Shown piece after piece: positions 1-37,957 of a stretch of DNA of 37,957 bases; position 1 is the stretch's first letter; each line of letters starts with the position of its first letter. Source of the DNA: an uncultured Acetobacteraceae bacterium (GTDB lineage: Bacteria; Pseudomonadota; Alphaproteobacteria; Acetobacterales; Acetobacteraceae); the NCBI GenBank assembly GCA_937902425.1, contig CALFNB010000373.1:1-37957 (forward strand), read 5' to 3'. The notes beneath the pieces are model-generated. The model made no database searches. It was not told the origin of the DNA and was given only the letters and a program-made list of their open reading frames with translations. A program made the position numbers and the translations under genes.

Positions 1-1760
1 ACCTGCTCGGTCACCCTCGCCGCGATCGCCGGAGGCAGGTTATCCGCGTCGAGCGGCGCGGCGAGGCGGATGCGGGCGGCGGCTTTGACGTCGAGCGCGG
101 CGGCGACCAGCAGGGGGGTGCTCGCGAGTTTATCGGTGCGCGGCATCCGGCCACCGCCTCCACCGGAGAAACGAAACGACCCCGGCTCGCCGCGACGCTG
201 GCCGATGCGGTCCGGGAACGCGGCGGCGAGCAGGCGGCCCGCGTCGCCCTCGCCCGCGAGATCGGCCGGCAGACGGAGGCGCCGCCGATATTGACCCGCG
301 GTGCGACGGATGCGTGACAGCGCGCCACGATCGGCATCGGGATCACCGTGGCGGATCGCCAGCAGGCGTGTGCCGATGTCCGCCGGAGCTTCGGGGGATC
401 GCAGCGGATCGCGTTCCTCCAGCAACGCGGCGAGGTCGGCGGCGAGTGCCTGCTCGGAGATGGTTTCCGCCGCAAGCATCATCGCCGCCAGCCTTGGATG
501 CGACCCAAGCGAGGCCATGCGTTGGCCCGCCGGCGTGATCCGACCCTCCGCGAGCGCGCCAAGCTCCGTCAGCAGCGCGGCGGCGGCGGTCAGCGCGCCT
601 TGCGGTGGTTGGTCCTGGAACTTCAGGTCCGCCGGCGCGGTGCCCCACGCGGCGCAGTCGAGGACCAGTGACGAAAGCTCCGCCTCCAGGATTTCCGGCC
701 GATCGAACGGCGCGAGGCCGCGGTGTTGCGCCAGCGTCCACAACCGGATGGCGACGCCCGGGCCCTCGCGTCCGGCGCGTCCGGCCCGTTGATCGGCGGC
801 GGCACGCGATACGCGCACTGTCGCCAGCCGGGTCAGGCCGGTCGAGGGATCCAGCCGCGGCACCCGCCGCCAGCCGCCATCAACCACGATCCGCACGCCC
901 GGCACGGTCAGCGAGGTCTCCGCGATCGAGGTCGCCAGCACCACTCGCCTTGCGTCAGACTGGCGTAGTGCACGATCCTGGTCGGCGGGCGGCAGGTCGC
1001 CGTGCAGCGGCAAAACCTCCGCGCCGCAGCGATCGAGCGCGGTCTGCGTGCGGCGGATTTCCGCCATGCCGGGGAGGAAAGCGAGAATGTCGCCCTGATG
1101 CTCGGCCAGCGCGGCGCGGATGGCGCGCGCCATGGCGTCGGGCAGTTCACGTGGAATCGCGATGTCGGTTTTGGCGTGCTGGATGGCGACCGGGAACATT
1201 CGGCCGAGGCTCTCGACGACGGCTGCTCCCCCTGGCGCCTCCATCAGTCCGGCGAGGCGGGCGCCATCGGCGGTGGCGGACATCGCCAGCAGCCGCAACT
1301 CGGGCCGCAGCATCTGTCGCAGGTCCAGACACAGCGCGAGGGCCAGATCGGACTCCAGCGAGCGTTCGTGGATTTCGTCCAGGATCACCGCCGCCACGCC
1401 ATCCAGGCCGGGATCGGATTGCAGCCGGCGGACCAACAAGCCTTCGGTGATCACCTCGATCCGTGTCGCCGGGGAGGTGGCCCCGTCGATGCGTGTGCGG
1501 AAGCCGACGGTGTGGCCGACCGGTTCATTCAGCAGAGACGCCATGCGGGTCGCCGCCGCGCGAGTGGCCAGCCGGCGTGGTTCCAGCATCAGGATTTCGC
1601 CGTCGCCTCGCCAGGGCGCCGACAGCAGTTCAAGCGGGACCAGCGTCGTCTTCCCCGCGCCGGGCGGAGCGACCAGGACCGCGGCCTGGTTCGCGTCGAG
1701 CGCGGCCCGCAGCGCGGGCAAGGCTTCGGTGACCGGAAGCGTCGGGAGTTCACACGTCAT
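1..1760 (-). CDS. hrpB: ATP-dependent helicase HrpB, C-terminus beyond window
   Basis: This is a DEAH-family superfamily 2 helicase of the HrpB type, an RNA-helicase-like protein whose cellular role is poorly defined. Reading from the ATG at 1760, about 586 residues lie in the window with no stop, so the last ~230 residues of a usual ~820-residue HrpB are cut off. Visible motifs are Walker A GAGKTT (residues 34-39), the DEIH box (128-131), SAT (161-163), the motif V-like stretch around LATSIAETSLTVPG (275-288) and motif VI QRAGRAGR (324-331). The start is the first Met (MTCELPTLPV), about 20 residues ahead of the helicase core, as in the family. It has no partner gene: a 490-bp gap separates it from the next gene, which runs the other way. 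Family assignment is firm; the missing C-terminal HrpB domain cannot be checked here. Confidence 0.93.
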   Translation of the reverse strand, partial: MTCELPTLPVTEALPALRAALDANQAAVLVAPPGAGKTTLVPLELLSAPWRGDGEILMLEPRRLATRAAATRMASLLNEPVGHTVGFRTRIDGATSPATRIEVITEGLLVRRLQSDPGLDGVAAVILDEIHERSLESDLALALCLDLRQMLRPELRLLAMSATADGARLAGLMEAPGGAAVVESLGRMFPVAIQHAKTDIAIPRELPDAMARAIRAALAEHQGDILAFLPGMAEIRRTQTALDRCGAEVLPLHGDLPPADQDRALRQSDARRVVLATSIAETSLTVPGVRIVVDGGWRRVPRLDPSTGLTRLATVRVSRAAADQRAGRAGREGPGVAIRLWTLAQHRGLAPFDRPEILEAELSSLVLDCAAWGTAPADLKFQDQPPQGALTAAAALLTELGALAEGRITPAGQRMASLGSHPRLAAMMLAAETISEQALAADLAALLEERDPLRSPEAPADIGTRLLAIRHGDPDADRGALSRIRRTAGQYRRRLRLPADLAGEGDAGRLLAAAFPDRIGQRRGEPGSFRFSGGGGGRMPRTDKLASTPLLVAAALDVKAAARIRLAAPLDADNLPPAIAARVTEQ

Positions 1761-2250
1761 GGCGGCGCGACGGCAGCGCCGATTTCGAGTCCGCCGGATC
1801 TACTACGGGAGTTCGTCAATCTGCCTCACATGCACGTCTTCGCCAACGGGGTGTTGGTGTCACATCCTTGCGTCTGAAATCTTACGTTCACCATCCCGCT
1901 GCCGCCTGTCTCGACCGGGCCGGTCCCCTCTGCATGACTGTCGAGCCGGGCCTCAGAGTCCGTCGCTGGTTTGGTACAGCCGTCGCTTATTCGGCCGATT
2001 GATGCCGCGGTTTCCCGCATCCCGTGTCCGGCACGACGCCGAAACATATTCACATGACCAGCGCCGGACGATAAGCCGTCGCCTCGGCTGCCAGCGCCTC
2101 TATTAAAAGTCAGTTCGCATGAAACGACGCGTATCTCGATTGGTGCCGGTTCACCACCAAATTCTGGAATGAGTCGCCGGATCATCTTTTTATTGAAGCT
2201 GGTTGGCACGGATGATATCACAGTGGCTGTCCTTGGAGGAGCATGCGATC
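1761..2250. other. intergenic gap between divergent hrpB and orphan gene
   Basis: These 490 bp hold no gene I can support. Reading frames across it have composition unlike a protein and no ribosome binding site. The only signal is a possible promoter for the downstream gene: TTGAAG at 2193-2198 and TATCAC at 2216-2221, 17 bp apart, both 4/6 to the sigma-70 consensus. Confidence 0.5.
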
Positions 2251-2796
2251 ATGGGCGTTCGGATCAATGTCTGGTACCCGAAGGGCGAAAATGTTGGACA
2301 CGCGTCGACCGAGATCGATGGGACTTACATGTCCTGGTGGCCGGACGGTGGGGCCGGCAGCAGCAAGCTCAAGATGATGAAGCAGGTCTTCGCCGGCGGC
2401 CCAGGCATGGCGCCAACCTTCGCCGACGACAAACAAATGGAGGGCGGCGAGCCGAGTTGGACCGGTGACTACTTCGGGTGGGACAACGACAACGACGCCA
2501 TCGAGTTCTGGAAAAAGATCTATTTCACCGATCTGCAGAAGGGCATCTCGGCGATGCGCTCCGGCAACACGAACGCGACCTACAGTTTCGTGACGAACAA
2601 TTGCTGCGACGTCGTCGACAAGCTGCTCGAGAAATCCGGCGCGTATGAATGGCAGATCAAGCTCAATCTTTGGCGTGGCATGAAGGCGAAGCTGGCACCC
2701 AAGGACATCGCGACGATTGGATCCTATCTGGGCGGGCAAAAGGACATCATTGACAGTCCAAAAATGTGGAGTCCGGTGCCCGAACTCTGGTCGTGA
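2251..2796 (+). CDS. orphan protein with permuted papain/NlpC-like features
   Basis: A 181-residue protein I cannot assign to a named family. The start at 2251 is chosen because GGAGGA at 2235-2240 sits 10 bp upstream; an upstream in-frame Met lacks such a site. A GHAS motif (His17) lies near the N-terminus and an NNCCDVV motif (Cys118/Cys119) near residue 118. His-before-Cys order with an aromatic segment between (MSWWPDG, 27-33) resembles permuted papain-fold (LRAT/NlpC-P60-related) cysteine hydrolases, in which the His strand precedes the catalytic Cys helix. No signal peptide or membrane segment is visible and Trp content is high. No immunity-like, secretion or peptidoglycan gene is adjacent, so an effector or hydrolase role is only inference. 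It could also be a non-catalytic relative of that fold. Confidence 0.75.
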   Translation: MGVRINVWYPKGENVGHASTEIDGTYMSWWPDGGAGSSKLKMMKQVFAGGPGMAPTFADDKQMEGGEPSWTGDYFGWDNDNDAIEFWKKIYFTDLQKGISAMRSGNTNATYSFVTNNCCDVVDKLLEKSGAYEWQIKLNLWRGMKAKLAPKDIATIGSYLGGQKDIIDSPKMWSPVPELWS

Positions 2797-2852
2797 CCGA
2801 GGGTCGCTGATCGATCGGCGGGACGCACGAGAATCCTATCAACCGGATCGAC

Positions 2853-3842
2853 CTATAGTGTCGAGACGATCTTTCCGACGCGCCTGATGCTGGCCAGCAC
2901 TTCATCCCGCGGCAGACCAGGCCAACCCATGCGGAAACGGAACTCGGTGGCCCCGAGTTCATCCCGATACCGTTGCAACTCATCCCGCACATGCGCCTCG
3001 TCACCGACCACGAACCGATCCTGGGCGAACTGGCGAAACGCCGCGTCGCCGCCTTCGAAGCCGCCGAAACCATGGCTTGCGTAACGCGTGTATTTCGCGG
3101 AGATCGGACCGCGGGCGAGGTCAATCGCCGCGTTCATGGTCGGACCACAGAAACACTCGCGAGACACCTGGCGCGGATAATCCGTCGGCTTGCCGAGCTC
3201 GACCCGCGTCTCGTGAAACAAATTCCACCAGCGTTTCATTTCGTCCATGGTCATCGCGCCGGCGCCCTGCCAGGAATCACCCAGTTCGGCGGCGCGTTTG
3301 ACGGCGTCGGGGACAGTGCCGCCAATCCAGATCGGCACGCCGGCCGGATTGCGCGGACGCATGCTGAGGCTGGCATCGTCGAGTTTGATGTATTTGCCGT
3401 GGAACGTGACATGATCGCCGTTCAGCAACAGTCGCATCGCCTGAACATATTCTCGGAAGCGCGGCACGCGGGACTTGCGCTCGATGCCCATCGCGGCGAA
3501 CTCGCCATCGCGGTAGCCGAGGCCCACACCGAGCACGAATTTCCCGTCGGTCAGGTGGTCGAGTGTGGCGGCTTCCTCCGCCAGCAGAACGGGGTTGAGC
3601 ATCGGCAGCAGCAACACGGCGGTACCCATGCGCATGCCGCCGGACAGGTTCGCGAGGTAACCCATGATCGGTGACGCGGCGAACTGGCGCATACTCGGTC
3701 CGGTCACGAAATGTTGTGGGAACCAGAGCGAGTCGAAGCCGGCGTCACGGGCGGTGCGAACCTGCGCGGAGAGGTCGTCGAGATGCGCGGTAACATCAAA
3801 GCGGGATTCGGTTTCCAGAGTGACGAACAGGCCGGCTTGCAT
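2853..3842 (-). CDS. LLM-class flavin-dependent oxidoreductase
   Basis: A 329-residue bacterial-luciferase-like monooxygenase fold (TIM barrel using FMN or F420). Family features visible are the N-terminal strand and helix AGFDSLWFPQHF (34-45), LLLPMLNPVLLAEEAATLDHLTDGKFVLGVGLGY (77-110 region, where the ATLD...G.G cofactor-site pattern is typical), and a C-terminal TIGR-type F420-dependent-like ending. The start follows an AAGGA ribosome binding site about 10 bp upstream. It is probably monocistronic: the Nudix gene upstream on the same strand is 230 bp away across a long inverted repeat. Substrate cannot be told. It is not closely similar to the second LLM protein at 5008, which is of the RutA/alkanesulfonate-monooxygenase style. 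Confidence 0.88.
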   Translation of the reverse strand: MQAGLFVTLETESRFDVTAHLDDLSAQVRTARDAGFDSLWFPQHFVTGPSMRQFAASPIMGYLANLSGGMRMGTAVLLLPMLNPVLLAEEAATLDHLTDGKFVLGVGLGYRDGEFAAMGIERKSRVPRFREYVQAMRLLLNGDHVTFHGKYIKLDDASLSMRPRNPAGVPIWIGGTVPDAVKRAAELGDSWQGAGAMTMDEMKRWWNLFHETRVELGKPTDYPRQVSRECFCGPTMNAAIDLARGPISAKYTRYASHGFGGFEGGDAAFRQFAQDRFVVGDEAHVRDELQRYRDELGATEFRFRMGWPGLPRDEVLASIRRVGKIVSTL

Positions 3843-3911
3843 GGCGAAGTCCTTTTTGGTGCGGCACTGGTGGGATAACAGGATGGGTTTGGGCTCGTTT
3901 TGTGGTCACAT

Positions 3912-4026
3912 ACATCACGAAGGTCACGAAGCGCGCAAAGCTCACGAAGGGGCAAGTGACTCAGGCCTCGCACCGGGCGTAAAAAAAGCTTCGTGAGCTT
4001 TGCGCGCTTCGTGGCCTTCGAGATGT
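3912..4026. repeat. 38-bp near-perfect inverted repeat with CACGAAG phrases
   Basis: Left arm 3912-3949 and right arm 3989-4026 are reverse complements at 36 of 38 positions, around a 39-nt loop. Each arm is built from repeated CACGAAG units (three per arm, one degenerate in the right arm). The loop contains a run of seven A (3981-3987), which reads as T7 on the minus strand, the direction of both neighbouring genes. It lies between the Nudix gene 3' end and the LLM gene, so it could act as a terminator or be a dispersed intergenic repeat. Confidence 0.85.
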
Positions 4027-4075
4027 AGCGGTACCAAACCCAAAGTTCCATGGCACCGGGAGGTACGGCGGGTGT

Positions 4076-4879
4076 TCAGGACGCGGGCGGATTGTCCACC
4101 ATGAACTCCGCGGCGCCGTAACCGGCCTCGATCGGAATCCGCAACACCCGGCGCGTGCCGTCGATCTTGCTGACCTCCGGCAACACGGTCACGACGGTTG
4201 CCTCGCGCGCGGCCGCGATCGCTTCGGCGGCGGTGGCGTAATGCGCCAGCTTCATCAGGTTCATTTGCGTGGCGAACACCAGTTTGAACCGCCCAGAGGC
4301 GGTATCGGTCAGCACCTGACGCGGCGTGATCCACACTGAATCAACCGATTCCGTGCCATCATGCACGGCGAGATGCTCAGCCGGCGCGTCGGCCAGAAAG
4401 AAGTGCGTATCGTAACGTTTCGGCTGGTTCCGCGGCGTGATCCAGTGCGCGAAATACGTCAGCAGATCGGTGGCGGGCAGCAGACCGAACGCGGTCAGCA
4501 CGGAGTCGAAACTGATCCGCCCCTCCGCCAGAGGTGCCCGGTGCGTGCGTTCCACCGCGCGCAAGGTCGCCCCGTCGATCAGCGCGACGGTATGGCTCGG
4601 ACGGGCGAACAGCACACCGCATTCCTCAAACGTTTCGCGGATCGCGGCGAGCCGGAACGCCATCGCCTCGGTGTCCAGGCCATCCGGGTTCGGGCACAAC
4701 GCCGCGTTCCCCGCCAGCGCGAAATCGTTCTCGTCGACACGTCCACCGGGAAACACCAGCGCGCCCGAGGCGAAGTCGATGGCATGATGGCGCACCACCA
4801 TGAACACCTCCAACCCGTCCCGGCCGTCGCGCAGCAACACGATCGTCGCCGCCGGTCGGGCCACCGCTTCCTTCGCCAT
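4076..4879 (-). CDS. Nudix hydrolase, NUDT19-like
   Basis: A 267-residue Nudix protein that should hydrolyse a nucleoside-diphosphate-linked substrate; NUDT19-type members act on CoA esters, but substrate is not shown here. FPGGRVDEND (43-52) and RETFEECGVLF (81-91) form the Nudix box, split by an insertion of about 25 residues, which is the hallmark of the NUDT19-like subfamily. The start at 4879 (MAKEAV) is preferred over an ATG nine bases earlier because GAGGGA then lies 9 nt upstream, whereas it abuts the earlier ATG. It is divergent from the LLM gene at 5008. In many alphaproteobacteria a Nudix gene of this kind lies near topA/rnr/rpmG, so it may be part of the same ancestral neighbourhood as plsY-dprA-topA; this is inference. 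Confidence 0.9.
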   Translation of the reverse strand: MAKEAVARPAATIVLLRDGRDGLEVFMVVRHHAIDFASGALVFPGGRVDENDFALAGNAALCPNPDGLDTEAMAFRLAAIRETFEECGVLFARPSHTVALIDGATLRAVERTHRAPLAEGRISFDSVLTAFGLLPATDLLTYFAHWITPRNQPKRYDTHFFLADAPAEHLAVHDGTESVDSVWITPRQVLTDTASGRFKLVFATQMNLMKLAHYATAAEAIAAAREATVVTVLPEVSKIDGTRRVLRIPIEAGYGAAEFMVDNPPAS

Positions 4880-5007
4880 CAATCGCATTCCCTCTGTTCG
4901 CTTGCCCTCTTAACCGGGCAGGCCCCGCGCGGCCAGCGCCGCCTCGCCGTGCCGATGTCGAGAGGTGTAAGATGGCGCGAGTTCGTCGTGGTTGGAGCCG
5001 ATTGGAA

Positions 5008-6147
5008 ATGGATGCCTCGCGTGCCAGTAACCCGCTGTTCGGTCCGAACCGGTTCAAGCTCGGGGTGTTCAGCGCCAACTGCGACGGCGGCCTGACCATG
5101 AGCCTCGCGCCGGAGCGGTGGCCCTGTAACTGGGACGACATCGCCGCCATGAGCGTGCTGGCCGACGAGGCGGGCCTGGAGTTCATCCTGCCCGTCGCCA
5201 AGTGGCGCGGCTATCAGGGCCGCGCCAACGTGTACGGCAAGTCATTCGAGACCTTGACCCATGGCGCCGCATTGGGCGCGCTGACCAAACGCATCGCGAT
5301 CTTTTCCACCGTGCATGTCCCGCTGGTGACGCCGGCTTTCGCCGCCAAGGCGATCGCAACCATCGACCATGTGTCGCACGGCCGCGCCGGCCTCAACATC
5401 GTGTGCGGCTGGAATCAGAACGAGTTCGATTTGCACGGCGTCAAGATCGACCCGGAGACCCGTTACGATCATGGGCTGGAATGGTTCGAGATCTGGTCCC
5501 GCCTGTTGCGCGGTGGACCCGAGTTCGACTGGGACGGACGGTTCTTTCATTTGAAAAAACTGCACACCAACCCGGTGTCGATCCAGCGGCCATGGCCGGC
5601 GGTGATGTCGGCCGGATTTTCACCCAAAGGCCGGGACTTCGCGGCTCGGGCGGCGGATGTGCTGTTCCTGAACGTGACGGAGTTGGACCAGGTGCCGGCG
5701 ATCCTCGCGGATGTGGAGACGCAAATGGCGCGCTACGACCGTTCGATCTCGGTGTTCACGATGGGCCACGTGGTGTGCCGCCCCACCCGGAAAGAAGCGG
5801 AGGATTACTTCCATTATTTCGCTGAGGAAATGGAGGATCCGGAGGGTCAGGCGTATTACATCAAGAACCGCGGCGCGACCGTGTCCGATGGCTCGCGCCA
5901 GATCGCTCGCCCGCTGCTGAACCGCTTTCATCGCGCCACCGGCTTGCACTACGCGGGCGCGTATCCCGGCGTCTACCCGTTCGTCGGCACGCCGGACGAC
6001 ATCGCTGACGAGATGGCGCGTATGAGTGCCTCGGGCCTCGCCGGCTGCACCGTCGCGTTCGTCGATTACCTGAAGGAAATCCCGTACTTCCTCGCCGAGG
6101 TGCTGCCAAGACTGGAGCGTCTCGGGTTACGGGCACCCGATGCTTAG
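5008..6147 (+). CDS. LLM flavin monooxygenase, RutA/SsuD-like
   Basis: A 379-residue flavin-dependent monooxygenase of the luciferase-like family, in the branch holding pyrimidine monooxygenase RutA and alkanesulfonate/dimethylsulfone monooxygenases. Diagnostic stretches are NPLFGPNRFKLGVFSANCDGG-type N-terminus (8-28), LPVAKWRGYQG (61-71), the flavin-site segment STVHVPLVTPAFAAKAIATIDHVSHGRAGLNIVCGW (100-135) and AGFSPKGRDFAARAADV (around 198-214). The start at 5008 has GGAG 10-11 nt upstream; an in-frame ATG at 4972 is less likely. No rut, ssu or sfn partner genes are nearby, so the substrate is unknown. plsY starts only 6 bp after its stop codon, so the two probably share a transcript although their roles are unrelated. 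Confidence 0.88.
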   Translation: MDASRASNPLFGPNRFKLGVFSANCDGGLTMSLAPERWPCNWDDIAAMSVLADEAGLEFILPVAKWRGYQGRANVYGKSFETLTHGAALGALTKRIAIFSTVHVPLVTPAFAAKAIATIDHVSHGRAGLNIVCGWNQNEFDLHGVKIDPETRYDHGLEWFEIWSRLLRGGPEFDWDGRFFHLKKLHTNPVSIQRPWPAVMSAGFSPKGRDFAARAADVLFLNVTELDQVPAILADVETQMARYDRSISVFTMGHVVCRPTRKEAEDYFHYFAEEMEDPEGQAYYIKNRGATVSDGSRQIARPLLNRFHRATGLHYAGAYPGVYPFVGTPDDIADEMARMSASGLAGCTVAFVDYLKEIPYFLAEVLPRLERLGLRAPDA

Positions 6148-6153
6148 GACCAT

Positions 6154-6756
6154 ATGATGTTGATGCTGCCGTTCATCTTCCCGGGGTATTTGTTCGGCTC
6201 GGTGCCGTTCGGTCTGCTGCTGACACGGATGGCTGGTCTGGGTGATATCAGATCGATCGGCTCCCGCAGCATTGGTGCCACCAACGTGTTGCGGACCGGC
6301 AACAAATGGCTGGCCGCGGCGACCTTGCTGCTGGATGCCGGCAAAGGTGCCGTCGCCGTGGGCGTGTTCCTCATTCTCGGCCCGCCCGACGCGGCCTTAT
6401 GGTCCGGCCTGGGAGCGGTCATCGGTCATCTGTTCCCGGTCTGGCTGGGCTTTAAGGGCGGCAAGGGAGTCGCGACCGGTCTGGGCGTGATGCTAACGTT
6501 GGCGTGGCCGGTCGCCGTGACGGGTTGCGTGGTGTGGTTGCTCGTGGCCGTGATAACCCGGATGTCGTCGCTGGCCTCGTTGGTGGCAGTCGCGGTCACG
6601 CCGGTCGCCGCGTTGTATTTGGCGAACGGCAAAATCGCGTGGCTCGCTCTGGGTATCGCGGCGATGTTGATCGCGCGGCATCATGAGAATATCCGCCGGC
6701 TGCTGGCCGGGACCGAGCCCAGGATTGGGCAGCGCGGGAAGGAAACGGGTGTTTGA
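6154..6756 (+). CDS. plsY: acyl phosphate:glycerol-3-phosphate acyltransferase PlsY
   Basis: PlsY transfers an acyl group from acyl phosphate to the sn-1 position of glycerol-3-phosphate in the inner membrane, the first acylation of phospholipid synthesis. The 200-residue length is normal. The three conserved cytoplasmic motifs are present: GSRSIGATNVLR (36-47), DAGKGA (61-66) and FKGGKGVATGLG (100-111). Hydrophobic segments fill the rest (about 4-22, 53-76, 83-99, 112-135, 140-158). In many alphaproteobacteria plsY lies directly before dprA and topA; here dprA begins 6.2 kb downstream, after an accessory block. Its stop is 4 bp from the 3' end of the convergent membrane-protein pseudogene. 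Confidence 0.96.
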   Translation: MMLMLPFIFPGYLFGSVPFGLLLTRMAGLGDIRSIGSRSIGATNVLRTGNKWLAAATLLLDAGKGAVAVGVFLILGPPDAALWSGLGAVIGHLFPVWLGFKGGKGVATGLGVMLTLAWPVAVTGCVVWLLVAVITRMSSLASLVAVAVTPVAALYLANGKIAWLALGIAAMLIARHHENIRRLLAGTEPRIGQRGKETGV

Positions 6757-6760
6757 CGGA

Positions 6761-8017
6761 TCAGGGAACCAGTGCGACGCGAACTTCGCGAAGCCGCGCG
6801 AACGACGGGTCCTCATCGAGCTGCCGCACCAGTGCGGCCGCTTCCGCGTCGCTGATCCCCAGAGCGGTGCAGATCGCCGGACGAGCGTGGTCGCATTGCA
6901 ACCGCACATGCAGGTCAAACACATCGCGGATGAATATCTCGCGCAACGCCGCGAGCTTCTCGTCTTTCACCAAAACATAAAGCTGTGCCTGACCGATCCA
7001 GTCGACGATCAACCCAAGGTCGTACGGCAACCTGGGCAGCAGCAGGAACGGGTTCTGCCGCGCGAGGATTTGCGCGTTGTCGATGCCAGGCTCACTGAGC
7101 CGATCAATTTTGTCGCGCGACAGGTCATCGATCATAAGCAACGTCAGAGACCTCGGGCGCGTGGTGGGCGCCGGATCGTCGCGGCTGCCCCAGATCTTCA
7201 AAGCCTGAAACCCACGCCTGGTCATCGCGACGATGAACAGGTCAGGTGCGAATCCGATACCAAATGCGACGAGCAACAAAACCGGATTACCGTCCAGGCC
7301 GCCATACACGTCGGCCGTGTGACGCACGACCGCCGCGGCGGTGCAGGCCACGACGACGCGAACCGCGTAGTAATAGAGCGATATCGGATAGAGGTCATTG
7401 TTGTTCACGCGATCCAGCAAGCGTCCCAGTGAGTAGACGTAAGCGGCGATGAACGCCATCGCCATGACACAAAACGTCCCGATCTGGTAGTTTTGAAAGT
7501 CTGTGTCGGTCGACCTGTGAAAGCCGCCAAGAATCACGCTCTGGATGCCGAACAGTTCCTGGAAACCATAGCCGATGAGGAAAGCGAGGAAGCCCATGAA
7601 CACGACGAAAAACCAGACAAACAAGGGCGCGTCGAAGTCCGCGTCGACCTAGCCGGTTCGCATCATGTCGACCGAGGTCAATGCGGTCCTGAAGTAGGTG
7701 CTCCCGCTGACGGGAAATTGCTTCAGCGCGATAAGTCGGTTCAATTGCCGCCGGCGGGTGGTGTTTTGCACCACACAGATCATCGCTGGCAGCAACGACA
7801 AGAATACCGACAGCACGACGCCGAACACAATGGCGATGTACCGATTCTCGGCGAATATCACCGCCCGGTAGTTTGTCGCCAGTCCGACCACCACGATCAC
7901 GAACAGGATCAGCGGCAGTATCCGAGAAATCCACCGCGATCGTGTTGACGAGTCAGGCGTGGCCGGCTGGTCGACGGCCGATGTCTCCTCGTCGCCCGAG
8001 AGTGCGTGACCCGACAT
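6761..8017 (-). pseudogene. polytopic membrane protein split by one in-frame TAG
   Basis: A single 419-codon frame runs from ATG 8017 to a stop at 6761, interrupted once by TAG at 7649-7651 (codon 123). Both sides look intact. The N-terminal 122 residues have a soluble acidic start and two membrane segments (about 33-48 and 61-82). The C-terminal part has about four more (beginning FVWFFVVFMGFLAFLIGYG right after the stop) and a soluble tail of about 120 residues. The start has AGGGGGAGA just upstream. No ribosome binding site precedes the TTG at 7624 that could restart translation, so the two halves are best read as one gene broken by a point change (CAG or TGG to TAG). I do not recognise the family. 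It is convergent with plsY. Recent inactivation is the simplest reading; suppression is possible but unsupported. Confidence 0.8.
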
Positions 8018-8456
8018 GATGATCTCCCCCTGAGGAAGACAGCTCGTTGTTTTGCCGGTCGACCCAGATGTGCGGTTCGCGAGGCCACCCCATGACCCCG
8101 TGCCGCTCATTACGTTGCACCGATATTCGGCGGTTGCAACGGGAAAATGCCGGACTTTCGTGCTGCTTCAGGCTGGCCCCCGGGCGGCCCAATGCGGCAA
8201 TTCAGGATTGTTGCTTATCTCGACTGCCAGGTCGCAAGCCCGCGTCACACAACACCCGGATGCGCGGCGCCGCCATTTGTTGCCTGGTCATGAGGTCACG
8301 TTATCAGCGACCCGCGTCCCGGGTTGGCCACTCTGGCTTGCTGGCTCGACGGGGATTTGCCCGGCACCCGCATTCCCTCAGAAAAAAACGCTTGACCGGA
8401 GGGGAGTCTGGGGATATTTAACTCATTAGTTATATAACCTATCGGTTAAACACAGG
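8018..8456. other. intergenic gap between membrane pseudogene and arsR
   Basis: These 439 bp separate two divergent transcription units and hold no convincing gene. Two elements stand out: a dyad CGTTGCA (8113-8119) with TGCAACG (8135-8141) around 15 nt, and the AT-rich double operator at 8419-8448 just before arsR. The rest is unremarkable GC-rich sequence with a short A6 run near 8380. Confidence 0.5.
8419..8448 (+). promoter_or_regulatory. tandem double operator for the ArsR-family regulator
   Basis: Two 14-bp inverted repeats lie side by side: TAACTCATTAGTTA (8419-8432) and TAACCTATCGGTTA (8435-8448), each TAACY-N4-RGTTA, 2 bp apart. The junction forms a perfect 10-bp palindrome GTTATATAAC (8429-8438), and outer TTTAAC/GTTAAA extend the symmetry to 8417-8450 about one centre (8433.5). 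It ends 8 bp before the arsR start, where binding would block transcription. ArsR repressors of ArsR-SRPBCC operons typically bind such sites next to their own start; autorepression here is inferred. Confidence 0.75.
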
Positions 8457-8807
8457 ATGCCACCTGACCGTCTCGACCACACGTTCTCCGCTCTCGCCGA
8501 TCCCACGCGGCGCGCGATCCTCGCGCGGCTCGCGGCGGGGGAGGCAACGGTCACCGAACTGGCGGAACCGTTTGAGATCAGCCTTCCAGCCATCTCCCGG
8601 CATCTCAAGGTGCTGGAGCGGGCCGGGCTGATAGCCCGCGGCCGCGAAGCGCAATGGCGCCCTCGATCGTTGCAATCCGGGCCGCTGAAAGAAGCCACGG
8701 AGTGGCTGGAGCAGTATCGCCGGTTCTGGGAGCACAGCCTCGACCGCTTGGAAGAACATTTGGCTGAATTGCAGGGAAAGGCGCCGAAGGATGAGCCCAA
8801 CAGATAG
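8457..8807 (+). CDS. ArsR-family winged-helix transcriptional regulator
   Basis: A 116-residue DNA-binding repressor. The winged-helix core is clear: LADPTRRAILARLAAGEATVTELAEPF (13-39) followed by recognition helix ISLPAISRHLKVLERAGLI (41-59) and the wing ARGREAQWRPRSL (60-72). There are no cysteine metal-binding motifs such as ELCVCDL, so it is not an arsenic or heavy-metal sensor; ArsR proteins paired with an SRPBCC gene commonly lack them. It overlaps the SRPBCC start by 17 bp, so the two are translationally coupled. A double palindrome ends 8 bp before its start codon, pointing to autorepression. Ligand unknown. The start ATG at 8457 has only a weak AGG upstream. Confidence 0.93.
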   Translation: MPPDRLDHTFSALADPTRRAILARLAAGEATVTELAEPFEISLPAISRHLKVLERAGLIARGREAQWRPRSLQSGPLKEATEWLEQYRRFWEHSLDRLEEHLAELQGKAPKDEPNR

Positions 8808-9252
8808 CATCGCGGCGGACCGGGAACTCACCGTTTCGCGGGTAATCGACGCACCGCGCGCGCTGGTGTTCAACGCCTGGACCGACCCGGAGCAAATCGC
8901 CCGCTGGTGGGGACCGAAAGGCTACACGACGGTCGATTACGATATGGATATCCGTCCAGGTGGCACCTACCGGTTTCGCATGCGCTCACCCGAAGGCGTC
9001 GACCATCGGAAACGCGGCGTGTATCGGGAGATCGTCGCGCCCGAGCGGATCGTCTTCACCTTCGCCTGGGAGGAGCCCGACGGGCGGCTCGGCCGTGAAC
9101 TCCTGGTGACCGTGACATTTGAACCATTGGGCACCCAAACGCGACTGACCCTGCGTCAGAGCGGCTTCGATACGGTTGAGAACCGCGACTCGCACGTCAT
9201 TGGCTGGACGAGTTGCCTTGAGCGTTTTGGCGAATACATGACGGCCACGTAA
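8791..9252 (+). CDS. SRPBCC (AHSA1-like) domain protein
   Basis: A 153-residue single-domain START/Bet v1-fold protein of the activator-of-Hsp90 homologue type, which binds hydrophobic ligands in a cavity; the ligand is unknown. Hallmarks are the start of strand 1 (ELTVSRVIDAPRALVFNAWTDPE, 12-34) with the conserved WTDPEQIARWWGPKG segment (30-44), DIRPGGTYRFRMRSPEG (53-69) and the C-terminal helix with GWTSCLERFGEYM (about 138-150). GGAAAGG lies 9 nt before the start. It overlaps arsR by 17 bp and is followed after 13 bp by the DUF899 gene. The ArsR-SRPBCC pairing is widespread and usually self-regulated. Confidence 0.92.
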   Translation: MSPTDSIAADRELTVSRVIDAPRALVFNAWTDPEQIARWWGPKGYTTVDYDMDIRPGGTYRFRMRSPEGVDHRKRGVYREIVAPERIVFTFAWEEPDGRLGRELLVTVTFEPLGTQTRLTLRQSGFDTVENRDSHVIGWTSCLERFGEYMTAT

Positions 9253-9265
9253 TGGGAGAGCAACC

Positions 9266-10000
9266 ATGCAACACCGTATCGTATCGCGCGAGCAATGGAT
9301 CGCCGCCCGCGAGCAACTGCTGATCGACGAAAAGCAACTCACCCGCATGCGCGACCAGGTCAACGCACGGCGCCGTGAGCTGCCCTGGGTCAAGGTCGAG
9401 AAAACTTATGTATTCGACGGGCCGAACGGCAAGGAGACGCTCGCCGATTTGTTCGCCGGCCGTAGTCAGTTGGTCGTCCGGCATTTCATGTTCGGTCCCG
9501 GATGGGAGGAGGGATGTGTCGGCTGCTCATTTTGGTCGGATCATTTGGACGGCGCGCTGGTGCATCTGGAGCATCACGATGTGACCGTTGTCGCGGTGTC
9601 GCGCGCTCCGTTCGCGGCACTCGAGGCTTTCCGGCGGCGGATGGGTTGGCGCTTCAAGTGGGTATCATCGTTCGACAGCGACTTCAACTACGACTATCAC
9701 GTGTCGTTCACGCCGGAGCAGATCGCGGCGGGGAACGCGTACTACAATTATCGGCTGACCGACCGCGTGGGGGAGGAGATGCCTGGCCTCAGCGTGTTCT
9801 GTAAAGCCGCGGATGGTTCGATCGCGCACACTTATTCGTCATACGCGCGCGGGAACGAATCGATGTTGGGCACTTATACCATTCTCGATCTGACACCGAA
9901 GGGGCGGAACGAATCTGGTCCCAATCACAATCTGACCGATTGGGTGCGCCTGCACGACCGGTACGACGATACCGCCGCCTCCTGTCGCGCCGCAAATTAG
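9266..10000 (+). CDS. DUF899 thioredoxin-like protein
   Basis: A 244-residue protein of the DUF899 family, predicted thioredoxin-fold proteins of unknown function often encoded beside ArsR-SRPBCC pairs. Family features visible are the N-terminal helix with AAREQLLIDEKQLTRMRD (13-30), VVRHFMFGPGWEEGCVGCSFWSDHLDG (70-96) carrying a CVGC motif (Cys84, Cys87), and FDSDFNYDYHVSFTPEQ (about 134-150). The CxxC suggests a redox role, but that is inference. It is the third gene of the arsR operon, 13 bp after the SRPBCC gene, with GGGAG upstream of its ATG. A long inverted repeat lies 39 bp downstream and could end the transcript. Confidence 0.92.
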   Translation: MQHRIVSREQWIAAREQLLIDEKQLTRMRDQVNARRRELPWVKVEKTYVFDGPNGKETLADLFAGRSQLVVRHFMFGPGWEEGCVGCSFWSDHLDGALVHLEHHDVTVVAVSRAPFAALEAFRRRMGWRFKWVSSFDSDFNYDYHVSFTPEQIAAGNAYYNYRLTDRVGEEMPGLSVFCKAADGSIAHTYSSYARGNESMLGTYTILDLTPKGRNESGPNHNLTDWVRLHDRYDDTAASCRAAN

Positions 10001-10038
10001 TGGTTCGGCATCACTCGGCCGTATGCTTCGTTTGAAGA

Positions 10039-10145
10039 ACCATCTATGTGCATCTGTGGTTGAAATTCTTAAGGCCGCCGTCAACACCGCGGCGTTTCGT
10101 TGGTGTTTGGCACAAGTTAAAATTGAACCACAGATGCACACAGGT
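10039..10145. repeat. inverted repeat of CACAGATGCACA phrase
   Basis: TGTGCATCTGTGGTT (10047-10061) is exactly complementary to AACCACAGATGCACA (10127-10141), with weaker complementarity extending out to about 10039 and 10145. Inside the loop, AACACC (10083-10088) and GGTGTT (10103-10108) form a second nested hairpin. It sits between DUF899 and the MFS pseudogene. The phrase is a type seen repeatedly in intergenic DNA of unrelated bacteria; it may serve as a terminator or be a dispersed repeat. Confidence 0.8.
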
Positions 10146-10229
10146 AGCGCGGAGTGGTGGAATCCTCCGGGGTCACCGCGGCGCCAACCAGCGACAGATG
10201 GAACGGCGCCATAACACGGGAGAGTCACA

Positions 10230-11445
10230 ATGAACATCTTCCACGGCTGGATCATTGTCGGCGTCGGGATCGTCATCACCTGCGTCGGTATGGGCACGAT
10301 GATGTCGCTCGGCGTGTTCCTGGAGCCGATCTCGCAGTCCATGGGATGGTCGCGCGCCGACATCTCCATCGCCGGGACATTGAATTTCCTGGCGATGGGG
10401 ATCGGTGCCTTCCTGTGGGGGGGGTTATCCGACCGGATCGGCCACGCGCCTCGTGGTGATGTGCGGCGGTCTTGTTCTCGGTCTCGGCCTCGCCGCCGCC
10501 AGCCAGGCGACCACTTTGACCGGATTCCAGATCGTCTTCGGACTGAGTGTCGGTCTCACCGCCGGCAGTTCCTATGTGCCGATGATCGCGCTGACCACGC
10601 GCTGGTTCACCCACCATCGCAGCCTCGCCGTCGCCCTCGTATCGGCTGGCCTCGCACTGGGCTCGGCGGTGATCGCACCACTGGCGCGCTGGATCATTCT
10701 CCATCACGACTGGCGTCAGGCGTTGCTGGTGCTCGGCATTATCGCTCTGGCGGTCATCGTTCCGAGCGCATTGTTACCGCGGCAACCACCGGCGGCACCG
10801 CGTGACGTCCCCCCGGCGACCGGCCGCGCGGCGGCCACGATGTCGGTGGCACAAGCCCTGCGTACGCCGCAATTCGCGGCGATCGCGCTGGCGCATTTCA
10901 TGTGCTGCGCGGCGCATTCGGGACCGATTTTCCACATGGTGCCGTACGCGGTCGATTGCGCCGTGCCCGCCATGGCGGCAACGACGGTGTTCGGGGTCGC
11001 CGGCCTCTCGGCACTGGGTGGGCGGATCATCCGCGGACTGATCGCCGACCGCACCGGCGCCAAACACACACTGATCGCGGGTCTGATGCCGCAGGCAACC
11101 GCGGTGAGCCTGTACTTGTTTACCGCGAATCTCGTGAGTTTCCATGCCGTCGCGGCACTGTTCGGCTTTTCTTACGGCGGCGTCATGCCGCTCTGTGCGA
11201 TCCTGGTGCGCGAGTATTTCCCCGCCCGGATCATGGGTTCCGTGTTCGGCGTGGTCGCGATGATTTCCACTCTCGGCATGCCGCTCGGTCCCTGAGCCGG
11301 CGGATGACTGTTCGATCATTTTGGTGGCTATGCCTGGATGTATATTGGCTCGTTCGGGCTTGGGCTCGGCGCGGTGGCGATCGCGTTCACGGTGCGGCCG
11401 CCGCGGTTGAGTGCGGCGCCGCGACCAATAGTGAGCGCGGCGTAA
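10230..11445 (+). pseudogene. MFS transporter, frameshift plus two in-frame TGA
   Basis: A major facilitator superfamily permease of about 404 residues once restored. It starts at ATG 10230 (GGGAG upstream) with MNIFHGWIIVGVGIVITCVG and reads to SDRIG at 10442. One extra base (C10443, in a CC pair) shifts the frame; the next frame continues TRLVVMCGGLVLGLGLAAAS, the usual MFS loop 2-3 motif and TM3. That frame runs to TGA 11293-11295, then TGA 11305-11307, then a clean C-terminus LFDHFGGYAWMYIGSFGLGLGA to TAA 11445. Family members typically have Trp in GPWAGGW at both TGA positions. So the gene has three lesions and is almost surely non-functional. Closest type is the monocarboxylate/OFA-like MFS group; substrate unknown. 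Confidence 0.85.
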
Positions 11446-11751
11446 GGCCAGGCGGCGCCAGGCGGGGTTGACGCGACGTGCGCATGGGGTCACTTCTGGC
11501 GGCATATAAATGGTCCTTAATGATACAGAATTGTGCACCAGGAAAACCCAGCCTGATCAACGGCCGGTTCTTGTTCCATGACTCTTGAATCATGCAAAAG
11601 ACATGGCCTCCGGGCCTGAAGACTCCCGGCGCTCAATTGACCGCGAGAAGTGCGATCTTGAGCATAACCTGCTATCAGTCTGGGCGGGAAGTGCGTTCCG
11701 GCAAGAGAACGCCCGAAAGCAATGGCCACGTGGCCGAACAGGAGGTTGAAA
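11446..11751. other. intergenic gap before the methyltransferase gene
   Basis: These 306 bp hold no gene I can support. The main feature is the palindrome at 11574-11597, about 155 bp upstream of the methyltransferase start, which may be its operator. A strong ribosome binding site, AGGAGGT, ends the gap at 11740-11746. Confidence 0.5.
11574..11597 (+). promoter_or_regulatory. 24-bp palindrome, copy 1
   Basis: Half-sites TTCCATGA (11574-11581) and TCATGCAA (11590-11597) are complementary at 7 of 8 positions around the 8-nt spacer CTCTTGAA. The same layout recurs at 12763-12786, with 15 identical bases (TCTTGAATCATGCAA). It is placed as an operator upstream of the methyltransferase gene. The binding protein is unknown. 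Confidence 0.6.
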
Positions 11752-12561
11752 ATGGTTGACGTCGATCGGACGTTCCGGGGCTCCATCCCCGATATGTATG
11801 ACCAATACATGGGGCCAATGATCTTCGCGCCTTATGCCGATGATCTGGCGTCCCGGCTTGCGAACGTACGGGATGGCCGCTTGCTGGAAACTGCGGCCGG
11901 AACCGGCATCGTCACGCGCGCTCTGGCCTCTGTTCTACCGGAGCATGTTTTGATCGAAGCGACCGACCTTAACCAGCCGATGCTCGATCATGCGTCAACC
12001 CGATTATCATCCGGCCGGGTGGTTTGGCGGCAGGCGGATGCCCAGATGCTTCCATACCCGGACGCCAGGTTCGATGCCGTGGTCTGTCAGTTCGGTGTGA
12101 TGTTTTTCCCTGACAAGAATCGCGCTTTTGCCGAGGCGCATCGCGTATTGAAACCGGGAGGGTGCTTTCTCTTAAGCGTCTGGGACCGGATTGAAGAAAA
12201 CGAATTCGCCGACATCGTGGTGAAATCCGCCGCGAACCTGTTTCCTGACGATCCACCGATGTTCTTGGCTCGCACGCCTCATGGTCACTACGATACATCG
12301 GCTTTGGAAGTTCAACTTCGGGACGCGGGATTCGAGACGGTGACGATCGAAACCGTCGCGCGGGAGAGCACATCGCCAAACGCGCGATCCGTCGCCGTGG
12401 GATATTGCCAAGGCACACCGATGCGGAATGAGATCGAGGCCCGTGATCCCGGTCGTCTCACCGAGGTTACCGACGCGGCGGCTGCCGCGATAGCCCTGCG
12501 TTTCGGTTCTGGCCGCGTGACCGGCAAGATAAGTGCTCATGTCATCACGGCAAGGCGATAA
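11752..12561 (+). CDS. class I SAM-dependent methyltransferase
   Basis: A 269-residue Rossmann-fold methyltransferase of the Methyltransf_11/25 type. The SAM-binding motif I is LLETAAGTGIVTRAL (44-58), motif II-like acidic end is EATDLNQPML (69-78), followed by ADAQMLPYPDARFDAVVCQFGVMFFPD (95-121) and RVLKPGGCFLLSVW (131-144), all standard. The start at 11752 is set by AGGAGGT just upstream; an in-frame ATG 30 bp earlier lacks one. Substrate unknown. It stands alone between two copies of a 24-bp palindrome (11574 and 12763), so its own regulator may bind both; that regulator is not in the window. Confidence 0.92.
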   Translation: MVDVDRTFRGSIPDMYDQYMGPMIFAPYADDLASRLANVRDGRLLETAAGTGIVTRALASVLPEHVLIEATDLNQPMLDHASTRLSSGRVVWRQADAQMLPYPDARFDAVVCQFGVMFFPDKNRAFAEAHRVLKPGGCFLLSVWDRIEENEFADIVVKSAANLFPDDPPMFLARTPHGHYDTSALEVQLRDAGFETVTIETVARESTSPNARSVAVGYCQGTPMRNEIEARDPGRLTEVTDAAAAAIALRFGSGRVTGKISAHVITARR

Positions 12562-12999
12562 TCCTCCTGACGTGGCGGTGATCAGGAAACAGATTCGGCG
12601 GCGGTGGTTCCACTTGACGACGTACTTCGGACGCGATTCATGCTGGCTTTGTCTTCGCGTCGGTAAGGGTGCTCACTCCCAATGACCGTGCCCGAATGAC
12701 GGGAGACCATCTACGCGGGACAAATAGAGAACTCCCCCGTTGCCAGCAGCGATATATCTGTGTTGCACTATTCTTGAATCATGCAACAGCGACGGTCCGA
12801 TCGTCGTGCGCCGGTGTGGCTCAGCGTTGCCGCCGAATGTTCGCCTTCGACCCAGCACGAACGTCCCGATTGGTCAGTCCCCGACGTCGAAACCGCGATC
12901 TCGGCGTCGTCGCCCCAACCTGAGCGCGCACGCCCCCCTTAAGCCAATCTTCACCCCCAAATGCAAATTCTCCCCCGGACCACCGCGGGAGCCGCCCCA
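12562..12999. other. intergenic gap before dprA
   Basis: These 438 bp (to the preferred dprA start) contain the second palindrome copy at 12763-12786 and no gene I can support. Overlapping short reading frames here have arginine-rich, low-complexity composition and no ribosome binding site. Confidence 0.5.
12761..12788 (+). promoter_or_regulatory. 24-bp palindrome, copy 2
   Basis: TTGCACTA (12763-12770), spacer TTCTTGAA, TCATGCAA (12779-12786), flanked so that TGTTGCA (12761-12767) and TGCAACA (12782-12788) are perfect 7-bp arms. It matches copy 1 at 11574-11597 over 15 consecutive bases. It lies 200 bp after the methyltransferase gene and about 210 bp before dprA. Confidence 0.6.
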
Positions 13000-14136
13000 A
13001 TGCCCACCGAAGCCGACATCGCCCGCCTGCGTCTCGTCCGGACCGAGGGCGTCGGTCCGATCACCTGGCGCCGCCTGCTCGACCGCTATCGCTCGCCGGC
13101 CGAGGCACTGTCCGCGTTGCCAGGGCTGGCCCAGGCCGGTGGCAAGGCGTCCCCACCAATGACCCCCTCCATCTCCGACGCCAAACGCGAATTCGCGCAG
13201 ACAGCGAAACTCGGTGGCCGGTTGATCTTCATGGGCGATCCCGACTACCCGCCGCTACTGGCGCAACTGGACGACGCACCTCCGGTTATCGCGGTGCTCG
13301 GCGACGTCGCGCTCCTCGCTCTGCCGGCCATCGCGATCGTTGGCGGGCGCAATGCCTCCGCCGCCGGGCTCCGCCTCGCGGAGACGCTGGCGGAGGACCT
13401 CGCGGCGGTTGTCACGGTGGTGTCCGGCCTTGCCCGCGGCATCGACGGGATCGCCCACACCGCCGCCATGCGCACCGGCCGCACGGTCGCCGCCATCGCC
13501 GGAGGGCTCGACGTCCCCTACCCGGCGGAGAATACCAACTTGCAACGCCTGATCGCCGAACGAGGTGCCGTGATCACCGAAGCAACCCCTGGCACCCAAC
13601 CCCAGGCCCGCCACTTCCCGCGCCGCAACCGTCTCATCGCCGGTCTTTCACTGGGCGTTCTGGTGGTGGAGGCAGCGCGCCGCTCCGGCAGCCTGATCAC
13701 CGCGCGGATCGCCCAGGAGTTGGGGCGGGAGGTGTTCGCGGTGCCAGGGTCGCCGTTGGATCCGCGGGCGCGCGGCGGCAACGATCTGATCCGCGAAGGC
13801 GCGATCCTGACCGAGACCGCCGACGACGTGCTGGACAACCTGTCCGGCTTCGGCGCCCTGTTCCCCGCGAGACGCACCCAACCGGAAATCGATGATGAGG
13901 CCTCTTGCGTTTCCGAACATGTGAACCAACTGGAGGACCCGCCAGGTCTCGATCAGGCGCGATCCCAGGTGGTCGCCCTGCTCAGTCCAACACCCGTAAA
14001 GGTTGACGATCTGGTGCGGCGCTGCCAGTTGTCTCCCGCCGCCGTGCTGGCGGTCCTCCTTGAACTGGAGCTTGCCGGGCGAGTGGAGACACTGCCGGGG
14101 AACCGGTTCGCTTTGTTGACGAACGCCGGATCGTAG
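13000..14136 (+). CDS. dprA: DNA-processing protein DprA
   Basis: DprA binds incoming single-stranded DNA during natural transformation and loads RecA; it is kept in many non-competent bacteria. From the preferred start at 13000 (GGGAG 9-10 nt upstream; an in-frame ATG at 12961 has no such site) it is 378 residues. An N-terminal helix-hairpin-like region (TEGVGPITWRRLLDRYRSPAEAL, 15-37) precedes the Rossmann-like core: IVGGRNASAAG (113-123), SGLARGIDGIAH (142-153), AGGLDVPYPAENTNL (167-181), FPRRNRLIAGL (206-216) and VPGSPLDPRARGGNDLIREGA (248-268). A C-terminal winged-helix domain occupies about 320-378. topA starts 31 bp after it, the conserved dprA-topA pairing. Confidence 0.96.
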   Translation: MPTEADIARLRLVRTEGVGPITWRRLLDRYRSPAEALSALPGLAQAGGKASPPMTPSISDAKREFAQTAKLGGRLIFMGDPDYPPLLAQLDDAPPVIAVLGDVALLALPAIAIVGGRNASAAGLRLAETLAEDLAAVVTVVSGLARGIDGIAHTAAMRTGRTVAAIAGGLDVPYPAENTNLQRLIAERGAVITEATPGTQPQARHFPRRNRLIAGLSLGVLVVEAARRSGSLITARIAQELGREVFAVPGSPLDPRARGGNDLIREGAILTETADDVLDNLSGFGALFPARRTQPEIDDEASCVSEHVNQLEDPPGLDQARSQVVALLSPTPVKVDDLVRRCQLSPAAVLAVLLELELAGRVETLPGNRFALLTNAGS

Positions 14137-14167
14137 ATCAGCCCCATCGGGACCGCATCGGAACATC

Positions 14168-16891
14168 ATGTCTGACGTAGTTGTCGTAGAATCCCCGGCC
14201 AAAGCCAAAACCATCAACCGCTATCTGGGAGGCGGCTACACCGTCCTGGCGAGCTTCGGCCACGTGCGCGACCTGCCGCCCAAGGATGGCAGTGTCCGGC
14301 CCGACGAAGACTTCGCCATGGACTGGGAATCGGACGCCCGCGGCGAGCGGCAGGTCGTCGCCATCGTCAAGGCGCTGAAGGGGGCGAAGAACCTCTATCT
14401 GGCCACCGACCCCGATCGCGAAGGCGAGGCGATCTCCTGGCACGTCCGCGCCATGCTGGAGGACAAGAAGGCGCTGAAGGGCGTCACTGTCCGGCGGATC
14501 AGCTTCAACGAAATCACCCGCGGCGCCATCCGCGAGGCGATCCAGCATCCCCGCGACCTCGATCTGCCGCTGATCGAGGCCTACATGGCGCGCCGCGCGC
14601 TGGACTACCTGGTGGGGTTCACGCTGTCGCCCGTGCTGTGGCGCAAGCTGCCCGGCAGCCGCAGCGCCGGCCGCGTGCAGTCGGTCGCGCTACGCCTGAT
14701 CTGCGAGCGCGAGGCGGAGATCGAGATCTTCCGGGCGCGCGAATACTGGACCATCGAGGCGGTGTTCATCACCCCCGCCGGCGCCCCGTTCGCGGCAAAA
14801 CTGACCCATCTGAACGGCAAGCGGCTGGATCAGTTCGACCTGAATACCCGGGCGCTGGCCGAGGCCGCGAAAGCGATCGTCGAGAGCGGCGAATTTTCGG
14901 TCGGCTCAGTCGAGCGCAAGCGTGTCCGGCGCAATCCGCCGCCGCCGTTCACCACCTCCACGCTACAGCAGGAAGCCTCCCGCAAACTGGGCTTTGGCGC
15001 GCAGCAGACCATGCGGTGCGCGCAGCAGTTATATGAAGGCATTAACATCGACGGCGAGACCACCGGCCTGATCACCTACATGCGCACCGACGGCGTGCAG
15101 ATGGCGAAGGAGGCGATCAGCGCGATTCGCGATCACGTCGGCAAGGAGTTTGGCGCGCGTTACCTGCCCGGCGCACCTCGCGAGTACACCAGCCGCGCCA
15201 AGAACGCCCAGGAAGCGCATGAGGCAATCCGTCCGACCGATGTGACGCGTAGTCCCGATGATGTCGCGCGGGGCCTGAACAACGATCAGCGGCGCTTGTA
15301 CGAACTGGTTTGGAAACGCGCCGTGGCCTCGCAGATGCAGTCGGCGGAGCTGGACCAGGTCGCCGTGGATGTCATTGACGGCAAGGGTCAGACGTTGCGC
15401 GCGAATGGCTCGATCGTCGCGTTCGACGGGTTCCTGAAGCTGTATCGGGAGGATACCGACGACGCGACCGAGGACGAGGACAACCGCATGCTGCCACCGA
15501 TGGCGGCGAAGGATCCGCTGAAGCGGAGCAAGGTGGACGCCAACCAGCATTTCACCCAGCCGCCGCCGCGCTATTCGGAAGCCTCTCTGGTCAAGAAGAT
15601 GGAGGAACTGGGGATTGGCCGGCCCTCCACTTACGCGTCGATCCTGTCGGTGTTGCAGGACCGCAAATATGTGCGGCTGGAGAAGCGGCGCTTCATACCC
15701 GAGGACCGCGGCCGGCTGGTGACCGCGTTCCTGGTCAGCTTCTTCGAGCACTACGTGGATACCGGTTTCACCGCCGCGCTGGAGGAAAAACTCGACGAGG
15801 TGTCAGCCGGTCAGTTGAACTGGCGGGCGGTGATGCGGGCGTTCTGGGACGAGTTCTCCAAGGCGATCGACCAGACCAAAGACCTGAAGATCAGCGACGT
15901 GATCAACGCGCTGGACCAGGACCTCGGGCCGCACTTCTTCCCGGCGCGAGAGGATGGCAGCGATCCGCGGCTGTGCGCGGCCTGCGGTAATGGACGGCTC
16001 GGGCTGAAGCTGGGGCGGTTGGGCAGCTTCATCGGCTGCTCGAACTATCCGGAGTGCCGGTATACCCGCAGTCTGGCGATCGACACCGGGGAGAATGGCG
16101 GCGATACGCTGAAGGATGGCCAGCGGACCCTGGGTCAGGATCCGGAGACCAGCGAGGAAATCACGGTCCGGCGGGGGCCATACGGGCTGTATGTCCAGCA
16201 GGGCGAGCAGACCGAGGACAAGAAAGTTCGTCCCAAACGCACCACGTTGCCGCGCGGGATGGATGGCGACCAGCTGACGCTGGAGCAGGCGATCGGATTG
16301 TTGTCCCTGCCGCGGACGGTCGGACCGCACCCGGAAACGCAGGAGCCGATCCAGGTGGGGATCGGGCGGTTCGGGCCATATGTTCGGATGGGGTCGGTGT
16401 TCGGGTCGCTCGACCGCGATGACGACGTCCTGGCTCTGGGCTTGAACCGCGCGGTGGATTTGATCGCGAAGAAGATGGCGAGCGTGCGGACGCTGGGGAC
16501 GCATCCGAAAGGCGAGTTCGTGGCGGTCCGAAAGGGCCGGTTCGGGCCGTACGTGCAGCATGGTCAGACGGTGGCCAACCTGCCGCGCGGAACGACGATG
16601 GACGACGTGACCTTGGATGAGGCGGTGGCACTGCTTGCCGAGAAGGGCAAGACGCTGAAACCGCGTGGCGCGGCGGCGAAGAAGAAGGCCGCGAGAGGCG
16701 CGCGCACCGGGGTGAAAGCGGCCGCGGGCGATGCGCCGGCACCGGCGAACGCTCGCGCGGCACCGCGGAAGAAAGCGGCGGCGCGGCCGGCGGCGAAAGC
16801 GGTGCGGCCGGCAGCCAAGGCGGCTCCGAAGAAAGCGGCGGCGAAGAAGAAGGCCGGGGCGAAGAAGGCGAAAACTCGCGCGGCGGAATAG
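14168..16891 (+). CDS. topA: DNA topoisomerase I
   Basis: Type IA topoisomerase that relaxes negative supercoils. It is 907 residues. The Toprim domain opens with VVVESPAKAKTINRYLG (5-21) and holds the acidic triad TDPDREGE (80-87). The catalytic tyrosine is Tyr304 in GLITYMRTDG (300-309). After the core there is one clear C4 zinc-ribbon-like motif (CAAC...GCSNYPEC, near residues 605-635), then several FGPYV-type C-terminal repeats (RRGPYGLYVQ, GRFGPYVRMG, GRFGPYVQHG). The last ~75 residues are an Ala/Lys-rich basic tail of the kind seen in many alpha- and actinobacterial TopA proteins. It follows dprA by 31 bp. The usual downstream partner rnr is not here; the next 2.7 kb is an unusual element. 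Confidence 0.97.
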   Translation: MSDVVVVESPAKAKTINRYLGGGYTVLASFGHVRDLPPKDGSVRPDEDFAMDWESDARGERQVVAIVKALKGAKNLYLATDPDREGEAISWHVRAMLEDKKALKGVTVRRISFNEITRGAIREAIQHPRDLDLPLIEAYMARRALDYLVGFTLSPVLWRKLPGSRSAGRVQSVALRLICEREAEIEIFRAREYWTIEAVFITPAGAPFAAKLTHLNGKRLDQFDLNTRALAEAAKAIVESGEFSVGSVERKRVRRNPPPPFTTSTLQQEASRKLGFGAQQTMRCAQQLYEGINIDGETTGLITYMRTDGVQMAKEAISAIRDHVGKEFGARYLPGAPREYTSRAKNAQEAHEAIRPTDVTRSPDDVARGLNNDQRRLYELVWKRAVASQMQSAELDQVAVDVIDGKGQTLRANGSIVAFDGFLKLYREDTDDATEDEDNRMLPPMAAKDPLKRSKVDANQHFTQPPPRYSEASLVKKMEELGIGRPSTYASILSVLQDRKYVRLEKRRFIPEDRGRLVTAFLVSFFEHYVDTGFTAALEEKLDEVSAGQLNWRAVMRAFWDEFSKAIDQTKDLKISDVINALDQDLGPHFFPAREDGSDPRLCAACGNGRLGLKLGRLGSFIGCSNYPECRYTRSLAIDTGENGGDTLKDGQRTLGQDPETSEEITVRRGPYGLYVQQGEQTEDKKVRPKRTTLPRGMDGDQLTLEQAIGLLSLPRTVGPHPETQEPIQVGIGRFGPYVRMGSVFGSLDRDDDVLALGLNRAVDLIAKKMASVRTLGTHPKGEFVAVRKGRFGPYVQHGQTVANLPRGTTMDDVTLDEAVALLAEKGKTLKPRGAAAKKKAARGARTGVKAAAGDAPAPANARAAPRKKAAARPAAKAVRPAAKAAPKKAAAKKKAGAKKAKTRAAE

Positions 16892-17246
16892 TCGAGGACG
16901 CCAAAATCTGTCCATCAGCCGCGATCGCCAAAGCTGGCCCTGAGTGGCACCGTTCGGCCGCTCAACCGCTCACGTCAGGTGCCGATGAAATCGAATATTG
17001 TCGGTACGGCGGCGACGTGCTGAACAGGTTCCCTTGTCCACTGGGATACGACACCAACCGGGCCGCCAGCCTCGCCCTCGCCCTCGCCCTCGCCGGGCAA
17101 GTTCTCGGTACCTCCTCGCGATGGACAGACCGCTGACCGCGGCCGAAAATGAAATTCCGGCCACTGCCTGATTTCGTGCGACTGGTGGACGATCAGGGTG
17201 GCAAAGTTTGCCGATGGTCAGTGAACGATCCGTGAGCACGCGACAC
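16892..17246. other. intergenic gap after topA
   Basis: No gene is supported here. The stretch contains a hexanucleotide tandem repeat, four copies of CTCGCC at 17071-17094. Composition drifts to a mixed, non-coding pattern up to the left inverted repeat at 17247. Confidence 0.4.
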
Positions 17247-17279
17247 CTAGTAGCTCTGCACAGAGGTTTTGACCGGTTG
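17247..17279 (+). repeat. left 33-bp inverted repeat of a 2.3-kb unit
   Basis: CTAGTA, five variable bases, then GCACAGAGGTTTTGAC, one variable base and GGTTG. The reverse complement of 19543-19575 matches at 29 of 33 positions with the same spacing. Weak similarity seems to continue inward (both sides read HRGFDRL when translated inward), suggesting two inverted copies of a longer dispersed element. Confidence 0.8.
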
Positions 17280-17483
17280 AAGGGCGAGGCGGTCCGAGCC
17301 ACGCCGTCAGTCTGGATGGGCGCCTGGGCGGATGGCCGCAGTCGACCCATCTCGGCTATTCAGCTTCGCTTGTTGGCGGCCTGTAATCCGACATTCGTCA
17401 GAAATCTGCTTTTGACATCGACCGGCCATCAGCCGAGGAACCGCGAACGGGTGAGCTGAACAGCGAACCGGGCTCTGGTCCGG

Positions 17484-19266
17484 ATGGACGGCGCTGCGAC
17501 GAAGACTGGGAGGTTGCCTTTGGGCGAGTGGAATCATCTACCTAAACGTCCGCGGGGGCTGCAGGTCAAACGGTGGGAGCGCATGTGCGCGCATGCCCGC
17601 GACCTTCTCGAGTTTGAACGCGCCCAATTAAGCGATCCGCAGAGTCCGCTTGGCGCACGTCTTCACGCGAGCATTGCTGCCGACCGTGACGTCGCAAAAT
17701 GGCGCCAGTTCCCACTCGCGCGCCAAGCCGTGCGTGACTTGGCCGAAGATCAGGACCGCTTCGAACACTGGATCACCGAAAAACCTGCTGAGTTTCTTGA
17801 GTGCTTGGACGCGGCATTCCGTAACCGGTCTACGCGACTTAACCGAGATGATAGCGAAGCTTGGAGCCGTATCGCAAACGGCATCCTCCTTGGGCATCAT
17901 AGGGTACAATTCGCCGCCGGCCAGGGCGGATTCCACGTGGGGGGCTTACGAGACTAGCCAAAAACCGTGCTCTCTTCGATGCGTGGGCAGAACAGAAGGA
18001 GCTTGCGAAGTCCGACTTTCTCTACGTCTACGACTGCGGGTCACATCCTCGCAAGCATGTGGAGGCCGAGATATCATACCAACGGCCCTTGTCATTGACT
18101 CCTCTAGATCGGGAAAAATGACGTGTTTTCAATGCGCTGACGCACCTTCCAGGAGTCGGTTTCTCGGGCCGTTGGTATCAGACCTCCTTCGTAAGTGCGG
18201 CAGCCGGCGGCTCGATGTCCTGTTCCTTTCGCATTTCGACGTCGACCATGTGTCGGGCATCCCGGCTCTGATCGGAGACGGTAAGCTCAAAGCCGATACG
18301 ATAGTCCTCCCCTATGTGGACGATCTTGAGAAGGTAATCGCTTTTGCGCGAGCCGCGACGCGCGACGAACCGATCCAAGCCTTCTTCAAGGATCTTGTCG
18401 TCGACACCGTCGGGACGTTCAAAAACCTGGGTGCAAACCGAATCTTGCTGATCGACAATGGCGATGGTCCGCCACCTGATGCGCCAGTTACCGAACCTAT
18501 CAGTGGCGGCCCTGACGACCTGCCGTGGAAGCTGGGGTCCGCTGGCGAAGAATCGCCTGAGGTTCGAAGCGTAGGTCGCGACAGCTTCTATGTCCGCAAT
18601 GGGACTCTCGACATAGCGGCTACCATCAACGAAGGGCTGCAACTTGCCTGGCGCTTTGTTCCGTACGTGCAGCGTGCGGAGGAGGACGCGAAGGAGCTCT
18701 TCGCTGAGATCGCCGAAACCCTTCTCGCCTGGGATGACGGGAGCTTTCGCCGACGTATCCGAAATCCGGAAGAACGCCGAAAGCTGGTAACCGACCGGGC
18801 GCGTTTGCTTGGCGAAGTCTATCGTCAGGCTTTCGGCAACAAGAACGCAACCAGCCTGTCGCTCTACTCTGGACCCGCTGAGCCCTCCCGCGTCGGCGCG
18901 ACCATGATTTCGCCACGACTCAAGCGCTGGCACTTAGCGAAGATCGGCTGGCTTGGCACGGGCGATGCGCCGTTACGTACGGCGGCCAAGATCGATGCGT
19001 TCGAGACTCATTACTCTGAGTTGCTGGATTCGGTCTCGACATTCATGTTTCCGCATCATGGTTCCATTCACAACAGCAGCGCCAAGCGGCTTATCAGCGA
19101 CGCCGACATTTATGTAGCCGCAGCGGAGCCTGAACGAGATGATTGGAAGCACCCGGACCCACATCTGCGGAATGCCGTTGAGAAAGCTGGCAAGAGATTT
19201 CACCATGTCAGCAGCGCGCGGGACTCAAGGCTGGAGGAGGCAATGATCCTCTTTTGTAGCCCTTAA
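17484..19266 (+). pseudogene. MBL-fold metallohydrolase gene, two single-base frameshifts
   Basis: Three frames join into one protein of about 594 residues if one base is restored at each of two homopolymers. Frame 1 (from ATG 17484) ends VQFAAGQGGFHVGGL at a G6 run (17939-17944). Frame 2 continues TRLAKNRALFDAWAEQKE and LYVYDCGSHPRKHVEAEI to an A5 run (18114-18118). Frame 3 continues to the stop at 19266 with the MBL metal motif LFLSHFDVDHVSG (HxDxDH), LPYVDDLEKV, WRFVPYVQRAEED and MFPHHGSIHNSS. The order xVxF..GQG.F, YDCGS, SHFDxDH, PHHGS is that of stand-alone ComEC/Rec2-like MBL proteins. The first ~140 residues are unrecognised, and could be a fused domain or a separate small gene (alternative ATG 17583). 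The breaks may be real decay or sequencing errors. Confidence 0.72.
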
Positions 19267-19542
19267 TGATTTGGGCTAGGCGCTTTCACCCCTTTTTCCG
19301 CGGGGCCTGCGCGACTAGCGGGTTGCCTGTCCGGTGCCGGGATGAATATCGAGGGACACCTGCAACCGGGAAGGGAGGCTTTGCCGTCGAAAAGCGATAA
19401 CCGTGCAAATGGCCGCTTTCTCCGCTTTCCGCCCGAAAGTTGCCAGGCAGGTCACCACCCACAGCGGTCTTTTCGAAGCAGGCCTATTCTTCCGACCAAG
19501 ACCGGGCGACTGTCGCTCGGGGCGCCAGGAAGAATGCTCCGG
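19267..19542. other. intergenic tail of the inverted-repeat unit
   Basis: This stretch after the MBL gene stop contains no convincing gene. A minus-strand frame of 93 codons spans it into the right repeat, but it reads as part of the repeat rather than a known protein. Confidence 0.4.
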
Positions 19543-19575
19543 CAACCTGTCAAAACCTCTGTGCTGCGGTACTAG
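19543..19575 (-). repeat. right 33-bp inverted repeat of a 2.3-kb unit
   Basis: Reverse complement of the left repeat at 17247-17279, 29 of 33 identical, including CTAGTA at the outer end and the uninterrupted 16-mer GCACAGAGGTTTTGAC. It ends 40 bp before the DUF29 gene start. Confidence 0.8.
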
Positions 19576-19615
19576 CGGCCCTGCTGGAACTGGCAAAACG
19601 GCGAAAGGGGTATCG

Positions 19616-20068
19616 ATGATGAGCGACCTCTACGACGACGACATCGTGCTCTGGAGCGAGCGCCAGGCCGCGCTGCTGCGCCGTCGCGCCGCCGGAGAAC
19701 TGATCAACGAAGCCGAACTGGACTGGCCGAACCTCGCGGAGGAGATCGAGTCGTTGGGTAAGCGCGATGCACGGGAACTGGCCAGCCGGATCACCACGAT
19801 CCTGATCCACCTGATCAAGCTGGAAGTGTCGACCGCGACCGAACCACGCGCTGGCTGGCGTAACACTATCCTGACGCAGCAGACCGATATCGAACTTTTG
19901 TTGAAAGATGCTCCCAGCCTACGCCGGACGGTGCCCGCCGTGATCGCGGATCAGCTGGACATCGCGAAAAAGCGGGCACTCGTGGAACTCGCCGGTGAGG
20001 GTGAACAGATTCTTGTCGACCTCTCGCCGCTCACCTTCACGCCGGAGGAGGTCCTTACGATCGGATGA
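19616..20068 (+). CDS. DUF29 domain-containing protein
   Basis: A 150-residue member of the DUF29 family, small helical proteins of unknown function common in cyanobacteria and alphaproteobacteria and often carried in variable regions. The typical start LYDDDIVLWSERQAALLRRRAAGE (5-28), DWPNLAEEIESLGKRDARELASRITTILIHLIKLE (35-70) and RAGWRNTILTQQTDIELLLKDAPSLR (about 77-102) are all present. The start at 19616 has AAAGGGG just upstream. It is isolated: the inverted-repeat unit ends 40 bp before it and the next gene is convergent. A GC-rich hairpin with a following TTGTTT lies just after the stop. Confidence 0.93.
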   Translation: MMSDLYDDDIVLWSERQAALLRRRAAGELINEAELDWPNLAEEIESLGKRDARELASRITTILIHLIKLEVSTATEPRAGWRNTILTQQTDIELLLKDAPSLRRTVPAVIADQLDIAKKRALVELAGEGEQILVDLSPLTFTPEEVLTIG

Positions 20069-20080
20069 CCGCGGGGGCGG

Positions 20081-20106
20081 GCGCGCGACCGGGCGCGTGC
20101 TTGTTT
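20081..20106 (+). terminator. probable intrinsic terminator of DUF29 gene
   Basis: GCGCGC (20081-20086) and GCGCGT (20093-20098) form a 6-bp stem (one G-U pair) with a 6-nt loop, followed by GCTTGTTT. It lies 12 bp after the DUF29 stop. The U tract is short, so this is a moderate call. Confidence 0.4.
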
Positions 20107-20278
20107 CGTCGATGTGGCAACTGATCGTTGTCCACGGTGGTGCGCGTGATAACCATTTGTAGTCCCTGGCCGGTTCGGCTTCCCGGTTCAACAGGGTCAA
20201 AACCCGTGCCTGAACTCAATCTCCCGATGCCCGGACCACGACGTATTTTGGTGTGCCGCGCCTCAACGATCCCAGGTT

Positions 20279-20851
20279 CTATCGCCGCAATCGGGCCGCC
20301 GCCGCGTGCACACAACGCTCGAACAGCGACAGGTCGTCCCATCGTCCGGCGTCTCCGGTGATCAATACGCCACCGGAACCGGTGATTCCGCCCTCGATCA
20401 TTAAGTTGTCGAACAGGCCGAATTGTTCCACCAGCAAACCGTCGCCATCATGCCACGTGCCATCTTGCCTGGCCTTGGCCTCAGAGCCCAGAGCCTTCAA
20501 CGTGCGCGGCAGAAACGCTTCCGTGGTCGTCGCGTAGCCGAATATCGCCAGGCCCAGAGCCCGAGCGAACCCGACCTCATACACCGTGCCGACATCGGCG
20601 CTCGGTCCGCGAAACGGCGTGAGGTTCGCGATCAACCCCTGACAGCTTTTGATATGCGCTTCGTTGCGTAAGGCGATGCGGCGCCAGAATGGAAACGCCG
20701 CCCATTCGGCGGGCTCCTCGGTCAGGTCGTCGAGTGGCGACACACCGATCAGCCCGTACCGGTCGCAGATCGTCTTCTTGCCCGCTGCCCAAAGCGTGGG
20801 TTGGGGAAAGAAAACATCCGGACCGGCGAGATAAACGCGCGGCGGAACCAT
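20279..20851 (-). CDS. nucleoside 2-deoxyribosyltransferase family protein
   Basis: A 190-residue protein of the nucleoside 2-deoxyribosyltransferase fold, whose classical members swap bases on deoxyribonucleosides. The N-terminal strand and P-loop-like turn RVYLAGPDVFF (5-15) and the active-site segment LIANLTPFRGPSADVGTVYEVGFARALG (73-100) with the likely catalytic Glu92 are clear. The length is a little above the usual 150-165 residues because of an insertion around 105-160. Its ATG directly follows the TGA of the upstream amidohydrolase with no gap (20852/20851), so the two are translationally coupled and probably act in one pathway. Related proteins also act as nucleotide-sugar hydrolases, so the exact reaction is open. 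Confidence 0.9.
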   Translation of the reverse strand: MVPPRVYLAGPDVFFPQPTLWAAGKKTICDRYGLIGVSPLDDLTEEPAEWAAFPFWRRIALRNEAHIKSCQGLIANLTPFRGPSADVGTVYEVGFARALGLAIFGYATTTEAFLPRTLKALGSEAKARQDGTWHDGDGLLVEQFGLFDNLMIEGGITGSGGVLITGDAGRWDDLSLFERCVHAAAARLRR

Positions 20852-21685
20852 TCAAAACCCGTAGAGCTTCGCGGGATTGTCCACCAGGATGCGTTGACGG
20901 GTCGCGGCATCCGGCACCCACTCGAAGAACTGGTCCAGCAACAATCCGGCTTCCGGCGACGGGTTCATTTGCGGATGCGGCCAATCCGTGCCCCAGACGC
21001 AACGTTCCGGATAACCGGCGACGAACGCCCGCACGTTTGGCGCCGGATCGGCCCAGGGCTGGCCGGTGGAAGACACGCGGTAGGAGCAGACCTTGATCCA
21101 GGCACGGCCGGTGTCCAACAAGCCCAGGAGCGCGCGGAATTGCGGATGTTCCCGACCCAGTCCCGCTTTTACGCCGCCGCAATGGTCGATCACGATCTCG
21201 ACCGGCAGTTTGGCGAGGGCGGGCGCCATCTCCGCCAGCGTTTCGCCCTCGGTATAAACCTGAATGTGCCAGCCAAGCGGGGCGAGACGATGCGCGATCG
21301 TTTCGAGTTGCTCGATCGGGGTGCCGTTGCCGGAGGACAGGTTGAACCGCACGCCGCGCACGCCGCCCTCGTGCATTTGTTTCAGGGCCGCATCGGTGAA
21401 GCGATCGTCGATCACCGCCACGGCGCGAGCCCGATGCTGGCCGAACTGGCGCACCGCGTCCAGCGTCACCGCGTTGTCGGTGCCGGAGACACTCGCCTGC
21501 ACCACGACCATGCGCTGGATCCCGAGCAGATCCGCCATGACGAGGTAGTCGGGTACCAAGGCCGGGGGCGGGTCGTAGGTCCGTCTGGCACTGAGCGGAT
21601 ATTTGTCGTAGGGGCCGAAGATATGGAAATGGCAGTCGCAGGTCAGCGCCGGAGCCTTCTGTTTCGGCGGTCGTGTGGGGCTCAT
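20852..21685 (-). CDS. amidohydrolase family protein, LigI-like
   Basis: A 277-residue TIM-barrel metal-dependent hydrolase of the Amidohydro_2 family, closest in style to 2-pyrone-4,6-dicarboxylate lactonase. Visible are the first metal motif CDCHFHIFG (16-24, HxH at 19 and 21), IDHCGG (166-171, His168) and the C-terminal WGTDWPHP (231-238, Asp234). LigI-like enzymes hydrolyse lactones without needing a metal, so the reaction may be lactonase-type; this is inference. It is the first gene of a two-gene operon, abutting the deoxyribosyltransferase-like gene. A second protein of the same family is at 34243. The start is at 21685 with a GGGAGACC ribosome binding site just upstream. Confidence 0.9.
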   Translation of the reverse strand: MSPTRPPKQKAPALTCDCHFHIFGPYDKYPLSARRTYDPPPALVPDYLVMADLLGIQRMVVVQASVSGTDNAVTLDAVRQFGQHRARAVAVIDDRFTDAALKQMHEGGVRGVRFNLSSGNGTPIEQLETIAHRLAPLGWHIQVYTEGETLAEMAPALAKLPVEIVIDHCGGVKAGLGREHPQFRALLGLLDTGRAWIKVCSYRVSSTGQPWADPAPNVRAFVAGYPERCVWGTDWPHPQMNPSPEAGLLLDQFFEWVPDAATRQRILVDNPAKLYGF

Positions 21686-21895
21686 GGCCGGTCTCCCTCA
21701 TCAACGGTGCGCTGGACCTTAGCGTTCCCGTGCCACATCACCAACAATCCCGTATCACGTCGAAATGTAACCTAATTGTCGCACCATCGTGCCTTACGGC
21801 GGGATTAATCCGCATTAAAGATCAGCCGCGCGACCGAAGGCCATGCACTGGCTGAAGGCCGCGTGAATTATCGAATCAACGAGGAGATCCAGTTC
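21686..21895. other. divergent intergenic region with GGATTAATCC palindrome
   Basis: This 210-bp region separates the amidohydrolase (minus) from the PEP-CTERM gene (plus). It carries a perfect 10-bp palindrome GGATTAATCC at 21802-21811, a possible operator. No other clear signal was found. Confidence 0.4.
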
Positions 21896-23164
21896 ATGCG
21901 ACCGAGAGCCATTGTAACCGGCACGATGCTGACCGTGTCGGTCGCGCTGATTGCCTCAACCGCCGCGCGGGCGACGCCGGTCGGCGATATTTTCTATATC
22001 GCGCTGGAGAACCATAACTGGACGCAGCCTGGGACTTACACCGCGACTCAGCAAATCATGGGCAATCCGGCGGCACCCTACATCAATAGCCTGGTCACGC
22101 CGGGCAATCCGAACGCGGCGATGGTCTCGTACGCGAGCAATTACACCAACGTGCCGGTCCAGGTCGCTGGCAGTGCGTCTGGTGCCGGAGGTGTCCATCC
22201 CTCGGAGCCGAATTACGTGTGGCAGGAGGCCGGACTGACCGGCGCCCGCAACGACACCGATCCGTACGGAGCCGGCATCAACAACAACACCGCGCTGCTG
22301 CCGGCGACGAACGCGCACAACAACATCGTCAACGCGCAGAATTTCAGCAATCAGTTGCAGCAATCCGGGCTGACCTGGAAATCCTATCAGGAGGGCACCG
22401 ATCTCGCGACGGTAGGGGGCAAGCTGACCAACACCGTGGTGCCCACGAACCAGTATACCGTGCCGTTGAGCAGTTTCTCGGGCACGTCAAGCACCTATAC
22501 CAATCCATATAACGGCAGCCACCAGTTCAACTACGCCGCCAAGCACAACCCGCAACTGTTTTTCACCGCGACCAATGGCGGCAACGACCCGTCAACGTCA
22601 AATCCATTCGCGCATAAGTACGCGCCGATGGAGCAGCTCGTGACCGATCTGCAGAACAATACCGTCGCCAAATACAACTGGATCACCCCTGATCAGTTTA
22701 ACGACATGCACAGTTCGCTGACCGGCGGGTTCACCTATAACAACATTCATTACACCGGTGACGCCGCCAACATCGCTCAGGGAGATAACTACCTGTCGAT
22801 CGTGATTCCGGAAATCGAGGCCTCGCAGGCGTTTCAGAACAACGGCGCGATCGTGATCTGGAACGACGAAACCGAGGGTGACGGCGCCAGCACCGCCGGC
22901 TTCACCAGCACCGAAATCGTCATTTCCCCGCTGGCCAAGGGCAACGCGTATACCAACAATATCAATTACACGCATTCGTCCGATCTGCTGACGCTGGAGG
23001 GTTTCACCGGCGAGCCTTGCCTCGCGGATGCCTGCAACGCGACGCCGCTGACCGACCTGTTCGTGCAGGGCACGGATTTCCAGGTGCCCGAGCCGGCCAG
23101 CCTGGCGATTCTCACGGTTGGGTTGGTCGGCACCGGCCTGATGCGGCGGCGGCGGCGCGGCTGA
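21896..23164 (+). CDS. PEP-CTERM phosphoesterase-like secreted protein
   Basis: A 422-residue exported protein. The start at 21896 follows GAGGAG by 9 nt. The signal peptide is residues 1-26 (cleavage likely after ARA). The mature protein begins TPVGDIFYIALENHNWTQPG, where the ENHN segment is typical of the phosphoesterase (PF04185, phospholipase C/acid phosphatase-like) family. Other matches are WITPDQFNDMHSS and IVIPEIEASQAFQNNGAIVIWNDETEGD, the alkaline-phosphatase-superfold metal site. The C-terminus VPEPASLAILTVGLVGTG then MRRRRRRG-type basic end is a textbook PEP-CTERM sorting signal, recognised by an exosortase that is not in this window. Asn/Thr-rich composition suggests a surface or glycosylated protein. 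It is convergent with the dehydrogenase gene, 46 bp away. Confidence 0.9.
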   Translation: MRPRAIVTGTMLTVSVALIASTAARATPVGDIFYIALENHNWTQPGTYTATQQIMGNPAAPYINSLVTPGNPNAAMVSYASNYTNVPVQVAGSASGAGGVHPSEPNYVWQEAGLTGARNDTDPYGAGINNNTALLPATNAHNNIVNAQNFSNQLQQSGLTWKSYQEGTDLATVGGKLTNTVVPTNQYTVPLSSFSGTSSTYTNPYNGSHQFNYAAKHNPQLFFTATNGGNDPSTSNPFAHKYAPMEQLVTDLQNNTVAKYNWITPDQFNDMHSSLTGGFTYNNIHYTGDAANIAQGDNYLSIVIPEIEASQAFQNNGAIVIWNDETEGDGASTAGFTSTEIVISPLAKGNAYTNNINYTHSSDLLTLEGFTGEPCLADACNATPLTDLFVQGTDFQVPEPASLAILTVGLVGTGLMRRRRRG

Positions 23165-23210
23165 CACCGCTGGCGCGGCCAAGGGAGAGCCATTGACGCC
23201 GCGACGCGGA

Positions 23211-24443
23211 TCAGTGGCTCGGCCCGCCAGTATAAGCGATGCGCCAGATTGTTCCGTTGCCGTCTTCACTCACCAGCAGCGCACCGTCAGCGGTGACGGT
23301 GACGCCAACCGGTCGTCCCCATACCGCTCGGTCGGATCGGCTGAATCCAGTAAGAAAGTCTTCGTATTCGCCGGTCGGCCGGCCATTGTCGAAACGCAGC
23401 CGGATCACTTTGTAACCGGTTCGCTTCGACCGGTTCCACGAGCCGTGCAACGCCACGAAAGCGTCCCCTCGATACTCGGGGGGAAACGCCGCCTGGTCAT
23501 AAAACGTGATGCCTAAAGGCGCGGAATGTGGTTGGATCAACACGTCCGGAACGACGACCGGGCGTGTTGCCACTCCCTGATGGCGCGGATCCGCATGATC
23601 GCCGATATAAAACCACGGCCAGCCGTAGAACCCGCCGTCTCGCACGGACGTCGCGAAATCGGGCGGCAGGTCGTCGCCCAGACCGTCGCGCTCGTTGACG
23701 GCGCACCATAACGTCCCGGTACGCGGTTGGATCGCCTCGGCCGAGCAGTTGCGCAGGCCGGAGGCGTAGACGCGGCGATCCTTGCCGTCCGGGGAGAACG
23801 ATACCACGGTCGCGCGGCCTTGTTCCGTATCCGGTCCGACGCCGGTCATGTCGTTGGTGGCGGAGCCGACCGACACGAACATGCGCGCACCGTCAGAGGA
23901 GAACACCAGATCGCGGGTCCAATGGCCGCCATCCGGCAAGGACGGGACGATCACCTCGGGCGGACCGCCATTGGGATACGGAACCCGCACCACTCGGTTC
24001 GTTTCAGCCACATAGACGAACTTTGGCGTGGGTCCAGGCGGCCAGAAACCGACGCCGAAGGGCAATGTGAGGTTCGCGGCGAAGACCCGGCTCCGATGTT
24101 CGGTGAACACGCGGATGACACCGGCGCCGCTTTCGGCCAGGAACACGTCGCCATTCGGTGCGGTGCGCAGCGTCCTCGGCAAGTCCAGGCCGGACGCGAA
24201 CAGGGAGACCATGAAACCGGCCGGCACATTCGGCGAAAGATCGCGGGGCCTCGGAACCACCGCGGGCGGGCGCCCGGAAGAGCCTGTGGCGAATGGCACC
24301 GGGAGGGCATCCGGCGTGATGAGCCGCCGCACCCCAGGCGCGTCGCCGTGCCAGTCGCCATAGGCATTGGCTCCGGTCAGCACGGGCTGCGCGACAGCTA
24401 CGCCAATGGGAAAACAGACCAGAGCAAGCAGCCGGTGGAGCAT
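23211..24443 (-). CDS. PQQ-dependent sugar dehydrogenase, L-sorbosone type
   Basis: A 410-residue periplasmic beta-propeller protein of the glucose/sorbosone dehydrogenase family, which oxidises sugars or aldoses with PQQ and passes electrons to the respiratory chain. A signal peptide covers residues 1-18 (MLHRLLALVCFPIGVAVA). Typical blades follow: PAGFMVSLFASGLDLPRTLRTAPNGDVFLAESGAG (75-108 region), VYVAETNRVVRVPY, HWTRDLVFSSDGARMFVSVGSATND, GLRNCSAEAIQPRTGTLWCAVNERDGLGDDLPPDF, APLGITFYDQAAFPPEYRGDAFVALHGSWNRS and DGALLVSEDGNGTIWRI. The GLRN and HGSWNR segments carry the usual PQQ and Ca2+ region. No dedicated cytochrome partner is adjacent. Confidence 0.93.
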   Translation of the reverse strand: MLHRLLALVCFPIGVAVAQPVLTGANAYGDWHGDAPGVRRLITPDALPVPFATGSSGRPPAVVPRPRDLSPNVPAGFMVSLFASGLDLPRTLRTAPNGDVFLAESGAGVIRVFTEHRSRVFAANLTLPFGVGFWPPGPTPKFVYVAETNRVVRVPYPNGGPPEVIVPSLPDGGHWTRDLVFSSDGARMFVSVGSATNDMTGVGPDTEQGRATVVSFSPDGKDRRVYASGLRNCSAEAIQPRTGTLWCAVNERDGLGDDLPPDFATSVRDGGFYGWPWFYIGDHADPRHQGVATRPVVVPDVLIQPHSAPLGITFYDQAAFPPEYRGDAFVALHGSWNRSKRTGYKVIRLRFDNGRPTGEYEDFLTGFSRSDRAVWGRPVGVTVTADGALLVSEDGNGTIWRIAYTGGPSH

Positions 24444-24474
24444 CCGTTACCCGGGCGCCACCGCCGCCGAGGCC

Positions 24475-24780
24475 TCAGGACGCCTGAGCCGCCGTCCGCT
24501 TCGCCTTCGCGCTGGAGATCTTGCGCTTCAGTTCCTGACCGCGCTCGGTCAGTTTCGAGGCGTTGGTCCCCAGCAGGAACGCGTCGATCCCGCCATTGTG
24601 CTCGATGGTGCGGATCGCGCGGGTCGACAGGCGCAGACGGACTGTCTGGCCAAGGGCGTCGGAGAGCAGCGAGGCGACCTGCAGATTGGGCAGAAACCGG
24701 CGCCGGGTCTTGTTGTTGGCGTGGCTTACGTTGTTGCCACTCAACACGCCCTTCCCGGTGATCTCACAGCGTCGCGACAT
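24475..24780 (-). CDS. rpmB: 50S ribosomal protein L28
   Basis: A 101-residue large-subunit ribosomal protein. The N-terminus [34 protein letters not shown] is the conserved L28 signature, followed by the alphaproteobacterial C-terminal extension ending in a Lys/Arg-rich tail. Length fits alphaproteobacterial L28 (about 95-102) rather than the 78-residue E. coli form. A good sigma-70-like promoter lies 30-60 bp upstream. It is probably monocistronic, with the dehydrogenase gene 31 bp downstream on the same strand and possibly cotranscribed. Confidence 0.97.
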
Positions 24781-24812
24781 ACTCGGAGTGCCCTCTGGTC
24801 AGAAGAAGGGGG

Positions 24813-24841
24813 CTTATGACGGCGAGGCGCCCGTTCGTCAA
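24813..24841 (-). promoter_or_regulatory. sigma-70-like promoter of rpmB
   Basis: On the minus strand TTGACG (24836-24841, 5/6) and CATAAG (24813-24818, 4/6) are separated by exactly 17 bp. Transcription would start near 24805, about 25 nt before the rpmB ATG at 24780. GTCAAGG (24837-24843) and CCTTGAC (24861-24867) form a perfect dyad overlapping the -35, a possible operator. Confidence 0.6.
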
Positions 24842-24913
24842 GGACGAAGCCTGGAACGAACCTTGACCAGACGCCTCGGGCGTCACGCTCGAAGTTCAGC
24901 AAGCACGCAACTT

Positions 24914-25057
24914 TACCACGGAGGTCGCGAAGGCCACGGGAGCACACGAAGCAGGCAAGCCTGGCGCTTCGCGCGATGTTGGGACGGACGCTCGCGCGAA
25001 GCGCCCCAAAATCTTTCTTCCTGGTCTCCAGTGGCCCTCCGTGTCCGCCGTGTTTAA
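24914..25057. repeat. imperfect inverted repeat with CACGGAGG phrases
   Basis: The left arm (from about 24914) contains CCACGGAGGTCGCGAAGGCC and the right arm (to about 25057) contains GGCCCTCCGTGTCCGCCGTG. The reverse complement agrees at roughly two thirds of positions. It is the same style of element as at 3912-4026 and 10039-10145 but more decayed, with a loop of about 80 nt. Confidence 0.5.
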
Positions 25058-25287
25058 GCCTTGCTTACCTGCTCGCGAACCGAGGTGGATGGCACCATCA
25101 CGACTTTCTGGCCGCCAGCACCCGGAGCCGAGCGGATTTCAGGGTGGGTGACTCTTGTAGGATCGAGCCCGCGCATGACGTGATCAGACGAAACCAGCGT
25201 GTCATTCTTTTCGCCGGTCGGTATTACACAGGCCGCGCGCCACCTTGCCACGACACCCGCGGCCTGTGTTGATGCGCCACTTCTCGC

Positions 25288-25345
25288 GTCCACACCGCAA
25301 TCGCCCACACCCAAATCGTCCACACCCATATCGTCCACACATGGA
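25288..25345 (+). repeat. 15-nt tandem repeat, about 3.9 copies
   Basis: Units start at 25288, 25303, 25318 and 25333 (GTCCACACCGCAATC, GCCCACACCCAAATC, GTCCACACCCATATC, then a partial GTCCACACATGGA). The unit length is a multiple of three and the repeat leads straight into the SDR start region, where an extended frame would encode repeats of RPHPN. The array ends within the ribosome binding site region. Confidence 0.8.
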
Positions 25346-25352
25346 GACACCC

Positions 25353-26129
25353 ATGCCCGCGAACCCCTTCGACCTGACCGGCAAAGTCGCCCTCATCACC
25401 GGTGGCAATTCCGGCATCGGACTGGGCATGGCGAAGGCTGTCGCGGCAGCCGGAGCCGATGTCGCGATCTGGGGCACCAACGCGGCCAAGAACGCCGCCG
25501 CCCGAGAGGAAATCGCCAAGGCCGGCAACCGTGTGCTCGCGTTGGAATGCGATGTCGGCGACGAGGCCGCGGTCGAAGCGACGTTCGCTCGCACGGTCGA
25601 AACGTTTGGCCACGTGGACGGCTGCTTCGCCAACGCCGGCGTCTCCGGCCGCTCCGGCGGCAAGCCGTTCTTTGAGATGGCCGCGGACGAGTGGCGCCGC
25701 GTGATGCGGGTCAACCTCGACGGCGCGTTTTTCACGCTGCGCGCGGCTTCGAAGCACATGGTTCAGAACAAGATCGAGGGCGTGCTGGCCGGCACCGCGT
25801 CACTGGCCGCGATCGAGGCCTCGCCGCGTAGTGAGCACTACGCGGCGACCAAAGGCGGCATGATTTCGATGATGAAGTCGCTGGCGGTGGAGCTGGCACG
25901 CTACGGGATCCGCGCGCATTCAATCCTGCCGGGTTGGATCGACACCAATATGACCGAGAAGACACTCGCCAGCGACGGCTTCCAGAACAAGGTGTTTCCG
26001 CGGGTGCCAATGCGCCGCTGGGGCACCGGCGACGATTTCGGCGGTATCGCGGTCTACCTGATGAGTGCGACGTCGCGTTATCACACCGGCGATACGTTCG
26101 TGATCGATGGCGGTTACTCGCTGTTCTGA
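25353..26129 (+). CDS. SDR-family NAD(P)-dependent oxidoreductase
   Basis: A 258-residue classical short-chain dehydrogenase/reductase. The start at 25353 is chosen because GGAG lies 8 nt upstream (inside ATGGAGACACCC) and the protein then starts at the usual distance from the Rossmann motif TGGNSGIG (16-23). CDVGD (67-71), the NAG motif NAGVSG (94-99), NLDGAF (121-126), catalytic Ser150, Tyr163 and Lys167 (YAATK) and PGWIDTNM (193-200) are all present, ending in the usual DGGYSLF. Acidic residues after beta-2 are absent (GTNAAK, 41-46), which leans to NADP, but this is uncertain. Substrate unknown. It is convergent with flhA. Confidence 0.94.
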   Translation: MPANPFDLTGKVALITGGNSGIGLGMAKAVAAAGADVAIWGTNAAKNAAAREEIAKAGNRVLALECDVGDEAAVEATFARTVETFGHVDGCFANAGVSGRSGGKPFFEMAADEWRRVMRVNLDGAFFTLRAASKHMVQNKIEGVLAGTASLAAIEASPRSEHYAATKGGMISMMKSLAVELARYGIRAHSILPGWIDTNMTEKTLASDGFQNKVFPRVPMRRWGTGDDFGGIAVYLMSATSRYHTGDTFVIDGGYSLF

Positions 26130-26158
26130 TCACATGATACTGAATGTCCGGCTATCTC

Positions 26159-26213
26159 GATCGTGGTCCGGCTCCGGGCCACGTGAACCAGCACCGTGCG
26201 CCCGATCACGATC
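26159..26213. terminator. hairpin between convergent SDR and flhA genes
   Basis: Outer arms GATCGTG (26159-26165) and CACGATC (26207-26213) are perfect complements, and within them GTGGTCCGG and CCGGGCCAC (about 26163-26182) form a strong inner stem. There is no T tract, so it would act as a structure barrier or Rho-dependent end. Its position between two gene ends supports a terminator role. Confidence 0.4.
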
Positions 26214-26223
26214 CAGGATGCGT

Positions 26224-28299
26224 TCAAACCGTGCCCACCGTCCGGATCCGCGCGCGCGGGAAAATCTCCAGTTGTGACAGCACCGCCGTGCCGGGTTTGA
26301 CCCGCTCGACAATGGCGCGGACATGGGTGCGGATCGCCCCGCTGCTGAGCACGACAGGCAATTCTCCGCTCATGGACGCCTTCTCGTAAACCTCGTTCAA
26401 CCGCCGCACGAACTCCTGCAATTTCCCCGGTGCCATCGCGAGTTGGCGTTCCTCCGGCGGCCCGACCAGCGATTCGGCGAACGCCGCCTCCCAGTCAGGC
26501 GAGAGTGTCAGCAGCGGGATGTAACCCGCGTTTCCGGTGTGCTGGTCGCTGATCTGTCGCGCCAGACGTGCGCGTACATGCGCGACGATCGTGGGGATGG
26601 CGCGGGATGGCGAGCCGCACGCCTCCTGGATCCCCTCCAGGATCGTCGGCAAATCGCGGATCGAGACGCGCTCCTCCAACAATGCCTGCAGCACGCGTTG
26701 CACGGCGCCGATCGAGATCGTGGCCGGTATCATATCGCTGACCAGTTTCTGGTGTTCGGTGGGCAGCTCGTCCACCAGCTTGCGGGTTTCCGCGTAGGAG
26801 AGCAGTTCCGCGACATTCTGCCGCACGATTTCCGTCAGATGGGTGGACAGCACCGTCGGCGCGTCGACGACGGTGCAGCCGCGAAACAACGCTTCTTCTC
26901 GCAGCGCCGGATCGATCCACATCGCCGGCAGCCCGAATGACGGTTCCCGCACGGCCTCCCCGGCGAGCGGCGGGGTGCCCCCTTTGGGGTCCATGACCAG
27001 CAGCATCAGCGGACGCAGTTCACCGCGGCCGGCCTCGATCTCCTTGACGCTGATCACGTATTCCGTCGGCCCGAGCCGCATGTTGTCCTGGATCCGGACC
27101 GGCGGCAGAACGAAGCCCATATCGACGGCGATGGTGCGGCGCAGACTTTTGATCTGCTCGGTCAGCCGCGGCCCGTCACCGCCGGCGAGCGCCAGCAGCC
27201 CGTAGCCAAGCTCCAGCCGGATCATGTCCATCCGCAACGACTCGCTGATCGGCGGCTCGGTGGCGACCGCCGTGACAGGCGCGGAACCGGCGGCGGAGAG
27301 TGGGTTCTTGTGACGGAACCACGCGGCGCCGCCGGCCAGACCGGCGATCGCCAGGAACGGCAGCGCCGGCAGGCCAGGCAGCAAACCGAGCACGGTCGCC
27401 GCGCCCGCCGCCATCGCCAGCGGCTTCGGGCCACGACCCAGTTGCGCCACGAGCGCGACATCGGCGGTACCCTCGATGCCGCCTTTGGTCACCACGATGC
27501 CGGCGGCGGTGGAGACCAGCAGCGCCGGGATCTGCGCCACCAGGCCATCGCCCGCGCTCAGGGTCGTGAAGGTCGCGGCGGCGTCGGCGAACGCCATGTG
27601 ATGACGGAGCAGTCCGATGGCGAGGCCGCCGATAATGTTGATGGCGGTGATGATCAGTCCGGCGATGGCATCGCCGCGAACGAACTTCGCGGCACCGTCC
27701 ATCGAGCCGTAGAAACTGCTCTCTTCTTCCAGGTCGCGGCGGCGGCGGCGAGCGGTCGTTTCATCGATCAGGCCGGCGGACATGTCGGCGTCGATCGCCA
27801 TTTGCTTGCCGGGCATGGAATCCAGGCTGAACCGCGCCGCGACCTCGGCGATGCGGCCGGAGCCCTTGGTGATGACCATGAAGTTCACCACCAGCAGAAT
27901 GCAGAACAGGATCAGGCCGATCACCACGTCGCCGCCCATCAGGAAACCGCCGAACGCGGCGACGACATGGCCCGCCGCCAACATGCCTTCGTTGCCATGC
28001 GACAGGATCAGCCTTGTCGTCGCGACGTTCAGCGACAGCCGCAGCAACGTTGTCAACAGCAGCAACGTTGGGAAACTGGAAAAGTCGAGCGGGCGGTTCA
28101 GGAACAGCGCCACCATCAGCACCAGCACCGACGCGGTAATCGACAGCGCGAGGCCCAGATCGAGCAGGATCGTGGGCAGCGGCAGCACCAGCACCGACAG
28201 CAGCGCCACCACGCCGAGCGCGAGACCGACGTCGCTGCCCGGCGCATATTGCCGGACGGTGGCCAGAATTCCGGCGGGAAGGTCGGCGACCCCGGCCAT
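26224..28299 (-). CDS. flhA: flagellar biosynthesis protein FlhA
   Basis: FlhA is the main export-gate protein of the flagellar type III secretion system, forming a ring in the inner membrane and a cytoplasmic nonamer that docks chaperones. The 691-residue length is normal. The N-terminal half has about eight membrane segments (from GLALGVVALLSVLVLPLPTILLDLGLALSI onward), and the FHIPEP region is represented by RPLDFSSFPTLLLLTTLLRLSLNVATTRLIL and the conserved DAMPGKQMAIDADMSAGLI-type loop (here LDSMPGKQMAIDADMSAG). The C-terminal half (from about 330) is the soluble domain, with PTVLSTHLTEIVRQNVAELLSYAET. It is the last gene of the fliF operon, 6 bp after flbD, and converges with the SDR gene. 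Confidence 0.97.
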   Translation of the reverse strand: MAGVADLPAGILATVRQYAPGSDVGLALGVVALLSVLVLPLPTILLDLGLALSITASVLVLMVALFLNRPLDFSSFPTLLLLTTLLRLSLNVATTRLILSHGNEGMLAAGHVVAAFGGFLMGGDVVIGLILFCILLVVNFMVITKGSGRIAEVAARFSLDSMPGKQMAIDADMSAGLIDETTARRRRRDLEEESSFYGSMDGAAKFVRGDAIAGLIITAINIIGGLAIGLLRHHMAFADAAATFTTLSAGDGLVAQIPALLVSTAAGIVVTKGGIEGTADVALVAQLGRGPKPLAMAAGAATVLGLLPGLPALPFLAIAGLAGGAAWFRHKNPLSAAGSAPVTAVATEPPISESLRMDMIRLELGYGLLALAGGDGPRLTEQIKSLRRTIAVDMGFVLPPVRIQDNMRLGPTEYVISVKEIEAGRGELRPLMLLVMDPKGGTPPLAGEAVREPSFGLPAMWIDPALREEALFRGCTVVDAPTVLSTHLTEIVRQNVAELLSYAETRKLVDELPTEHQKLVSDMIPATISIGAVQRVLQALLEERVSIRDLPTILEGIQEACGSPSRAIPTIVAHVRARLARQISDQHTGNAGYIPLLTLSPDWEAAFAESLVGPPEERQLAMAPGKLQEFVRRLNEVYEKASMSGELPVVLSSGAIRTHVRAIVERVKPGTAVLSQLEIFPRARIRTVGTV

Positions 28300-28305
28300 G
28301 CCGCG

Positions 28306-29640
28306 TCAGGCCGCGCTCGCCGCGGGCGGCGGCACGGCGACACCGTGCGCGGTGTAATCGCGCAGTTTGTTGCGCAGCGCGCGGATCGAAATCCCCAGGA
28401 TCGTCGCGGCGTGGGTGCGATTGCCCAAGGTATGACCGAGGGTGTGAATGATGAGGTCGCGCTCCACGTCATCCATGCGGCGGCCAACCAGCGAGGCGAC
28501 GCCGCCGGCCGATATCGCCTCCAGCGGCTGCCTTGTACCATCGGACTGGGTGAGTTCGATGTCGGCCGCTGCGATCTCCGGGCCGGTCGCCAGCAGGACG
28601 GCGCGATGGATGACATTCTCCATCTCCCGCACGTTGCCGCGCCAGTGATGCGCGACCAGCCTCGTCACCGCGGTCGGCGTGAGCGGCCGATACGGCAATC
28701 CATTCACGGCGGCGTATTTGCGGCAGAAATGTTCCGCCAGAGCGGGGATGTCGCCCGGCCGTTCGCGCAGGGCGGGGATCCGCAGGCTGACGACGTTCAG
28801 GCGGAAATACAGATCTTCCCGGAACGTTCCGCGCCGCACCTCGGCGGTCAGATCGCGATTGGTGGTCGCCAGGATGCGGACGTCCACCTTCACCGGCGCG
28901 GAGCCGCCGATGCGATCGATTTCCCGCTCCTGCAGGGCGCGCAACAATTTCGCCTGCAGCCGAATGTCCATTTCGGAGATTTCGTCCAGCAGCAGCGTGC
29001 CGCGATGGGCGGCCTCGAACTTGCCAAGGCGGCGGGCGACAGCGCCGGAGAACGCCCCCTTTTCGTGGCCGAACAGTTCCGATTCCAAAAGGTTCTCCGG
29101 AATGGCGGCGCAGTTCAGGGCGATGAACGGGCCACCGGCACGGCGAGATTTGCGATGAATATGGTGGGCCAAAACCTCCTTGCCGGTGCCCGACTCGCCG
29201 CTGATCAACACGGAGGCATCAGCGCGGGCCACCAGTTCGGCGCGGTGGACCGCGGCCGCCATCGCCGGATCACGTACGATCATGGCGTGGGATTCGCCGG
29301 ATGCGGCTTCCAGGATCGCGGCGATCAGGTCCGGGTCGGGGGGCAACGGAAGGAATTCGCGGGCGCCGGCCTGGATCGCGCGGACGGCGGCGTCGGGATC
29401 GTCGCCGGTGCCGCAGGCGACGACCGGCACCGCGATACGCTCCGCCGCCAGCGCGGCGACCACGGCGCCGACATCATGGCTGATGTCGCATAGCACGAGA
29501 TCGATGTGCGCATCGGATCGCAGCCGGATCAATGCGCTTTCCGCGTTATCCGCCTGATCGAGTTTCGCGCCGCGGCCGATGGCGATCCGGGCCGCCTGGC
29601 CCAGATCACCGGCGAGCGAACCGATGATCAGGACTTTCAT
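28306..29640 (-). CDS. flbD: sigma-54-dependent flagellar activator FlbD
   Basis: FlbD-type activator that drives late flagellar genes with sigma-54 RNA polymerase. The 444-residue protein has a receiver-like N-terminal domain (1-115; Asp52 in VLCDISHD is at about the phosphosite), an AAA+ domain and a Fis-type HTH. Walker A is GESGTGKE (148-155), the sigma-54 contact loop is GAFSGA (195-200) instead of GAFTGA, and Walker B is LLLDE (216-220). The C-terminal HTH includes THAATILGISIRALRNKLRDY (about 408-428). The start at 29640 (MKVLIIGSLA) is favoured because the receiver fold begins there; the longer frame to 29700 adds residues of no domain. It lies between fliN and flhA, the standard alphaproteobacterial position. 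Confidence 0.94.
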   Translation of the reverse strand: MKVLIIGSLAGDLGQAARIAIGRGAKLDQADNAESALIRLRSDAHIDLVLCDISHDVGAVVAALAAERIAVPVVACGTGDDPDAAVRAIQAGAREFLPLPPDPDLIAAILEAASGESHAMIVRDPAMAAAVHRAELVARADASVLISGESGTGKEVLAHHIHRKSRRAGGPFIALNCAAIPENLLESELFGHEKGAFSGAVARRLGKFEAAHRGTLLLDEISEMDIRLQAKLLRALQEREIDRIGGSAPVKVDVRILATTNRDLTAEVRRGTFREDLYFRLNVVSLRIPALRERPGDIPALAEHFCRKYAAVNGLPYRPLTPTAVTRLVAHHWRGNVREMENVIHRAVLLATGPEIAAADIELTQSDGTRQPLEAISAGGVASLVGRRMDDVERDLIIHTLGHTLGNRTHAATILGISIRALRNKLRDYTAHGVAVPPPAASAA

Positions 29641-29779
29641 GACATGGGTTTTCCAGGTGCGCTCGGGCCACGTCCAGATACGACGACAGGCGATGCACAC
29701 GCCGGACGACCGAGGCCAACCAGGTCAGTGCCTAAGTACCGGATTCGCGCCAGGTTGGCGGGGGACGATTGCCTCAACC

Positions 29780-30097
29780 TCACGATTGCGCTCGATCGCC
29801 TTTGACGATTTCCGTCATGGTCACGCCCAGACGGGTGTCGTCCACCATCACGACCTCGCCGCGCGCGACCAAACGATTGTTGACGTAAATATCGATCGCC
29901 TCACCGAGTTTGCGGTCCAGTTCGACCACCGCACCGCGGCCGAGTTTCAGCAGCTGACTGACCTGCATCGTGGTCTTGCCCAGTACCGCGCTCACGGTGA
30001 CGGGGATGTCGTAAACCGCTTCCAGCTCCCGCGCCGACCGCGTGCCGCTGTTTTCGATGGGGTCCGACAGTTCGGCGAGTTCCATGTCATTCGACAA
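29780..30097 (-). CDS. fliN: flagellar motor switch protein FliN
   Basis: FliN forms the lower part of the C-ring and binds FliH to guide export substrates. The 105-residue protein has a short acidic N-terminus and one SpoA domain: YDIPVTVSAVLGKTTMQVSQLLKLGRGAVVELDRKLGEAIDIYVNNRLVARGEVVMVDDTRLGVTMTEIV (about 29-98), as expected. It overlaps fliH by 11 bp (30087-30097). A 139-bp gap follows before flbD, the only sizeable break in the operon. Confidence 0.96.
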   Translation of the reverse strand: MSNDMELAELSDPIENSGTRSARELEAVYDIPVTVSAVLGKTTMQVSQLLKLGRGAVVELDRKLGEAIDIYVNNRLVARGEVVMVDDTRLGVTMTEIVKGDRAQS

Positions 30098-30749
30098 GTT
30101 CGTGTTCCTTCACGGTTTGTTTGGCGTTCAGCAGGCCGGCGGGAGCCAGGATGCCTTCAATTTGTTCCCACAACGCCACCGAGCTGCGCGTGGCGGCGCC
30201 ATTTTCCCAGGTAACCCGGGCGTCGCCCGGAGCCATCGCATCAGTCGGGATCAACCGCACATGGGCCGCCAGCTCGGCGTCCAGCGCATGGATTTCCTCG
30301 GTCATCGGCGCGATGAGGTGTGGGTTGATCCTGACCGTGATCTTTGGTTCGCGATGCAACGCGGGCAAAATCTCCCGCAGCATGGCGGCGAGTTCGCCAG
30401 CCCCGTGCCGCGCGCTCAACGCCGGGAACGCGGTCGCGAAACAATCGAGCAGCAGACGAGCGATCGCCTCGGCGGATTGCTCCGCGATCGATGCCGCCTC
30501 CGCCCGCGCGGCGGCGATTTGCGCGGCGATCTCCGCCAGAGCGCGGCCCATCAATGCGCGTGCGGAACCAGCGGCCTCGGCGAGCGCGCTGTCGTGGCTG
30601 TCACGTGCCGCTTCGTCGCGCGCCGCCATCAGTTCGGCGGCGGTGAATACCGGCTGGATCACCTCCGGCTCCGGCGGTGGCGGCGGAAGATCGAAGTCTT
30701 CGTCGAACAACAGAACACCCGAACCGCGGGAGGAGAACGCGTATGCCAT
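30087..30749 (-). CDS. fliH: flagellar assembly protein FliH
   Basis: FliH is the peripheral stalk-like regulator of the FliI export ATPase. The 220-residue protein has a Pro-rich N-terminus (PPPPPEPE, 22-29), a long Ala/Glu-rich helical region (about 37-110, GRALAEIAAQIAAARAEAASIAEQSAEAIARLL) typical of FliH/AtpF-like stalks, and a C-terminal domain. Sequence identity in this family is low, so the call rests mainly on position between fliG and fliN and on the helical pattern. It starts 2 bp after fliG and overlaps fliN by 11 bp. Confidence 0.88.
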   Translation of the reverse strand: MAYAFSSRGSGVLLFDEDFDLPPPPPEPEVIQPVFTAAELMAARDEAARDSHDSALAEAAGSARALMGRALAEIAAQIAAARAEAASIAEQSAEAIARLLLDCFATAFPALSARHGAGELAAMLREILPALHREPKITVRINPHLIAPMTEEIHALDAELAAHVRLIPTDAMAPGDARVTWENGAATRSSVALWEQIEGILAPAGLLNAKQTVKEHELVE

Positions 30750-30751
30750 GA

Positions 30752-31774
30752 TCAGTACACCACCTCATCATCACTGGTGCCGCCAATTTCGAGTTGGCCC
30801 TGGGCCGCCAGATCCTTCGCCAGAACGACGATCCCGCTCTGTGCCTCATCGACGTCGCGCAGCCTGACCGGGCCGAGCGCCGCGATATCGTCGCGCAACA
30901 TCTTCGCGGCGCGCTCGGACATATTGCTGAGGAACAGCTCCTTGATCTTCTCTGACGCGCCCTTCAGCGCGATCGGCAGCCGATCCTTTTCGACGGAACG
31001 CAGCAACGTCTGCACCGCCGGGCCGCCCAGACGCTGCAGATCGTCGAAGGTGAACATCAGCGACTTGATCTTCTCGGCCGACTCGCGGTTGCGCTCTTCC
31101 AGGCCGTTGACGAACCTTGTCTCGGCGGCGCGGTCGAGATTGTTGAAGATTTCCGCCATCAACTCGTGTGAATCGCGCCGCGCGCTGCGTGCCAGGTTCG
31201 ACATGAATTCAGCGCGCAGCGTGCGCTCCACGCCATCGAGCACTTCCTTCTGCACGGTCTCCATCCGCAGCATGCGCATCACGACTTCCATCGCGAACGG
31301 ATCGGGCAACAAGGTCAGCACGCGAGCGGCATGATCCGCGCGGATCTTCGACAGCACCACGGCGACGGTCTGCGGGTATTCATTCTTCAGATAATTCGCC
31401 AGCACGTCCTCATTCACGTTGCCGAGCTTGTCCCACATGGTCCGCCCAGCTGGGCCGCGGATTTCCTCCATGATCTGGGAGACGCGGTCCCTCGGCAGCG
31501 TCTTGATCAGCAGCGTCTCGGTGCTTTCATAGCTGCCGATCAGGCTGCCGGACGACCCGAGGTTCTCGACGAAATCCGTGCACAGCCGCTCGACGATTTC
31601 CGACCGCACCGCGCCGAGTTGCGCCATGGCGGCGGAGATGTCGCGGATTTCGTCCTCGTGCATCATGGTGAACAGACGGCCGCACTGTTCCTCGCCCAGA
31701 GCGAGCATGACGATCGCGGCTTTTTGCGCCCCGCGCAGGCTTCGATAGTCGTCGACTTTCGTAAGGTCAGCCAT
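30752..31774 (-). CDS. fliG: flagellar motor switch protein FliG
   Basis: FliG sits on the MS ring and turns stator force into rotation; it also sets rotation direction. The start at 31774 ([10 protein letters not shown]) gives 340 residues and overlaps the fliF stop by 8 bp, the usual coupling. FliG-N (1-95) includes [23 protein letters not shown]; the middle-domain motif is [11 protein letters not shown] (132-142), an EYPQ form of the EHPQ motif as in other alphaproteobacteria; FliG-C begins about 220 and has the charged torque helix with [35 protein letters not shown] and [28 protein letters not shown]. The ATG at 31795 is possible but lacks support. Confidence 0.97.
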
Positions 31775-33452
31775 TTTCCTGCGCCATCCAGCCACGCATG
31801 ATGGTCAGCGTCTCATCGGGATGTTTGCCGACGATGTCGGTGAGTTTTCGCAACGAGGACGCGCGCATCTGGCCCTCGATCTGAGTCAGACTGATCATCG
31901 CCTCGTCTTCGAGTTGCGCGGCGGTGAGCGCGCCGCCCTGATGACCGGGACCCGTCAGCGCCGCCATTCCCGTGGGCACGGAGACCGTTGGGATCGCTCC
32001 CAGAAAACCGCCACCCTGAGTAAACGCCGCGGCACCGGACCCGTCGGCCAGGGCGAGGCCGGCCGGCGCCAGCGCGGTCAATCGCGCCACCATCGGCCGC
32101 AGCACCAGCAACAAGGCCAACAGCCCGATCACCCCGAACAGCGCGGTCTGCGCCAGGTGCATGAAATCGGGCTTTTCCAGATGCAGCCCAAGCAATCCGC
32201 CATTATCCACGACCGGCGCATCATCCGTGACGAAGCGCATACTGACGACGTTAACCTGATCGCCGCGCTTCTCGTCGAAACCGCTCGCCGATTTCACCAG
32301 CGAGGTGATGTGCTCCAGATCCTCGGCTGACCGAGGCTGCCAGGCGAGCTTGCCATCCGCGCCAGCTTGCATTGTCCCATCGACCATGACCGCGAGGCTG
32401 ATGCGGTCGATCCGCGGCTGCTCGGTGATCAGAGTGCGGACCGTCTTGCCGATTTCGAAATTGGTCGTCTCTTCCTGGCGGCCTTCCTGCGAGCCGTTGC
32501 CCGGATTGCCGACGTCCGCGTTCGGCAGATTGTTCTGCGCGGTGACGGCCTGGTTCGCCTCGGTCGATTTCGAGTTCGAGTTCACCGTTTGCGTGCTGCG
32601 CGTCACCTGCCCATCGGGATCAAATTGCTCCTTGGTTTCGTTGACCTTATCGAAATTCATCCGCACCGACGCTTCGGCGCGGACGCGACCGACACCGAGG
32701 GTTTTTTCCAGCATGTCCTCGACCGCGCGGGTAAGGCGCATCTCGGTGGCACGCCGGATGCCGTCGGCGCTGGCGGCCTCGCTAAGCTGGGTGACCGGCT
32801 GCCCGGCACGGGCCAGCAGATCGCCGCGCGCATCGACCAATGCGATGTTGTTGGTGCGCAATCCGGGCACCGCGGCGGCGACGAGGTTGAGAATGGCCTG
32901 CACACCTTCCGCGTCCAGGCGCTGCGCGCCCACCATCGTCAGCATGACGCTGGCCTGTGCCTCCTGCTGGTCACGCGCGAAGGGTTCGCGGTGCGGCAGG
33001 ACAAGGTGCACGCGGGCCGCGCGGATGCCGTGGATGGCAAGGATGGTGCGGGCCAGTTCGCCCTCCATCGCCCTGGTTTCACTGATCTTCTGCTGAAATG
33101 CCGAGAACAGGTATCCGTCGCCGCGGTCGAACAGCTCGTAGCCGATCGAACCGCCGGAAGGCAGGCCGTCCTTCGCCAGTAACATTCTGGATTCCGGTAC
33201 CTGATCAGCCGAAACCAGGATCTGCCCACCACCCGCGCCGATCCGATACGGCACATGGCGCTGATTGAGCTTTTCGACGATCTGGCTGGCGTCGCGCGGA
33301 TCGAGATCGCCATAGAGCAGCACCATCTGGTCGCTGGAACCCGAGCGCATGACCATGAACGCCAGCAAAGCCAGCAATCCGAGCGCCACCGCGCCCATGG
33401 CGGCGAGCCGCGCCGTGCCCAGGGCCTTGAGGCCGTCGAGCAGTGCCTTCAT
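31767..33452 (-). CDS. fliF: flagellar MS-ring protein FliF
   Basis: FliF builds the MS ring in the inner membrane, the base of the flagellum. It is 561 residues. TM1 is about 15-35 ([21 protein letters not shown]), the YscJ-like ring-building domain follows ([20 protein letters not shown], 46-65; [37 protein letters not shown], 123-159), a linker rich in Asn/Ser/Glu covers 280-330, and TM2 is about 434-452 ([19 protein letters not shown]). The C-terminal helix that binds FliG is [22 protein letters not shown] (about 537-558). It is the first gene of the operon; upstream lie a DnaA box and a near-CtrA site. Confidence 0.97.
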
Positions 33453-33540
33453 GGCTCGCTCGTCAGTGTTGCGATCGCCGACATTCCGGGGCGCCCTTGG
33501 TTCATCGATGGTGCTGTTTTGGCTGGCCGGGAGGGTGGCA

Positions 33541-33563
33541 CCGAAAGATTAGCTTTCGGTTAA
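33541..33563 (-). promoter_or_regulatory. near-CtrA box and hairpin upstream of fliF
   Basis: On the minus strand TTAA-N7-CTAA spans 33549-33563, 7 of 8 bases of the CtrA consensus TTAA-N7-TTAA. Overlapping it, CCGAAAG (33541-33547) and CTTTCGG (33553-33559) form a perfect 7-bp stem. It is about 100 bp before the fliF start. CtrA control of early flagellar operons is known in Caulobacter; here it is inferred. Confidence 0.45.
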
Positions 33564-33620
33564 CGCTCGTGACGGGATTTGTTGTGAGCCCGACAGATTT
33601 ATTTTGCGTGAATGCGGAAG

Positions 33621-33636
33621 TGTGGATAAATTCCAC
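33621..33636 (-). promoter_or_regulatory. perfect DnaA box inside a dyad, fliF upstream region
   Basis: The minus strand reads TTATCCACA (complement of 33621-33629), identical to the consensus DnaA box. The same bases form half of a dyad GTGGA-N5-TCCAC (33622-33636). It lies about 170 bp upstream of fliF and 15-30 bp before the divergent cupin gene start, so DnaA binding could affect either. Confidence 0.55.
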
Positions 33637-33665
33637 CCACCGGAACGCCAATGGAGAGACGAATC

Positions 33666-34232
33666 GTGTTCGACCTCGACTGCTTCATCACTGATTGCAA
33701 GGCCGCCATGGGCTCCGGCAACTCCCAGAAGGCCATCCGGGAGTTGCTGCGGGAGGCGGTTTCCGACCCGTGTCAGGTCGTCCGCGCCCTGGGTGAGCCG
33801 ACCAAGGCCGGGATCGAACTGCTCTACCGCTCGGATGAACTCACGGTGATCAACCTGGTCTGGGGCCCGCGCATGACGGCGATGCCGCACAACCATCACA
33901 TGTGGGCGGTGATCGGGATGTATGGCGGGCGGGAGGACAATATTTTCTGGCGCACTCTGCCGGAGGACGCACGCTGGCCGCTCGAGGCCGCCGGCGCGTC
34001 GGCGCTGATGCCGGGCGATGTGTGTCCTCTGGGCCAGGACATCATCCATTCCGTGACCAATCCGTTGTGCAAGCTGACCAGCGCGATCCACATATATGGC
34101 GGCGACTTCGTAGCCCAGAGGCGCGAGCAGTGGGAGGAGGAGACGTTGCGCATGCGTCCCTACGACCAGGCGGAGGCGCGGCGCCGATTCGAGGAAGCCA
34201 ACCACTTGATGGAGCTCGCCGCCGCCGCCTAG
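33666..34232 (+). CDS. cysteine-dioxygenase-like cupin protein
   Basis: A protein of the cysteine dioxygenase/3-mercaptopropionate dioxygenase-like superfamily, a non-heme-iron cupin. The GTG start at 33666 (MFDLDCFI) is preferred because GGAGAG lies 7 nt upstream; an ATG at 33651 would add five residues (total 193). Numbered from 33651, the metal motif is MPHNHHMWAVIGMYGGREDN (78-97), with HxH at 80 and 82 and the third ligand probably His133 in QDIIHSVTN. The segment between is family-like. It is followed 10 bp later by an amidohydrolase gene, so the two probably act on one small-molecule route. Thiol oxidation is inferred from the family only. Confidence 0.85.
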   Translation: MFDLDCFITDCKAAMGSGNSQKAIRELLREAVSDPCQVVRALGEPTKAGIELLYRSDELTVINLVWGPRMTAMPHNHHMWAVIGMYGGREDNIFWRTLPEDARWPLEAAGASALMPGDVCPLGQDIIHSVTNPLCKLTSAIHIYGGDFVAQRREQWEEETLRMRPYDQAEARRRFEEANHLMELAAAA

Positions 34233-34242
34233 GCTGCGCGGC

Positions 34243-35058
34243 ATGAGCGCTTCACACACCGGCGGCCTCGGGCCGCTGATCGATACGCACGCCCACATCT
34301 ATCCGCGCGATACGCCGCTGATCGAGGGCGCCACGCACAAACCCTCCCGCGACGTCACGCCGGAAGAATACACGCGCACGCTGGATGAGCATGGCGTGCT
34401 GTTCGGCGTGCACGCGGCGGCGAGCTTCATGGGGCCATACAACGATTACACGCTGGCGGCGCTCGCGCGGTACCCGCGGCTGCGCGGCACGGCCATTGTC
34501 GACCCCTCGATCAGTTGGCACGAGTTGAAGGCGATGGATGCCGCCGGGATCGTCGGGATTCGGTTTTCGTTGCGCGATTATAAGGGCACGCCCGACCTGA
34601 GTTCGATCGAGTACCAGCGGCTGTTCCGCCGCGTCGCCGAGCTGGACTGGCACGTGCATGTTTACGCCGAGGGTGAGCGGATCGCCGCGCTGACCGCGCA
34701 ATTGCTGGCGGCGGAAGTCAACATCGTCATCGACCACTACGGCAACCCCGTCCCGGCTCTGGGCGAGAACTCACCAGGATTTCAGGCGGCGTTGCGAGCG
34801 ATCGGCTCCGGGCGCGGTTGGGTGAAGGTTTCGGCACCATATCGTTCCGCCGGTTGCGACCATGCGGCGCTGGCGGCTCGGTTGCTGGCCGAGGGCGGGC
34901 CGGAGCGGCTGCTGTTCGCCAGCGATTGGCCGTTCGTCGGGCACGAGACCAAGGTCACCTACCGGCAAATGGTCGAGAGTTTTGAACGCGTCATTCCGGA
35001 CCCGCTGACACGGGAGAAAATCGGCCGCACCGGGGTGAGGTTATACAAGTTCGCGTGA
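34243..35058 (+). CDS. amidohydrolase family protein, LigI-like
   Basis: A 271-residue Amidohydro_2 protein. The first metal motif is DTHAHIYPRD (14-23, HxH at 16 and 18); IVIDHYGNP (161-169) gives His165, and LLFASDWPF (223-231) gives the C-terminal Asp228. The style matches 2-pyrone-4,6-dicarboxylate lactonase, like the protein at 20852. It starts 10 bp after the cupin gene, so the two form an operon. The substrate may be a lactone or amide made by the dioxygenase-like partner; this is inference. The protein ends before a 75-bp gap and the frameshifted small gene. Confidence 0.9.
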   Translation: MSASHTGGLGPLIDTHAHIYPRDTPLIEGATHKPSRDVTPEEYTRTLDEHGVLFGVHAAASFMGPYNDYTLAALARYPRLRGTAIVDPSISWHELKAMDAAGIVGIRFSLRDYKGTPDLSSIEYQRLFRRVAELDWHVHVYAEGERIAALTAQLLAAEVNIVIDHYGNPVPALGENSPGFQAALRAIGSGRGWVKVSAPYRSAGCDHAALAARLLAEGGPERLLFASDWPFVGHETKVTYRQMVESFERVIPDPLTREKIGRTGVRLYKFA

Positions 35059-35133
35059 TGGACCCCGCTGGCATTTGTCCAGCCAGTTTCGACGCCGGGA
35101 ATTAATTTGCACGAACCGGATCGGCAAACGGCC

Positions 35134-35570
35134 ATGAGCGACGTACTCGAGGAAACCACCTGCGAGACCATCACCGCTGACCACGTGCGCGGGAGGGTGG
35201 ATGATTGGGTCACCCGTATCGAGAAGCTCTGTGTGGCAGTCGAGGGCTGGCTGCCCGCCGGCTGGAAAGCCGAGCACCGCCGACTTGTCCATATGGACGA
35301 GATCATGATGCGGATGAAAGGCGTACCCGGCCGCGACCTGCCCGTGCTCGATCTGGAGCGGTCCGGAAAACCCGAGGGATATATCGAACCACGGGGGCTT
35401 TGGATCATTGGCACCAGTGGTCGTCTTGATCTGGTGCGACCGTCGCGGCATACATCATCGTCGACAGTGCGAAGAACTACGCCGCGCCGAGATGGCGAAT
35501 CGCATCACTGGCCGAGCGGCGGGACCTGAAACCGCTCGACCGGACCAGGCTCCGGTCGATCCTCAGGTGA
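35134..35570 (+). pseudogene. small hypothetical gene with one frameshift
   Basis: Two frames join into a protein of about 145 residues. Frame 1 from ATG 35134 reads MSDVLEETT...AVEGWLPAGWKAEHRRLVHMDEIMMRMKGVP...GLWIIGTSGRLDLV to about 35436. Frame 2 continues AYIIVDSAKNYAPPRWRI...LKPLDRTRLRSIL to a TGA at 35568-35570. Restoring one base in or near 35435-35447 (for example a G in GGTGCG) joins them. Frame 1 alone would end at 35529 with unlike, Ser/Arg/Thr-rich residues. I do not recognise the family; the conserved-looking tail IGT.GRLDL...YIIVD suggests a small cytosolic protein. It may be real decay or a sequencing error. It follows the amidohydrolase on the same strand, 75 bp away. Confidence 0.65.
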
Positions 35571-35762
35571 GGGATCTCCCAGCCATTGAGGCTGCGTACT
35601 CCCGAATCGACAACGGCCTCGAACAGCAATATGTAACGGCTGTATCCAATGCGGATCGCGCACGGGGCACCGCAAGCCCACCGGATCGACATTCCCGCGA
35701 TCGCCGCTGATTTCTATACGATACAAAGTGCCTTGGAGGGGCCCTGAAACAGGCAAAAGCAG
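35571..35762. other. short gap before the terminator
   Basis: About 190 bp between convergent genes with nothing I can support as coding or regulatory. Confidence 0.4.
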
Positions 35763-35801
35763 CGGCAAGCGGACCGATATAATCCGGTCGCCCGCTTGCC
35801 G
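35763..35801. terminator. strong hairpin between convergent genes
   Basis: CGGCAAGC (35763-35770) and GCTTGCCG (35794-35801) are perfect 8-bp complements, with an inner GACCG/CGGTC stem and an AT-rich loop. It ends 1 bp before the stop codon of the minus-strand membrane gene, so it probably ends both transcripts. There is no long T tract. Confidence 0.6.
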
Positions 35802-35802
35802 A

Positions 35803-36144
35803 CTACATCACTGACCGCCGCACCAGCATCGCCCCAATCCCAAACACCAGCGGCAGCGCGCACCCGATCAGCGCCTTCGCGATCCGGCGGCCTTTCGCCA
35901 GGTCGACCACCACAAGTCCGGCATTAAGCACGAAGAAGGCGACCGAGACTCCCGCGCACAATGTCAGCGCGAAGGCCAGCCCGCCCAGACTTTGCGTCCC
36001 CGCTGGCCGTCGTCCATCCAGCGCCATGCCGAGCGGCACCAACAACGCCACGAACCCAATATACAAAATATTCCGCTGGCCGAACTTAAGCCACGAAGCC
36101 GGGGTCAGATCGGCGGCCTCCTCACTATCGCGCCCGTGGTGCAT
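35803..36144 (-). CDS. small membrane protein, unknown function
   Basis: A 113-residue protein with a charged N-terminus (1-24) and three membrane segments, about 26-42 (ILYIGFVALLVPLGMAL), 53-79 and 91-108 (IGCALPLVFGIGAML). I do not recognise the family. The start is supported by GAGGAG 5 nt upstream, inside the end of the racemase-like gene, with which it overlaps by 20 bp. It is the last gene of the minus-strand nitronate monooxygenase operon. Role unknown. Confidence 0.75.
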   Translation of the reverse strand: MHHGRDSEEAADLTPASWLKFGQRNILYIGFVALLVPLGMALDGRRPAGTQSLGGLAFALTLCAGVSVAFFVLNAGLVVVDLAKGRRIAKALIGCALPLVFGIGAMLVRRSVM

Positions 36145-36904
36145 CCAACTCCTCGCGTCCAGATTGCTCCACGATGCGCCGCATCAAGGCCGGACTCAAT
36201 CCCTTGGCGGGTTTCGCCGGCGGCCTCGCGAAGCTGCCGCGCGTCGGCGGTCGAGGGTGCAGGCCCACCACCGCCTCAGCCAGACGAACCGCGCAACTGA
36301 CGCCGTCCAATGTCGGCACCGGGATCTCGGCCGCCGCCTCACGTGCCAGCCCGGCGATCGGGCCGCCGCCGAAGATGATCACCTCGGCCCCGTCGGCCTC
36401 GATCGCGAGGCCGCATTCTTCCAGCAGCCGCGCGCGCAGTTGGTCTTTGGCCCGCGTGATGTCGGGGATCGGCACATCCAGCGCCCGCACCCGAACCAGC
36501 CGTCCGGCGAGGCCGTGTTCCTCGGCGCATTCCTGGTACCAGCGGCCCAACCGAGGTGTCAGGCAAACAATGGACAGGCGCCGGCCCAAGGTCCAGGCGA
36601 TCAGCAACGCGGACTCTTCGATGCCGAAGATGGGAATGTCGGCGAACTCCCGAGCGGCGGCCAGACCGGGATCGCCGAAAGCCGACACGATCGCCGCGTC
36701 ATGCCCAGACATGTGGGTGGCCAGTGCGTCCAGCACCGCGTGTCCGGCGATCGCGGCTTCGACGCGGTTCTCGACGTATCGCGTGCCGAACGGCGCGGTC
36801 ACCGCCGTGATCTCGGTCCCCGGCGACGCGAACAGCCGAGCTTCCGCCGCCATCGAGGCGGTCATCGCCTCAGTAACGTTCGGATTGATCAGCAGCAGTT
36901 TCAT
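36125..36904 (-). CDS. Asp/Glu racemase-fold protein without catalytic cysteines
   Basis: A 259-residue protein of the aspartate/glutamate/hydantoin racemase superfamily, starting with the typical KLLLINPNVTEAMTASM (2-18). These enzymes use two cysteines in ACFGDPG-like and GCAG-like motifs. Here the first is SAFGDPG (74-80; Ala75 at the Cys place) and the second is FGGGPIAG (178-185; Gly180 at the Cys place), so neither acid/base is present. Two-cysteine racemization is therefore unlikely; it may be an isomerase, lyase or non-enzymatic relative. Its ATG overlaps the stop of the nitronate monooxygenase gene as ATGA, and its end overlaps the next gene by 20 bp, so all three are coupled. Confidence 0.85.
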   Translation of the reverse strand: MKLLLINPNVTEAMTASMAAEARLFASPGTEITAVTAPFGTRYVENRVEAAIAGHAVLDALATHMSGHDAAIVSAFGDPGLAAAREFADIPIFGIEESALLIAWTLGRRLSIVCLTPRLGRWYQECAEEHGLAGRLVRVRALDVPIPDITRAKDQLRARLLEECGLAIEADGAEVIIFGGGPIAGLAREAAAEIPVPTLDGVSCAVRLAEAVVGLHPRPPTRGSFARPPAKPAKGLSPALMRRIVEQSGREELDAPRAR

Positions 36905-37957
36905 CGCCCGGTCAGGATGCGCTCGACCAGTTGTTTCACGGTCGGGATGAACCCATTGGAGTAAAACGGATCTTTGGCGAAACGAAATGCGTTATGGCCG
37001 GAGAACATCAGGTTGTTCTCCAGCGCCGCCGCGTTGTCGCCCGCGTGCGCGATGGCCTGCAACGTCTTCTGGATACAGAAGCTGCGTGGATCGGCCCGTT
37101 TGTTGGTGGAGAAATCCGGCTCGTGCTGCGACCAATTGGAAAACCGGCAGGTGCTGAGGCATCCCATGCACGCCGCCTGATCCGCCAGGATTTCCCGACT
37201 TTTTTCCGGTGTGACGAAAACCAGCGTCGAATCCGGAGTCCGCAGCGCCTCGGTGAAGCCCAGACTCTCCCAGCCGCGCACGTGGCCGAGATCTGGGTGG
37301 GTCAGATACACGACACGCTTGCGCGGTCCGACGCCATATTCAGCGACATGCTCGCCGACGGGTTCGGTGGTGTAGGCGACCTGCCGCTCGCTGCGGCCCT
37401 TCAGTTCATGCAGGAACGCGTTGTCGACCGCGCTGGAATAGAAGCCAGTCGGGGAGAAGCGATTTAAGTAGACATCGCCCTCCTTTAACGTCAGCAGCTT
37501 CTGTTTCCACAGCTCCGGGATCGGACTCTCCTTGGTCAACAGCGGGCGCGTGCCGAACTGAAACGCGATCGGTCCGATTTCCTTGTTGTCGAGCCAATGC
37601 GCCCATTCCTCCAGCCACCACACGCCGCCAGCCATGATGATCGGGGTCTCGGCCAGGCCAAACTCGTTCATCGACTGGCGCAGGGCGACGACACGGGGAT
37701 ACGGGTCCTCGGGCTTTTGCGGGTTCTCGCTGTTGGACAGACCATTGTGGCCGCCGGCGAGCCACGGATCCTCATACACCACGCCGCCCAGAAACGAGGC
37801 GGTCTTGTGATAGGCCCGTTTCCATAGCGCACTGAACGCCCGCGCCGAGGAGATGATCGGATAATAATGCACATTGAACCGCGCGGCGATGTCGGACAGC
37901 CGGTACGGCATGCCGGCGCCGCAGGGGATGCCGTGGATCAGACCCTTGGCCTGTTCC
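36901..37957 (-). CDS. nitronate monooxygenase family protein, N-terminus beyond window
   Basis: About 351 residues are visible; the N-terminus lies beyond the window (the frame stays open through GLIHGIPCGAGMPYRL upstream of the internal ATG at 37911). It is an FMN-dependent nitronate monooxygenase (2-nitropropane dioxygenase)-like TIM barrel. LAGGHNGLSN (51-60 from the internal Met) carries the probable catalytic His55, then PIIMAGGVWWLEE and GPIAFQFGTRPLLT follow the family pattern. Unusually, the C-terminal part has CMGCLSTCRFSNW, a C-x2-C-x3-C cluster that could bind zinc or an Fe-S centre. Its TGA overlaps the ATG of the racemase-like gene (ATGA). Substrate is unknown. Confidence 0.85.
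   Translation of the reverse strand, partial: EQAKGLIHGIPCGAGMPYRLSDIAARFNVHYYPIISSARAFSALWKRAYHKTASFLGGVVYEDPWLAGGHNGLSNSENPQKPEDPYPRVVALRQSMNEFGLAETPIIMAGGVWWLEEWAHWLDNKEIGPIAFQFGTRPLLTKESPIPELWKQKLLTLKEGDVYLNRFSPTGFYSSAVDNAFLHELKGRSERQVAYTTEPVGEHVAEYGVGPRKRVVYLTHPDLGHVRGWESLGFTEALRTPDSTLVFVTPEKSREILADQAACMGCLSTCRFSNWSQHEPDFSTNKRADPRSFCIQKTLQAIAHAGDNAAALENNLMFSGHNAFRFAKDPFYSNGFIPTVKQLVERILTGR

Follow-up and report, generated by a model that had tools for sequence, protein, structure and literature searches.

Mobile insertion cassettes such as MIC231A1 and mic-qnrD are presented in PMC3913671 as a single gene or a few genes flanked by inverted repeats, with no transposase of their own and usually with a target duplication. 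MIC231A1, from Bacillus cereus, is described there as mobilized in trans by the transposase of IS231A. Elements of the IS630 family insert at TA, according to a passage of PMC2170065, and a title in the reference list of that paper names the TA in CTAG as the preferred target of IS630. The DNA analyzed here is a 37,957-nucleotide stretch from an uncultured Acetobacteraceae bacterium (hereafter the window), and it contains at positions 17247 to 19575 a unit that resembles these cassettes: the repeats match those of an IS family, no transposase was detected between them, and a passenger gene, broken and of the MBL fold, sits inside. In contrast to the described cassettes, the ends of the window unit are IS630-type, and ends of approximately 105 and 118 bp recur with unrelated cargo (a retron, a toxin-antitoxin pair, and the MBL gene). 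With the IS630 family the unit has in common its terminal repeats, relatives that encode DDE_3 transposases, and the TA/CTAG context; however, it has no detectable DDE transposase and is therefore not counted as a member. Like the MITEs that carry the same repeats, it is non-autonomous and has terminal repeats, whereas its 1.8-kb cargo gene and the sequence inside its repeats are unlike those MITEs of approximately 140 bp. We consider it probable, at roughly 85%, that the stretch from 17247 to 19575 is a mobile insertion cassette derived from IS630, one that is non-autonomous and whose cargo can be exchanged.

IS630-type terminal repeats

The unit is bounded by a left terminal inverted repeat at 17247 to 17279 (plus strand) and a right one at 19543 to 19575 (minus strand). 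As the preliminary description had reported, these 33-nt arms are complementary at 29 of 33 positions (88%), have CTAGTA at both outer ends, and contain the unbroken 16-mer GCACAGAGGTTTTGAC. From base composition, about 7e-5 inverted pairs of such quality within 5 kb are expected in the whole window. The 16-mer alone is unremarkable: when the window was dinucleotide-shuffled 60 times, 10 of the shuffled sequences contained at least one exact inverted 16-mer pair spaced 200 to 5000 bp apart. The arms recur in relatives, and chance is therefore unlikely to matter. The outer CTAG of the left arm reads as C, TA, and G, with TA the putative target duplication, and CTAG is also present at the right tip. 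A TA duplication at the two tips of the unit would fit the known target, with the proviso that TA is short and palindromic and that no empty site aligned.

The possibility, raised at the outset, that the repeat occurs only at this locus did not hold. When up to 3 mismatches were allowed, a degenerate 25-base form of the repeat matched 17 of the 33 genomes of the genus, the window's own included, against single control matches in three. The 16-mer with at most one mismatch likewise matched 17 of the 59 genomes searched (own included; again against single control matches in three), and an extended form of the repeat matched exactly in 23 stretches of a one-genome-per-species collection. Alignment of the occurrences gave the common terminal repeat (C)TAGTACCTCTGCACAGAGGTTTTGAC. 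Four elements of approximately 1.47 kb (L230, L231, L233, and L234) have an IS630-type transposase between the same repeats, that of L233 matching Pfam DDE_3 with 101 bits; a 2.03-kb element with the same terminal repeat (L032) has a stop in its transposase, and the repeat also bounds an IS630-type transposase at L128 and L138. A Rhizobium plasmid carries an annotated IS630 transposase between weaker repeats, which match the consensus at 25 and 27 of 33 positions. MITEs with the same terminal repeats comprise seven of approximately 140 bp in five genomes of the genus and one of 105 bp; one MITE of approximately 140 bp (L039) lies inside the window's own genome. Paired copies of the repeat also include units without a detectable transposase, and one same-repeat unit (L232) has a transposase remnant beside a resolvase gene. 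On these sequence comparisons, the window arms are IS630-type terminal repeats.

Some of the related elements showed further features. At L048 (5972 to 6033), two terminal repeats stand back to back on one common CTAG, suggestive of a second element inserted at the very tip of an IS630 copy, and a small LexA-type winged-helix ORF (5685 to 5969) lies at the other end of the element. In some IS630 copies (L128, L130, and L138), the transposase gene runs into the terminal repeat, which supplies its final codons (for VKTSVQRY-like residues ahead of the stop). L119, L131, L134, and L135, of which three are Sphingomonas/Sphingobium records and one is a MAG, have 405 bp inside one such repeat in common with L123, the identity beginning exactly at the CTAG tip; a gene near the repeat in L131 is presumably an alkane monooxygenase.

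A Pfam scan revealed no transposase between the arms of the window unit. Searches by tblastn with four pieces of IS630 transposase gave no match in the window at E 1e-3, none in the unit at E 1, and none below E 0.09 across the four units with two long ends described below; within the scope of these scans, the original remark that no transposase is visible stands. When the transposase protein of L233 was used as a query against the 33 genomes, some match was found in 24. In the window's own assembly, the search for a full cognate transposase returned distant or partial matches only, the best at 41% over about 140 aa, which is weak evidence of absence because the assembly comprises 667 contigs and is 89% complete.

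Conserved long ends around different genes

Similarity between units extends well inside the terminal repeats. The conserved left end of the window unit (LE, approximately 105 bp; 17247 to 17352, plus strand) was found in at least five single-end places and three other two-ended units, and the right end (RE, approximately 118 bp; 19458 to 19575, plus strand) is likewise conserved. The search that found the ends scored 4 candidates per genome, so the counts are lower bounds: the left end matched at least once in the window's own genome (contig C460, 88%), at least three times in G027 (82 to 87%), and at least once in G025 (80%), and the right 118 bp matched G025 and G430 at 82 to 83% and at least 10 places in G008 at 74 to 80%. 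Among those found in G008, 9 of 10 right ends lie at contig ends, as for a repeated element. Nine of the right ends in that genome (L034 to L038 and L299 to L302, besides the one in unit L298) have the appearance of an amplified cassette whose cargo is not readable at these places. At L034, an IS630-type transposase gene lies approximately 20 bp outside a right end, and the long ends may be linked to this transposase.

Four units have both ends: the window unit with its MBL cargo (17247 to 19575), L293 (G025:C56, 1203 to 4674) with a type XI retron and a HEPN-like protein, L298 (G008:C77, 547 to 1636) with a HicB pair, and L243 (G032:C54, 1171 to 2079) with a putative membrane protein. LE and RE profiles match all four in the same relative arrangement; as the profiles were built from those units, blastn between the units is the more independent check. 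On the plus strand at E 1e-3, only the ends matched and not the middles, with identities to the window unit of 71 to 93% for LE and 80 to 83% for RE. L293 gave no match to L298 or L243 in the same comparison, and its kinship with them therefore rests on the profiles and on the match of each unit to the window. Because the four units have common ends and different middles, they are best read as non-autonomous cassettes with exchangeable cargo. The three units other than the window's lack a clean duplication in their outer dinucleotides, and in L293 the outer tip of the left end has decayed. Among plasmids, the whole window unit matched four records (three by the terminal repeat and one by a short piece of an MBL homolog), each window end matched one record by the terminal repeat only, and L293 matched one record by a HEPN-domain gene, without the ends. 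Two left-end patterns gave 0 matches each in viral contigs.

The cargo differs from unit to unit. L293 encodes a reverse transcriptase-protease fusion (RT-Protease_XI, 552 bits), the feature by which it is classed, from the protein only, as a type XI retron; its second protein is weakly HEPN-like, with 18.8 bits where the cut-off is 28.4. L298 encodes a HicB-family protein and a 103-aa partner without a family match, which we take to be HicA-like, and the 149-aa ORF of L243 has no family match and is membrane-like by eye. Single left ends precede genes for an AraC-type regulator (L261), an FRG-domain protein (L294), a HepT-like protein (L295), and a dienelactone-hydrolase-like protein (L296), these cargo calls being approximate since the far boundary of the cassette is not readable at such places. 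Downstream of a further left end (L031) lies a 988-aa ORF, presumably a Tn3 transposase. With L031 excluded, 8 presumed cargo ORFs remain, as chosen by the analyst; 7 of them point away from the left end, and that of L243 is the exception. Other transposase-less units have similar repeats without the long ends and carry XRE and HD_3 genes (L229), an XRE-Peptidase_M78 protein (L228), a 479-aa ORF without a family (L242), or a PDDEXK_3 fragment (L246). As a plain observation within this small set of units, defense-type cargo is frequent.

The long ends bear directly on two other accounts of how the unit arose. The first is that an autonomous IS630 copy had its transposase replaced once by the MBL gene, and that the similar-looking units elsewhere arose by accidents of their own. 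The IS630-type terminal repeats are as this account would have them, and L232, which combines what is left of a transposase with an adjacent resolvase gene, speaks for it too; however, no transposase remnant was detected in the window unit, and ends of approximately 100 bp are common to several units, with none seen around a transposase gene among the loci examined. We regard a single replacement as improbable. A second account, rather less probable again, places the MBL gene between two MITEs of independent origin, which would make the unit a composite of non-autonomous elements comparable to the Tn3-derived TIMEs. MITEs of approximately 140 bp with the same repeats do occur in the genus, one of them in the window's genome, and mosaics built from miniature elements are known, to judge from the title of PMC4133298. 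Yet each end of the window unit has one outer repeat only and no whole MITE, and LE and RE are unlike in sequence, with their pairing kept in four units.

A decayed cargo gene downstream of topA

The preliminary description had seen essentially one gene of the MBL fold between the arms. A single gene it is, but a broken one: it spans 17484 to 19266 on the plus strand in three frames (17484 to 17957, about 17940 to 18075, and 18166 to 19266), with a 106-bp MITE-like repeat inside it at 18076 to 18181. This repeat has inverted ends and separates two of the frames; a second genomic copy (C204:7642-7747) is 99% identical over exactly 106 bp, and a partial copy lies in contig C582. Alignments of four homologs from Rhizobiaceae plasmids (515 to 542 aa) are spread over three frames of the unit; for two more distant homologs (411 and 500 aa), strong alignment is confined to a single frame. 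Judged by its reading frames and the MITE-like interruption, the window cargo is a pseudogene, and therefore presumably no working protein is made from this copy.

The carboxy-terminal 366 aa were found in 1 of the 33 genomes of the genus, the window's own, and in 6 of 385 genomes of the class (own included). They also matched 23 plasmid records, including 18 from Rhizobium; the N-terminal 157 aa of the broken gene had no match among plasmids. In viral contigs, three stretches fit a pattern for the MBL gene, none of them a relative. The window gene shows weak local profile similarity to the MBL proteins of Lamassu (LmuA), AVAST type 1 (Avs1a), and PDC-M48B (E 3.5e-5 to 1e-3 for the window fragment and down to 4e-7 for intact homologs), the PADLOC models here carrying no cut-off, and it is not assigned to any of them. 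Membership in Avs1a was rejected, as the 366-aa fragment scored 19.4 of 420 bits in NCBIfam. Any antiviral role of the cargo is putative. The GC content of the unit is 0.588, compared to 0.640 for the remaining window.

A family scan bore out topA (14168 to 16891, plus strand) as the left neighbor, outside the cassette, and a DUF29 gene (19616 to 20068, plus strand) as the right neighbor. The DUF29 gene was rejected as part of the unit, lying outside the right repeat; its stretch (19576 to 20080) is repetitive, with DNA matches in 22 of the 33 genomes of the genus and in several of them at many places. To the left of the cassette, a short run of CTCGCC direct repeats occupies 17068 to 17098. 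The closest relative by topA is G027 (88% identity over the 391 aa compared), in which topA is followed after approximately 100 bp by deoxyribosyltransferase and amidohydrolase genes. In the window, both lie beyond the MBL and DUF29 genes, the nucleoside deoxyribosyltransferase-like gene at 20279 to 20851 on the minus strand. Neither an MBL gene nor DUF29 is present in the topA neighborhood of G027, which counts against the possibility that the two genes are ancestral beside topA. Of 20 topA loci tested, only that of G027 has the same downstream genes as the window. The intergenic DNA of G027 did not align with either window flank, and the two flanks joined in silico matched DUF29 paralogs only; G027 is thus a candidate empty site by gene order alone. 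Because DUF29 is also missing there, more than the unit itself may have been gained. The expectation that rnr usually follows topA applied to some relatives only: among 10 downstream ORFs scanned, one per genus locus and chosen by the analyst, 2 had an RNB domain (rnr-like), 5 belonged to other families, and 3 had no family; what follows topA thus differs within the genus.

That the MBL gene was merely trapped between two inverted intergenic repeats and was never mobile as a unit would sit well with the missing transposase and the decayed cargo, but the same ends surround different cargo in other genomes, the CTAG tips match, and the MBL gene is absent from the other sampled genomes of the genus, which leaves this account very improbable.

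A cassette family and its possible role

A non-autonomous cassette moved in trans, one of the options first proposed, is thus the best supported, with IS630-type repeats and the same long ends around different genes in three other genomes, the trans action itself being inferred. In such a cassette, LE and RE, each with its 33-bp terminal repeat, would be the sites bound and cut by an IS630-family transposase supplied in trans, and cut-and-paste insertion into CTAG would duplicate the TA. The window unit would have been mobilized in this way as well. The interior would be the cargo, here an MBL-fold gene with relatives on rhizobial plasmids and in sister cassettes other single genes or pairs. 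More tentatively, and with the balance of probability somewhat against it, the units could belong to a genus-wide family of transposase-less cassettes with standard ends that shuttle defense-type genes (retron, HicB-, HepT-, FRG-type, and MBL), almost all of them pointing away from the left end, as an exchange pool resembling that of integron cassettes and run by borrowed IS630 transposases.

The mobile insertion cassette is a known kind of element, and what appears new are the conserved long ends and the defense-type cargo; no IS630-type mobile insertion cassette with defense cargo was found among the literature matches listed, which came largely from outside subscription journals. The interest lies in the small family, with its conserved long ends and its cargo that changes from unit to unit, rather than in the window copy alone. 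It is not settled how single defense genes and toxin-antitoxin pairs are disseminated other than by phages, plasmids, and large islands. If our reading is correct, cassettes with standard ends, mobilized by a common transposase, would offer a simple answer; they would be recognizable by their ends alone, and those ends would provide a sequence handle for finding more such genes in Acetobacteraceae.
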